Shown here in pieces: positions 1 to 41,579 of a stretch of 41,579 bases of DNA. The DNA lies in IMG/VR virus record IMGVR_UViG_3300035670_000498, positions 1 to 41,579 of that record. The stretch is one strand, 5' to 3'. The first letter of the stretch is position 1. Every line of letters begins with the position of its first letter. Source of the DNA: a virus. The position numbers were made by a program, and so were the translations under genes. The notes beneath the pieces are model-generated. The model ran no database searches, was not told the DNA's origin, and saw only the letters and a list, made by a program, of their open reading frames with translations.

Positions 1-2
1 TT

Positions 3-365
3 ACGGTAGTTGGAAATCTTGTTGCAGATCCAGAGTCTAAGACTGCTGGTGGTCACAACCTTGCTCGTTTGCGTATTGCAAGCAATGAGAGGGTGAAGGA
101 CACATCTGGAGAGTGGAAGGATGGAGATACAACATATGTTGATGTTACCTGTTGGCGTAAGCTTGCAGATGGAGTTTCTAACCTTAAGAAGGGTCAGCGA
201 GTAGTAGTTTATGGAAAGCTCAAGGGTCGCTCCTTTCAGCGTAAGGATGGAACAAATGGCTATGCATATGAAATTGAGGCAACAGATGTTGGTGCTTCTG
301 TCATCTCTCGCGGCCCATCCACACAAAAGCAAATTGAACCAGATCTAGAAAATCCCTGGGGATGA
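3..365 (+). CDS. ssb: Single-stranded DNA-binding protein, 5' truncated
   Basis: The reading frame is open from the window edge, so the N-terminus is missing. The visible part has the OB-fold SSB pattern: GNL-ADPE near the start, LARLRIASNER, a WKDGDTTYVDVTCWRKLA strand, KKGQRVVVYGKL and a GYAYEIEA strand. This is the core that binds single-stranded DNA and recruits replication and repair proteins. The C-terminus ends DLENPWG, a short acidic and hydrophobic tip like the partner-binding tail of bacterial SSBs, after only a brief linker. A strong terminator follows directly, so this ends a transcription unit. Family assignment is firm; start and full length cannot be seen. Confidence 0.93.
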   Translation, partial: TVVGNLVADPESKTAGGHNLARLRIASNERVKDTSGEWKDGDTTYVDVTCWRKLADGVSNLKKGQRVVVYGKLKGRSFQRKDGTNGYAYEIEATDVGASVISRGPSTQKQIEPDLENPWG

Positions 366-374
366 TTAATTTGG

Positions 375-413
375 AATCCGCCTGGTTAACACTGGGCGGA
401 TTTCTTATTTTTT
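375..413 (+). terminator. Intrinsic terminator after ssb
   Basis: AATCCGCC (375-382) pairs perfectly with GGCGGATT (395-402) around a 12-base loop, followed by a T-rich tract (401-413). It separates ssb from the next unit, whose -10 element begins immediately after it. Confidence 0.9.
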
Positions 414-421
414 GATATAAT
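413..421 (+). promoter_or_regulatory. Extended -10 promoter TGATATAAT
   Basis: TGA-TATAAT is an extended -10 (TGn plus consensus hexamer) directly after the terminator. The predicted start lies near 428, giving a short leader with AGAAGGA before the ATG at 443. No good -35 is visible. The same TGATATAAT string recurs at 5226, 33466 and 40526. Confidence 0.7.
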
Positions 422-442
422 CTTACACAAAGAAGGAAAATA

Positions 443-724
443 ATGAACACAGAATCTATCTCTCAAATTATTGAAGAGTTTGCTAGAGACTTTACTGCTG
501 GAGATATTGACAGGGATTTTTTTGGTGACTTCGTAATCTATAATGACTTGGGTATGCCACTTGCCCAGTCTGTAGTTTATAAGTTAGCTACTTTAACTTC
601 AGAGGGGGAGTCGTTAATTTGGGAAACATGGAATAATTTGTGTGATTTATTAGACCTTGATCCAACGGAAGACTACGAAGACTTTGATGAAATGTTAGAT
701 TTATTTGAGGAAGACAATGACTGA
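443..724 (+). CDS. Acidic protein of unknown function
   Basis: 93 residues, very acidic, with a C-terminal third dominated by Asp and Glu (LDLDPTEDYEDFDEML and DLFEEDND). AGAAGGA at 431-437 precedes the ATG. No domain recognised. It is the first gene of the rightward glycan cassette and its stop overlaps the next start by eight bases, indicating translational coupling. Such acidic small proteins are common in phage early regions, where some mimic DNA or bind host enzymes, but nothing here shows that role. Confidence 0.75.
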   Translation: MNTESISQIIEEFARDFTAGDIDRDFFGDFVIYNDLGMPLAQSVVYKLATLTSEGESLIWETWNNLCDLLDLDPTEDYEDFDEMLDLFEEDND

Positions 725-1364
725 TATACCCTTCACCTTTGGCATTATAACAATCTATGAAGACAAGGATAGGCTTCTAGAAATAATTTCTTCTATTCGT
801 AATCTTAATATTCCAGAGTATGAAATTCTGTTTGTTGGTGGTGGAGATAGTAAGAGCATTGAGGGCGATGACATTCGTAAAATACAATTTGATGAAGATG
901 TAAAACCAAAATGGATAACTCGTAAAAAGAATATTCTTGTTGAGCAAGCTAAATACGACAACATCGTTTTGATGCATGACTATCATATTTTTGATCCAGG
1001 ATGGTACGAAGCCTTTAAGTCTTTTGGAACAGATTGGGATATTTGTTCATGCCCACAATACTTAATTACTGGATCTCGTAATCCCATGGACTGGTCTTTA
1101 TGGGACAAGCCTGGTCACGGAAGAGCATGGTCATTAAGATATGATGACTGGTCACAGACACAATATATGTATATTTCTGGAGGATTTTTTATTGTTAAGC
1201 GTCATGTAATATTAGAAGAACCACTAGATGAATCACTGGTTTGGAATGAAGAGGAAGATGTTGAGTGGTCAATGCGGGTTCGTAATAAATATGTAATGAA
1301 GTGTAATGGTAAAGCTATTGTGAGACACAATAAATGGCATAGACATGCGGGGCCACAAAGATGA
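717..1364 (+). CDS. Glycosyltransferase family 2-like protein
   Basis: 215 residues from the ATG at 717, which has GAGG at 707-710; an upstream TTG in frame (705) is less likely. The order of elements fits a GT-A fold: an N-terminal FTFGIITIYEDKDRLLEIISSI segment like the first strand and helix of GT2 enzymes, EILFVGGG, then NIVLMHDYHIFDPGWYEAF where the acidic metal-binding region is expected, and later GGFFIVKR and NEEEDVEWSMR, resembling the acceptor-side ED motif. It would transfer a sugar from a nucleotide donor. Overlaps the next gene by four bases. Substrate unknown. Confidence 0.7.
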   Translation: MTDIPFTFGIITIYEDKDRLLEIISSIRNLNIPEYEILFVGGGDSKSIEGDDIRKIQFDEDVKPKWITRKKNILVEQAKYDNIVLMHDYHIFDPGWYEAFKSFGTDWDICSCPQYLITGSRNPMDWSLWDKPGHGRAWSLRYDDWSQTQYMYISGGFFIVKRHVILEEPLDESLVWNEEEDVEWSMRVRNKYVMKCNGKAIVRHNKWHRHAGPQR

Positions 1365-2725
1365 ATAAACTAGTTATATTTGATTTAGATGGAGTCTTAA
1401 TAGATTCCAGAGAACTTCATTTTGATGCATTAAATAACGCACTTGAAACAATAGACAGAAAGTATTGCATTTCTACAGAAGAGCATCATTCTAGGTATGA
1501 TGGTTTAAGTACAAATAAAAAACTTCAGATGCTTACAGAGCAGAAAGGCTTACCAGAGTCTAAACATCAGATAATTTGGGAAGAAAAACAAAGAGAAACC
1601 CTAAGACTCGTTGAAGATTTTCCATATAATAAAACTGCAATGGCTATAATGTCTGATCTAAGAAGTCGTGGCTATAAAATAGCAGTAGCAAGCAATAGCA
1701 TTAGAGATACAGTAAGAATAGCATTAAATGCTATTGGAGTTTTACACATGGTTGATTATGTTGTTAGTAATGAAGATGTTAAACATCCTAAGCCATTTCC
1801 AGAGATGTATTGGAAGTGCATGGTAGCACTTGATGCACATCCAAGAGACACAATAATTATTGAAGACTCTCATGTAGGAAGAGAGGCCGCTAAGTCTTCA
1901 GGTGCTACACTATATCCTGTAAAAGATTCCAACGATCTTAATTATGAAAGGTTTATTACTATGATAGATGAGCTTGAGGGACAAAAGAGCGTTCCATGGA
2001 TTAATAAAGAAATGAATGTTATTATTCCAATGGCGGGTGCTGGATCAAGATTTGCACAGGCTGGATATACATTTCCTAAGCCACTTATAGAAGTTCACGG
2101 CAAGCCAATGATTCAGGTTATTGTTGAGAATCTTAATATTGATGCTCATTATATTTTCATGGTACAAAAAGAACACTATGAAAAATATAATCTAAAGCAA
2201 GTACTTAGTCTCATTGCTCCAGGATGCGATATTATTCAGGTAGATGGTATGACAGATGGGGCAGCCTGTACAACACTTCTTGCAAAAGAACTAATAAATA
2301 ATGATAAGCCTCTAATGATTGCTAATTCAGATCAAGTTATGGAGTGGGATGCTAATGAGGCTATGTACGCATTTACAGCGTCTGGGGTAGATGCTGGAAT
2401 AATGACATTTAAGTCTACTCATCCAAAATGGTCATATGCAAGATTGGGCGATGATGGTTTTGTTGTTGAAGTAGCAGAAAAAAATCCTATTTCAGATATT
2501 GCTACTGTAGGAGTGTATTACTGGAAGCATGGATCTGATTATGTAAAGTATGCAGAACAAATGATTGATAAAAATATTAGAACAAACAATGAGTTTTATG
2601 TGTGTCCAGTATTTAATGAAGCAGTATTAGATAATAAAAAAATTAGAATAAAAAATATTAATAAAATGTGGGGCATAGGAACGCCCGAAGATCTTAACTA
2701 TTATTTGGAGAATTATGGCAAATAA
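1361..2725 (+). CDS. HAD phosphatase fused to sugar nucleotidyltransferase
   Basis: 454 residues in two parts. Residues 1-210 are a HAD phosphatase: FDLDGVLID with D8 and D10, motif II VASNS near 109-113, motif III lysine in KHPKPFP (141-147), and IIEDS with D169. Residues about 217-454 are a nucleotidyltransferase: MNVIIPMAGAGSRF (P-loop-like, 218-231), FPKPLIEVHGKPM with the conserved lysine, and later ANSDQVMEWD. The two activities would dephosphorylate or mutually process a small sugar or polyol phosphate and couple one to NTP to make a nucleotide-activated donor. Overlaps its neighbours on both sides (ATGA with 717-1364). Substrate cannot be told from sequence. Confidence 0.88.
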   Translation: MNKLVIFDLDGVLIDSRELHFDALNNALETIDRKYCISTEEHHSRYDGLSTNKKLQMLTEQKGLPESKHQIIWEEKQRETLRLVEDFPYNKTAMAIMSDLRSRGYKIAVASNSIRDTVRIALNAIGVLHMVDYVVSNEDVKHPKPFPEMYWKCMVALDAHPRDTIIIEDSHVGREAAKSSGATLYPVKDSNDLNYERFITMIDELEGQKSVPWINKEMNVIIPMAGAGSRFAQAGYTFPKPLIEVHGKPMIQVIVENLNIDAHYIFMVQKEHYEKYNLKQVLSLIAPGCDIIQVDGMTDGAACTTLLAKELINNDKPLMIANSDQVMEWDANEAMYAFTASGVDAGIMTFKSTHPKWSYARLGDDGFVVEVAEKNPISDIATVGVYYWKHGSDYVKYAEQMIDKNIRTNNEFYVCPVFNEAVLDNKKIRIKNINKMWGIGTPEDLNYYLENYGK

Positions 2726-3416
2726 AACTGACTACCTCAATATGCAAAATGCACACTATGAGGAATACGCAAAAGCATGGTCATTAAAGTTTAGAGATCC
2801 AGTTGTTGGGTCTTATGATGCACACAATGCATGGGAAGATTATGACATATATCTCTTTAAAGACTTTAATACAGAAGGCTTAGTTGCACTAGAATATGGT
2901 TGTGGCCCAGCTAGAAATCTAATTGAATTTCAAGATCGTTTTGCTAGAGTTGATGGCATTGATATTGCACAAACAAATCTTGATAAGGCTAAGATTAATC
3001 TAGCAAATGCTGGTATAAAAGACTATAATCTATATTTAACTTCAGGAGATAACCTTGATGAGGTGACTTCAGAATCATATGATGTTGTGTTTGCAGTTAT
3101 TTGTTTTCAGCATATATGTGTCTATGAGATTAGAGATTCTATCATTAAGGATATATATCGTGTTCTTAAGCCTGGTGGACATTTGTGTTTCCAGATGGGG
3201 TATGGTGGTAAGGAAGGAATTCCAACTGCTGGATACTTTGATAATGTGTATGAGGCAACAACAACAAATGGACATGCTGATGTTAGTATTACTAATGAGG
3301 ATGATGTTAAAAAGCATTTGAAAGAGATTGGTTATAAGAATTATAAGTCTGATATACGACCAACAGGCCCAGGAGACAACCACAGGAATTGGATTTGGAT
3401 TCAGGTAGAAAAATGA
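2715..3416 (+). CDS. Class I SAM-dependent methyltransferase
   Basis: 233 residues. Motif I ALEYGCGPARN (about 58-68) is the SAM-binding glycine loop, followed by VDGIDIAQTNLDKA (motif II acidic residue), YDVVFAVICFQHI (motif IV) and the characteristic VLKPGGHLCFQM. This is the Methyltransf_11/25 pattern of small-molecule or sugar methylation. TGGAGA precedes the ATG at 2715, which overlaps the end of the HAD-nucleotidyltransferase by eleven bases. Position in the cassette suggests methylation of a glycan or an activated intermediate (inference). Confidence 0.88.
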   Translation: MANKTDYLNMQNAHYEEYAKAWSLKFRDPVVGSYDAHNAWEDYDIYLFKDFNTEGLVALEYGCGPARNLIEFQDRFARVDGIDIAQTNLDKAKINLANAGIKDYNLYLTSGDNLDEVTSESYDVVFAVICFQHICVYEIRDSIIKDIYRVLKPGGHLCFQMGYGGKEGIPTAGYFDNVYEATTTNGHADVSITNEDDVKKHLKEIGYKNYKSDIRPTGPGDNHRNWIWIQVEK

Positions 3417-3850
3417 TTCTTATTGCTCATCGTGGTAATACTAACGGTACAATATCAGAAAAAGAAAATAGCCCAGAATATATTGATGCTGCAATTGAGT
3501 CATCGTTCGATGTTGAAATAGATCTTTGGGTAGAAAAAAATAAATTATATTTAGGACACGATAATCTCGAATATCTTATTAATAAGGACTACCTATTAGA
3601 TAGAAAAAACTATTTATGGATTCATTGTAAGAATGGTAAGGCACTTGAGACTTGTTTATATTTAGAGATACATTGTTTTTTTCATGTATCAGATGAATAT
3701 ACGCTAACAAGCTCTGGTTATGTTTGGGGTTATCCAGGATCTAGTGTAATAGGAAAAGACTTTATAAGTGTAATGCCAGAATGGGATAACATTACTAACT
3801 TTTCAGGTGTTGCAGGTATATGTTCAGACTATGTGAGGAATTATGTTTAA
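3413..3850 (+). CDS. Short glycerophosphodiester phosphodiesterase-like protein
   Basis: 145 residues from the ATG at 3413, which forms an ATGA overlap with the methyltransferase. ILIAHRGN near the start, ENSPEYIDAAIE, then FDVEIDLWV and LYLGHD match the GDPD TIM-barrel active-site pattern (H6, R7, E35, D37, H49). True GDPD enzymes are about 250 residues, so the distal barrel strands are reduced. It may cleave or recognise a phosphodiester in a glycan or teichoic-type polymer. Similar short GDPD-like proteins occur next to nucleotidyltransferases in capsule operons. Confidence 0.7.
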   Translation: MILIAHRGNTNGTISEKENSPEYIDAAIESSFDVEIDLWVEKNKLYLGHDNLEYLINKDYLLDRKNYLWIHCKNGKALETCLYLEIHCFFHVSDEYTLTSSGYVWGYPGSSVIGKDFISVMPEWDNITNFSGVAGICSDYVRNYV

Positions 3851-4634
3851 AGAAGTTGATTATAATAGGCACATTGTTATTGGAACCCCACTGGTTGGCT
3901 GGAAATGTGATAGAAAAGAAGATATGGTATGGCTTGAAAATAGAATTGACATTATGAATACCTTCAACAATGCCACATTTTTTGCAGCACTAGAATTAGA
4001 TCATCGTGGACTTGAACCATTTAATCATGTAATAGATGCCCTAAATGAAGTAAATGGAAAATACTGGACATATAGTATTAATGATTATGAAGAGCAAGTA
4101 ACTTCATCAAATAGATGGATAAGAATTGAAATGGGAAGAAATCTTATTCGTGAATTTGCACAAAGACAAAGGGTAATGTCTGGTCATCATTGGGGAGAAC
4201 AAACTCCGCAACATGGAATAGCAAATTATGAATCAGTTCTTTATGTTGATTCTGATACAACGCTATCTAAAGAAATAGTATCTAAGCTACTAGAAATTGA
4301 TAGGCAACTCGTTGGCGTAGATGTTCCTGCATATGGATTACATGGTAAGGTTATAAATAAGAATCCACGAGTAGAAGAACATTGGACAACTGCTGGTATG
4401 CTACTGGTTAATTCACCAGCATTTTATGATCTAGTATGGAGTCATAATGCATATCTTAACCTTAGCGATGATCCAACATTTCAGTCAATGGCAGAAAGGT
4501 TAAAGCGTCGTGAAGGTGTAAATAATCTAGAAGAAACTTATGGAATGACTTGGGTAAGAAAAGATATTCAGTCTCAACATAAAGGACAACTAGTACCAGT
4601 AGAGAATAGAAAAATTCCTAAAAGAACTATTTAG
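3843..4634 (+). CDS. Glycosyltransferase-like protein with DxD motif
   Basis: 263 residues. HIVIGTPLVGW opens a nucleotide-sugar-binding strand, and SVLYVDSDTTLS (D136, D138) is a DxD metal-binding motif of GT-A enzymes. It follows the GDPD-like gene with an eight-base overlap and ends convergently, overlapping the stop of the leftward peptidase by eight bases. Last gene of the glycan cassette; with the other proteins it could modify the phage particle, host surface polymer or DNA. The family within GT-A is not clear. Confidence 0.68.
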   Translation: MFKEVDYNRHIVIGTPLVGWKCDRKEDMVWLENRIDIMNTFNNATFFAALELDHRGLEPFNHVIDALNEVNGKYWTYSINDYEEQVTSSNRWIRIEMGRNLIREFAQRQRVMSGHHWGEQTPQHGIANYESVLYVDSDTTLSKEIVSKLLEIDRQLVGVDVPAYGLHGKVINKNPRVEEHWTTAGMLLVNSPAFYDLVWSHNAYLNLSDDPTFQSMAERLKRREGVNNLEETYGMTWVRKDIQSQHKGQLVPVENRKIPKRTI

Positions 4635-5154
4635 TTCTATTACCATTCTTGTCAATACCAAGAAGCCTTTGAACTTCTTTTACATCTTTAAATGTGGTAT
4701 TTCTCTTTGCTCCACGATCCCATGACTGAGAAAGCTCTGTATGCATACCATCAGGGGTATTCCACCATTCACCATTAGCAAATATTCTATGTCCATCTGC
4801 TGTCTTATAGCGATCAAGAATCTTATTAAGAATCTTCTTTTCAGTTTGATTCATGTGTGGCTTACCATCTGGCTTGAGAATATCATAACGAAGGTCTACT
4901 GCTGTTCCAGATGCATGATTTGAATATTTATTTACAAAACGAGATTTTCTAAATACCCACCCATCTACTGGGCCTGTATTAAGCTTTAGTCTAGAAGGCA
5001 TTTCTTCATTCCAATCAGAAAGAAATGCTGCAAGAACTGGTGCCACCGCACGACGAGCACGAATTGTTCTCTTTGTTCCAGGAATTTTAATAGTTCGTAG
5101 TCTTGGGTCTGCTGCTGTCATAATTACAGACCATCCATTTAGTGATTTTGCCAT
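4627..5154 (-). CDS. M15-type peptidase (D,D-carboxypeptidase or endolysin)
   Basis: 175 residues from the ATG at 5154. YSNHASGTAVDLRYD (H80, D87) and DGMHTEL (H138) are the zinc ligands and catalytic surroundings of VanY/M15 peptidases, which cut peptidoglycan stem peptides. The C-terminus VKEVQRLLGIDKNGN resembles the start of a peptidoglycan-binding repeat. Probable endolysin. The longer in-frame start at 5172 is rejected because TATAAT lies at 5161-5166, exactly six bases before the 5154 ATG, predicting a leaderless mRNA. It is transcribed alone, against its neighbours. Confidence 0.85.
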   Translation of the reverse strand: MAKSLNGWSVIMTAADPRLRTIKIPGTKRTIRARRAVAPVLAAFLSDWNEEMPSRLKLNTGPVDGWVFRKSRFVNKYSNHASGTAVDLRYDILKPDGKPHMNQTEKKILNKILDRYKTADGHRIFANGEWWNTPDGMHTELSQSWDRGAKRNTTFKDVKEVQRLLGIDKNGNRTK

Positions 5155-5160
5155 AGAAAA

Positions 5161-5166
5161 ATTATA
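5161..5166 (-). promoter_or_regulatory. -10 TATAAT for leaderless peptidase gene
   Basis: TATAAT on the minus strand with a six-base spacer (5155-5160) to the ATG at 5154. Transcription would begin at or next to the start codon. Confidence 0.7.
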
Positions 5167-5188
5167 CACCATTTCGCCATATGATGAT

Positions 5189-5211
5189 GATCACAAATGA
5201 TTTGTTTGATC
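5189..5211. promoter_or_regulatory. Imperfect inverted repeat between divergent promoters
   Basis: GATCA-CAAAT faces ATTTG-TT-TGATC around one base, placed between the leftward peptidase promoter and the rightward promoter at 5226. The location suits an operator, but no regulator is identified. Confidence 0.35.
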
Positions 5212-5225
5212 AATAAACAAAATGC

Positions 5226-5234
5226 TGATATAAT
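5226..5234 (+). promoter_or_regulatory. Extended -10 promoter TGATATAAT
   Basis: TGA-TATAAT upstream of the gene at 5266, with a leader of about 25 bases carrying AAGGAGG. Same element as at 413. Confidence 0.65.
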
Positions 5235-5265
5235 TAAAATATTCCACAACCCACAAGGAGGATTT

Positions 5266-5427
5266 ATGAGGACATTTAAGCGTGCCCTTGAGAACTTTTT
5301 CACAATCTCAACCATAAGCGAGACAGAAAAGGTTTATCGTGAGTGGGATCGTATGCGTGCCAAGGCTATTGGACCAAACGATCTTGCTGAAATAGACGCA
5401 ATATTTGCTCGCCATTTAGGTCGATAA
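5266..5427 (+). CDS. Small protein of unknown function
   Basis: 53 residues beginning MRTFKRALENFFTIS. The ATG at 5266 has a near-perfect AAGGAGG a few bases upstream, preferred over in-frame starts further up that lack one. Helical and mixed-charge; no domain recognised. First gene of the rightward small-gene train, with an extended -10 at 5226. Confidence 0.7.
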   Translation: MRTFKRALENFFTISTISETEKVYREWDRMRAKAIGPNDLAEIDAIFARHLGR

Positions 5428-5430
5428 ATA

Positions 5431-5459
5431 TTGACTTTATTCACTTCCTAATATACAAT
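5431..5459 (+). promoter_or_regulatory. Sigma-A-type promoter TTGACT-N17-TACAAT
   Basis: TTGACT (5431-5436), 17 bases, TACAAT (5454-5459). It starts transcription toward the zinc-ribbon gene at 5491 and probably the whole coupled train to about 9.5 kb. Confidence 0.8.
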
Positions 5460-5490
5460 TGGGGAGTGAATTAGTCATTTAAGGAGCAAA

Positions 5491-5673
5491 ATGTTAGATT
5501 GTAGAGGAATACCAACAAGAGCTTGTATCAATTGTGGATCTGATTTGTTTACAGTTCAGGTTCAATTTGATGAAAACTATGAAATAACATCGTACCTACT
5601 TGACTGTGAGTGTGCTTACTGTCATACTAAGCTAACCGCTCCAACACCGTTGGACTTAATAGAAAGCTATTAA
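5491..5673 (+). CDS. Small zinc-ribbon-like protein
   Basis: 60 residues with two CxxC knuckles (CINCGSDLF near residue 12 and CECAYCHTK near residue 44), the pattern of a single zinc ribbon. AAGGAG at 5481-5486 supports the ATG. Probably binds nucleic acid or a protein partner; no specific family recognised. Confidence 0.75.
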   Translation: MLDCRGIPTRACINCGSDLFTVQVQFDENYEITSYLLDCECAYCHTKLTAPTPLDLIESY

Positions 5674-5674
5674 C

Positions 5675-6166
5675 ATGCAAACTTTTGTACCTTTTGATAA
5701 TTTTCAAGACTCCGCTGCCGTACTTGACTCCAGGCGGCTTAATAAGCAACTCCTAGAGGGAAGGCAAATATATAGTATTCTCTCATCTGGTCGTACTAAA
5801 GGTGGTTGGGTTCGTCATCCAGCGGTACTTATGTGGAAAGGCTATGATAATGCACTCTTTGAATATCTAATTGCTATTAAACAAGAGTGTGATGATCGTG
5901 GTATCAGTACGCAAAAAAACTGGGATGCTCTTCAAGAAATGTATTATTGGAATTGGGATCGTGGAGATAATATCGTAATGCCTTCATGGTGGGGTGACGA
6001 TAGGATTCATCAATCTCATCGTAACAATCTTTACCGTAAAGATCCAGAATACTATGCACAGTTTCAGAATGAGAATTTCATATCATGCTGTGACAATTGT
6101 AATTATTTTTGGCCGACACATACGCTATACTACAACCTAGAAATGGAGAATCTAATTGAAGTCTAA
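5675..6166 (+). CDS. Pyrimidine dimer DNA glycosylase-like protein (MSMEG_6728 type)
   Basis: 163 residues. MQTFVPFDNFQDSAAVLDSRRLNKQLLEGRQI followed by GWVRHPAVLMWKGYDNAL is the hallmark of the PF03013/MSMEG_6728 family related to T4 endonuclease V, which excises cyclobutane pyrimidine dimers. The N-terminal region with its Arg and Glu residues is preserved. A C-terminal CCDNCNYFWP segment may bind zinc. One base after the zinc-ribbon gene's stop. UV-repair role would suit a phage of sunlit water; activity of this subgroup is not established. Confidence 0.72.
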   Translation: MQTFVPFDNFQDSAAVLDSRRLNKQLLEGRQIYSILSSGRTKGGWVRHPAVLMWKGYDNALFEYLIAIKQECDDRGISTQKNWDALQEMYYWNWDRGDNIVMPSWWGDDRIHQSHRNNLYRKDPEYYAQFQNENFISCCDNCNYFWPTHTLYYNLEMENLIEV

Positions 6167-6353
6167 GAGTGAATATACAGAAGATGATGAACGTGCTCTA
6201 AGAGATCTAGCGTCTGCTATGGATGCTATTCGTAAGGGTTCTGGAGGAAAGGCTGGAGAATCAGCAGAGGCACGATATGCAGAAGCTTATAACAAGTGCT
6301 ATCGCATGGGACTTAAACAATATAGGCTACAGGTTTGTAAAACAACAAGGTAA
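6156..6353 (+). CDS. Small charged protein, TTG start
   Basis: 65 residues, no domain recognised. The only workable start is TTG at 6156, which has GGAGA at 6144-6148 and overlaps the previous gene by eleven bases. Helical, Lys/Glu/Ala-rich with a short Gly-rich KGSGGKAGES stretch. Confidence 0.65.
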   Translation: MKSKSEYTEDDERALRDLASAMDAIRKGSGGKAGESAEARYAEAYNKCYRMGLKQYRLQVCKTTR

Positions 6354-6355
6354 TT

Positions 6356-6886
6356 ATGGATAACGAAGATAAGTATTGGAAGATTCTTTGGAAGAATGTC
6401 AACATGTCTAGTTATGGTGGGGCTGCTGGCATGAGAACAGAAACTAATCCAAAACTCTCTGGTCGTATTCGTAAAGGTAATCAATCAACAAGTAGACATG
6501 AAATAGACATTGTTCTTGATGATCTAAAAGAACAATGGGAAACACAAAAGGGTCTTTGTTATTGGCTAGATATAAAGATGAGTCTTCTAGACCTAGCAAT
6601 AAGTAGGTCACCATTTGCTCCATCAGTGGATAGGCTAGACTCATCTCGTGGTTATCACAAAGATAATATAGTTTTATGTACCCGATTTGCCAATTTAGGT
6701 AGGGGGGCATATGATAGATATGATTTCAAGCCACGGTTAGTTTCACTATTAAGTGAAAGAAAGGTATTGACAGGTTCATGGAATTCCGATACACTTATAC
6801 CTAACAACGACATTGGAGGAAATATGATGGATGGAATTGACGATTACTTTGAGCAGAAGTTTCAGGACATGAAGGAGTCTAAGTGA
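6356..6886 (+). CDS. HNH/His-Me finger endonuclease-like protein
   Basis: 176 residues. The segment KGLCYWLDIKM followed by APSVDRLDSSRGYHKDNIVL resembles HNH-like phage proteins in which a beta strand (SVDRxDSxxGYxxDN) carries the general base region. The usual zinc-binding Cys pairs are largely absent, so it may be a diverged nuclease or a DNA-binding derivative. It lies inside the coupled small-gene train and ends in a GTGA overlap with the next gene. Confidence 0.55.
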   Translation: MDNEDKYWKILWKNVNMSSYGGAAGMRTETNPKLSGRIRKGNQSTSRHEIDIVLDDLKEQWETQKGLCYWLDIKMSLLDLAISRSPFAPSVDRLDSSRGYHKDNIVLCTRFANLGRGAYDRYDFKPRLVSLLSERKVLTGSWNSDTLIPNNDIGGNMMDGIDDYFEQKFQDMKESK

Positions 6887-7095
6887 CTTGGGAACCACCA
6901 GCTTGGTATATGACAACTAGAGAATTTGCAGATCTAGTTATTCAGTCACTAGAGCAAACAAACCATTTTAAGAAGGACGAGCTAGTCCATCCTGAAGATA
7001 TTGTTTGTGCTTTTGTTACACAGGCTGAAGCAATTGCCATTGGTGCTGGAACAGTGGGACGCAAGGTTTTGGCTAATGAGAATTCAACAAACTGA
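6883..7095 (+). CDS. Protein of unknown function, GTG start
   Basis: 70 residues, MTWEPPAWYMTTREFADLV. GTG at 6883 overlaps the TGA of the previous gene and has AAGGAG at 6871-6876. No domain recognised; an aromatic N-terminus and an Ala/Gly-rich C-terminal helix are visible. Confidence 0.65.
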   Translation: MTWEPPAWYMTTREFADLVIQSLEQTNHFKKDELVHPEDIVCAFVTQAEAIAIGAGTVGRKVLANENSTN

Positions 7096-7210
7096 TGAAG
7101 AAAAGGCTGAACACTTTGCTTCTATAGGTTTTATGGATAGAGCAAACTATTATGCTACGATGGTGCTAATTAAAGAAATTAAAGAACTAAGAAAGGCACT
7201 GGAAAAATAA
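7076..7210 (+). CDS. Small helical protein
   Basis: 44 residues from the ATG at 7076 (MRIQQTDEEKAEHFAS), overlapping the previous gene by 20 bases with AAGG upstream. Ends in a Lys/Glu-rich helix (IKEIKELRKALEK). The longer in-frame version starting at 7001 is only a read of the other frame. Unknown function. Confidence 0.55.
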   Translation: MRIQQTDEEKAEHFASIGFMDRANYYATMVLIKEIKELRKALEK

Positions 7211-7482
7211 TGGCTTACTGTAGATTTATAGATTCAGATGCATATATTTATGATGATTTTGAGACTGGACTAACTTGCTGTGTATGTTCATTAATGCCTT
7301 TAAGAATGACCCAACCATTTCCACTTTTTCCAGATGCCTTTGAGATCAACGATAACTTTATTGCAGGGTATGATTATGATAAGATGATTGCTCATGTAGC
7401 AGAACATCGTGCAGCAGGAGACTATATTCCAGAATATGTAGATGAAGAATTGATTGAGGATAGAGATGGATTACATTCCTAG
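7210..7482 (+). CDS. Protein of unknown function
   Basis: 90 residues, acidic and aromatic, with CCVC near residue 24 and His residues near the middle. The ATG overlaps the preceding TAA by one base. No family recognised. Confidence 0.65.
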   Translation: MAYCRFIDSDAYIYDDFETGLTCCVCSLMPLRMTQPFPLFPDAFEINDNFIAGYDYDKMIAHVAEHRAAGDYIPEYVDEELIEDRDGLHS

Positions 7483-7591
7483 TGATATTTGTCCTGTATG
7501 TTTAGACCCTACAGATTATTGCCAAGGGCATGGGGAGATTGGTGATCCTGAAGGTTTTCGTATGCTCATGGATTATTATGATGAATATTAA
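7466..7591 (+). CDS. Microprotein with CxxC motif
   Basis: 41 residues, MDYIPSDICPVCLDPTDYC then QGHGEIGDPEGF. GAGGAT lies a few bases before the ATG, and the frame overlaps the genes on both sides by 14-17 bases, as elsewhere in this train. CPVC plus CxGH could hold a zinc ion. Unknown function. Confidence 0.55.
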   Translation: MDYIPSDICPVCLDPTDYCQGHGEIGDPEGFRMLMDYYDEY

Positions 7592-7994
7592 TCTACGCAT
7601 AAAGCGCTCATATAAACTGATTATGCGTAGTATTTATTATCCAAAGTGGTGGTATCAACGTGCTAGGCGTGGGTACAGCGATAGAGATATGTGGAATGCA
7701 GATAATTATCTTGCAGGGATATTTGTGGGAGTTCTGCAATGGTATATGAATAACAGCATGGGCGTTCCTACAAAATATGCATCTGAAGATGATCCAAACT
7801 GTGAAGAGATATATGATATGGCTGATCGCAGAGATGCTGACTATGCTTTTTATTCCTCTATATTTGCAGAATACCATAAAAATGGTTTAGCACTTAATGA
7901 AAGCTGGCAAGAAGAATTTGGTGGCGTACTTAATGATGATATCAAAGCTGCATTACAATGGTTGTCCGAACATTTTACAGAACTATGGGACTAA
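7578..7994 (+). CDS. Protein of unknown function
   Basis: 138 residues from ATG 7578 (a second ATG follows at 7581). Basic N-terminus (LRIKRSYKLIMRSIYYPKWW) then an acidic, aromatic body. Mild hydrophobic stretch LAGIFVGVLQWYM could be a buried helix. No domain recognised. Confidence 0.6.
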   Translation: MMNINLRIKRSYKLIMRSIYYPKWWYQRARRGYSDRDMWNADNYLAGIFVGVLQWYMNNSMGVPTKYASEDDPNCEEIYDMADRRDADYAFYSSIFAEYHKNGLALNESWQEEFGGVLNDDIKAALQWLSEHFTELWD

Positions 7995-8143
7995 TGGATA
8001 AGTGTTATCTAGTTAAGCGTGGTCGTATGTATGACGTATACCTCTCTGGCAAAATGGTAGGATCTGGTCAATTAGCATATATTAGTACTGCATATCATGT
8101 ATACAGAGAAGAGGGATATGATGTGGAGATTATAGATGAGTAG
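7994..8143 (+). CDS. Small protein of unknown function
   Basis: 49 residues, MDKCYLVKRGRMYDVYLSGK, from the ATG at 7994 that overlaps the previous stop (TAATG). Predicted beta-rich. Unknown function. Confidence 0.6.
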   Translation: MDKCYLVKRGRMYDVYLSGKMVGSGQLAYISTAYHVYREEGYDVEIIDE

Positions 8144-8354
8144 ACTTAATATTTTTCGTAATCCTTATATAGATGCACAGTTAGGATATTTATTGGACAC
8201 AATGGTTGATGCTCGTCGTAAAGAAACAGAGTCCTATTGGCGTACCGTCATTGCAGAAGAGGTTAGAAATACATGTTCTTATTTCAGAAATGATGGTATT
8301 GCCTGTATTGATTGTCTAGATACTATTGATATTATTTATAAGGATAGGTTATGA
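8136..8354 (+). CDS. Small protein of unknown function
   Basis: 72 residues. Helical, with C-terminal CSYFRNDGIACIDCLD (three Cys), a possible partial zinc site. GGAGAT upstream; overlaps the genes on both sides by 4-8 bases. Confidence 0.6.
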   Translation: MSRLNIFRNPYIDAQLGYLLDTMVDARRKETESYWRTVIAEEVRNTCSYFRNDGIACIDCLDTIDIIYKDRL

Positions 8355-8590
8355 TCCACGACCCATTGTGTCCAAATATTCCTTGTACCTGTGAACCAGA
8401 TGACTATGGACATGAATGGATTTGTGAAAAACTTTGTCAATGTGATCTTATTCGTGCCGCTCATGAGCGAGGGTACAAAGAAGCAGAAAAATTTTACACA
8501 AATGATTGCATGTCATGCGGATATGCGGGAGAATGGTCTATATACATTTGTGATGATTGCATAGAGAGGAAGTACGATGCTGAGGATTAA
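8351..8590 (+). CDS. Cys-rich zinc-finger-like protein
   Basis: 79 residues with about twelve Cys in pairs: CPNIPCTC, CEKLCQC, CMSCGYAG and CDDC. The last two pairs form a zinc-ribbon spacing. Probably a metal-stabilised nucleic-acid or protein adaptor. ATGA overlap with the previous gene. Confidence 0.62.
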   Translation: MIHDPLCPNIPCTCEPDDYGHEWICEKLCQCDLIRAAHERGYKEAEKFYTNDCMSCGYAGEWSIYICDDCIERKYDAED

Positions 8591-8879
8591 AATTGATCTT
8601 GTACCTTTTGGAGAAGAGGATCATTCATCTCAGATTGGTGAAATGGTTATTGGTAACATCTTTACTTCTCCTGATAACATTGCTGAATATATCTTTTCTT
8701 ATAAAGATAATGTCAGTGGAGAGATATTTGGAAATATGGGAGGTTTCGATAGAAATCGTGGGGTATGGGAATTGATCAATGAATGCCTAAATAGCGATGA
8801 CTTTGATCTATCAGATGCAGACAAGGAACTGCTAAGGAGTAAGTTCAGTAAAAGTGAGGTAGATAATGAAAGGTCATGA
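8577..8879 (+). CDS. Acidic protein of unknown function
   Basis: 100 residues. Beta-rich N-terminus (LRIKIDLVPFG), then a helical acidic C-terminus ending LLRSKFSKSEVDNERS. GAGAGGAAG precedes the ATG within the previous gene. No family recognised. Confidence 0.65.
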   Translation: MLRIKIDLVPFGEEDHSSQIGEMVIGNIFTSPDNIAEYIFSYKDNVSGEIFGNMGGFDRNRGVWELINECLNSDDFDLSDADKELLRSKFSKSEVDNERS

Positions 8880-9057
8880 TGGATTATGTCCAAGTCCTAA
8901 TCCACATCTAATAGAACCTAAGAATTGTGCCTATTGTAATCTTATATCAGTTGTAAAAGATCACTATAAAGAAAAGGGCAAGGGTAGCAAGACATACGAA
9001 GAAGGTTATCATGATGGATGGTCAGCAGCTATAGATAAACTAAAGGAACTATCATGA
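8866..9057 (+). CDS. Small protein with Cys/His cluster
   Basis: 63 residues, MKGHDGLCPSPNPHLIEPK then CAYC. The segment GYHDGWSAAIDKLKEL resembles the C-terminal helix that many actinophage Cys-containing small proteins carry. GAGG upstream; overlaps previous gene by 14 bases and the next by four. Confidence 0.6.
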   Translation: MKGHDGLCPSPNPHLIEPKNCAYCNLISVVKDHYKEKGKGSKTYEEGYHDGWSAAIDKLKELS

Positions 9058-9293
9058 CTAGATGCTGGAACTGTGGCATGGATTTTGAGGTTTTAAATTC
9101 GGCGCAAAACAGTACCCCCATTCCCCCTATGCCTGACACAGGCACTATGGAAAACTCAGGGGTAGAGGAATATAAAACCTCTCTTATATCTGTTCTTAGT
9201 AGAATGCAAGAACTATTTGATAGAATAGAACATCCTGAATTAGCTAGCGTATATGGTGATATTATTTATATGATTGAGAATTTTGATGCGTGA
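9054..9293 (+). CDS. Small protein with N-terminal CxxC
   Basis: 79 residues, MTRCWNCGMDFEVL followed by a Pro/Thr-rich linker and a helix (MQELFDRIEHPELASVYGDII). ATGA overlap with the previous gene. Unknown function. Confidence 0.6.
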   Translation: MTRCWNCGMDFEVLNSAQNSTPIPPMPDTGTMENSGVEEYKTSLISVLSRMQELFDRIEHPELASVYGDIIYMIENFDA

Positions 9294-9561
9294 TTATACA
9301 GAAATAGAAGATTATTACTGTCCTGATTGTGAGTGGTCTTTGCATATTGAAAAAACAGTATGGACTCAGTTTGATAACCACCAAGACATATTAGACTATA
9401 TACAAGATAAAATAGTTGCTCATGCACAAACCCACGGGGTAGAAAGAAAGTCATATCTCTATAACCCTTCTACTATACAATACACAGATAACCCCTATAT
9501 AACATATACAGAAGATACAGAAGATAGCTCTCTGATTATATTGAAGAATAAACATTATTAA
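9286..9561 (+). CDS. Small protein with YYCPDC motif
   Basis: 91 residues from ATG 9286, overlapping the previous gene by eight bases. DYYCPDCEWS at the N-terminus and HAQTHG (two His) later give a C2H2-like spacing. The Tyr/Thr-rich C-terminus looks disordered. Last gene of the rightward train. Confidence 0.62.
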   Translation: MRDYTEIEDYYCPDCEWSLHIEKTVWTQFDNHQDILDYIQDKIVAHAQTHGVERKSYLYNPSTIQYTDNPYITYTEDTEDSSLIILKNKHY

Positions 9562-9807
9562 AGCTATAAATATTCTTAAAGATACATATATTCTTAAATA
9601 ATATATAACGAATTATAAAGAAATGATAACGAAATATGGTTAAAGGTGTTATTGTTGTATATATCGATATTGAGTGGTTAAAAATGGAGGGATATGGGTG
9701 AAAGTGGATGATTAACTATCCTCGTAATCATTTTTCAAACTGCATCAAACTGCATCAAATGCATGTAAAAACATAGGAAAAATGCAAGAAAATGCATACA
9801 AAATGAA
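9562..9807. other. AT-rich convergent intergenic region with 10-bp repeats
   Basis: No gene seen. It contains two copies of TATTCTTAAA near 9572 and 9587, a weak hairpin ATGATTA/TAATCAT followed by T5 (9708-9735) that could end the rightward train, and tandem CAAACTGCAT repeats (9736-9745, 9746-9755) with a third degenerate copy. Confidence 0.5.
9708..9735 (+). terminator. Weak terminator-like hairpin
   Basis: ATGATTA (9708-9714) pairs perfectly with TAATCAT (9725-9731), followed by T's. The stem is AT-rich, so termination may be partial. It lies between convergent units. Confidence 0.4.
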
Positions 9808-10335
9808 TTATTTTTCTAGATAATCTATTGGCCCCTGGCAGCTGGGGGAATAATGAATAGCTGCATTTAATGCCTGCCTTATTCTATCAAAGGGTTTATT
9901 ATCTTTATTACTATAGAGAGATCCATATGCATACCCTGATCCTGATCCTATACATACTTCATTATATTCTGTACATTGGAAGTCAGAGAGGTCTACTTCG
10001 TATACCCTGCCCTTTATTCCTACAATAAATGATGCACTATCATCATCATTATCTGGAAGCTTTATATTATTATCTATAAAGAATTGTCTTAGAGCTGGTA
10101 TAAATACCGTGAGCATATGCTTATCTATCTTAGAAGTCTTGCCAAGCGGGGGGAATTCAAAATTATATACAACAGATTGACCTATACCACTATTACCAGC
10201 ATATCCAATAAGATATGAGCCTACTTCAAATACCTTTGGTTGTGTAGAAGAAACCAGGGTATGGGAATCAGAGTGTCCTCTTTCTCCCCCTATATATACC
10301 TTATTACCATCTGATATAGCTACTATACAAGTCAT
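9808..10335 (-). CDS. Proteasome-like Ntn-hydrolase fold protein
   Basis: 175 residues. MTCIVAISDGNKVYIGGERG, then SSTQPKVFEVGSYLIGYAGN and FIVGIKGRVYEVDLSDF follow the proteasome beta/HslV fold: Thr at position 2 would become the N-terminal nucleophile once Met is removed, GGERG sits where the active-site acidic residue lies, and K in QPKVF matches the conserved catalytic lysine. The tail GSGSGYAYGSLYS matches the GxG region. Shorter than bacterial 20S beta subunits. It starts in an ATGA overlap with a small membrane protein. Substrate and assembly unknown. Confidence 0.75.
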   Translation of the reverse strand: MTCIVAISDGNKVYIGGERGHSDSHTLVSSTQPKVFEVGSYLIGYAGNSGIGQSVVYNFEFPPLGKTSKIDKHMLTVFIPALRQFFIDNNIKLPDNDDDSASFIVGIKGRVYEVDLSDFQCTEYNEVCIGSGSGYAYGSLYSNKDNKPFDRIRQALNAAIHYSPSCQGPIDYLEK

Positions 10336-10448
10336 GATGTAATCCAGGAAAAAACAAGCACCATCGTAATACCCAGGGTAAAGAGAAGAATACTCCCACC
10401 TATAAACGTAGTAATAATATCATTTCCTCTATCGTCTGGATACCTCAT
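10332..10448 (-). CDS. Single-span membrane microprotein
   Basis: 38 residues: a polar N-terminus MRYPDDRGND, then a continuous hydrophobic segment of about 24 residues (IGGSILLFTLGITMVLVF). GGGAGGA lies just upstream of the ATG at 10448. The stop overlaps the ATG of the proteasome-like gene (ATGA), so the two are translationally coupled. It could anchor or regulate its partner (inference). Confidence 0.65.
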   Translation of the reverse strand: MRYPDDRGNDIITTFIGGSILLFTLGITMVLVFSWITS

Positions 10449-10483
10449 ATATTCCTCCCTGGCATATTCTAGCAAAGTTCCAC

Positions 10484-10604
10484 GATTTTTTCAAGAGCGT
10501 TCGTAATACCTTTTTATATTATGAGGCGCATTTCAATATTTCGGGATTTTTTATAGCTCTTCGTAATATGTCCGATATGTGGTACGCGCCCCCTATCCCA
10601 CCTC
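10484..10604. repeat. Interspersed intergenic repeat, copy A (diverged)
   Basis: Contains ATTTCGGGATTTTTTATAG, two TTCGTAATA strings and GGTACGCGCCCCC. Diverged copy of the module described at 16909. It lies between leftward genes. Confidence 0.5.
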
Positions 10605-10772
10605 ATCTATTATGTCATTGAGCATTTCTACAACTCCCCAAAGAATATGTGTATCTTCATTGAGAATAGTAAGGTCTGCAATCATGTTGGCTTGCTTCTT
10701 GAGCATATCTATATCTATTGGGCCAATTTCTATTGTTACCCCTGCATTACCCTTTGCGATTACCTTTGTCAT
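10593..10772 (-). CDS. Small protein of unknown function
   Basis: 59 residues from the ATG at 10772, MTKVIAKGNAGVTIEIGP, chosen over an upstream start because GGGGATGGG lies just before it. Beta strand N-terminus, then helices with amphipathic leucines. No family recognised. Confidence 0.62.
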   Translation of the reverse strand: MTKVIAKGNAGVTIEIGPIDIDMLKKQANMIADLTILNEDTHILWGVVEMLNDIIDEVG

Positions 10773-10835
10773 TTCCCATCCCCTTTGTTGGGAGTGACCC
10801 CCGCAGCCCATACACTACGGGGGGCACCCTACCAG

Positions 10836-11081
10836 TTAGTCTAGCAGATAATCTTTGCTGTATGGTTCTTGTGCTAGTTTCTGTGGTGGAATATCTACTC
10901 CGTAGAGTTCGATATTGTGCTGCATACCGTCTGCAAAATTCTTTGCATTTATCACCACAGGCAATGGTGATTGAGCAATAAACAACGGTATCGCATATTT
11001 CCATTCACTAGGTAGCACTTGATTATCTGAGAATATCTTTATTAGTTTGTCTGCAAATGACCTGCTATTAGTCCATACCAT
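10836..11081 (-). CDS. Protein of unknown function
   Basis: 81 residues, MVWTNSRSFADKLIKIFSDN. The ATG at 11081 has GGAGG upstream. Central PSEWKYAIPLFIAQSPLPVVI is hydrophobic but too polar for a clear membrane span. Promoter at 11101-11129. Confidence 0.62.
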   Translation of the reverse strand: MVWTNSRSFADKLIKIFSDNQVLPSEWKYAIPLFIAQSPLPVVINAKNFADGMQHNIELYGVDIPPQKLAQEPYSKDYLLD

Positions 11082-11100
11082 AGACCCACCTCCGCTAGTA

Positions 11101-11129
11101 ATGATACACCAAGGGGCTGACACAATCAA
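11101..11129 (-). promoter_or_regulatory. Promoter TTGATT-N17-TATCAT with TGTCAG element
   Basis: TTGATT (11124-11129) and TATCAT (11101-11106) are 17 bases apart. TGTCAG (11117-11122) sits exactly ten bases upstream of the -10, as in eight other promoters here. An overlapping 7-bp hairpin (11113-11140) is described separately. Confidence 0.65.
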
Positions 11130-11140
11130 GTGCCAGCCCC
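11113..11140. other. Hairpin GGGGCTG/CAGCCCC over promoter
   Basis: Perfect 7-bp stem (11113-11119 with 11134-11140), with an outer TACACC/GGTGTA pairing (11105-11110 with 11154-11159). No T-run on either strand, so not a classical terminator; it may be an operator or an mRNA stabilising structure. Confidence 0.5.
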
Positions 11141-11159
11141 CTCCAACAGGAAAGGTGTA

Positions 11160-11312
11160 CTAACGAGAGGCTACGGTCGGAGCCTTCCGCAATGAGGTCA
11201 GATTGACCGAATCAACGAACTTGCCATTTGCATCGCGGATCACGACACGCTCCTGAGTACCAAAGCGGGTATTCCACTGCTCAAGGTACGAATACTTCTT
11301 GATCTTTGCCAT
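11160..11312 (-). CDS. Small basic protein
   Basis: 50 residues, MAKIKKYSYLEQWNTRFG, with AAAGGAG before the ATG. Rich in Lys/Arg, with a beta strand RVVIRDANGKFVDSV. Its codon choice is more GC-rich than the genes around 5-9 kb. Promoter at 11348-11376. Unknown function. Confidence 0.7.
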   Translation of the reverse strand: MAKIKKYSYLEQWNTRFGTQERVVIRDANGKFVDSVNLTSLRKAPTVASR

Positions 11313-11347
11313 TTGTTTCTCCTTTGTAGGTAATTACTTACGGGATA

Positions 11348-11376
11348 ATTGTAGTGCTTTGTTATGCATATGTCAA
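11348..11376 (-). promoter_or_regulatory. Promoter TTGACA-N17-TACAAT
   Basis: TTGACA (11371-11376), 17 bases, TACAAT (11348-11353) upstream of the gene starting at 11312. Near-consensus sigma-A promoter. Confidence 0.85.
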
Positions 11377-11745
11377 GTCTTTTGCAAACTTCGCTAGGAA
11401 GTTGTCAAAGTCCATGACAAACTTAGGATTATCAAAGTCTACCCCCGTAGACCAATCATGGGGGTATAGAATAACCCTTTCGGTACACCATTCGACAACA
11501 GGAACAGAATGCTCATTATCTCCAATATAAGTAGAGATGCCCCAACTGTATTCCTGATCCCACTCATCTCCAATGAGATTAGAAATAGCAATTCGTGTTG
11601 CATATGACTCATCACGCCAACGTGGGCGAGCCACCTCAATTGCCTGTGCTAGACGGGCCATCATTCCATAGCCTGCCCAATGTCCATACAGAAAGATGGT
11701 ATCACCATTACCCTGACGGAATCCAAAATTTGCCCTGTCTCCCAT
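11362..11745 (-). CDS. Conserved phage protein of unknown function
   Basis: 127 residues. The opening MGDRANFGFRQGNGDTIFL with YGHWAGYGMM, then SYATRIAISNLIGDEW and DNEHSVPVVEW, is a pattern found in a conserved actinophage protein family without known function. Starts at the stop of the upstream gene (one-base overlap). The C-terminus is not membrane-like. Confidence 0.7.
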   Translation of the reverse strand: MGDRANFGFRQGNGDTIFLYGHWAGYGMMARLAQAIEVARPRWRDESYATRIAISNLIGDEWDQEYSWGISTYIGDNEHSVPVVEWCTERVILYPHDWSTGVDFDNPKFVMDFDNFLAKFAKDLTYA

Positions 11746-11921
11746 TACTCCACCTCCGCTATGTCGATATTGTCATAGTCAAGATCAGACATTACAAAAT
11801 CCTGATCTCTATCATCAACCCCATCGTTGATAAGCATTTGCTCTGCATCCTCGGGAGAGTCTGCTTCGATTACAGTCTGAAAGTCAGACCATACCCGATA
11901 TGTTACAAGATAATTAGGCAT
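11745..11921 (-). CDS. Small acidic protein
   Basis: 58 residues, MPNYLVTYRVWSDFQTVIEA then DSPEDAEQML and a Asp-rich C-terminus. Resembles the 44-residue protein at 13907-14041 (strand, VEAD, then a helix with Asp/Glu and Ala), suggesting a small alpha-beta family. Overlaps the Api92-like gene by eight bases. Confidence 0.65.
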   Translation of the reverse strand: MPNYLVTYRVWSDFQTVIEADSPEDAEQMLINDGVDDRDQDFVMSDLDYDNIDIAEVE

Positions 11922-12564
11922 TTGCCAACTCCTTAGCATCGTGCTCAATCTTTGCAGGACAGTCATCATACCACATATCAGGGTCATCAGACCATATTTC
12001 ACACGAACAACTTTGATCTAGTGCCATATGATCTTCATGGCTTGTTGGAATATCCCATTCGCTGAGTTCAGATGTTTCACCATTCTGAAATTCATATTCT
12101 CCACCCCAGCCCTGCTCTTCATCATAGCGATGAGTGAATGCAATGGTGGGGAATTTCTCGGACAGTTCCAGCATCATGTCTACCAACGGTGGCCCCCAAG
12201 GTGACTCAAAGTGATAAGATAGTAATTCATCTTGACGCTCTACAGTCTCACGACATGCGTCCCACTTGACACCCCAATTACGGCTGTTCCAGTTGTACCA
12301 GTTACCCTGGGTATTGCCAACTTCTTTACCATTGACAAACCCATTAGTTCCATAGTATTCCTCTTCACTCACATTGTAGGGGGGAAGAAAAGGATTACGA
12401 ATAGCCATGTAGGTAAAGTCTACAGGCTCAATCTCATAGTAGTCAGTCTTTGTTTCTTTATCCCACTTGTTGATCCTAATTTCCATACGCAAGAAATCTT
12501 GCAACTTGTCAAGGTCTTCCTTGCTACCATGACAATGCAATGAATTGTAGACCCAGTTAGGCAT
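11914..12564 (-). CDS. Api92-like protein (ferredoxin-like fold)
   Basis: 216 residues from ATG 12564. MPNWVYNSLHCHGSKEDLDK, a WNSRNWGVKWDA box near the middle and WGPPLVDMMLELSEKFP are characteristic of the Api92/YubB-like family found in phages and plasmids. The first 13 residues of the longer frame are excluded because the promoter region is there. Molecular role unknown. First gene after the promoter at 12594-12622. Confidence 0.82.
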   Translation of the reverse strand: MPNWVYNSLHCHGSKEDLDKLQDFLRMEIRINKWDKETKTDYYEIEPVDFTYMAIRNPFLPPYNVSEEEYYGTNGFVNGKEVGNTQGNWYNWNSRNWGVKWDACRETVERQDELLSYHFESPWGPPLVDMMLELSEKFPTIAFTHRYDEEQGWGGEYEFQNGETSELSEWDIPTSHEDHMALDQSCSCEIWSDDPDMWYDDCPAKIEHDAKELANA

Positions 12565-12593
12565 AACCACTCCATCCATTAGTTGATAGGGGT

Positions 12594-12622
12594 ACTCTAC
12601 CATGCCACTATTGAGTTGTCAA
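12594..12622 (-). promoter_or_regulatory. Promoter TTGACA-N17-TAGAGT
   Basis: TTGACA (12617-12622) and TAGAGT (12594-12599), 17 bases apart. The -35 lies immediately next to the 3' end of the tRNA-Ile gene. Confidence 0.8.
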
Positions 12623-12623
12623 G

Positions 12624-12697
12624 TACGCAGCCAGAGGATTGAACTCTGCTCTAAGTAAGATATAAGCTTACTTCTGACCACCAGCCAGCCGCTGCGC
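12624..12697 (-). tRNA. tRNA-Ile (anticodon UAU)
   Basis: Acceptor GCGCAGC pairs with GCTGCGT (one G-U). Anticodon stem GTAAG/CTTAC encloses CTTATAT with anticodon TAT, reading AUA. T arm CAGAG-TTCAATC-CTCTG is perfect. D stem CTGG/TCAG is acceptable. No encoded CCA; discriminator A. Position 8 is G instead of the usual U, so automatic scores may be low. AUA is common in the surrounding genes. Confidence 0.72.
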
Positions 12698-12708
12698 CCA
12701 TGCTTAAT

Positions 12709-12984
12709 TTATAGCATACCTAACACATCTCGGAAGCCAAGGTCATAGACGAAACGCTCTGTGTCGTTCCATGCAGTTTCACCATAGAATAACTGAGACT
12801 TCTTCATACCGTCAATGGTGTAGGTCACACGGTAGAAATCTGGGAATGGATATCCATTTTCTACCTTGACAGAAATAGAACGATTACACCAGTCAATTGC
12901 AGAATTCTCATAGAGATTATCCCAATTAGAAACTTGCTTGACAGACGGGCGCTTGCTAGGACGGTAGGTAAGATAGTTGCTCAT
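12709..12984 (-). CDS. Protein of unknown function
   Basis: 91 residues, MSNYLTYRPSKRPSVKQVSNW. A basic N-terminus followed by beta strands (RSISVKVENGYP, FYRVTYTIDG). Overlaps the upstream gene (ATGA). No family recognised. Confidence 0.65.
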   Translation of the reverse strand: MSNYLTYRPSKRPSVKQVSNWDNLYENSAIDWCNRSISVKVENGYPFPDFYRVTYTIDGMKKSQLFYGETAWNDTERFVYDLGFRDVLGML

Positions 12985-13193
12985 GATACTGCGCCTCCCA
13001 ATGCTAGATTATATTCATACCAATCTTGTGTGTAGAGGATGAAGTCTACACCACGAGCACGCAAGGTGTCAAGGTATTCTTCCAACTCATCTTCCTCAAC
13101 TACTCTCAAGAAATTATCTTGAGAATCATACACATCCCAATAGAAAGGCTGTGCTCCCCAATCTATTTCATATAGTTTGATTAGTTCTCTCAC
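12981..13193 (-). CDS. Acidic aromatic protein of unknown function
   Basis: 70 residues, MRELIKLYEIDWGAQPFYWD. Helical middle EEDELEEYLDTLRARGVDF. Overlaps both neighbours by four bases. Unknown function. Confidence 0.62.
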   Translation of the reverse strand: MRELIKLYEIDWGAQPFYWDVYDSQDNFLRVVEEDELEEYLDTLRARGVDFILYTQDWYEYNLALGGAVS

Positions 13194-13399
13194 AATACGT
13201 CCTCATCTAGAAGTTCGATCATTACATCCTGAGCATCCTCAAAAACATCTTCAGGCATACCAGTATCAGACTTGATAAGGTCTATTGCCATTGCCTCACA
13301 AGCATCCTCATGCATGGCAAAAACGGTGGTAGAGATAATTGTGTAATCAAATACAAATGTCACCTTGTATGAATTGACAATATCAAGTTTAGTTGTCAT
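13190..13399 (-). CDS. Small acidic protein of unknown function
   Basis: 69 residues from ATG 13399 (MTTKLDIVNSYKVTFVFDY). Strand-rich N-terminus, then an acidic helix (EDACEAMAIDLIKSD). Same general strand-then-acidic-helix plan as the proteins at 11745 and 13907. Confidence 0.62.
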   Translation of the reverse strand: MTTKLDIVNSYKVTFVFDYTIISTTVFAMHEDACEAMAIDLIKSDTGMPEDVFEDAQDVMIELLDEDVL

Positions 13400-13683
13400 T
13401 TGGCTTCCCCAATCTTGTCGCATTGCATTGCTAATGCCTGGAAGAATCTACTACGATTAGGGTCTTGTGTCAAGGATGAAAGATCAAGTGCTAGCATTCG
13501 GGTAGCAGCAGTAAAACCCTTGATGAAGTCCACATTAGTCTGATATTCCTGGGGGGTAAAGTCATCCATGTAAACATCTAACTCTAATCCAAGACTATCA
13601 AGTTTGTCAATCATCATATTAAGATAATCTTCCATTGAGACATACATCTCACCTTCATATTCTAGGACTCTGCCGTTACTCAT
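13396..13683 (-). CDS. Protein of unknown function
   Basis: 95 residues, MSNGRVLEYEGEMYVSMEDY. Mainly helical, Met/Asp-rich. One-base overlap at its start and four bases at its stop. Unknown function. Confidence 0.62.
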   Translation of the reverse strand: MSNGRVLEYEGEMYVSMEDYLNMMIDKLDSLGLELDVYMDDFTPQEYQTNVDFIKGFTAATRMLALDLSSLTQDPNRSRFFQALAMQCDKIGEAK

Positions 13684-13910
13684 TATGCCTCCTGTGGAAT
13701 GGGAATGGTGCTAACGATGGATTGTAGCGTCTGATACAACTCCCAGTCAAGTGCTGCTTCTTCGCTATTCTCCTCGGGCCAATGCCAACCTGGGAACACA
13801 TTCTTGTCATAGATAGTTCCATCAGTCATGACGCTATGGAGAGTTTCCCAATCGACAGACCATGACTTAGTTCCATCGTCATACATCAACATAAAATGAT
13901 ATTGCATCAC
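13683..13910 (-). CDS. Protein of unknown function
   Basis: 75 residues, MMQYHFMLMYDDGTKSWSVD with a Trp-rich region (FPGWHWPEENSEEAALDW). ATGA-type overlap with the upstream 44-residue gene. No family recognised. Confidence 0.62.
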   Translation of the reverse strand: MMQYHFMLMYDDGTKSWSVDWETLHSVMTDGTIYDKNVFPGWHWPEENSEEAALDWELYQTLQSIVSTIPIPQEA

Positions 13911-14041
13911 GCCACCTCAATGCTTCCATAGTCCCAAACAGTTTCCATGAGTAACTGTTCTGCATTTGTTAGTGCATCGGCCTCGTTATCTGCCTCAACA
14001 AACATAGTGATGTTACTAACGTGAATTTCATAGGTAGTCAT
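13907..14041 (-). CDS. Small acidic alpha-beta protein
   Basis: 44 residues from ATG 14041, MTTYEIHVSNITMFVEADN then EADALTNAEQLL. Related in plan to 11745-11921 (strand, VEAD, Ala/Glu helix). Starts two bases after the upstream stop region. Confidence 0.6.
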   Translation of the reverse strand: MTTYEIHVSNITMFVEADNEADALTNAEQLLMETVWDYGSIEVA

Positions 14042-14042
14042 T

Positions 14043-14456
14043 TTATACCTCCTCACACTGAATGCTGACATTATCTTCGTTCCAATCAAAGTTGGTGGCC
14101 TCAATGGAATCCTCAGTCACATCAACAGACAACTCAAAGTCGTCAATGTCAAAATCAAGGGGGGCATCGAATGAGAACGAAATGTCAATAGTTGCAGTAC
14201 CCTCAACACGGCGAGTAAGTTCGATCTCAAGCAATTCAGCAATCTCTTTGATATCTTCATCAATCTCACCATACATGGAATAAAGATTAGTAATATAACG
14301 CTTAACCGAACTAATTTGATCTCTCATCTCAGTCATTTGGCGGTAGAAAGCAGCCTTCTGATTCTCAGAGATAGAGAGTGAATTGGTCATCTCATCAATC
14401 TTGTCCTGCATCTCTTTGATGGTAGCAGGGGTAGAAGTAGGGAAAAATGTTTCCAT
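14043..14456 (-). CDS. Coiled-coil protein, first gene of leftward operon
   Basis: 137 residues. Residues about 10-90 form a likely coiled coil (IKEMQDKIDEMTNSLSIS, then RDQISSVKRYI and ELLEIELTRR); the C-terminus is a beta-rich acidic domain (IDISFSFDAPLDFDIDDFEL). GAAAGG precedes the ATG at 14456, driven by the promoter at 14487-14515. Unknown function. Confidence 0.68.
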   Translation of the reverse strand: METFFPTSTPATIKEMQDKIDEMTNSLSISENQKAAFYRQMTEMRDQISSVKRYITNLYSMYGEIDEDIKEIAELLEIELTRRVEGTATIDISFSFDAPLDFDIDDFELSVDVTEDSIEATNFDWNEDNVSIQCEEV

Positions 14457-14486
14457 GACATACCTTTCACTAGTAGATATAGAGGA

Positions 14487-14515
14487 ATCCTAGTCGCAGA
14501 TAGATCATTTGTCAA
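14487..14515 (-). promoter_or_regulatory. Promoter TTGACA-N17-TAGGAT
   Basis: TTGACA (14510-14515), 17 bases, TAGGAT (14487-14492). Expected to drive the leftward operon from 14456 to about 12.7 kb. Confidence 0.85.
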
Positions 14516-14518
14516 GTG

Positions 14519-14600
14519 TTTCGGGAATATATTTTGATGTTCGTAAATATGGGGATTGGGGGGCGCGTTCGTAAATAAGGGATAAGCTTCGCGCCCCGCT
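14519..14600. repeat. Interspersed intergenic repeat, copy B
   Basis: Contains TTTCGGGAATATATTTTGA, two TTCGTAAAT strings and a GGGGGGCGCG...CGCGCCCCG palindromic end (the last part abuts tRNA-Asp). See 16909 for the module. Confidence 0.6.
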
Positions 14601-14676
14601 TGGCGACCCTGATGGGATTTGAACCCACGACCTTCACCTTGACAGGGTGATGAGCACTCCGCTGCTCTACAGGGCC
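14601..14676 (-). tRNA. tRNA-Asp (anticodon GUC)
   Basis: Acceptor GGCCCTG pairs with CAGGGTC (one G-U). Anticodon stem TCACC/GGTGA encloses CTGTCAA with anticodon GTC. T arm GGG-TTCAAAT-CCC type. Discriminator G and CCA are encoded (14601-14603). Typical class I tRNA of 76 bases. Confidence 0.92.
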
Positions 14677-14713
14677 AAGATGGGCAGTTTATTGTCATGC
14701 CCAGGACTATCGG

Positions 14714-15709
14714 TTATGCGAAGGCAACCGTCTTGACAGTATGCAAGATGTTGTTCTTTGCAGAAGTAGTAGCAACATCGAAGCCACTAGCAGCAGCAAG
14801 GACAGACTCTGCATTACCACCGCGAGGATTGCGATACCAATCAAGGCGTTCGGTAAGTGCGTTGTATGCACCCCACGCAGTACCCTTGATATTCTCGCAG
14901 GTAGGGCCATTGTAGATATCGTTGAGAACGTCAATCTTGTTCTCCCACTTGGTCAATGCACCCTTAGCATTTTCCTCTGGCTTTGGATATACCGCGTTGA
15001 TGATATCAAAGAAAGTCTTATCACTGATTTCCTTTGCAATCATTTCAGCAGCAGCCTTATCGAACTCATCAAGATACTGATTGGCGAGTCCAAGTGCCTC
15101 GCGTGCTGCCTGCACCTTGCCATGCACCGTCTGAGTGTGACGGATACGGAAGGATTGCTTTGCACGCTTGCCATTGCTGCCAACAGCCATGTTGAGAGTG
15201 TTCTGGCAAACAACACGCACAGGGGTAACGCTTGCCTGAATAGCAAGTGAACCATCATGCGAGGTATGCACAAGAAGGTAGTTATTCACCTTATCACCAC
15301 GACCCTTGGGATCAAGTTCGGTATTGCGATTGAGTGCAAGTGAACCAAACACAACGGTTCCATTCTTGATGCTACCTGCGGTTTCCCAACGTCCACCGTC
15401 AAGCAGGTTATCACCAAACTGGAATAATTCCTCGTTCTGCAATACCTTGTAACGCTCACCCACAACGCCAAGAACATCACTCTCACCATCGAATGGGTTA
15501 GTGCGAACGGTCGCAAAGTAATCCTTGTGCGAACGGCCTGGAAGGTCTACAGCCTCTAGGCGAACATTCCAGCCTGAAAGATGAGCAAGGTCAAGCATTT
15601 CACCAGTGCTCACAGGCTCGTCAATGACGGTTCCCAATCCATGCCATGCGGGTTCACGCAGGGAAGCAAAGGAAGCCATATCGCCGTACTGCTCCAACAT
15701 ATGTGCCAT
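14714..15709 (-). CDS. DUF932 phage/plasmid-like protein
   Basis: 331 residues. MAHMLEQYGDMASFASLREPAWHGLG matches the start of DUF932 (TIGR03299) proteins, common in actinophages and plasmids; VCQNTLNMAV and the KFRIRHTQ-like region (KQSFRIRHTQTVHGK) are its core. Higher GC and codon bias than the 1-9 kb region. GGAGAAAA upstream of the ATG; promoter at 15747-15776. Role unknown; often near replication genes. Confidence 0.85.
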   Translation of the reverse strand: MAHMLEQYGDMASFASLREPAWHGLGTVIDEPVSTGEMLDLAHLSGWNVRLEAVDLPGRSHKDYFATVRTNPFDGESDVLGVVGERYKVLQNEELFQFGDNLLDGGRWETAGSIKNGTVVFGSLALNRNTELDPKGRGDKVNNYLLVHTSHDGSLAIQASVTPVRVVCQNTLNMAVGSNGKRAKQSFRIRHTQTVHGKVQAAREALGLANQYLDEFDKAAAEMIAKEISDKTFFDIINAVYPKPEENAKGALTKWENKIDVLNDIYNGPTCENIKGTAWGAYNALTERLDWYRNPRGGNAESVLAAASGFDVATTSAKNNILHTVKTVAFA

Positions 15710-15746
15710 GTGTATTTTCTCCTAACTAGTTTTTGTTGATGCCCCA

Positions 15747-15776
15747 AGAATACACTAGGGGTCTGACAAATGTCAA
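15747..15776 (-). promoter_or_regulatory. Promoter TTGACA-N18-TATTCT with TGTCAG element
   Basis: TTGACA (15771-15776) and TATTCT (15747-15752), 18 bases apart. TGTCAG (15763-15768) is ten bases upstream of the -10. Drives the DUF932 gene. Confidence 0.78.
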
Positions 15777-15802
15777 GAGTTTCTAGATAATTTTTTATAG
15801 GA

Positions 15803-15859
15803 AATTTCGGGAATTTAGAATAAGCTTCGTAACAAGGACATTTCGGGGGCGCGGCCCCT
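15803..15859. repeat. Interspersed intergenic repeat, copy C
   Basis: AATTTCGGGAATTTAGAATA, then CTTCGTAACAAGGACATTTCG and GGGGGCGCGGCCCC. Well-matched copy of the 16909 module, between the DUF932 promoter and a leftward microgene. Confidence 0.7.
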
Positions 15860-15935
15860 ACTCCATCTTTCCAACTATCATTTCAATTCCCATTCCAATC
15901 AATATGCCCACACATAGTGCCAAAATGATTTCCAT
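15858..15935 (-). CDS. Membrane microprotein, 25 residues
   Basis: MEIILALCVGILIGMGIEM then IVGKME: one hydrophobic span. ATG at 15935 overlaps the previous stop (TAATG) after GAGGAAGAA, so it is coupled in the 16715-15858 operon. Possible holin-like or membrane regulator; unknown. Confidence 0.5.
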   Translation of the reverse strand: MEIILALCVGILIGMGIEMIVGKME

Positions 15936-16024
15936 TATTCTTCCTCGCAATACTTGCAATGATGATTAGGATTAAATAGTGATCCCATGAGATGATCTGC
16001 GAATTCTAATCTTTGTTCCGCCAT
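15935..16024 (-). CDS. Microprotein with CxxC, 29 residues
   Basis: MAEQRLEFADHLMGSLFNP then NHHCKYCEEE. The HHCKYC end gives a Cys/His cluster. Coupled to its neighbours through TAATG overlaps on both sides. Unknown function. Confidence 0.5.
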   Translation of the reverse strand: MAEQRLEFADHLMGSLFNPNHHCKYCEEE

Positions 16025-16170
16025 TATTCTACTCCCAAACTTTTTTCGATACGGTCAATGATGTTGAGCATGATGAAATCCCATTCACTACCCCGCACTA
16101 AATCAGTCTGATCAGAAATGGCATTAGCAATGTATCCCCATTCATCACGGGTAAAGGGAATGCTAATCAT
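16024..16170 (-). CDS. Small protein, 48 residues
   Basis: MISIPFTRDEWGYIANAISD followed by an acidic helix. ATGA overlap with the stop of the DUF7178-like gene; shares a TAATG with the next. Unknown function. Confidence 0.58.
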   Translation of the reverse strand: MISIPFTRDEWGYIANAISDQTDLVRGSEWDFIMLNIIDRIEKSLGVE

Positions 16171-16715
16171 GATGCGCTACCCCTTTTCACAATCCAGATA
16201 AGTGCCTGTGTAGTGCGTGGCGTGATGCCATGCTCGCTTGCAATCTTGCGAACGGTATCTGCGAGCATATTGTATTGTGATTTATTTGGTGAGTCAATTT
16301 GCATTAGTGCCGCACGCATCATCCAAACGTCAATGACAACTGCGTCAGTGTCTCCTGCAATAGCCCTAGCAAATGCATTAGTCTTGAGTCCCTTGAGAGC
16401 ATCGAAACCTAATTCCAATGCCGCTTGCGCCATGCGATAGTTATTCTGCAAACCGCTAACTGGCTTACCCTGCGAGAATGCGAGAGCCTTCTGCACATTG
16501 GATGACCAACGCTCACGCGGTGAGAATGCGCTAACGACAGATGCACCAATCTCCAATGACACACCTAGATTTTCTGCAACGTCCTCCGCTACTTCTTGGG
16601 CATCATGATACCATGTAGCGGCTTGTTCCAACTGTTGCATGTTGGACATTAGCACATAGTTGCCATACAGGTATTCGGCGGTAGTAGTTTCCATGGGATG
16701 CAAAATTGTGTTCAT
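16167..16715 (-). CDS. DUF7178-like protein
   Basis: 182 residues. WYHDAQEVAEDVAENLGVSLE then ASVVSAFSPRERWSSNVQKAL and LKTNAFARAIAGD with VVIDVWMMRAAL are the pattern of the actinophage DUF7178 family, with a HhH-GPD-like helical arrangement and a conserved Asp. An enzyme role in DNA repair or modification is speculative. Its promoter places TAGGTT exactly six bases before the ATG, predicting a leaderless mRNA. Confidence 0.78.
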   Translation of the reverse strand: MNTILHPMETTTAEYLYGNYVLMSNMQQLEQAATWYHDAQEVAEDVAENLGVSLEIGASVVSAFSPRERWSSNVQKALAFSQGKPVSGLQNNYRMAQAALELGFDALKGLKTNAFARAIAGDTDAVVIDVWMMRAALMQIDSPNKSQYNMLADTVRKIASEHGITPRTTQALIWIVKRGSAS

Positions 16716-16721
16716 GAGAGA

Positions 16722-16750
16722 AACCTATCAGACTAATCGGAGAATGTCAA
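16722..16750 (-). promoter_or_regulatory. Promoter TTGACA-N17-TAGGTT, leaderless
   Basis: TTGACA (16745-16750), 17 bases, TAGGTT (16722-16727), then six bases to the ATG at 16715. It overlaps the 3' end of the 16733-16870 gene. Confidence 0.82.
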
Positions 16751-16870
16751 GGACTTGTGCTTATTTTTTCTAGTATATTTTGACTTATTTTTGTGAGGCA
16801 TAGCAGCACTTGACTTGCGCAATTCCATTACCCTACGCTGATGACCATTAGAGCGGCGTGATTTATTCAT
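16733..16870 (-). CDS. Small very basic protein, leaderless
   Basis: 45 residues, MNKSRRSNGHQRRVMELRKS then HKNKSKYTRKNKHKS: about a third Lys or Arg. It starts exactly six bases after TAGATT (16877-16882). The 3' end reads through the promoter of the next gene. Likely nucleic-acid binding, by composition only. Confidence 0.55.
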   Translation of the reverse strand: MNKSRRSNGHQRRVMELRKSSAAMPHKNKSKYTRKNKHKSLTFSD

Positions 16871-16876
16871 GAGAGT

Positions 16877-16905
16877 AATCTAGCATATAGGTCTGACAAA
16901 TTCAA
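16877..16905 (-). promoter_or_regulatory. Promoter TTGAAT-N17-TAGATT with TGTCAG element, leaderless
   Basis: TTGAAT (16900-16905), 17 bases, TAGATT (16877-16882), with TGTCAG at 16893-16898 (ten bases upstream of the -10). Six bases separate the -10 from the ATG at 16870. Confidence 0.72.
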
Positions 16906-16908
16906 GGC

Positions 16909-16967
16909 AAATTTCGGGGATTTTATAACGATTTCGTAACAAGGTTATCCACAGGGGCGCGGCCCCG
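16909..16967. repeat. Interspersed intergenic repeat, copy D (reference)
   Basis: Clean copy of the module: AATTTCGGGGATTTTATAACG, TTCGTAACAAGG, a DnaA-box-like TTATCCACA (16945-16953), then GGGGCGCGGCCCC. It lies between divergent promoters. Similar modules occur at 10484, 14519, 15803, 18537, 18796 and 20209. Confidence 0.75.
16945..16953. promoter_or_regulatory. DnaA-box-like TTATCCACA
   Basis: Exact match to TTATNCACA, inside the intergenic repeat. Further boxes at 18866, 18899, 20264, 20337 and 20348. Confidence 0.55.
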
Positions 16968-16992
16968 TTACCAAATTGTTATCAAAATACCC

Positions 16993-17021
16993 TTTACAAT
17001 GTCAGAGGTATGTGATAGGTT
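16993..17021 (+). promoter_or_regulatory. Promoter TTTACA-N17-TAGGTT with TGTCAG element, leaderless
   Basis: TTTACA (16993-16998) and TAGGTT (17016-17021), 17 bases apart, with TGTCAG at 17000-17005. Six bases from the -10 to the ATG at 17028. Confidence 0.75.
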
Positions 17022-17027
17022 TACACC

Positions 17028-17159
17028 ATGTTGAGATCGAACAAGAACGCTGCTCGCAACGGGCACAAGGGCTGCTATTGCTGCTACCCCCGTGAGTCTG
17101 CTAAGATCATTCGCAGGCGTGAGAAAATCCAATGGAAGAAGGAAGCAAATGACAACTGA
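17028..17159 (+). CDS. Small basic Cys-containing protein, leaderless
   Basis: 43 residues, MLRSNKNAARNGHKGCYCCY then a basic helix ESAKIIRRREKIQWKK. Three Cys in GCYCC and His14 may bind metal. The -10 TAGGTT is six bases upstream of the ATG. Overlaps the next gene by eleven bases. Possibly nucleic-acid binding (composition). Confidence 0.6.
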   Translation: MLRSNKNAARNGHKGCYCCYPRESAKIIRRREKIQWKKEANDN

Positions 17160-17364
17160 GCGCATGGAAGCATATTGCTTGGAATTGAACGATCAAATTC
17201 TTATTGGCAATGATGTTTATCGAATCTACGAGATTCATGATGAACAAGATGAGCCAAATGAAATTCTATTCTATATTGTAGATGAGGAAGGTATCTCTCA
17301 CAAGATTAGAGTAGATGACACAACAAAATTACCCGTCGTTATTGACATTCTCGCTGAAGTCTGA
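17149..17364 (+). CDS. Acidic protein of unknown function
   Basis: 71 residues from ATG 17149 (MTTERMEAYCLELNDQIL). Beta-rich (IGNDVYRIYEIHDEQ, ILFYIVDEEG, HKIRVDDTTKL), resembling a small barrel. Overlaps the previous gene's stop. Contains the -35 of the next gene at its 3' end. Confidence 0.65.
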   Translation: MTTERMEAYCLELNDQILIGNDVYRIYEIHDEQDEPNEILFYIVDEEGISHKIRVDDTTKLPVVIDILAEV

Positions 17365-17370
17365 TAGGGT
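17342..17370 (+). promoter_or_regulatory. Promoter TTGACA-N17-TAGGGT
   Basis: TTGACA (17342-17347) inside the previous gene and TAGGGT (17365-17370), 17 bases apart. Leader with AAAGGAAAGGTGG before the ATG at 17403. Confidence 0.82.
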
Positions 17371-17402
17371 TCTACTAACAACAAAGGAAAGGTGGGTTCC
17401 AA

Positions 17403-17870
17403 ATGGGACTTGATTCGTATCTGTACCGCCGTGAATATGTCGGTGGGTGGGAATGGAATGAAGATTCCAAAGAGGTAGCCATGTATAACTCTATTTTAGA
17501 ATACATGGGTGTTGATCGTTGTGTGAGTTCTCCCTCTGCTCACATCGAACTAACTGTTGCCTATTGGCGCAAGGCCAATGCCGTTCACAAGTGGTTCTGT
17601 GATCTTGACGGTGGGCGTGATGAATGTCAGTCTATCTATGTCACAAAGGAAGATTTGATTAGACTGCGTGATCTTGCTAAGTCTGTCATCGAACAGCCTG
17701 CCATGGCTGGCGATGTTCTGCCTACTCAGCAGGGATTTTTCTTTGGCTCCTATGACTATGATGATTGGTACATGGAGGACATGAAGAATACTGTTGAGCA
17801 GATTGACAGGGTTCTTGAGTCTACTAAGCATCGTGAGTTTGTAGACTTCATCTACCGTGCCTCTTGGTAA
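17403..17870 (+). CDS. Conserved actinophage protein of unknown function
   Basis: 155 residues. MGLDSYLYRREYVGGWEWN, YWRKANAVHKWFCDL, LPTQQGFFFGSYDYDDWYMED and a helical EQIDRVL end recur in many actinophage proteins annotated only as hypothetical. Strong ribosome-binding site GGAAAGGTGG. Own promoter at 17342-17370. Unknown function. Confidence 0.75.
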   Translation: MGLDSYLYRREYVGGWEWNEDSKEVAMYNSILEYMGVDRCVSSPSAHIELTVAYWRKANAVHKWFCDLDGGRDECQSIYVTKEDLIRLRDLAKSVIEQPAMAGDVLPTQQGFFFGSYDYDDWYMEDMKNTVEQIDRVLESTKHREFVDFIYRASW

Positions 17871-17882
17871 CAATTTGATAAC

Positions 17883-17919
17883 GGTGGGGGTATGGGTATT
17901 GACATTCTCTACCCCCACC
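17883..17919. promoter_or_regulatory. 10-bp perfect inverted repeat enclosing a -35 box
   Basis: GGTGGGGGTA (17883-17892) pairs perfectly with TACCCCCACC (17910-17919). The loop contains the TTGACA of the next promoter. It could be an operator or a hairpin ending the upstream mRNA; there is no T-run. Confidence 0.6.
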
Positions 17920-17927
17920 ACTACAAT
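17899..17927 (+). promoter_or_regulatory. Promoter TTGACA-N17-TACAAT
   Basis: TTGACA (17899-17904) and TACAAT (17922-17927), 17 bases apart. Drives the 46-residue gene at 17958, and perhaps read-through to the non-coding RNA. Confidence 0.82.
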
Positions 17928-17957
17928 ATACCCATAACAACAACGAAAGGTAATAAC

Positions 17958-18098
17958 ATGGCAACTCTCGCAATCGGTGACTCATTCACTACTCGCAAGT
18001 CAGGGGTAACAGGAACAATCCAAGAAATCATCGAAAAGCCCTTTGGCTTTGTCCTTCGTCTTGATGTAAATGGTACAGAACGCTTTACAACCGTCTAG
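17958..18098 (+). CDS. Small beta-rich protein
   Basis: 46 residues from the ATG at 17958 (MATLAIGDSFTTRKSGVTGT), with GAAAGG upstream. Predicted strands (GTIQEIIEKPFGFVLRLDVNG) suggest a tiny barrel or KOW-like fold. Ends just before the structured RNA and contains its -35. Unknown function. Confidence 0.65.
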   Translation: MATLAIGDSFTTRKSGVTGTIQEIIEKPFGFVLRLDVNGTERFTTV

Positions 18099-18112
18099 CA
18101 TTCTGATACAAT
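18084..18112 (+). promoter_or_regulatory. Promoter for structured RNA, TTTACA-N17-TACAAT
   Basis: TTTACA (18084-18089) lies in the end of the small gene; TACAAT (18107-18112) is 17 bases later and preceded by TGA (extended -10). CTGAT/ATCAG flank the -10. Predicted transcript start near 18119. Confidence 0.72.
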
Positions 18113-18118
18113 CAGACA

Positions 18119-18539
18119 ATAAATAAATAGAGAGTTTCTAGGTCAAGTCATCGGTAATGCGTGATTGGGCTTGATGGGATGCCTGATCCAACACGAACCT
18201 AATGCAGACTGGAAAACATAATGACGGACTAAGGCTTGCCAGCGTGTCCGTAAACTCTGACGTAAATAGCATTGTGAGTTATGTTTTCCTTTAGGATATG
18301 CGACCGTGGGGGTACTAAATGATATTAGATGATCACATTGAGGTACCTTAAAATATACCCACATCGTCTCGCTTCCTAACTTGCAGTCTAGTGTGTCATG
18401 CGTTGTAGAAGTATTGGCAGAAGTCATTGTCATCGCTGCAAGTCCAAATGTGAGGCCAAGCCTAGATAACCTCACACCACCCTATATTTCACCACATGTG
18501 AAACATCCTAGACACGATGTAAAACTGTCTATTTTTTTT
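18119..18539 (+). ncRNA. Structured non-coding RNA of about 420 nt
   Basis: No gene-like reading frame is seen. Perfect helices: TCAAG/CTTGA (18143-18147, 18170-18174); an 11-bp stem 18211-18221 with 18279-18289 that contains ACGGAC/GTCCGT (18224-18229, 18246-18251); GTGGG/CCCAC and GGTAC/GTACC (18306-18315 with 18343-18362); ACTTGCAG/CTGCAAGT (18379-18386, 18436-18443); TGTGAGG/CCTCACA (18449-18455, 18470-18476); TTTCAC/GTGAAA (18487-18492, 18498-18503). TCTAGG (18137-18142) could close with CCTAGA (18507-18512). It has its own promoter and an intrinsic terminator. Large ornate RNAs of this type (for example GOLLD or ROOL) occur in phages, but identity with one is not established. Confidence 0.75.
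18509..18539 (+). terminator. Intrinsic terminator of structured RNA
   Basis: TAGACA (18509-18514) pairs with TGTCTA (18526-18531), then eight T's (18532-18539). Confidence 0.88.
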
Positions 18540-18600
18540 GGGAATTCTGGAGAAATTTCTTAATGATCGTAAGATGAGAGCTTTGGGGGGCGCGGCCCCT
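18537..18600. repeat. Interspersed intergenic repeat, copy E
   Basis: GGGAATTCTGGAGAAATTTC, ATCGTAAGATGAGAGC, then GGGGGGCGCGGCCCC. Diverged left half, intact GC palindrome. Confidence 0.55.
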
Positions 18601-18601
18601 C

Positions 18602-18736
18602 CTAGCCCCAATAGGCTAGTTGGGCTTCTGCCCATGCCTCACCAGAAGGGTCATCGCACGAACCCTCGTAGGTGGCCTCATGATCTATGAATGAATAGAA
18701 ATCGTCCTCATCAATGACCATTGTGAACTCGTCCAT
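18602..18736 (-). CDS. Small acidic protein of unknown function
   Basis: 44 residues from ATG 18736 (MDEFTMVIDEDDFYSFIDHE), with GAAGGGA upstream; the longer in-frame start is inside the promoter spacer. Acidic. Promoter at 18765-18794. Confidence 0.65.
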   Translation of the reverse strand: MDEFTMVIDEDDFYSFIDHEATYEGSCDDPSGEAWAEAQLAYWG

Positions 18737-18764
18737 GGGATATCCCTTCGTTGTTGGTGAGATC

Positions 18765-18794
18765 ACCCTACCACACCCCTCTGACATTTGTCAA
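18765..18794 (-). promoter_or_regulatory. Promoter TTGACA-N18-TAGGGT with TGTCAG element
   Basis: TTGACA (18789-18794) and TAGGGT (18765-18770), 18 bases apart, with TGTCAG (18781-18786) ten bases upstream of the -10. Confidence 0.8.
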
Positions 18795-18795
18795 G

Positions 18796-18874
18796 TTTAT
18801 TTTTCAGGAATTTTGGGGAAAACATCGTAACTTCGTAACACAAGAGCTAGGCATCGCGCCCCGCCTGTGGATAA
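18796..18874. repeat. Interspersed intergenic repeat, copy F, with DnaA box
   Basis: GGAATTTTGGGGAAAACATCG, CTTCGTAACACAAGAG, then CGCGCCCCGCCTGTGGATAA. The DnaA-box-like TGTGGATAA is at 18866-18874; a second lies at 18899-18907. Confidence 0.6.
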
Positions 18875-18906
18875 CTTGTGCATATCTTTAGAAGCTTTTG
18901 TGGATA

Positions 18907-19005
18907 ACTCTGTTACATATTCGTTATAAAACATGTCCGATTTGTATGCATTTCTAAACCAAAAATGTCAGACCCCCATGATAGCCTTGGGGTAACTTAG
19001 AAAGG
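18907..19005 (+). repeat. Paralogous ~100-bp promoter-upstream module, copy 1
   Basis: AACTCTGTTACAT, CGTTATAAAACATGTCCGATTTG, then AAAAATGTCAGACCCCC leading to TAGCCT. Similar blocks stand at about 20355-20451 and 20776-20877, so the whole upstream region was duplicated, not only the promoter. Confidence 0.55.
18966..18987 (+). promoter_or_regulatory. TGTCAG-N10-TAGCCT promoter element
   Basis: TGTCAG (18966-18971) and TAGCCT (18982-18987), with TGA just before the -10. No canonical -35. Drives the gene at 19012. Confidence 0.62.
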
Positions 19006-19011
19006 TTGATT

Positions 19012-19158
19012 ATGTTTGTTTATCTGATTACAACTACTGATGGGTATACCGCTCGCGTTACCCTGCCAGAGGGCTATGACCCTACCGATCATCCCACGTT
19101 CTATGGGCGTGTGTTGGATGTTGAGACTCTAGGTGAGGCAGGTGTTTCCCTTGTCTAG
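19012..19158 (+). CDS. Small protein, 48 residues
   Basis: MFVYLITTTDGYTARVTLPE followed by GYDPTDHPTFYG. GAAAGG precedes the ATG. Beta-rich. Overlaps the next gene's TTG start by eight bases. Unknown function. Confidence 0.62.
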   Translation: MFVYLITTTDGYTARVTLPEGYDPTDHPTFYGRVLDVETLGEAGVSLV

Positions 19159-19288
19159 GCGTTACCCCAATAATTCCATCGCGGTTGCGATGATGAACTA
19201 TGTCAAGGCAGTAGATGCCACCTTTGGTCTAATGTCAGACCCCCATGCTAATATCGAATCAACAGAAACGGAGGCCGAAAATGGCTAA
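19151..19288 (+). CDS. Small protein, paralogue of 20641-20778, TTG start
   Basis: 45 residues. The first half, MSRRYPNNSIAVAMMNYVKA, aligns with MSKRYQNNAIALAVANYKQA of the gene at 20641, which supports the TTG start at 19151. The second half differs: it reads through a TGTCAG promoter element (encoding LMSDPHANI) instead of the CSGC zinc-knuckle end of the paralogue. Stop overlaps the next ATG. Confidence 0.6.
   Translation: MSRRYPNNSIAVAMMNYVKAVDATFGLMSDPHANIESTETEAENG
19233..19254 (+). promoter_or_regulatory. TGTCAG-N10-TAATAT promoter element inside a gene
   Basis: TGTCAG (19233-19238) and TAATAT (19249-19254), with TGC before the -10. Lies in the coding sequence of 19151-19288 and faces the gene at 19281. 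Confidence 0.6.
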
Positions 19289-19457
19289 GATCAAAGACAC
19301 CCTTTGCGAGGATACTGTCCTCGTCAATGATTGCATCATTTGCGATGTTGAGGCTCAGGCTATTGCCCAGGGACTCAAGGCTTGGAGTTGTTCTATCTCA
19401 GGCCAGCCCTTGTGTGGAGATCACGCTTGGGAGATCATGATGGAAAGGAGTCTCTAA
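19281..19457 (+). CDS. Small Cys-containing protein
   Basis: 58 residues, MAKIKDTLCEDTVLVNDCII with CDVEAQ and later WSCSISGQPLCGDHAW. GGAGG precedes the ATG. The C/H pattern may bind zinc. Stop overlaps the next start. Confidence 0.65.
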   Translation: MAKIKDTLCEDTVLVNDCIICDVEAQAIAQGLKAWSCSISGQPLCGDHAWEIMMERSL

Positions 19458-19588
19458 TGACTAATCAAGGTTTCTGTATCCATTGCAAGCGTGAGTTTAC
19501 TCCGCAATATGGCTACAAGAACATTTGCGAAAACTGTGACACCTACTTTGAGTGCCGCCGTGGTCACTCATTCTGCGTTCGCCACTAA
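19457..19588 (+). CDS. Small zinc-finger protein
   Basis: 43 residues, GFCIHCKREFTPQYGYKNIC then ENCDTYFECRRGHSFCVRH. Two CxxC pairs plus a terminal C-H form a compact zinc site. ATG at 19457 overlaps the previous TAA. Confidence 0.65.
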   Translation: MTNQGFCIHCKREFTPQYGYKNICENCDTYFECRRGHSFCVRH

Positions 19589-19602
19589 TGAAAGGAATCA
19601 AA

Positions 19603-19749
19603 ATGTCATATGACTTCGAAATGGCATGGGCATCTATTTATCTCACCTTTGAGGATAATGCCTTTGATTATCGCAAGCAACCTGTATTTGATGACAATGC
19701 AGGAACGGTAACAATATTCGGCAAGACATATGCGGAGGTTCCTTTCTAA
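19603..19749 (+). CDS. Small acidic protein
   Basis: 48 residues from ATG 19603, MSYDFEMAWASIYLTFEDNA, with GAAAGGA upstream. Shares TAATG with the next gene. Unknown function. Confidence 0.62.
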   Translation: MSYDFEMAWASIYLTFEDNAFDYRKQPVFDDNAGTVTIFGKTYAEVPF

Positions 19750-19916
19750 TGCGTTACCCTCATGATTGCAGTGATTGCGACTTCCTTGGTTTGCTTGACA
19801 ACTATGACGTTTATTACTGTCATAGGGAAAACACAATGATCTACCGCCATGGTGCGGAGGAAAACTACACAACCATGTCAATGTGGCATGTAGCAGAATC
19901 AGCGAAAGGAAAGTAA
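19749..19916 (+). CDS. Small protein with Cys/His cluster
   Basis: 55 residues. MRYPHDCSDCDFLGLLDNYD and YYCHRENTMIYRHG give CxxC plus CH, a possible zinc site. Overlaps the previous stop (TAATG) and abuts the next ATG. Confidence 0.6.
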   Translation: MRYPHDCSDCDFLGLLDNYDVYYCHRENTMIYRHGAEENYTTMSMWHVAESAKGK

Positions 19917-20051
19917 ATGAGTAAACCATATTGGCACTACCTTCCCGAAGATGGAAAGTTTTCGGAAGAAGATTTGTGGGAGGCAATTGCAGAATCACGC
20001 GGTATAGATGTAAATGAAATCATGGATGGTGATCTCTGTGAATTTATCTAG
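19917..20051 (+). CDS. Small acidic protein
   Basis: 44 residues, MSKPYWHYLPEDGKFSEEDL, directly after the previous stop with GAAAGGAAAG upstream. Overlaps a GTG-started frame downstream. Unknown function. Confidence 0.58.
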   Translation: MSKPYWHYLPEDGKFSEEDLWEAIAESRGIDVNEIMDGDLCEFI

Positions 20052-20187
20052 AACAAACAAAGATCTAACAGACTTAGAGTTTGAGATTTCATTATCCATC
20101 AAGCGTGCGCTAAATGCATTGAACTATGAAAATATTGTAGATGCAAAGAATCATCTCTACTCTGCTCTATTCAATTTGCATCGCTAA
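20038..20187 (+). CDS. Small helical protein, GTG start
   Basis: 49 residues, NLSRTNKDLTDLEFEISLSI after the initial Val/Met. GGTGAT precedes GTG 20038. Overlaps the previous gene by 14 bases. Helical. Unknown function. Confidence 0.5.
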   Translation: MNLSRTNKDLTDLEFEISLSIKRALNALNYENIVDAKNHLYSALFNLHR

Positions 20188-20208
20188 AAACCGTTGGTAT
20201 ATAAGGAG

Positions 20209-20272
20209 ATTTCGGGGATAGTATAAGGTCTTCGTAACAAAGCTCAAACCTGGGGGCGCGGCCTGTGGATAA
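20209..20272. repeat. Interspersed intergenic repeat, copy G, with DnaA box
   Basis: GATTTCGGGGATAGTATAAG, CTTCGTAACAAAGC, then GGGGGCGCGGCCTGTGGATAA. Well-matched copy of the 16909 module. Confidence 0.68.
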
Positions 20273-20354
20273 CCTGTGTATTATTATTCACTTTTTATTC
20301 ATCTAAAATACGGCGTGTCGATTTGACATGTGGATATGTGGATAACTTGTGAAT

Positions 20355-20451
20355 AACTCCGTTACCTAACTGTTACAAAACCTGTCCGATTTGCCCCGAT
20401 ATTTAGGGCAAAAATGTCAGACCCCTATGCTAGGCTGTAGCCATAGAAAGA
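20355..20451 (+). repeat. Paralogous ~100-bp promoter-upstream module, copy 2
   Basis: AACTCCGTTACCTAACTGTT, CCTGTCCGATTTG, AAAAATGTCAGACCCCT, TAGGCT. Parallel to 18907-19005. Confidence 0.55.
20415..20436 (+). promoter_or_regulatory. TGTCAG-N10-TAGGCT promoter element
   Basis: TGTCAG (20415-20420), ten bases, TAGGCT (20431-20436), TGC before the -10. Drives 20472-20627 and the paralogue at 20641. Confidence 0.62.
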
Positions 20452-20471
20452 AACAAAGAAAGGTAAGGCAA

Positions 20472-20627
20472 ATGCTAAACACTCAAGACACCAAGGTCAT
20501 GCTAGAGGCTGGCTATTCATTGGCAGAAATTGCCACCATTGACTACTGCCCCTGCGGTAACGGTGAGATCGGCACCTACTTTGGCGGTGTCTGCACCGAG
20601 TGTTCAGAAGAGAACTACCAGGACTAA
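20472..20627 (+). CDS. Small Cys-rich protein
   Basis: 51 residues from ATG 20472, MLNTQDTKVMLEAGYSLAEI then CPCGNGEIG and CTECSEENYQD. GAAAGGTAAGG upstream. CPCG...CTEC is a zinc-ribbon spacing. Unknown function. Confidence 0.65.
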   Translation: MLNTQDTKVMLEAGYSLAEIATIDYCPCGNGEIGTYFGGVCTECSEENYQD

Positions 20628-20640
20628 GGGGGAATAAAAA

Positions 20641-20778
20641 ATGTCCAAGCGTTATCAAAACAACGCAATCGCCCTAGCGGTTGCCAACTACAAGCAAGCC
20701 GTGTCGAATGCATTCGATACCTATTGCTCAGGGTGTCTCAATAGGCACAACCCTAGCGACTGCCCCCACAAGGGTTAG
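20641..20778 (+). CDS. Small zinc-knuckle-like protein, paralogue of 19151
   Basis: 45 residues. MSKRYQNNAIALAVANYKQA then CSGCLNRHNPSDCPHKG, with C/C/H/C/H spacing able to hold zinc. A weak GGGGGA upstream. The N-terminal half matches 19151-19288. Confidence 0.62.
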   Translation: MSKRYQNNAIALAVANYKQAVSNAFDTYCSGCLNRHNPSDCPHKG

Positions 20779-20877
20779 TCGTTACACAATCGTTATAATT
20801 CAATATCCGACAAATCGGACAATCACAAGCCAAAATGTCAGACCCCTATGCTAGGCTTAGGGTAACGAAAAAGAAAG
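20776..20877 (+). repeat. Paralogous ~100-bp promoter-upstream module, copy 3
   Basis: TAGTCGTTACACAATCGTTATA, TCCGACAAATCGGACA (TCCGA/TCGGA inverted repeat), AAAATGTCAGACCCCT, TAGGCT. Parallel to copies 1 and 2. Confidence 0.55.
20836..20857 (+). promoter_or_regulatory. TGTCAG-N10-TAGGCT promoter element
   Basis: TGTCAG (20836-20841), ten bases, TAGGCT (20852-20857), TGC before the -10. Drives the 20891-21852 genes. Confidence 0.62.
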
Positions 20878-20890
20878 GAAAGTGACAAAA

Positions 20891-21148
20891 ATGATCACTT
20901 CGGTAAAGCAAATCAAGACCATGAAGGCTATTGACCTTCCCCATACTTTTGATGTTCAGATTGGACTCTTTGCCTACCCCATGGAAATCACGGGTACAGA
21001 TGAAAACTTTGTCTATGTCCGTTCTACCGATACAGGAGAGGATATCCATATTCCCTCTAATGAAATGGTAACAATTCTAGTACCCGATACTTGGGAAAAT
21101 GCATCCCTAGATATCGAATTCGACCTAATGAAAGAAGGTCTAATCTAA
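20891..21148 (+). CDS. Protein of unknown function
   Basis: 85 residues, MITSVKQIKTMKAIDLPHTF. Beta-rich (FDVQIGLFAYPMEITGTDEN, FVYVRST), possibly a barrel. GAAAGG precedes it; a GTG in frame at 20882 is the other possible start. Overlaps the next gene by one base. Confidence 0.62.
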   Translation: MITSVKQIKTMKAIDLPHTFDVQIGLFAYPMEITGTDENFVYVRSTDTGEDIHIPSNEMVTILVPDTWENASLDIEFDLMKEGLI

Positions 21149-21357
21149 TGAAACTAACCAAGCGTGGACAACGTGTGGTAGGCGTTGCGTTTATTGCGTT
21201 TATTCTTGCTGCCCTTGGCATTGTTAGCGGAATAGATGCTCACGATATTTGTGCTACCTTCCAAGCAGATAACGACTATGCCTCTGCATTAGATGCAGGT
21301 TGCTCATTTGACATGATGTATAACGGAGAATACCCTTACCAATGGGAGGCAAACTAA
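21148..21357 (+). CDS. Small membrane protein
   Basis: 69 residues from ATG 21148. Basic MKLTKRGQRVVG is followed by one hydrophobic span (VAFIAFILAALGIVSGI), then an exported or periplasmic-type acidic Cys-containing tail (CATF, GCSF). GAAGG upstream. Could be a signal-anchor protein. Confidence 0.65.
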   Translation: MKLTKRGQRVVGVAFIAFILAALGIVSGIDAHDICATFQADNDYASALDAGCSFDMMYNGEYPYQWEAN

Positions 21358-21590
21358 TGCTCAAGATGAAATCAGATGGGAACACATTCGTTCTCACGGG
21401 TCTACCCTTCGATGAAACTATCGAATGGTACAAGGGTGCTCACTATGCCCACTGCTACAGCAGCAGCAACCGCATTGTTGATTCGTTCTCATTTGCATGG
21501 GAAAAGAATAAGCCTTCTATGCTTGACTTCACACAAGCCGCACAGAGTTTCATCACCTACTACTTTGAGGACAACGAATATGTTGGATAA
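21357..21590 (+). CDS. Protein of unknown function
   Basis: 77 residues from ATG 21357, MLKMKSDGNTFVLTGLPF. Aromatic and polar; no domain recognised. Overlaps both neighbours. Confidence 0.6.
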   Translation: MLKMKSDGNTFVLTGLPFDETIEWYKGAHYAHCYSSSNRIVDSFSFAWEKNKPSMLDFTQAAQSFITYYFEDNEYVG

Positions 21591-21852
21591 CTATGGAAAG
21601 CCAGGGCATATTGGAAATGCTTGGAAGCAACCAATCAACCATCCTGAAATTGCTTATGTGTCATGGTTCGCAGAACCAACAGCACCAAATGAATTTGTGG
21701 AGGCTGCATTCTTCACACATGAAAACGAATGGTATCTAGGCCATGTAGAAACATTGCATGAATATGCCGAACCTGTTGCAGGTGATAGTCGCGTCTATCG
21801 TTACATACCGCGAAACCTTTTGCTAGGTTGGCTTGCTGGTTATAGACTCTAA
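21580..21852 (+). CDS. Protein of unknown function
   Basis: 90 residues, MLDNYGKPGHIGNAWKQPIN, Trp-rich, with HENEWYLGHVETLHEY. GAGG precedes the ATG at 21580, which overlaps the previous gene by eleven bases. No domain recognised. Confidence 0.62.
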   Translation: MLDNYGKPGHIGNAWKQPINHPEIAYVSWFAEPTAPNEFVEAAFFTHENEWYLGHVETLHEYAEPVAGDSRVYRYIPRNLLLGWLAGYRL

Positions 21853-21871
21853 TAAAAAGAAAGCTCGGGGT

Positions 21872-21961
21872 ATGAAGATCATTCGATCACTTATTATTCT
21901 TTCCATTCCTATTACATTATTTCTTCTTGCAATGGCATATTTTGATTCTGCAAATTTATAG
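21872..21961 (+). CDS. Membrane microprotein, 29 residues
   Basis: MKIIRSLIILSIPITLFLLA then MAYFDSANL: a single hydrophobic span. Short, so chance cannot be excluded, but it follows the previous gene closely with GGGG upstream. Confidence 0.42.
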   Translation: MKIIRSLIILSIPITLFLLAMAYFDSANL

Positions 21962-21984
21962 GTAAAATTTTCCTATACCCTTGC

Positions 21985-22011
21985 ATTAGAAAATGGGCGG
22001 TCTAATTTTTT
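21985..22011 (+). terminator. Weak terminator
   Basis: ATTAG (21985-21989) pairs with CTAAT (22002-22006), followed by T's to 22011. A longer CCTATA/TATAGG pairing surrounds it. Separates the small-gene operons from the sulfotransferase unit. Confidence 0.5.
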
Positions 22012-22117
22012 ATAGGGGTGAAATGCAAATGCTGCTCCGTACACATTCGCAAAATATTAAAATTTCCCTAAAATCAAATGTAACAAATATGTAACAAATA
22101 AAAAAATATTAAAATTT

Positions 22118-22126
22118 TGCTAGAAT
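22118..22126 (+). promoter_or_regulatory. Extended -10 TGC-TAGAAT, leaderless
   Basis: TGC-TAGAAT (22118-22126), then six bases to the ATG at 22133. Confidence 0.65.
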
Positions 22127-22132
22127 GAAGAT

Positions 22133-22699
22133 ATGTATGCGTTTGTTCATGTTCCAAAAACTGGGGGAACAAATATCATTCATAGTATGCAAGGAACATG
22201 CAAAGGGCATAATAGAGTATCTGACTATATGAAGCATGATCATATGCATCAATTTATTACATTTGTACGAGATCCTTATGATGTAGTATGTTCTGGATAT
22301 TATTTTGTAAAAAGAAAGCGTATACGAAATGCAGATAAAGCTCTCTTTGATGCACAACATATGGATCTTATTTGGAATCAAGGGGTATCAGTAGAAGAAT
22401 TCCTAGAGCGATGTGTTCCTAATCACACATTTACCTATTACTATGATAGTCTAACCCCTAAAGACTTTACATTTGTTGGAGTAACAGACGATGATAGATC
22501 ATGGAAGCTATTTGAGAAAATAACAAGAATACATGTGCCACGACTACCTACAAATGTCAATCAGAAGAAATTAATTACAGATCCTTATGTAACACAATAT
22601 CCACGGGAATTGTTTTATGAACGTAATTCTTCTGATTATGAGCTATATCTAGAGGGAAGACAGAGATTCTACGACCTGTATAATGATGTGTATGGATGA
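22133..22699 (+). CDS. Sulfotransferase-family protein, leaderless
   Basis: 188 residues. FVHVPKTGGTNIIHSMQG near residue 5 is the 5'-phosphosulfate-binding loop, and FITFVRDPYDVVCSGYYF near 43-58 is the 3'-phosphate-binding element of PAPS-dependent sulfotransferases (Sulfotransfer_2-like). It would move a sulfate from PAPS to a carbohydrate or other acceptor. TAGAAT lies six bases before the ATG. Acceptor unknown; a surface-glycan role is inference. Confidence 0.8.
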   Translation: MYAFVHVPKTGGTNIIHSMQGTCKGHNRVSDYMKHDHMHQFITFVRDPYDVVCSGYYFVKRKRIRNADKALFDAQHMDLIWNQGVSVEEFLERCVPNHTFTYYYDSLTPKDFTFVGVTDDDRSWKLFEKITRIHVPRLPTNVNQKKLITDPYVTQYPRELFYERNSSDYELYLEGRQRFYDLYNDVYG

Positions 22700-23111
22700 A
22701 CAACGGTATTGGCGAACACAAATAGCACGAGAAATCAAAGCAGAACATGACAGGGTAAAGAAATATTATTCACAAAGAGGACGTAACTCTGGCGGTATAA
22801 CAAAAGAAGAACAAACTCGTCTTAATATCTTTGCATTATGTCAATCTATTGTAGAAACATATAATGAAGATATTGTTCCAGTAAATAAGGTTGAGCCAAA
22901 ACCACGAAAACCACGGGTAAAGAAGGAACCTTCCTCTGATATTCAAGCACCGCAGGTGCAGCCAGAAACAATTCCACAAAACACTCCTGAACCTGTTATA
23001 CAAGCTATTTCAGATCCTGAACCTATAGAACAAAATATTGAAGAAGATATCATAGAAGAACCATTGCAAGAACCACAAGGAATTCAAAATGAATTCGGAG
23101 AATTTATATAA
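22683..23111 (+). CDS. Proline/glutamate-rich C-terminal protein
   Basis: 142 residues (start 22683 or the internal ATG at 22692). Helical basic N-terminus (WRTQIAREIKAEHDRVKKYY) and a long low-complexity Pro/Glu/Gln tail (EPKPRKPRVKKEPS; PEPIEQNIEEDIIEEPLQEP). Overlaps the sulfotransferase by 17 bases. No domain recognised; probably a flexible scaffold or regulator. Confidence 0.65.
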   Translation: MMCMDEQRYWRTQIAREIKAEHDRVKKYYSQRGRNSGGITKEEQTRLNIFALCQSIVETYNEDIVPVNKVEPKPRKPRVKKEPSSDIQAPQVQPETIPQNTPEPVIQAISDPEPIEQNIEEDIIEEPLQEPQGIQNEFGEFI

Positions 23112-23126
23112 TGAATGGAGGAAATG

Positions 23127-23309
23127 ATGCACGAAATAAATAAATGTCATCATATGGAATTTAATAAGTCATATGGATGTAGCTGTTCCACAGAATCTGA
23201 CAATATGAAAAAAACACGATATGAAGGATATGCAGAAGTATATGTCGTAGATGTGGATGGGGTTACTAATTCAGACGGCGAGGCTGCCGCGACGGGAAAG
23301 AGCGAATGA
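23127..23309 (+). CDS. Small Cys/His-containing protein
   Basis: 60 residues from the ATG at 23127 (MHEINKCHHMEFNKSYG), with GGAGG at 23117-23121; earlier in-frame ATGs at 23115 and 23124 are alternatives. CHH...CSC suggests a metal site. Overlaps the next gene by four bases. Confidence 0.58.
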   Translation: MHEINKCHHMEFNKSYGCSCSTESDNMKKTRYEGYAEVYVVDVDGVTNSDGEAAATGKSE

Positions 23310-23611
23310 GCACATTTGAGCCGCTGGAATTTAAGACGTATCAGACAGGTGCCGCCTGGAGTGGTGTAGAAAGAATAAAAGCTGTTAACATAAAGCCTGG
23401 TAAATCAAATTATCATATTGCCGTTGTTATGGATGTTTTGCATGAGATGTATCCACATCCCAATAAGACAGACATGAATGCATATGATACATATATGGAA
23501 AAGGCTGTACGTCATTATCAAAAGTCTTTAGGACATGATCAAACAGGGGTTTTGACGATTGATGAGCTAAATACCCTTGCCCAGTCATCAGGCAAGTTTA
23601 TGCTTGTTTAG
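23306..23611 (+). CDS. Peptidoglycan-binding-like protein
   Basis: 101 residues. The C-terminal half, VVMDVLHEMYPHP then YMEKAVRHYQKSLGHDQTGVL and TIDELNTLA, follows the PG_binding_1 helical repeat used by cell-wall hydrolases to bind peptidoglycan. No catalytic residues are present, so it is probably a wall-targeting or structural protein. GGGAAAG upstream. Ends convergently with thyX (four-base overlap). Confidence 0.62.
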   Translation: MSTFEPLEFKTYQTGAAWSGVERIKAVNIKPGKSNYHIAVVMDVLHEMYPHPNKTDMNAYDTYMEKAVRHYQKSLGHDQTGVLTIDELNTLAQSSGKFMLV

Positions 23612-24297
23612 CGATATTGCTTCCATGCCGATGCCGTGCGTGGAAAATATTCCATAACCTCATCAGCAACTGCTTGAGCGTATTCTGCTATTTCTGACTG
23701 AGCACCGCTGTCTGTGCGTAGATCAATAAAGTGCAAGAGAGCATTAAGGCTTGCTGTCCATCTCCAGCGAACATACATAGCATAGGCTGGCAATAAAAGA
23801 CGGGCTTGTTCAGGAGCCACACCATCATCTAATGCTTCTAAATAAAGATTATGAGCTTCTTTGGATAGCATATATAGGCGTTGTGAATACTTTGCACCAA
23901 TATCATTGCTAACAAACCCATCTGAACCCTGCTTGTTATTTTTTGCTGCCTTGCGCCATTGCTGTGGTCGTGGAACATAGAACTGCTCATTTTCTGTAAC
24001 ATATCTACGAGAAGACTCATTCCATCCCAATTGATCATCAAGATGGGTTGACCCTACAGCGTGCTTGTACCACTGCCTTGCTATCATTAATGGAGCATAA
24101 ATTTCAAAGGTCATAGCACAGTGTCGTAATACTGAATCATGCCTGTGTTCGACAAGGTAGTCAATAAGTCTTTGATCTTTATCTTCTATATGTGTAACTT
24201 CTTTATCAAAAGATACTCGTGCTGCATTAACAACATCAAGATCAGTACCCATGACATTTACTGTACGAACATATCCGTGATTCAATATTTTTTCCAT
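23608..24297 (-). CDS. thyX: FAD-dependent thymidylate synthase, variant motif
   Basis: 229 residues from ATG 24297 (GGAAA upstream; the longer frame starts inside the tmRNA). Makes dTMP from dUMP with FAD and methylene-tetrahydrofolate. FEIYAPLMIARQWYKH then NESSRRYV corresponds to the ThyX signature, but the usual RHRxxS core is replaced by KHAVGSTHLDD-QLGWNESSRRY with an insertion. The C-terminal RLLLPAYAMYVRWRWTASL and LRTDSGAQSEI are typical. Last gene of the leftward tRNA array. Confidence 0.88.
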   Translation of the reverse strand: MEKILNHGYVRTVNVMGTDLDVVNAARVSFDKEVTHIEDKDQRLIDYLVEHRHDSVLRHCAMTFEIYAPLMIARQWYKHAVGSTHLDDQLGWNESSRRYVTENEQFYVPRPQQWRKAAKNNKQGSDGFVSNDIGAKYSQRLYMLSKEAHNLYLEALDDGVAPEQARLLLPAYAMYVRWRWTASLNALLHFIDLRTDSGAQSEIAEYAQAVADEVMEYFPRTASAWKQYR

Positions 24298-24315
24298 AAT
24301 TTTCCAATCTGTAAG

Positions 24316-24587
24316 TGGACCTGGGGAGAATCGCACTCCCGTTCTTTAATGTATCTCTATCTCAGATATACAACCATGTTGTGTTTATTGCGTTTTAGCA
24401 ATTTTGGTTTCCGACCTGCAATTGCTGAATTGTTTTTCAACACTAGACTTCTGTTCCCACCTGTCTAGAAGGCGGCTCTGCTGTGACTTGTTTATGCAGC
24501 GAGAGCGTAGGCGTTTATATTTTTGCCGTTTATATTCAGTTGGTTGCCAAGATAGCCTTTCATTAAAGTCGAATCTAATTCAGGCCC
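24316..24587 (-). ncRNA. ssrA: tmRNA (transfer-messenger RNA)
   Basis: 5' GGGCCTG pairs with 3' CAGGTCC over seven pairs, and pair 3-70 is G-U, the alanine identity element. GGGCCTGAATTAGATTCGAC matches the conserved tmRNA 5' end. T stem GGGAG/CTCCC. A tag frame (24492-24527) ends NAYALAA then TAA; a GGC resume codon gives GKNINAYALAA. CTATCT/AGATAG can form helix 2, and AGCAATT/AATTGCT and CTAGAC/GTCTAG further helices. 272 bases, shorter than the 363 of E. coli. Discriminator A, no encoded CCA. T-loop position 55 reads G, not the usual T. Confidence 0.92.
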
Positions 24588-24597
24588 GTCGATATTA

Positions 24598-24795
24598 TTA
24601 TACATCTGATTTGCGAGGTCTGCCACGTTTTTTCTTAACTTCTGTATGGCAGTCGCACCCGCACTTTCCAAAAGAGAACTGATACCTACAGTGAGAGTGG
24701 TGTCCAGTAATGCAGAATCCACTTGGATGAGTCAATTGTTTCTCTGGCGTATGTATATATAAATCTAGTTCATTTTTTTTATTTCTTCTTGCCAT
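24598..24795 (-). CDS. Zinc-finger protein with AT-hook-like tail
   Basis: 65 residues, MARRNKKNELDLYIHTPEK then CITGHHSHCRYQFSFGKCGC and DCH, a Cys/His array seen in small phage proteins. The C-terminus KKKRGRPRKS contains the AT-hook core RGRP. Together they suggest DNA binding. Overlaps the HNH gene start region by 17 bases and ends eleven bases before the tmRNA 5' end. Confidence 0.62.
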   Translation of the reverse strand: MARRNKKNELDLYIHTPEKQLTHPSGFCITGHHSHCRYQFSFGKCGCDCHTEVKKKRGRPRKSDV

Positions 24796-25237
24796 TGCTT
24801 TTCTCCAAATACAATATTGCTTTTTTAAAAAGCTCTACATTGTCTTTAAATCTTCCAATACCGTTGTTACAATTTTGACACAATAAACCACGAATACATT
24901 TTCCACAGGAATTCATTCCACTACAACAACTTCTGTCATGGTCTATTGCTAAAGCCTTTTCGTCTTTTCCCTCACAAATAGCACATACGTTATTTTGCTT
25001 TTCTAAGATTTCATAATATTTTTCTAAAGACATGTTGTATCTATTTTGAATAGCCCACTTTCTATGTCTATTTGTCGTATATGTTGGCCTTTCCTCAAAG
25101 AACTTCTTATTTCTTTTTGCTTCACAGCTTTTACACCTAGACTCTATTCGTGTTTTTTGATTTCTTTTTTCAAAGTATGAAGAAAAATCTTCTATTGCTT
25201 TTTCCTCTTTACATGTTGAACATGTTTTATTTTTCAT
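24779..25237 (-). CDS. HNH endonuclease (Endonuclease VII family), leaderless
   Basis: 152 residues. N-terminal zinc-like CSTCKEEKAIEDF and CKSCEAKRN; then NNVCAICEGKDEKALAIDHD, CGKCIRGLLCQNCNNGIGRF, the recombination endonuclease VII pattern with catalytic ALAIDHD. The -10 TAGAAT ends six bases before the ATG at 25237. Sits between tRNA genes, as mobile or homing-like HNH genes often do. Confidence 0.88.
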   Translation of the reverse strand: MKNKTCSTCKEEKAIEDFSSYFEKRNQKTRIESRCKSCEAKRNKKFFEERPTYTTNRHRKWAIQNRYNMSLEKYYEILEKQNNVCAICEGKDEKALAIDHDRSCCSGMNSCGKCIRGLLCQNCNNGIGRFKDNVELFKKAILYLEKSNGKKK

Positions 25238-25243
25238 AAATAT

Positions 25244-25252
25244 ATTCTACCA
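25244..25252 (-). promoter_or_regulatory. Extended -10 TGG-TAGAAT, leaderless
   Basis: TGGTAGAAT on the minus strand (25244-25252), then six bases to the ATG at 25237. Confidence 0.65.
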
Positions 25253-25312
25253 CATTGTCATCCGACCATAGGATGTTTTTAATTTTCTTTCTAGGCATTA
25301 TTTCCTTTCTTG

Positions 25313-25389
25313 CCTGCGTGGAGGGATTCGAACCCCCATGTGTCCAGTTAACCTTTCAAGCGGGTAGAAGCCGCAGGGTATACACGCAG
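25313..25389 (-). tRNA. tRNA-like gene, non-standard centre
   Basis: Acceptor CTGCGTG pairs perfectly with CACGCAG, and T arm GGGGG-TTCGAAT-CCCTC is good. The middle does not fold normally: GCGG-CTTCTAC-CCGC would give anticodon TCT (Arg) but leaves no D arm and a long variable region, while CTTGAAA (Ser UGA) has no stem. No encoded CCA. Possibly a degenerate or unusual tRNA. Confidence 0.4.
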
Positions 25390-25398
25390 CTATATCTA

Positions 25399-25593
25399 TC
25401 ATATATCTTTAGTAGCATCTGAAACAACATTAAGATAAAATTTTGCAGTAGATAAATTAGAAGATATATTTCGTAATAGATCTAATGCATACCTAGAGTC
25501 AACAGAACGATCTGCTGCTTTTTCTACACTTTCTATACAATTGTTTAAATGAATTAGTGCGGTAGTAACATAAAAGTTGGCATCATTACTCAT
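25399..25593 (-). CDS. Small helical protein of unknown function
   Basis: 64 residues, MSNDANFYVTTALIHLNNCI with leucine and valine heptads. One-base overlap with the FmdB-like gene (TAATG). No family recognised. Confidence 0.62.
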   Translation of the reverse strand: MSNDANFYVTTALIHLNNCIESVEKAADRSVDSRYALDLLRNISSNLSTAKFYLNVVSDATKDI

Positions 25594-25772
25594 TACTTAC
25601 CCCTTGAATCAGTAGAGTAAAATCCTTTACCCTTAAATTGAACTCCTACATTATTAAATGTTTTATTGAAGCTAATGCTATCGCAATAAGGGCACGAAGT
25701 CAATACTTCATCCATACTGTGGATAATTTCTTTAGGTCCACATTCTGAACAATTATATGTATATGTTGGCAT
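25593..25772 (-). CDS. FmdB-type zinc-ribbon protein
   Basis: 59 residues from ATG 25772 (AGGAGGAG upstream). MPTYTYNCSECGPKEIIHSM then LTSCPYCDSISFNKTF is the FmdB/CxxC regulatory-type zinc ribbon, common in bacteria and phages and of unknown molecular role. The longer in-frame start lacks a site. Confidence 0.75.
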   Translation of the reverse strand: MPTYTYNCSECGPKEIIHSMDEVLTSCPYCDSISFNKTFNNVGVQFKGKGFYSTDSRGK

Positions 25773-25796
25773 TTCTCTCCTCCTACCCAATTATAC

Positions 25797-25870
25797 TGGA
25801 GCGGCATATCGGATTCGAACCGATGACAAAACTTTGGAAGAGTCTTATGTTACCCCTACACCAATGCCGC
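25797..25870 (-). tRNA. tRNA-Gly (anticodon UCC)
   Basis: Acceptor GCGGCAT/ATGCCGC. Anticodon stem AGACT/AGTTT around CTTCCAA, anticodon TCC. T arm TCGG-TTCGAAT-CCGA. Discriminator T with encoded CCA (25797-25799), typical for Gly. Confidence 0.92.
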
Positions 25871-25874
25871 ATGT

Positions 25875-26201
25875 TTACTGCATTCTTTTCCATGTTCTTT
25901 CTGCATGGCAATTAGAACATACTAGTTCACACTTTTCTATTTCATTTTTTACTTGTTGTAGTGTTCCCCTTGACGCAAACCATGAAACTGTTTTATCTTT
26001 ACTATGTAAGTGATCGAATTCCATTACATAATATGGATAAAAAATTCCACAGTCTGTACAAGGATATGATTCTTTTATTTTTTTTACATACTCTCTTACT
26101 TTTTCTCTATACGTTTTATCTCTTTGTCTATAAGAATCTTTATTTTTTTTATAATGTTCTCTCTGCGCTTGTTTTTGTTTTTCTGGATCTTTATATGGCA
26201 T
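25875..26201 (-). CDS. HNH endonuclease, leaderless
   Basis: 108 residues from ATG 26201 (MPYKDPEKQKQAQREHYKK, a typical start for this family). CTDCGIFYPYYVMEFDHLHS and CELVCSNCHAERTW carry the zinc Cys and the catalytic DH. TACAAT ends six bases before the ATG. Sits between tRNA-Thr and tRNA-Gly. Confidence 0.85.
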   Translation of the reverse strand: MPYKDPEKQKQAQREHYKKNKDSYRQRDKTYREKVREYVKKIKESYPCTDCGIFYPYYVMEFDHLHSKDKTVSWFASRGTLQQVKNEIEKCELVCSNCHAERTWKRMQ

Positions 26202-26207
26202 GGTTTT

Positions 26208-26216
26208 ATTGTACCA
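26208..26216 (-). promoter_or_regulatory. Extended -10 TGG-TACAAT, leaderless
   Basis: TGGTACAAT on the minus strand (26208-26216), then six bases to the ATG at 26201. Confidence 0.65.
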
Positions 26217-26255
26217 TATAAGAATTGAACCATTATGCAACAGTCGCATGTTACG

Positions 26256-26327
26256 AGCCTCAAAACAGATTTGAACTGTTGACCGCTCGCTTACAAGGCG
26301 AGTGCTCTACCACTGAGCTATTGAGGC
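26256..26327 (-). tRNA. tRNA-Thr (anticodon UGU)
   Basis: Acceptor GCCTCAA/TTGAGGC. Anticodon stem CTCGC/GCGAG around CTTGTAA, anticodon TGT. D loop and T loop (TTCAAAT) regular. Discriminator T; no CCA encoded (TCGT follows). Confidence 0.92.
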
Positions 26328-26331
26328 AGGT

Positions 26332-26376
26332 GGGGAGGCAGCGGGGTGGATGGGTGGGTGGAGTCGCTGCCTCCCC
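26332..26376. other. Strong hairpin with G-run loop between tRNAs
   Basis: GGGGAGGCAGC (26332-26342) pairs perfectly with GCTGCCTCCCC (26366-26376). The loop has G-runs that, with the stem's GGGG, meet the G-quadruplex rule on the plus strand. It may protect or separate the tRNA precursors. Confidence 0.55.
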
Positions 26377-26451
26377 TGGCTGACCTGAGAAGATTCGAAC
26401 TTCTAACCTACGAGTTAACAGCTCGCTGCTCTGCCGTTGAGCTACAGGTCA
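26377..26451 (-). tRNA. tRNA-Asn (anticodon GUU)
   Basis: Acceptor TGACCTG/CAGGTCA. Anticodon stem GCGAG/CTCGT around CTGTTAA, anticodon GTT. T arm TAGAAG-TTCGAAT-CTTCT type. Discriminator G and CCA encoded (26377-26379). Confidence 0.92.
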
Positions 26452-26464
26452 AGGTCTTACGACC

Positions 26465-26683
26465 TTACGCACTTGACTGGGATTTTTCATTGATAAACTC
26501 TCGCTCATCAATAATGTCATAGGCCCAATTATACAATGCTTCTTCATGTTTTGTAAAGTGGTGAGAGCACATGTATAATTCTCCAGATATACCTTTTATT
26601 AGCACCCATGCTTGAGCATTACAACGATCACAACGGTCCTGCAGTTTTAGTTGTCGCTCTTTAGTTTTTTCCATGGTATTCAT
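26465..26683 (-). CDS. DUF7455-like actinobacterial zinc protein
   Basis: 72 residues from ATG 26683 (GGGGAA upstream). DRCDRCNAQAWVLIKGISG then MCSHHFTKHEEALYNWAYDI is the CxxC...CxHH pattern of the DUF7455 family, essentially restricted to actinobacteria and their phages. Role unknown; first gene after the consensus promoter at 26714-26742. Confidence 0.75.
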   Translation of the reverse strand: MNTMEKTKERQLKLQDRCDRCNAQAWVLIKGISGELYMCSHHFTKHEEALYNWAYDIIDEREFINEKSQSSA

Positions 26684-26713
26684 ATATTCCCCATCCGTAG
26701 TAGTTATATGTAT

Positions 26714-26742
26714 ATTATACCCAGTTGTTTCTATTGTGTCAA
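26714..26742 (-). promoter_or_regulatory. Perfect consensus promoter TTGACA-N17-TATAAT
   Basis: TTGACA (26737-26742), 17 bases, TATAAT (26714-26719). Expected to drive the DUF7455-like gene and the whole tRNA/tmRNA array to thyX. Confidence 0.9.
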
Positions 26743-26769
26743 TTGTTATAAAAAATATGTTAAAATAAT

Positions 26770-26775
26770 TATAAT
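26770..26775 (+). promoter_or_regulatory. -10 TATAAT for holin-like gene
   Basis: TATAAT with a second TGT-TAAAAT just upstream (26758-26766). Leader contains GGGAGA before the ATG at 26802. No clear -35. Confidence 0.55.
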
Positions 26776-26801
26776 AAAATTTTACGGGAGACAATTTAAT
26801 A

Positions 26802-27080
26802 ATGAACACACCTCAGATAGATGACCTAATAATCTTCGGAGGACAAATAGCGGCAGCAATAATTGCTATTGTAGGCGCACTAGTTCTAGTAAACAAATAT
26901 CTTTTTTCAGGTATAAGAAAAGACATAGACTCAATCAAAAAAGAATTGCATCCCAATGGTGGATCTTCTCTACGCGATGCTGTAGATAGAATAGCAGTAA
27001 CACAAGAAAATATGCGTATTGATGTTTCAGATGTTCGTGAAAAAATAGACGACCATATCGTCTGGCACTTAGATAACTAA
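26802..27080 (+). CDS. Holin-like single-span membrane protein
   Basis: 92 residues. A polar N-terminus, one hydrophobic span (QIAAAIIAIVGALVLVNKYL), then a charged helical domain (SIKKELHPNGG...RIDVSDVREKIDDH). Size and layout match type-III-like holins or phage membrane accessory proteins. Location beside the tail genes and the opposite-strand tRNA array fits a lysis role (inference). Confidence 0.6.
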   Translation: MNTPQIDDLIIFGGQIAAAIIAIVGALVLVNKYLFSGIRKDIDSIKKELHPNGGSSLRDAVDRIAVTQENMRIDVSDVREKIDDHIVWHLDN

Positions 27081-27089
27081 TGTTATAAT
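27081..27089 (+). promoter_or_regulatory. Extended -10 TGT-TATAAT
   Basis: TGTTATAAT, followed by a leader of about 25 bases with AGGAG before the ATG at 27121. Confidence 0.65.
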
Positions 27090-27120
27090 TTAAATAGAAA
27101 TTTAAATAGGAGTGCCACTA

Positions 27121-27462
27121 ATGACCCCAGGCAAAGTAAATTTTGTATGTCCACAAGGCAGCACATTCTCTCGTACCCTTACATATAAAGTTGACGACGA
27201 TCCTGTGGATCTAACAGGATATTCTGCACGGCTTCAGGTCCGTGAATATCATTATTCAGATGATTTTATTGCTAGTTTAACTGACTCTTCTGGCATTACC
27301 CTTGGTGGATCTGCTGGAACAATTAGTATTCTTGTAGCTGCTAGTGCTACACAGTCCTTTGTTGCTGGAGACTATGTATACGACTTAGAGCTTGTTGCTG
27401 GAGGAACAGTAACAAGACTTATTGAGGGAAAGTTTACCGTTACTCCAGAGGTGACTAGATAG
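27121..27462 (+). CDS. Tail/baseplate beta-sandwich module
   Basis: 113 residues from ATG 27121 (AGGAG at 27108-27112 fits better than the GTG at 27112). GSTFSRTLTYKVDDDPVDLT and SARLQVREYHYSDDF, with DYVYDLELVAGG near the end, resemble the BppU-like immunoglobulin-type domain used in baseplates and fibres. Similar to 29949-30287 and 30321-30689. Overlaps the next GTG by one base. Confidence 0.65.
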   Translation: MTPGKVNFVCPQGSTFSRTLTYKVDDDPVDLTGYSARLQVREYHYSDDFIASLTDSSGITLGGSAGTISILVAASATQSFVAGDYVYDLELVAGGTVTRLIEGKFTVTPEVTR

Positions 27463-27986
27463 TGGCAAATGTTTCTGTTGAAATCATTGAAAATCCTGTT
27501 TCAGTAACAACATCAGATGAAAATATAACTGTTGATGTAACAGAAGAAGTTACAAGCATCAGCGTTGCTACCTCTGGGCCACAAGGTCCACGCGGTGAGC
27601 AGGGAATTCAGGGAATTCAAGGTATCCAGGGTGAGGCTGCCACCATTGCTGTTGGTGACGTAACCACAAGCAGTCCAGGATCTTCTGCATCTGTAACTAA
27701 TGTAGGAACATCTGCCGATGCAGTATTTAACTTTGTTCTTCCTCGTGGAGAGCAGGGTCCACAAGGAATTCCAGGTGAGGTTCAAGTATCTGATCTTTCT
27801 TATATTCATACACAATCAGTTCCATCAAATACTTGGACAATTACACATGGGCTTCAATTTATACCAAGCATAACTATAGTAGATTCAGCTGGAACAGTTG
27901 TTGAGGGGTCATACAACTATCCAGATGCAAATACTGTAGTTGCAACTTTTTCAGGGGCTTTCTCTGGAAAGGCGTATTTATCATGA
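27462..27986 (+). CDS. Collagen-like tail fibre protein
   Basis: 174 residues from GTG 27462. A beta-rich N-terminus (VEIIENPVSVTTSDENI), collagen-type GPQGPRGEQGIQGIQGIQG and RGEQGPQGIPGE triplets, then a C-terminal beta domain with WTITHGLQFIPSITIVDSA. Such triplets form trimeric stalks in phage fibres. Confidence 0.78.
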   Translation: MANVSVEIIENPVSVTTSDENITVDVTEEVTSISVATSGPQGPRGEQGIQGIQGIQGEAATIAVGDVTTSSPGSSASVTNVGTSADAVFNFVLPRGEQGPQGIPGEVQVSDLSYIHTQSVPSNTWTITHGLQFIPSITIVDSAGTVVEGSYNYPDANTVVATFSGAFSGKAYLS

Positions 27987-28002
27987 AAGGAAGGGATAGA
28001 TA

Positions 28003-29220
28003 ATGGCAAGAAAATTTCTTACGCCTATTGATCTGAATAAATTAGAACTGCAGAATGCAGCTATTCAGAATCTTGGTACTGATCCAGAAAGCCCCACATC
28101 AGGACAAATTTACTACAACACAAACGATTCAAAGTTGAAGGTCTACAATGGATCTTCCTGGACTACCGTAGGCAATACACAAGAAGAAATTGAAGACTAT
28201 ATTAATGGTCTAATTACCGCTGGTAGTGGAATTTCTGTTGATTATGATGATGATGGAAATTCACTTACTATTGCAAATACAGGTGTTACAAGCCTAACAG
28301 GAACAGCAAATGAAGTAACTGTATCTGCTTCTGCTGGAGATATTACAATCAGCCTGCCTGATACAGTAAATGTTGATATTTCTGGAACAGCAGCAAGTGC
28401 AACATATGCAGTAACTGCTGGAACAGCAAATGCAGTAGCAGCAGATTCTGTTGCACTAGGAACAGATACAACAGGAGACTATGTTGCAAGCATTTCTGGA
28501 ACAGAAAATGAAATTGAGGTATCTGGTACTGGTGAAGGAGCGTCAGTAACAATTGGTCTGCCAACAAGTATTAGTGTTGATGTAACTGGTGATCTAACTG
28601 GTAACGTTAGCATTCCAGACACTGGGTATGAAATACTTGCAGATGAATCTGGAGATCTATATGTAAAGGGAACTAGTTCAGACGGAGACATAATTATTAG
28701 GACAAATTCTGATGGATTTGGTCAATATGATTTTGTCTTTGGAAAAGATGGATCTTTAACTACAGATGGTGACGTAACCATTGGTGGAAACCTTACCATT
28801 AGTGGTTCTGCAACATATGTAAATACAGAAATTATTGAGCTAGATGACAATACCATTGTTCTTAATGCTAATGCTACAACTGCATCAGAGAATGCTGGTA
28901 TTGAGGTAGAACGAGGAACAATAGAAGCAAATGTTTCAGTTCTTTGGAATGAATCTAACGATAACTGGACGCTTACAAATGATGGAACAAATTACCATGC
29001 AATCACTCGTAAGTATTCAGCAAATGTAGGAGACACTTCAAATACTGAATTTGCCCTAGATCATAATCTTGGAACAAGAGATGTAACAGTTCAGGTTTAT
29101 GATAATGCAACTTATGATACCGTTGAGGTTGATGTTGTTAGAACAAGTACAACTAGGGTTACCGTAACATTTGCTACAGCCCCAGGAAACAACGCTTATC
29201 GCGTTGTGATTGTGGGATAA
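28003..29220 (+). CDS. Tail fibre protein
   Basis: 405 residues. MARKFLTPIDLNKLELQNAA at the start; PTSGQIYYNTNDSKLKVYNGSS is the phage fibre GQIYYNT motif; Thr/Ala/Gly-rich repeats such as GTAASATYAVTAGTANAV; a TINGGNLTISGSATYVN-like segment with IELDDNTIVLNAN; and a C-terminal beta domain. GAAAGGAAGGG upstream. Trimeric beta fibre likely; receptor not known. Confidence 0.8.
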   Translation: MARKFLTPIDLNKLELQNAAIQNLGTDPESPTSGQIYYNTNDSKLKVYNGSSWTTVGNTQEEIEDYINGLITAGSGISVDYDDDGNSLTIANTGVTSLTGTANEVTVSASAGDITISLPDTVNVDISGTAASATYAVTAGTANAVAADSVALGTDTTGDYVASISGTENEIEVSGTGEGASVTIGLPTSISVDVTGDLTGNVSIPDTGYEILADESGDLYVKGTSSDGDIIIRTNSDGFGQYDFVFGKDGSLTTDGDVTIGGNLTISGSATYVNTEIIELDDNTIVLNANATTASENAGIEVERGTIEANVSVLWNESNDNWTLTNDGTNYHAITRKYSANVGDTSNTEFALDHNLGTRDVTVQVYDNATYDTVEVDVVRTSTTRVTVTFATAPGNNAYRVVIVG

Positions 29221-29230
29221 TAACTCTTAC

Positions 29231-29252
29231 GGTGGGGGCTTCGGCCCCCACC
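29231..29252 (+). other. UUCG-tetraloop hairpin between fibre genes
   Basis: GGTGGGGGC (29231-29239), TTCG, GCCCCCACC (29244-29252). Nine perfect pairs. No T-run, so it more likely stabilises or separates mRNAs than terminates. Confidence 0.65.
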
Positions 29253-29268
29253 ACAAAGAGGGGTAATT

Positions 29269-29949
29269 ATGACAAGAAGATTTCTCACACCGCTTAGTAC
29301 AGATCATGTTGACTATAACACAACGTCTACGTCTGATAATGCAGAAGGTAGACTTAAGTGGGACAGCGACTTTGGCACATTAGCGGTAGGTCTTGCTAAT
29401 GGCAGTGTAGAACTTCCCATTGGTCAAAAGCAGGGAGCTTATGTAAAGAATACTTCTGGTGTGAATATTGGCAAGGGCAAAGCTGTTCAATTTTCTGGTG
29501 CTCAGGGCGGTAAAATAGAAATAGAAAAAGCAGTTTCTGATGGGTCTGTTTCTTCTAAATATATGCTTGGCATCACTGCTGAAGCCATTAATCATGATAA
29601 TTTTGGTTTTGTTGTAACAGATGGATATATCAGAGGTGTTGATACTGATGGAATATTAGTAGGAACACTTTTATACTTTGATCCTGATACTCCTGGAGAA
29701 TTGACAACAACTCAGCCTTCTAATGGGAATATAACAACTCCTATTGCTGTAGTAACTTTCTCTAGTGAAAATGCTGGTGTTATTTTTGTCAGAATGACAA
29801 TAGAATCACAATTAAATGAACTTGAAGGGGTAGATATATCAAGTATTGTTGATGGAGATACTTTAATTTATAATTCTTCTGCCTCTGCATGGCAAAACAC
29901 TCAGCCAGATGTTAATTTTGTTCCACAACTTCTTATGGGCGGCATGTAA
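29269..29949 (+). CDS. Tail fibre/receptor-binding module ending LLMGGM
   Basis: 226 residues. MTRRFLTPLSTDHVDYNTTS; QGAYVKNTSGVNIGKGKAVQ and GDTLIYNSSASAWQN-type segments as in other marine and freshwater phage fibres; ends NFVPQLLMGGM. Start preceded by GAGGGG. The LMGG ending recurs in four fibre proteins here. Confidence 0.72.
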   Translation: MTRRFLTPLSTDHVDYNTTSTSDNAEGRLKWDSDFGTLAVGLANGSVELPIGQKQGAYVKNTSGVNIGKGKAVQFSGAQGGKIEIEKAVSDGSVSSKYMLGITAEAINHDNFGFVVTDGYIRGVDTDGILVGTLLYFDPDTPGELTTTQPSNGNITTPIAVVTFSSENAGVIFVRMTIESQLNELEGVDISSIVDGDTLIYNSSASAWQNTQPDVNFVPQLLMGGM

Positions 29950-30287
29950 TGTGGCCCTATACATATAATTTTAATTATTATTCAGGAGATACCTATCCAT
30001 TAGTTCTTTATCCTAAAAATGATGATGGTACACAATATGATCTTAGTGATAAAACATCATTATTTACCGTTGCAACAGAACGTGGAAATCCTGATGCTGT
30101 AATATTTTCAGCATCTCCACAACTTAGCGCATCTCCTTCACGACTCCTATGTACAATTGAACCAGAAAGCGGTGCTCTTCTTACTGGTGCATCTTATGTA
30201 TATGATATAGAAATAAGACAAGGAGAAGAGGTATATACACTATTAACAGGATCTATTACAACACAGCAAAATGTTATATCGAATTAG
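29949..30287 (+). CDS. Tail beta-sandwich module
   Basis: 112 residues. MWPYTYNFNYYSGDTYPLVL and DLSDKTSLFTVATERGNPDA; closely related in plan to 30321-30689. Overlaps the previous stop by one base (TAATG). Confidence 0.65.
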   Translation: MWPYTYNFNYYSGDTYPLVLYPKNDDGTQYDLSDKTSLFTVATERGNPDAVIFSASPQLSASPSRLLCTIEPESGALLTGASYVYDIEIRQGEEVYTLLTGSITTQQNVISN

Positions 30288-30294
30288 GTCATTC

Positions 30295-30303
30295 TGTTAT
30301 AAT
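30295..30303 (+). promoter_or_regulatory. Extended -10 TGT-TATAAT with 11-nt leader
   Basis: TGTTATAAT; predicted transcript begins near 30310, leaving an 11-base leader with GGTGA before the ATG at 30321. Confidence 0.62.
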
Positions 30304-30320
30304 TAAGATGGTGATAAATA

Positions 30321-30689
30321 ATGGCATTTCCAGCTTCCTATAACTTCTCATATTACCAAGGAGATAAATATGAGTTTGTTTTGCGCCCAAAGCAGGCAAA
30401 TGGTGAAGCATTCGATCTTTCTGGATATACTGGACTTTTTACTGTTGCTACTGCACGCGGTAACGCAGATGCTGTTATTGGTGAATCACAAGAAGTAGAT
30501 ATTGATGCCAATGCTGGTACAGTTACAGTAGCAATTGAGCCAAGTTTCGGCACTACTCTCACAGGAAACTCCTATCTTTATGATGTTGAGATTTCTGCAA
30601 GTGCAAGTTCTGGATCTAATATATTTACTCTAGTGACAGGAACAATTAGTATCACTAGAGATATTACAAATACTTATGGTGGTTCATAA
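30321..30689 (+). CDS. Tail beta-sandwich module
   Basis: 122 residues. MAFPASYNFSYYQGDKYEFV and SGYTGLFTVATARGNADAV; paralogue of 29949-30287 (shared YNFxYYxGDxYxxVLxPK). Similar modules form spacer domains in phage baseplates and fibres. Overlaps the next ATG by one base. Confidence 0.7.
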   Translation: MAFPASYNFSYYQGDKYEFVLRPKQANGEAFDLSGYTGLFTVATARGNADAVIGESQEVDIDANAGTVTVAIEPSFGTTLTGNSYLYDVEISASASSGSNIFTLVTGTISITRDITNTYGGS

Positions 30690-33196
30690 TGCCTATCAAT
30701 AGCACATTAGATGTTGTTGTACAGCAAGATGATCTTATTGTTTTAGGGCCACCTACAACAGTAGACATATCTCTTGATATTGGAGCGCAAGGAGATCCAG
30801 GAAGTCAAATTTATACTGGTGATTTTGATCCAAATTCTATTACTACTACTCAGTTTTATACCCTATATGGCTCAAATCCACAGGGAAATGATCTATTTCT
30901 TCGTAATGATGCTGGAGAATATTATGGAGTATTTTATGCTTATGTTAGTGTTCCAGGTGGATCTCAGTGGGAACCAGTTTTAGAGATTCAAGAGGCAGTA
31001 GAACTATTCCTTAACTCTAATACTGGCTTTATTCTTTCAGCATCTGCTGGTGGAACAGGGATAAATAATGGTAGCAATACCTTCACCTTTGATGGAAATA
31101 TAGAGTTTGCTGGTGGAAATAATGTCATTCTTAATAGCACTGGAAACACAGATATAAATCTACCTGAAACTGGTGATGTTGCAACATTACAAAATAATCT
31201 TGGAGAGTTTGCATCAACAACATCTACACAACTACGAGGTGTAATTTCTGATGAAACTGGTACAGGAAATTTAGTATTTAATACATCTCCTAATCTTTCT
31301 ACATCTCTTACCACCAGCGACTCTTCATTTAGTCTACTTAATACTAATGCAACAACGGTAAACTTTGCAGGAGCAGCAACAAATCTAAATATTGGTGCAA
31401 ATGAGGCAGGAGCAACCAATATTAGAACTGCTGCTACTAATTTAACTGGTGACCTACAGGTGGGTGGTGGAGATTTAACGGTTACAGAAGCAACTTTTAA
31501 TCTTGCTAATACAACAGCAACTACAGTTAATTTTGCTGGTGCTGCAACAAGCCTTAATATGGGTGCAGGAACTGGTACAACAACAATTAATAATGATCTT
31601 GTAGTTGATGGTGATTTAACAGTAAATGGTTCTACAACAGTTATTAATAGCACAATTACTAGCCTTGATGATCCCGTCCTTGTTCTTGGTGGAGACACAA
31701 CTCCAACATCTGATGATAATAAAGATCGTGGTATTGAATTTAAGTGGCATGATGGATCATCTGCAAAATTAGGTTTCTTTGGATTTGATGATTCAACAGG
31801 TAGATTTACCTTTATTCCTGATGCCACCAATACCTCCGAAGTATTTTCAGGAACTCTAGGAGATATTGAAGTAGGAGATATCATTGCAGATGATTTAGCA
31901 GTTAATGGTGGAGATATTACAACTACTGCTACAACATTTAATTTAGTTAATGATACTGCAACTACCGTCAATTTTGCAGGTGCAGCAACAGGTCTTTCCA
32001 TAGGTGCAAGCACGGGACTTACAACAATAAATAATGATTTGCTAGTTTCAGCATCTCATCTTGCTACTGTAGATGCTGCGCAGTTTACTACTATACCAGG
32101 AGTAAGCGCCAGCGTTGGTAGATTGATGTGGAATGATGATGATGGAACACTAGATCTAGGTTTAAAGGGTGGAAATGTCATACTTCAAGTAGGTCAGGAA
32201 TTTGTTGCACGGGCATTTAACAATTCTGCAAGCGTTATTAATGACGGAGACATTGTTGTTATTGATGGAGCACAGGGACAAAGAGTTAGCGTTACTCTTG
32301 CAGATGCTTCTTCAGTAGATTCTGGTCATGCATTTGGTATGGCTACGGAAACAATCGGTGTCGGTGAAGAGGGTTTTATAACCACCCAGGGAACTGTCCG
32401 TAATATTGATACTTATATAGATGGAACATCTGAAGGTGCAGAAATTTATCTCTCTCCCACAACCCCTGGAGCTTGGACAGTAACTAGACCAGATGCACCA
32501 GACCATGCAGTAAGAATTGGTTGGATTCAAAGAGAGCACGCTGTTTCTGGATCAATTTATATTAAAATTGACTCAGGAAATCACTTAGAGTGGCTTCATG
32601 ATGTTCTTATAACATCTGAAACAAACAATGATGTTTTAATTTATAACTCTGCATCATCAGCGTGGGTAAATACTTCTGCATCCAATATTTACAATGATGA
32701 ATTAGCAGTAGATGCAGTAGCAGAAGCGATATCAAATGGAACACAAACAAATGTCACCATTACTTATGATGACAATGCTAATTCTTTAAGTTTCGATGTA
32801 ACAGGTGCTGTTGCAGATGTTCAGGGTACAACAAATGAAATAGAAGTAACTTCTGCTAGCAATATTTACACCGTTGGTTTACCTAATGATGTAACAGTTA
32901 CCAATGATCTAACAGTTGGTGGAAATCTTACAGTAAGTGGATCTGTTGTATATCTCAATGTTGAAGAGCTTCTTGTAGAAGATAATGTAATTACTCTTAA
33001 TAGTGGTGTAAGTGCTTCTCCCACATTAAATGCGGGCATAGAAGTAGAAAGAGGAACAGAACTCAATACCGCTATTATATGGAATGAAACACTAGATCAA
33101 TGGGAATTTACCAATGATGGAACAACATATTCTGCATTAGGATCAGGAACAGGTGATGGTGGATTTACTAATCACTTCCTGATGATGGGAGCATAG
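30689..33196 (+). CDS. Large tail fibre protein with NFAGAAT repeats
   Basis: 835 residues. Contains at least three copies of a unit with TATTVNFAGAAT then NIGA or NMGA (near 200, 270 and 410), each followed by a GDLxVNGGxxT-type beta strand, and then a fibre shaft and LYLNVEELLVEDNVITLNSG-type, EVERGTE-type C-terminal segments. Ends FLMMGA. The repeats suggest a beta-helical trimer shaft. An antisense 341-residue frame is a shadow. Confidence 0.82.
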   Translation: MPINSTLDVVVQQDDLIVLGPPTTVDISLDIGAQGDPGSQIYTGDFDPNSITTTQFYTLYGSNPQGNDLFLRNDAGEYYGVFYAYVSVPGGSQWEPVLEIQEAVELFLNSNTGFILSASAGGTGINNGSNTFTFDGNIEFAGGNNVILNSTGNTDINLPETGDVATLQNNLGEFASTTSTQLRGVISDETGTGNLVFNTSPNLSTSLTTSDSSFSLLNTNATTVNFAGAATNLNIGANEAGATNIRTAATNLTGDLQVGGGDLTVTEATFNLANTTATTVNFAGAATSLNMGAGTGTTTINNDLVVDGDLTVNGSTTVINSTITSLDDPVLVLGGDTTPTSDDNKDRGIEFKWHDGSSAKLGFFGFDDSTGRFTFIPDATNTSEVFSGTLGDIEVGDIIADDLAVNGGDITTTATTFNLVNDTATTVNFAGAATGLSIGASTGLTTINNDLLVSASHLATVDAAQFTTIPGVSASVGRLMWNDDDGTLDLGLKGGNVILQVGQEFVARAFNNSASVINDGDIVVIDGAQGQRVSVTLADASSVDSGHAFGMATETIGVGEEGFITTQGTVRNIDTYIDGTSEGAEIYLSPTTPGAWTVTRPDAPDHAVRIGWIQREHAVSGSIYIKIDSGNHLEWLHDVLITSETNNDVLIYNSASSAWVNTSASNIYNDELAVDAVAEAISNGTQTNVTITYDDNANSLSFDVTGAVADVQGTTNEIEVTSASNIYTVGLPNDVTVTNDLTVGGNLTVSGSVVYLNVEELLVEDNVITLNSGVSASPTLNAGIEVERGTELNTAIIWNETLDQWEFTNDGTTYSALGSGTGDGGFTNHFLMMGA

Positions 33197-33197
33197 C

Positions 33198-33458
33198 ATG
33201 TCACAATTACTTTCTACCGCAGCAAACTCAGGGTATACAGATTATGACACTCTTATTCCATCATTAACAGAGACAGCAGATATCGTTGAAGCCTTTAGAC
33301 TTTATCATTATGGAAAGGCAAACTTTACAGATGGATCTGCCCCTGCAGCTAATAGTATCTATAGTCATTTAGAAGCATTACAAACTAGTATCACAGCCAT
33401 ACAAGCAGAGGTAGAGGGCGGTATAGCATTGGCACCACTTCTCTTTATGGGTGGATAA
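33198..33458 (+). CDS. Short fibre-associated protein ending LLFMGG
   Basis: 86 residues, helical (MSQLLSTAANSGYTDYDTL; YSHLEALQTSITAIQAEVEG) with a hydrophobic LAPLLFMGG tail. Follows the long fibre with one-base gap. Could be a folding or attachment module. Confidence 0.65.
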   Translation: MSQLLSTAANSGYTDYDTLIPSLTETADIVEAFRLYHYGKANFTDGSAPAANSIYSHLEALQTSITAIQAEVEGGIALAPLLFMGG

Positions 33459-33465
33459 AACAATC

Positions 33466-33474
33466 TGATATAAT
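33466..33474 (+). promoter_or_regulatory. Extended -10 TGATATAAT with 11-nt leader
   Basis: TGATATAAT; predicted transcript begins near 33481 with the 11-base leader GGAGAAATAAT before the ATG at 33492. Confidence 0.62.
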
Positions 33475-33491
33475 AAATTAGGAGAAATAAT

Positions 33492-33827
33492 ATGGCTACC
33501 ACTTATAAAACACTAGGACAAGTTGAGAGTACAGGAACAATTTCCACATACGATACTCTTTATACCGTGCCTACAGATACAGCAACAGTAGTTTCTAATA
33601 TTGTTGTATGTAATAGATCTGCTTCTGCTCAGTACTTCAGAATCTCTTGTTCAGATACAACATCTCCAGATAACAAAGAATTCATTGCTTATGGTACAGC
33701 AGTTCCAGCAAACGATTCAATTCCTCTTGTTATTGGCCTTACACTTGATACAACAGTTAAGTATCTTATGTGTTCATCAACATCTGCTGAAGTTTCATTC
33801 TCAGCATTTGGAGCAGAAACCACATGA
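33492..33827 (+). CDS. Short beta-sandwich tail protein
   Basis: 111 residues, TYKTLGQVESTGTISTYDTL then VPTDTATVVSNIVVCNRSAS. Paralogous to 38182-38484 and 40972-41304. GGAGA precedes the ATG. Probably a small structural domain of the tail or fibre. Confidence 0.7.
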   Translation: MATTYKTLGQVESTGTISTYDTLYTVPTDTATVVSNIVVCNRSASAQYFRISCSDTTSPDNKEFIAYGTAVPANDSIPLVIGLTLDTTVKYLMCSSTSAEVSFSAFGAETT

Positions 33828-34300
33828 GCACTCGCCGCATAGGATCTTCATCCATAGGTGGCGGCGGAGGTGGCTCCAATGTTCGCTACCAAACAAACGA
33901 AACTCCAGGTATAGTAGTTGGAGAATTATGGGTAGATAGCGACGGTACATCAAGTCTTGTAAATTCAAATGATTATTTAACAAAAGTAGATGCAAGTGCT
34001 ACATATGCACTAAGGACACCTTATGTTTCTGCATCTCCATCTATTTTGTACGATGGTCAACTATGGGTTGATTCAGACAATAATGAGCTTTATGTTTATA
34101 ATGGAAGTGCTTATGTACTTGCTGGTGGAGCAGGAGCAAAAGGTGGGGGTAATGATAAAGTCTTCTTTGAAAACGACATAGAAATAACAGAAGATTATGA
34201 AATTACTACTAATAAGAATGCAATGACGGCGGGACCAATAACAATCGGAGCTTCTGCAACAGTAACAATTCCATCTGGTAGCATGTGGACAATTGTCTAA
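33824..34300 (+). CDS. Tail fibre protein
   Basis: 158 residues. Gly-rich SSSIGGGGGGSNVRYQTNET, then GIVVGELWVDSDGTSSLVNS and ILYDGQLWVDSDNNELYVYN, the GxLWxDSD motifs seen in phage fibre and needle-like proteins. Overlaps the previous gene by four bases. Confidence 0.7.
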   Translation: MSTRRIGSSSIGGGGGGSNVRYQTNETPGIVVGELWVDSDGTSSLVNSNDYLTKVDASATYALRTPYVSASPSILYDGQLWVDSDNNELYVYNGSAYVLAGGAGAKGGGNDKVFFENDIEITEDYEITTNKNAMTAGPITIGASATVTIPSGSMWTIV

Positions 34301-34302
34301 TA

Positions 34303-34311
34303 TGCTAAAAT
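34303..34311 (+). promoter_or_regulatory. Extended -10 TGC-TAAAAT
   Basis: TGCTAAAAT. A start near 34318 gives the nine-base leader GAGGATAAT before the ATG at 34327. Confidence 0.5.
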
Positions 34312-34326
34312 ATATATGAGGATAAT

Positions 34327-34881
34327 ATGAGCGCTATCAAGATTAATGGTGCTACGTCAGGTAGCACAACAATTACCGCTCCCGATACTGGTAGCGATGA
34401 GTCTATTGAACTGTCTACCGCTCTCGCCGCAAAACTGCCTATTGCTGGTGGCAAGATTCTTCAGATGCAAACAGCCACAGATACATCTAATAGAACTACT
34501 ACAAGCACATCATTTACTGATGTTACAAATATGTCAGTTTCAATTACTCCCCAAAAGTCAGATAGTGCGTTACTGATAGTTTGCACTTTTTATGCACGCG
34601 CTTCTGATGGAGCAGGAAATACCGCTAGAGCGAGATATGTAATTACCGATTCAAGTAATACAGCAATTAGCGGGACACAAAATATGGAGTTTGAAGTAGC
34701 AGCGGCTGGTGCAACAAATATGTTAATAAATACTCCAGCGACTATGATTGCCTACACTACTCCGGCAACAACTAGCGCAGTTTCTTACAAACTGAGGTTT
34801 GCTGCTGCATCGGGTGATACAGCAGAGGTTCGTGGCGGAGACAGCACAAGTCGCATTTACGCATTTGAGGTATCGGCATGA
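34327..34881 (+). CDS. Tail fibre C-type domain, paralogue of 35144
   Basis: 184 residues. SAIKINGATSGSTTITAPD and ELSTALAAKLPIAGGKIL, then TPQKSDSALLIVCTFYAR, ITDSSNTAISGTQ, and ATPATTSAVSYKLRF, ending IYAFEVSA. Strongly similar to 35144-35674, with lower GC than it. Confidence 0.72.
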   Translation: MSAIKINGATSGSTTITAPDTGSDESIELSTALAAKLPIAGGKILQMQTATDTSNRTTTSTSFTDVTNMSVSITPQKSDSALLIVCTFYARASDGAGNTARARYVITDSSNTAISGTQNMEFEVAAAGATNMLINTPATMIAYTTPATTSAVSYKLRFAAASGDTAEVRGGDSTSRIYAFEVSA

Positions 34882-35147
34882 TAACTGTAGCGCAATCTGT
34901 AATATCGTTACGTCCTAACGTTGAGTGGACAATGACTGACGACGACGTTGAAAACATTATCTGGCACACGGAAGGCGTACAGCCACTTACCCGCGCCGAA
35001 GTGGACGCTGAAATCGCACGCCTACAACAAGAGGCTGCCGATAAGGAAGCAGCGAAAGCAGCGGCACTCGCTTCCGCGAAGGCGAAACTGGCTGCGTTGG
35101 GGCTTGATGTTGATGAGGTTAATGCAGTGATTGGGGTGTCGGCGTGA
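34878..35147 (+). CDS. XkdW-like tail fibre assembly protein
   Basis: 89 residues, MITVAQSVISLRPNVEWTMT with DDVENIIWHTEGVQPLTRAE, the common actinophage XkdW/chaperone-like opening, then a coiled coil. Overlaps the fibre gene by four bases. Paralogue of 35671-35940. Confidence 0.75.
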   Translation: MITVAQSVISLRPNVEWTMTDDDVENIIWHTEGVQPLTRAEVDAEIARLQQEAADKEAAKAAALASAKAKLAALGLDVDEVNAVIGVSA

Positions 35148-35674
35148 GTCTTGTTCTTTCTGGTGATGGTGCTGTCGGGCCGTTGTCGGCTACTGAGATG
35201 GGTTATTTGGATGGTGTGACTTCTGCTGTTCAAACGCAGATTGATGCGAAGTTGAATCTTGCTGGTGGGAAGATTCTTCAGATCGTGCGTGCGACGGACA
35301 GCACCACGCGTTCCACCACCAGCACCACTTATGTCGATGCCAGCCTTAGCGCCACCATTACTCCACAAAAATCTGACAGCGCGGTTCTCCTCATAGCAAC
35401 TGGTTACGGTTCGGCCAGCGGTTCTGCAAATCTAGTGCGTTTACAAATCACCGACAGCAGTAATACCGCGATCAGCGGAGCGCAGGAAACCACATTTGGC
35501 CAAAATACTGCAAACACGGAGAGATTCGGATACGCATTATTCGCTTATGCCACACCTGCCACAACTTCCGCCGTCACGTACAAACTACGTTTCCGCACAA
35601 ATACGGGATGTACGGCGGCCCTAAATAATGCTGATAATACAGGACAACTATTTGCGATTGAGGTATCAGCATGA
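35144..35674 (+). CDS. Tail fibre domain protein, high-GC copy
   Basis: 176 residues from GTG 35144. GDGAVGPLSATEMGYLDGVT and AKLNLAGGKILQIVRATDS, then PQKSDSAVLLIATGY, ITDSSNTAISGAQ, and LFAIEVSA. Paralogue of 34327-34881 but markedly higher GC, suggesting a different origin or recent acquisition. Confidence 0.72.
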   Translation: MSLVLSGDGAVGPLSATEMGYLDGVTSAVQTQIDAKLNLAGGKILQIVRATDSTTRSTTSTTYVDASLSATITPQKSDSAVLLIATGYGSASGSANLVRLQITDSSNTAISGAQETTFGQNTANTERFGYALFAYATPATTSAVTYKLRFRTNTGCTAALNNADNTGQLFAIEVSA

Positions 35675-35940
35675 TTACTATTCAACAAGCCGTAATGAGC
35701 CTCCGTCCTGGCGTTGAGTGGACGATGAACGGCGATGACGTGGAGGGCATTATCTGGCATACGCCTAACGTGGAACCGCTCACTACCGTTGAAGTGCAGG
35801 CTGAGGTGGCACGTCTAGAGCAGGCGGCGGTTGATGCAGAGTTGGAGCGTGTTGCTGCCCGTGAGTCTGCTATGGCGAAACTTGCTTTGCTTGGTTTGTC
35901 TGATGTTGAGGTTGCGGCGATTATTGGAGGTTCCGCATGA
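35671..35940 (+). CDS. XkdW-like tail fibre assembly protein, second copy
   Basis: 89 residues, MITIQQAVMSLRPGVEWTMN. Closely related to 34878-35147. High GC like its neighbours. Overlaps both. Confidence 0.75.
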   Translation: MITIQQAVMSLRPGVEWTMNGDDVEGIIWHTPNVEPLTTVEVQAEVARLEQAAVDAELERVAARESAMAKLALLGLSDVEVAAIIGGSA

Positions 35941-37073
35941 GTACCCTTCGCGTGAGCGAGATCAATAATGCTGCTGCTTCTAGTGGCGGTTTAGCGATTG
36001 ACTCTAGCGGTGTTGTGACGGGTGGTTTGCCTTCTCCGAATCGTAATCTGCTTTATAATGGTGCGATGCAGGTGGCACAGCGTGGCACTAGCACGGCAAG
36101 CATCACGACTGACGGTTACTACACGGCAGATCGCTGGACTACCAATATAGAAACCCTTGGAACGTGGACGCAAAGTGTTGAAAGCGACGCTCCAACTGGT
36201 AGCGGTTTTCGTAAGTCTTTAAAGATGCTTTGTACTACCGCTGATGCTGCTCCTGCTGCTGCTGATCTACTTCAAATTCACACAAAATTAGAGGGCCAAG
36301 ATACTCAACGCATTGCCAAGGGAACTTCTTCCGCTCAACAATTGACGCTTTCGTTCTGGGTAAAGTCAAACGTGACTGGTACTTACATTGCTGAACTCGT
36401 AGACTCAGATAATAGTCGTCAGGTTTCAGCGGCATATACGGTCAGTGCGTCAGCCACATGGGAAAAGAAGACGATTACTTTTCCTGCTGATACGACTGGT
36501 GCTTTTGATAACGATAATGCTGCTTCATTGCAGTGTGTTTTTTGGCTTGGCTCTGGCTCTGATCGTTCTTCTGGAACTTTGAACACCGTGTGGGCTTCCA
36601 TGACTAACGCTAACCGTGCTGTTGGTCAGACGAATCTAGCGGCAGCGACTGACAACTACTGGCAGGTTACGGGTGTGCAGTTGGAGGTTGGTCCTGTTGC
36701 TACGCCGTTTGAGTTCAAGTCGTATGGGACTGAGTTGGCGGAATGCCAGCGGTACTATTTCAAAACTTTCAATCAAGAAACAAAACCAGCACAGGCAGCA
36801 GGAAACGCAGGATCTTTGGGTGGGTCATCAGCAGTTACCAATGTAAGTTTTGTTTCAACTCAGACGCTACCTGTAACGATGAGATCCGCACCTACGGTTA
36901 CCACCTATCAAACAGATGGAGCGTCATCTAACTGGGGAAGTCAAGCAGGTGCAGTTCCTACCGCAACTGTTCTTGGATGGTCTGGTAACTCTCAAGTTTC
37001 TATTAGGGCTAGTGGATCAATCACTGCTGGTGGGGTTCATTCAATCAACTTAACAGCAGATGCGGAGTTATGA
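35937..37073 (+). CDS. Tail fibre with carbohydrate-binding type C-terminus
   Basis: 378 residues. NRNLLYNGAMQVAQRGTSTA and DGYYTADRWTTNIE form the NxNGAMQVAQRGTS... DRW pattern of phage receptor-binding fibres, followed by a jelly-roll region (LSFWVKSNVTGTYIAEL; YWQVTGVQLEVGPVATPFE) and a ECQRYYFKTF segment. High GC. Overlaps the next start. Confidence 0.82.
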   Translation: MSTLRVSEINNAAASSGGLAIDSSGVVTGGLPSPNRNLLYNGAMQVAQRGTSTASITTDGYYTADRWTTNIETLGTWTQSVESDAPTGSGFRKSLKMLCTTADAAPAAADLLQIHTKLEGQDTQRIAKGTSSAQQLTLSFWVKSNVTGTYIAELVDSDNSRQVSAAYTVSASATWEKKTITFPADTTGAFDNDNAASLQCVFWLGSGSDRSSGTLNTVWASMTNANRAVGQTNLAAATDNYWQVTGVQLEVGPVATPFEFKSYGTELAECQRYYFKTFNQETKPAQAAGNAGSLGGSSAVTNVSFVSTQTLPVTMRSAPTVTTYQTDGASSNWGSQAGAVPTATVLGWSGNSQVSIRASGSITAGGVHSINLTADAEL

Positions 37074-37225
37074 TGTATCAGATAATAGAAGAAGCGAAAA
37101 TTATTCGTCATAATGAAAATGGAACAGTACGGTGGATTCCATTTGACGAGTCAAACGCAGATTATCAAAATTACCTTGAGTGGGTTGCTGCTGGTAATGA
37201 ACCAGAAATTATTAATATGGACTAA
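37070..37225 (+). CDS. Small tail-fibre-assembly-like protein
   Basis: 51 residues (ATG at 37070 or 37073). YQIIEEAKIIRHNENGTVRW then FDESNADYQNYLEWVAAGNE PEI resembles the C-terminal YLxWLAEGNxP part of fibre-assembly chaperones. Placed directly after the fibre gene. Confidence 0.65.
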   Translation: MMYQIIEEAKIIRHNENGTVRWIPFDESNADYQNYLEWVAAGNEPEIINMD

Positions 37226-37227
37226 GC

Positions 37228-37902
37228 ATGACAAGAAAATGCAATACCTGTCATGTTGTTAAACCTATTGACGATTTTCATAAGAATAAATATCGTTGTA
37301 AACCCTGCCAATCTGTTTATGCAAAAGCCTATAGAGAAGCTAATAGAGAAGAAATTAATGCTCGTAGGCGATACCGTCGTAATAATGGCCTGAGCAATGA
37401 AAAAGAATACAATAAACAATGGCAAAAAGATAATAAGGAAAAGTTCAAGTCTTATTCTAGAAAAAATTATCATAGTGGTAAGGGTAAGGCGCGGGCTAAA
37501 GAATATATCAAAGAAAATCCAGATGTTGCTCAAAGAAAATGGAAAAAATACTATGATAAAAATAGAGACAAGCTTTTAGAGTATAAAAGAAATTACAGAA
37601 AAGAACACCCAGACATTGCACAAAAATATTGGATGGATACAAAGACAAAAAGAAAAAGACTTAAGCAAGAAAATGGGTTCTTTGAAATAAGTCAAAAAGA
37701 ATTTAACAGGATTCGTAATAGTCCCTGTGCCTGGTGTGGTAAAGAAGAAAATATAACAGTTGATCACATCATCCCCTTGGATCGCGGGGGTAGACATAGC
37801 ATTGGCAATCTACAACCACTATGTTTATCTTGTAATTCTTCTAAGGGAGCAAAGCTTATGATAGAATGGAAGAACTATAAGAATACCGTAAAGGTGGTAT
37901 AA
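37228..37902 (+). CDS. HNH endonuclease
   Basis: 224 residues. N-terminal CNTCHVVKPIDDF and CKPCQSVYAKAY are zinc-ribbon-like; a long basic helical linker; then CAWCGKEENITVDHIIPLDR and LQPLCLSCNSSKGAKL, the classic HNH site (DH, N, H-like). Inserted between fibre modules, lower GC than the preceding block, which fits a mobile or homing nuclease. Confidence 0.9.
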   Translation: MTRKCNTCHVVKPIDDFHKNKYRCKPCQSVYAKAYREANREEINARRRYRRNNGLSNEKEYNKQWQKDNKEKFKSYSRKNYHSGKGKARAKEYIKENPDVAQRKWKKYYDKNRDKLLEYKRNYRKEHPDIAQKYWMDTKTKRKRLKQENGFFEISQKEFNRIRNSPCAWCGKEENITVDHIIPLDRGGRHSIGNLQPLCLSCNSSKGAKLMIEWKNYKNTVKVV

Positions 37903-37903
37903 T
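37895..37903 (+). promoter_or_regulatory. Extended -10 TGG-TATAAT, leaderless
   Basis: TGGTATAAT (37895-37903), overlapping the HNH stop, then six bases to the ATG at 37910. Confidence 0.7.
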
Positions 37904-37909
37904 TAATCT

Positions 37910-38155
37910 ATGGCTCTACCCTTGAAAATTTGGGATGGGACACAATGGATTGACATTGGTGTTCAAGGCGGTACTGTTTTATATCAAAATGAACAACCTG
38001 CTTCTCCTGAAACAGGAATGATTTGGATTGATGCAGATAGTGAAACAAGTGTGGTAGATGCGGATACATTTTTAACTTTATCTACCGCGTCTGCAACCTA
38101 TGCAACAAAAAATGAACTAACACAAGTGGAGGCATTAGCACTTCTTGGATTGTAA
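37910..38155 (+). CDS. Short fibre protein, leaderless
   Basis: 81 residues, MALPLKIWDGTQWIDIGVQG, PETGMIWIDADSETSV and FLTLSTASATYATKN; ends ALLGL. The GxIWIDADS segment resembles ELWVDSD in 33824-34300. Starts six bases after TATAAT. Confidence 0.7.
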   Translation: MALPLKIWDGTQWIDIGVQGGTVLYQNEQPASPETGMIWIDADSETSVVDADTFLTLSTASATYATKNELTQVEALALLGL

Positions 38156-38166
38156 AATCGGGGTAG

Positions 38167-38175
38167 TGTTATAAT
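38167..38175 (+). promoter_or_regulatory. Extended -10 TGT-TATAAT, leaderless
   Basis: TGTTATAAT (38167-38175), then six bases to the ATG at 38182. A second TATAAT overlaps but sits only one base from the ATG. Confidence 0.7.
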
Positions 38176-38181
38176 ATAATC

Positions 38182-38484
38182 ATGGCTAATACATTCAAAG
38201 TATTACATAGAGGAGCAGCTGATACAAGCTCAACAACTCTTTATACTACCCCTGCTGCTACCACCACACTTGTAAATAATATCTTAGTTGCTAATACAAC
38301 AGGAGATGCACAAACATATTCTTTAAGTCTTGATGGAGTGTCTATGGCAGCTAGCGTTGCATTGCCAGCAAATGATACTGCTGTATTAGATATTAAGCAG
38401 GTATTAAGTGCTTCTGCTACAATTGCAGGATATGCATCAGCATCTACAGTAGTATTTCATGTAAGCGGATTAGAAATTTCCTAG
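38182..38484 (+). CDS. Short beta-sandwich tail protein, leaderless
   Basis: 100 residues, ANTFKVLHRGAADTSSTTLY then TTTLVNNILVANTTGDAQTY. Paralogue of 33492-33827 and 40972-41304. Starts six bases after TATAAT. Confidence 0.72.
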   Translation: MANTFKVLHRGAADTSSTTLYTTPAATTTLVNNILVANTTGDAQTYSLSLDGVSMAASVALPANDTAVLDIKQVLSASATIAGYASASTVVFHVSGLEIS

Positions 38485-38499
38485 GAGGGTAGATATAAA

Positions 38500-39129
38500 A
38501 TGCCAATAGCAATGCTATCTACCTCGCTTCTTACCAATCCTCAAAAATATGGTCGATTTAATGCTTTAGATACAGAAAATCCATTTGCTGCTCCTGGCAT
38601 GGTGCTGATAAACCCAACAAGTATTGCTAACTCTGGCGGGTCAGCAACACTTGGGGCTAACGGTCAAGTAACATTCTCTGCCGTAAACTCTGTTTCGTTG
38701 AATGGTTGTTTCACGGCTGATTTTGACAACTACATAGTTAGTATGTGGACGATCGGTGTGGGAGATCAGAACTTAGATCTAAGAGTCAGAGCAAGCGGCA
38801 CGGATAACACGACTGCAAGTTCTTACGTTCTTCAATATCTTGATGCTGCCAACACTGTTCTTACTGCAAGTAGAACTACCGCAGCGATATGGGCCGTTTC
38901 TGGTGTAACGACAACGACTGGAGGCGGTGCAACGATTTATTTCTACGGCCCATTTCTAGAGCAGCCCACGGCAATGAGAACTATCACCTCCGCCAAAGTA
39001 AGTGCAGGTAGTCTATTGCGCTACGCTGCTGGCACACATAATCAAACTACTTCATACGATGGTTTTACTGTCAGTCCTAACTCTGGAACAGTATCTGGTG
39101 CTCTGCAAGTCTATGGGGTGAGGTCATAA
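38500..39129 (+). CDS. Fibre/receptor-binding domain protein, tandem copy 1
   Basis: 209 residues from ATG 38500 (GGAGGG upstream). MLINPTSIANSGGSA-like core followed by ...FTADFDNYIVSMWTIGVGDQ and GPFLEQPTAMRTIT, then HNQTTSYDGFTVSPNSG. Aligns with the next two proteins over its whole length. Higher GC. Confidence 0.7.
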   Translation: MPIAMLSTSLLTNPQKYGRFNALDTENPFAAPGMVLINPTSIANSGGSATLGANGQVTFSAVNSVSLNGCFTADFDNYIVSMWTIGVGDQNLDLRVRASGTDNTTASSYVLQYLDAANTVLTASRTTAAIWAVSGVTTTTGGGATIYFYGPFLEQPTAMRTITSAKVSAGSLLRYAAGTHNQTTSYDGFTVSPNSGTVSGALQVYGVRS

Positions 39130-39678
39130 ATGGCTACAGGTGATGGGCTGATTAGCATAACCCCAACATCTATCGCGTATAGCGGTACGAGTGCGAGTAT
39201 CAACGCTGATGGTGGTGTGGATTTCTCTGCGGTTACTTCGTTGTCGTTGAATGGTGTGTTCACGAGCGACTACGACAACTACTTCATCGTTATGAGTGGC
39301 ACATCAGATGGGGGTGGAACAATCTATCTTCGCTTTCGTGCTGTTGGATCAGACAACAGCACCGCAAACTCATACGTATATGAACGATTTGGTGTGACAT
39401 CAACTACTATCAACGGTTACCGAGCAACAGATAACCAAACCGAGTTTTTTTCAACTGCTAGTTCAGGTAATGTGACAAGTTATAACGCTTTCTTGTACGG
39501 TCCTTACCTTGCACAACCAACGGCGTTTAGAACCGTTGGTGTTTTCAATACATCTACCTCTGTTATTTATGAGTTTGCTGGAACACATAATCAGTCTGTT
39601 GCATATGACGGTATTACTTTGACACATAATGCGAGTACGTGGTCCGGCAACATTCACGTGTTTGGGTATGAGGAGTAG
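39130..39678 (+). CDS. Fibre/receptor-binding domain protein, tandem copy 2
   Basis: 182 residues, SITPTSIAYSGTSASINADG, VFTSDYDNYFIVMSG, YGPYLAQPTAFRTV and HNQSVAYDGITLTHNAST. Same architecture as the flanking copies. Begins directly after the previous stop. Confidence 0.72.
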   Translation: MATGDGLISITPTSIAYSGTSASINADGGVDFSAVTSLSLNGVFTSDYDNYFIVMSGTSDGGGTIYLRFRAVGSDNSTANSYVYERFGVTSTTINGYRATDNQTEFFSTASSGNVTSYNAFLYGPYLAQPTAFRTVGVFNTSTSVIYEFAGTHNQSVAYDGITLTHNASTWSGNIHVFGYEE

Positions 39679-39680
39679 GC

Positions 39681-40223
39681 ATGGCTGAGATTGCTGGTTT
39701 GAAACTGATCACCCCGACGAGTGTTGCTGGTTCTGGTGTGTCATTGACTGGTGCGAAGGTCATTATGTCGAGTGCTACCGATGCGGCGGTCAACGGTGTC
39801 TTTACTACTAATTATGACAACTATTGTCTGGTCATACGAACGATATGTGCTAGCAGTAATCCAAATATCTATATTCGTATGCGTGCGTCAGGCACAAGTG
39901 ACTCTAGTAGCAACTACTTATACCAAAACTTAGAAGTCAATGGAACTTCGGTTACTGGTTCACGGGTTACATCTACGTTTGCTCGAATAGGTGGGCTACT
40001 TGATAGCACCCTATATTCAGGTCTGCACGTCTACTTGAATGGGCCATATTTGACGCAACCTACGAATGGTAGTTCGGTAGTAGGTTGCGGCGGTTCGGGC
40101 GCATATATAAAAGATATTGCCTTCACTCATAATTTATCATCTTCATATGATGGTTTCTCGATTTCGATAGATGGTGCTGCGGCATTCTCTGGGTCAATAC
40201 AGATATTCGGTTTCTCACAGTAA
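39681..40223 (+). CDS. Fibre/receptor-binding domain protein, tandem copy 3
   Basis: 180 residues, KLITPTSVAGSGVSLTGAKV, VFTTNYDNYCLVIRTI, LNGPYLTQPTNGSSV and HNLSSSYDGFSISIDG. Third tandem paralogue; divergence between copies suggests different ligands or variation (inference). Confidence 0.72.
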   Translation: MAEIAGLKLITPTSVAGSGVSLTGAKVIMSSATDAAVNGVFTTNYDNYCLVIRTICASSNPNIYIRMRASGTSDSSSNYLYQNLEVNGTSVTGSRVTSTFARIGGLLDSTLYSGLHVYLNGPYLTQPTNGSSVVGCGGSGAYIKDIAFTHNLSSSYDGFSISIDGAAAFSGSIQIFGFSQ

Positions 40224-40270
40224 GGAAACAATTATGGAACCGTGGACAATCACTAATTCGAAAGGTATAG

Positions 40271-40276
40271 TATAAT
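40271..40276 (+). promoter_or_regulatory. -10 TATAAT, leaderless
   Basis: TATAAT (40271-40276, TAG before it), then six bases to the ATG at 40283. Confidence 0.65.
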
Positions 40277-40282
40277 AAAATC

Positions 40283-40522
40283 ATGGAAAATACAATTACT
40301 ACAACATATGCAGATGGACGAGTAGAAACACGTCCTATGACAGAAGAAGAACTTGCTCAAAGAGAAGCAGATAGAATTGCTGCTGAAGAATTTAAGGCAT
40401 ATGAAGATTCTGTTATGGCTGCCCGTGAAGCTGCTCTTGCATCTGCAAAGAAAAAGCTTGCAAAGCTAGGTTTAACAGATGATGAGATTTCTGCTCTTCG
40501 TAATGAATTGATTGAGCTATAA
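40283..40522 (+). CDS. Helical fibre-assembly-like protein, leaderless
   Basis: 79 residues, MENTITTTYADGRVETRPMT with a long Ala/Glu/Lys helix ending KLAKLGLTDDEISALRNEL. Resembles the C-terminal helices of XkdW-type chaperones (LASAKxKLAxLGLxxDE in 34878-35147). Starts six bases after TATAAT. Confidence 0.7.
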   Translation: MENTITTTYADGRVETRPMTEEELAQREADRIAAEEFKAYEDSVMAAREAALASAKKKLAKLGLTDDEISALRNELIEL

Positions 40523-40525
40523 ATC

Positions 40526-40534
40526 TGATATAAT
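40526..40534 (+). promoter_or_regulatory. Extended -10 TGATATAAT, leaderless
   Basis: TGATATAAT (40526-40534), then six bases to the ATG at 40541. Confidence 0.7.
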
Positions 40535-40540
40535 AATTTT

Positions 40541-40948
40541 ATGGGTATTTCTGCGAAGGCCGCAAAAATATGGACAGGATCTGAATGGGTTCCCTTCGGT
40601 CCCCAAACATCTTATATAACATCTCGTTGGACTTATACTGCAACAGGTGGAGAAACAACATTATCAGGTAATGATGATAATTCTATCCCCTTGGATTATG
40701 ATGTTAATTATGAACAGGTTTATTTAAACGGGGTATTGTTAGTAAGAGATACAGACTATACCGCCTCTACTGGTACATCTATTACAGGTCTAACTGCTTT
40801 AACAAGCGGGGATGTAGTAGAAATTATGACTTTTAGAGCAACAACAATTGCTGATACATATACACAGGCACAGGTAGATGCTCTCTTGCTAGCCAATGCA
40901 GGCGGCGGGGGATCAAAAGCATTCTCCATGTTCCTTGGTGGAATGTAG
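40541..40948 (+). CDS. Short fibre protein ending MFLGGM, leaderless
   Basis: 135 residues, SAKAAKIWTGSEWVPFGPQT; central beta segment ETTLSGNDDNSIPLDYDVNY with EQVYLNGVLLVRDTDY, a phage fibre motif; C-terminal Gly-rich GGGGSKAFSMFLGGM. Starts six bases after TATAAT. Confidence 0.72.
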   Translation: MGISAKAAKIWTGSEWVPFGPQTSYITSRWTYTATGGETTLSGNDDNSIPLDYDVNYEQVYLNGVLLVRDTDYTASTGTSITGLTALTSGDVVEIMTFRATTIADTYTQAQVDALLLANAGGGGSKAFSMFLGGM

Positions 40949-40954
40949 TATAAT
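40949..40954 (+). promoter_or_regulatory. -10 TATAAT with 11-nt leader
   Basis: TATAAT (40949-40954); predicted transcript near 40961 with leader AGGAGAAAACA before the ATG at 40972. Confidence 0.6.
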
Positions 40955-40971
40955 AAAACAAGGAGAAAACA

Positions 40972-41304
40972 ATGGCAGAAGCATATAAATATTCACAGGT
41001 ACAAGGAACAGCTTCTACAGGTACTTATGCTACCCTTTATACTACTCCAGCATCAACAGAAGCAGTTATTTCATCTATCGTAATATGTAATCAAGCTTCT
41101 TCAGATGTAACTGTAAGAATTGGTCTTGATACAACTGCTGGAACTCCAGGAACTAGTGAATTTATTGTTTATGATGCAGTAATCGCGGGTAATGATACAG
41201 TTTCCCTCACTCTTGGTATAGCACTAGATGCTGAAAAATACATAAGAGTTTCTTCTTCTGCCGATACATGTTCCTTTAGTGCATTTGTATCGGAGATTTC
41301 ATAG
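40972..41304 (+). CDS. Short beta-sandwich tail protein
   Basis: 110 residues, YKYSQVQGTASTGTYATLYT then STEAVISSIVICNQASSDV. Paralogue of 33492-33827 and 38182-38484. Good AGGAG leader. Confidence 0.72.
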   Translation: MAEAYKYSQVQGTASTGTYATLYTTPASTEAVISSIVICNQASSDVTVRIGLDTTAGTPGTSEFIVYDAVIAGNDTVSLTLGIALDAEKYIRVSSSADTCSFSAFVSEIS

Positions 41305-41306
41305 TC

Positions 41307-41579
41307 ATGGCGATCAGTTCGTTCAGCCGTTCTGGTCTTTCTGTTGTCACGAGTGTCCCGAACGCTGTCATTAGTGGTTCTCCTACTGGCTCGTACACGG
41401 ATTCTGGGACTACTTACAACTATTTCACGTTTACGGCGTCGGGCACGCTGACGGTTACCACAGCAGGTTTCGCGGATGTGCTGGTTGTCGGCGGCGGCGG
41501 GGCTGGTGGATCATATTACGGTGGCGGAGGCGGCGGTGCTGGCGGAATGTTGGTTGCCGAAAGTGCTTACTTGTCGGCA
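41307..41579 (+). CDS. Glycine-rich fibre protein, 3' truncated
   Basis: 91 residues visible from ATG 41307, two bases after the previous stop. SSFSRSGLSVVTSVPNAVIS, GSYTDSGTTYNYFTFTASGT, then ADVLVVGGGGAGG and a Gly-rich stretch (GGGGGGAGGM), typical of phage glycine-rich fibre domains. High GC compared with the genes just before. Runs off the window. Confidence 0.75.
   Translation, partial: MAISSFSRSGLSVVTSVPNAVISGSPTGSYTDSGTTYNYFTFTASGTLTVTTAGFADVLVVGGGGAGGSYYGGGGGGAGGMLVAESAYLSA

Follow-up and report, generated by a model that had tools for sequence, protein, structure and literature searches.

The locus lies in a virus record of 41,579 bases, which is referred to here as the window. On the plus strand, a small gene encoding 46 amino acids (17958–18098) was recognized from its translation and its relatives; its protein has no family in Pfam or PHROGs. 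This gene lies outside the RNA described below and served as a syntenic marker for collecting relatives. A first-pass annotation, made from the letters of the sequence, had placed a structured RNA with its own promoter and terminator in the gene-free region that follows, and no credible gene was indeed found between the end of the small gene at 18098 and position 18602. The promoter-like sequence that it named, TTTACA-N17-TACAAT, is present at 18084–18112 (+), where it overlaps the end of the upstream gene, carries TG before the −10 element, and matches the consensus at 10 of 12 positions; promoter-like sites in the region are no more frequent than in shuffled sequences. At the other end, directly 3′ of a pseudoknot, a run of eight T residues (18532–18539, +) can be read directly and is the likely transcript 3′ end. 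Elsewhere, the window contains five minus-strand tRNA genes (Ile-TAT, Asp, Gly, Thr, and Asn; 12623–12697, 14601–14676, and 25797–26451) and a tmRNA at 24313–24587 (−), which scores 55 bits against an Rfam gathering threshold of 47 bits and was not reported by ARAGORN. Additionally, repeated intergenic units at 16920–17000, 18820–18990, and 20210–20440, with GGGGCGCGGCCCC-like palindromes and GTTATCCACAGG-like and TGTCAGACCCCCAT boxes, are probably terminators and promoters common to the relatives.

Three perfect helices had been singled out in the region, and each proved exact: an 11-bp stem (18211–18221 with 18279–18289), an 8-bp stem (18379–18386 with 18436–18443), and a 7-bp stem (18449–18455 with 18470–18476). 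The accompanying claim that helices exceed chance was borne out as well. The segment from 18119 to 18539 holds five perfect helices that are 7 bp or longer, against a mean of 1.9 in dinucleotide shuffles, 3% of which reach five, and an 11-bp helix is reached by 0.7% of the shuffles. The fold of the whole 427-nt piece is only modestly better than that of shuffles (z −1.29). An overall folding energy this unremarkable made homologues necessary as proof; as judged from the alignments, it is compensatory changes in homologues that prove the structure, energy by itself being insufficient.

Nucleotide searches contributed little to the collection of such homologues: blast with the RNA piece as query returned nothing useful, and isolate phages searched by blastn with the body gave no real match, with tRNA matches appearing only when tRNA was included in the query. 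The protein encoded at 17403–17867, used as query, led to three relatives (L002, L003, and L005), which match the locus best from the promoter through the 5′ start; 80 viral loci were reached with an alignment of the 46-aa protein. The collections were scanned by exact patterns, family sizes being lower bounds, and several relatives are redundant contigs. Directly 3′ of the small gene, the relatives carry the promoter and the start AATAAATAAATAG, a varying mix of modules, and then the pseudoknot and/or tRNA genes. Promoter and 5′ start are retained, in many cases together with the 3′ end; the modules are exchanged, and tRNA genes usually come next. In the window, the constant 5′ start (AATAAATAAATAG...) occupies 18119–18137 (+), and it stands directly after the promoter position in L002, L003, L005, L010, L038, L058, L070, and L095. 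Module content varies, and the shortest relative is about 110 nt long (L005) compared with about 410 nt in the window. The RNA precedes tRNA genes or tRNA-like elements in eight relatives (L002, L003, L010, L038, L058, L070, L095, and L247). A tRNA-Asp gene follows the RNA in relatives and is separate from it in the window. Furthermore, a tRNA-Trp-like element with the anticodon loop CCTCCAAAA, a short D arm, and GCCTTGGGTACTGGGTACAGACGAGCC... follows the RNA in L002, L008, L038, L070, and L095; the Rfam tRNA model did not report it in the first four of these. A protein-coding reading of the region was rejected: a 110-aa antisense frame, which has no Pfam match, is interrupted by stops and gaps in L038, and no frame is kept among the homologues.

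The middle of the RNA is composed of modules, of which module C (18291–18379, +) is the key conserved core. Its internal loop, AUAUGCGACC / ..CGNCUCGCUU, lies between an outer and an inner helix. The module is found in 12 distinct viral sequences, some from AT-rich lake phages and others, such as L092, L248, and L249, from GC-rich phages. Folded as a single module, C reaches a z of −2.9. The outer and GCGA/UCGC helices are 98% paired, compared with 83% in shuffles (0 of 500), and hold 15 both-sided cells against 4.0 in shuffles, none of which reaches 15; when the partner is slid by one to three columns, pairing falls to at most 58%. Further pair types are no more numerous than in shuffles (170 of 500). 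One relative (L008) carries GCAA/UUGC in place of GCGA/UCGC. The inner helix covaries in 10 sequences placed by hand, a placement that favors the helix, and the 46–70 bits that copies score against R1, our model of the module, reflect matches by construction. Judged by the main covariation controls, which it passed, module C is the best supported module. A search of 396 Actinomycetota genomes with R1 yielded one weak match in open frames (L251), which was taken as chance, and pattern matches within genes (L088, L090, L093, and L094) also looked like chance.

Modules E, F, and D have support from fewer relatives than module C, and modules B, E, and F have one distinct relative each. Module E (18211–18289, +) is a three-way junction closed by the 11-bp helix (z −2.9). 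Its homologue in L008 (3222–3302) has a similar fold (z −3.8), and comparison of the two copies reveals five both-sided compensatory pairs and no broken pair in three compared stems. Module F (18306–18362, +) is a hairpin domain with a copy in L058; it is inserted in module C in the window and stands before module C in L058, where the helices are kept with one compensatory pair (GGUAC/GUACC to GAUAC/GUAUC). Module D (18379–18476, +) combines the 8-bp helix ACTTGCAG/CTGCAAGT with the hairpin TGTGAGG/CCTCACA and the conserved loop AAGCCTAGATA. Its sequence is strongly conserved in four relatives (L038, L058, L070, and L247), among which the hairpin stem is swapped by compensatory changes, reading ACTTGTAG/CTACAAGT in L247. 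Two other candidates for module D (L244 and L245) looked like chance pattern matches. Module B (CTAGGT ... ACCTA; 18138–18202, +) is common to L038 and L096 only, and its structure is unproven because the fold is no better than shuffles. Compensatory changes in viral homologues, the check that the first-pass annotation had set for its RNA, were found in modules C, D, E, and F.

At the 3′ end, the earlier reading stands only in part. TAGACA (18509–18514) and TGTCTA (18526–18531) are exact complements followed by the T run, and they had been taken as a terminator. However, they do not form a plain hairpin, because the GATGT within its loop (18516–18520) pairs with ACATC (18503–18507). The element is instead an H-type pseudoknot, ACATC-CT-AGACA-C-GATGT-AAAAC-TGTCT-A (18503–18531, +), with P1 at 18503–18507/18516–18520 and stem 2 at 18509–18514/18526–18531. 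Its family has a P1 of 4–5 bp, a loop 1 of CU, a stem 2 of 5–6 bp, a loop 2 of one base, and a loop 3 of AAAAC; the window copy fits the family definition, with P1 closing CT-S2-N followed by AAAAC and S2′, and the family stems covary. On this comparison, the first reading had missed that the RNA is modular and that its "terminator" is a copy of a widespread phage pseudoknot, an element that matters more than the RNA body.

A structural search of the fetched loci found 285 distinct copies of the pseudoknot against one in a reversed control, a count that includes loci L098–L236, themselves fetched by the pseudoknot pattern. Among 80 copies unselected for stem 2, the stems are 90% paired compared with 77% in shuffles (0 of 500), both-sided cells number 103 against 24 in shuffles (0 of 500), and shifting the partners by one to three columns leaves at most 36% pairing. 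Across 157 anchored copies, pairing stands at 77% for the first three free pairs of P1 (11% in shuffles) and at 98% for the three free pairs of stem 2 (82% in shuffles). The knot letters CCU, CA, and AAAACUG are conserved; these also served as search anchors. By these controls, the pseudoknot is a member of a large phage family, which had no match in Rfam and no description in the literature searched, and which someone may still have seen.

Exact-pattern scanning located at least 120 stretches with the pseudoknot in viral contigs; bacterial and archaeal genomes totaling 257 billion bases yielded 20. Phages with copies infect actinobacteria, cyanobacteria, alphaproteobacteria, and gut bacteria. 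Isolates with the pseudoknot include Mycobacterium phage Labelle, Paracoccus phage ParMal1, cyanophages S-RIM4 and S-EIVl, Nostoc phage NMeng1, and gut phages, and in isolate phages it lies directly 3′ of annotated stop codons. Phage records hold up to five copies, and carrier bacterial genomes hold one or two consensus copies. As a rule, P1 starts 4–8 nt past the upstream stop codon, with no copy closer than 4 nt, and only 13 of the 285 copies lie inside long open frames. A tRNA lies within 100 nt downstream of 46 copies, in 44 of them at 3–14 nt past stem 2 (mode 4); many of these tRNA-adjacent copies come from a single tRNA-Asp locus in related contigs. The pseudoknot also terminates non-coding RNAs, as in the window, L008, L010, and L095, and since it ends these as well as messages, translation is not required.

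Several further settings of the pseudoknot were observed. In a Poribacteria genome (L236, around 930), it forms one of the spacers of a CRISPR array with about 120 repeats, which points to a phage sequence met by that host; a second candidate spacer (L217) was rejected on closer reading, so that only the L236 copy is one. Similar stretches without an obvious gene end (e.g., GCGCATTGCGACGAAGGTTGCCGG; CCCATTGYTCRGCCTGTGG) precede the pseudoknot in several bacterial contigs (L219, L221, L224, L225, L226, L230, and L233). In the contigs that were scanned, no Rfam family matched these stretches, which are possibly other capped RNAs. Across many of the loci L017–L087 (e.g., L019 around 4260–4330), a recurring TTGACA..TAGATATTTAGTAGGGGGCTACTAATAA unit stands directly before the pseudoknot; the arrangement resembles a promoter that leads into a short hairpin and then the knot, and it may represent a very short phage RNA.

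The explanation that we favor, with a probability of roughly 60%, is that the locus gives rise to a stable non-coding RNA with interchangeable modules and a 3′ pseudoknot, in which the knot serves as a 3′-end cap and the body acts through module C. The RNA would measure about 410 nt, from approximately 18119 to the T run at 18532–18539. Sequence comparison shows a layout of constant promoter and 5′ start, interchangeable folded modules in the middle, and a 3′-terminal H-type pseudoknot. The 3′ end would arise by termination at the T run in the window or by RNase P removal of the tRNA in relatives; RNase P cuts at the tRNA, and the upstream RNA would then end about 4 nt past the knot. Because all pseudoknot sites would form or could become RNA 3′ ends, we propose a cap against 3′-to-5′ exonucleases. 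The knot would bar the entry of enzymes such as PNPase or RNase R, and the stop-codon spacing would hold it just outside the terminating ribosome. Less firmly, the body might work as a stable RNA that binds a protein or ligand via module C and is co-expressed with phage tRNAs.

Some observations count against this explanation. Neither a tRNA nor a T run comes next in 183 of the 285 copies, whose 3′ end would need another cut. The conservation of CCU, CA, and AAAACUG goes beyond what a plain roadblock could need, and the folding energy of the whole RNA is ordinary. A broader version, which we hold tentatively and at slightly less than even odds, is that phages across several bacterial phyla use the pseudoknot, about 28 nt long, as a general 3′-end cap at stop codons, tRNA junctions, and the ends of non-coding RNAs, and that the body belongs to a novel, modular class of phage non-coding RNAs whose defining part is module C. 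If the cap is real, phages of very different hosts would share one RNA device guarding the 3′ ends of messages, for which we know of no bacterial counterpart in such form. Such a device might explain phage transcripts outliving host decay and would provide a portable stabilizing tag. The modular RNA body, for its part, would define a new class of phage RNA, with module C as its clear conserved core.

Other readings of the same features were weighed. The T run immediately next to the window copy, together with the presence of such a run after 64 of the 285 copies (22%, against 5% of random places, a roughly fourfold enrichment), would suit a mere transcription terminator in which stem 2 and the T run release RNA polymerase. 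However, the run is absent within 14 nt in 78% of copies, and dozens of copies are followed at 3–14 nt by a tRNA gene in the same orientation, with which they are probably co-transcribed; we consider this reading unlikely. We judge it just as unlikely that the body is only a leader aiding the processing of downstream phage tRNAs, without a function of its own. Its position ahead of tRNA genes or tRNA-like elements in the eight relatives listed above would agree with such a role, but the window RNA has its own T run, and tRNA-Asp lies elsewhere on the other strand (14601–14676). Less probable again is a DNA-level element, such as a recombination hot spot or replication signal with hairpins in single-stranded DNA. 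It would explain the module swapping among relatives and the change of place of module F, and in L248 module C lies between apparently convergent genes. Nevertheless, the orientation relative to the promoter and the upstream gene is constant, and the tRNA junctions, along with the pseudoknot marking message ends elsewhere, fit RNA better.

It is very improbable that the target of the pseudoknot is the ribosome at the stop codon, with readthrough or −1 frameshifting as the outcome, in the manner of retroviral and luteoviral pseudoknots. Those recoding pseudoknots lie 5–9 nt downstream, and the stop-to-knot spacing of 4–8 nt, the H-type geometry, and the short A-rich loop 3 of the phage element recall them. 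However, the preceding stops favor TAA (102 of 133) and avoid the leaky TGA (7 of 133, against 314 of 1230 in the background), slippery heptamers precede 2 of 133 copies, the next in-frame stop follows at a median of 7 codons, and the pseudoknot also ends RNAs with no preceding gene. With no slippery site or leaky stop combined with a long open frame, this reading was rejected.

Rfam searches bear on the remaining alternative. At the gathering score, no match to GOLLD, ROOL, HOLDH, OLE, or raiA was found over the window or in 14 relatives, and none of these families matched at E values up to 10 over 17870–18620. What was reported in the window and relatives comprised only tRNAs, a tmRNA, one group I intron elsewhere, and sub-threshold chance matches. 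A diverged GOLLD, ROOL, or HOLDH member would be compatible with the size class, the elaborate helices, the phage origin, and the tRNAs that neighbor the RNA in relatives, but given these searches and relatives of down to about 110 nt with differing module content, that is the least probable reading of all. Of the initial proposal of a relative of these families or a new class, a structured non-coding RNA with compensatory homologues, a promoter-like site and a 3′ end of its own, and no Rfam family is retained, and the kinship is not supported.

The locus can nonetheless be compared with known systems. GOLLD and ROOL are found close to phage tRNA islands (PMC12286853). Like them, the present RNA is phage-borne, elaborately folded, and non-coding, with tRNA genes near it in relatives such as L002, L003, L010, L070, and L247, though not in the window; it differs in lacking a family match, in its length (about 410 nt, and about 110 nt in L005), and in its swapping of modules. 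A homo-oligomeric RNA cage is a further trait of GOLLD and ROOL. In Enterobacteriales, STAXI elements (RF01728) form tandem repeats whose loops are UUCG (PMC2864571). They resemble the phage element in being small pseudoknots that recur within a genome close to mobile-element genes, whereas the phage pseudoknots are mostly single and follow stop codons: there is one copy in the window, and relatives mostly have scattered copies, each at its own gene end, compared with two to three in tandem for STAXI. With neither an RF01728 match nor a tandem array, identity with STAXI was rejected. The luteovirus BWYV-type pseudoknot has a 5-bp stem 1, a 2-nt loop 1, a 1-nt loop 2, and an A-rich loop 3, a geometry that the phage element appears to share; the latter differs in its stem 2 of 5–6 bp, the absence of a slippery site, the strong TAA stops, and the short downstream frame. 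Finally, ENE/MALAT1-type 3′-end triple helices and xrRNAs are eukaryotic or eukaryotic-virus elements of unrelated sequence and fold, yet the action proposed here would be of the same kind, namely a compact fold at the end of an RNA that bars an exonuclease.
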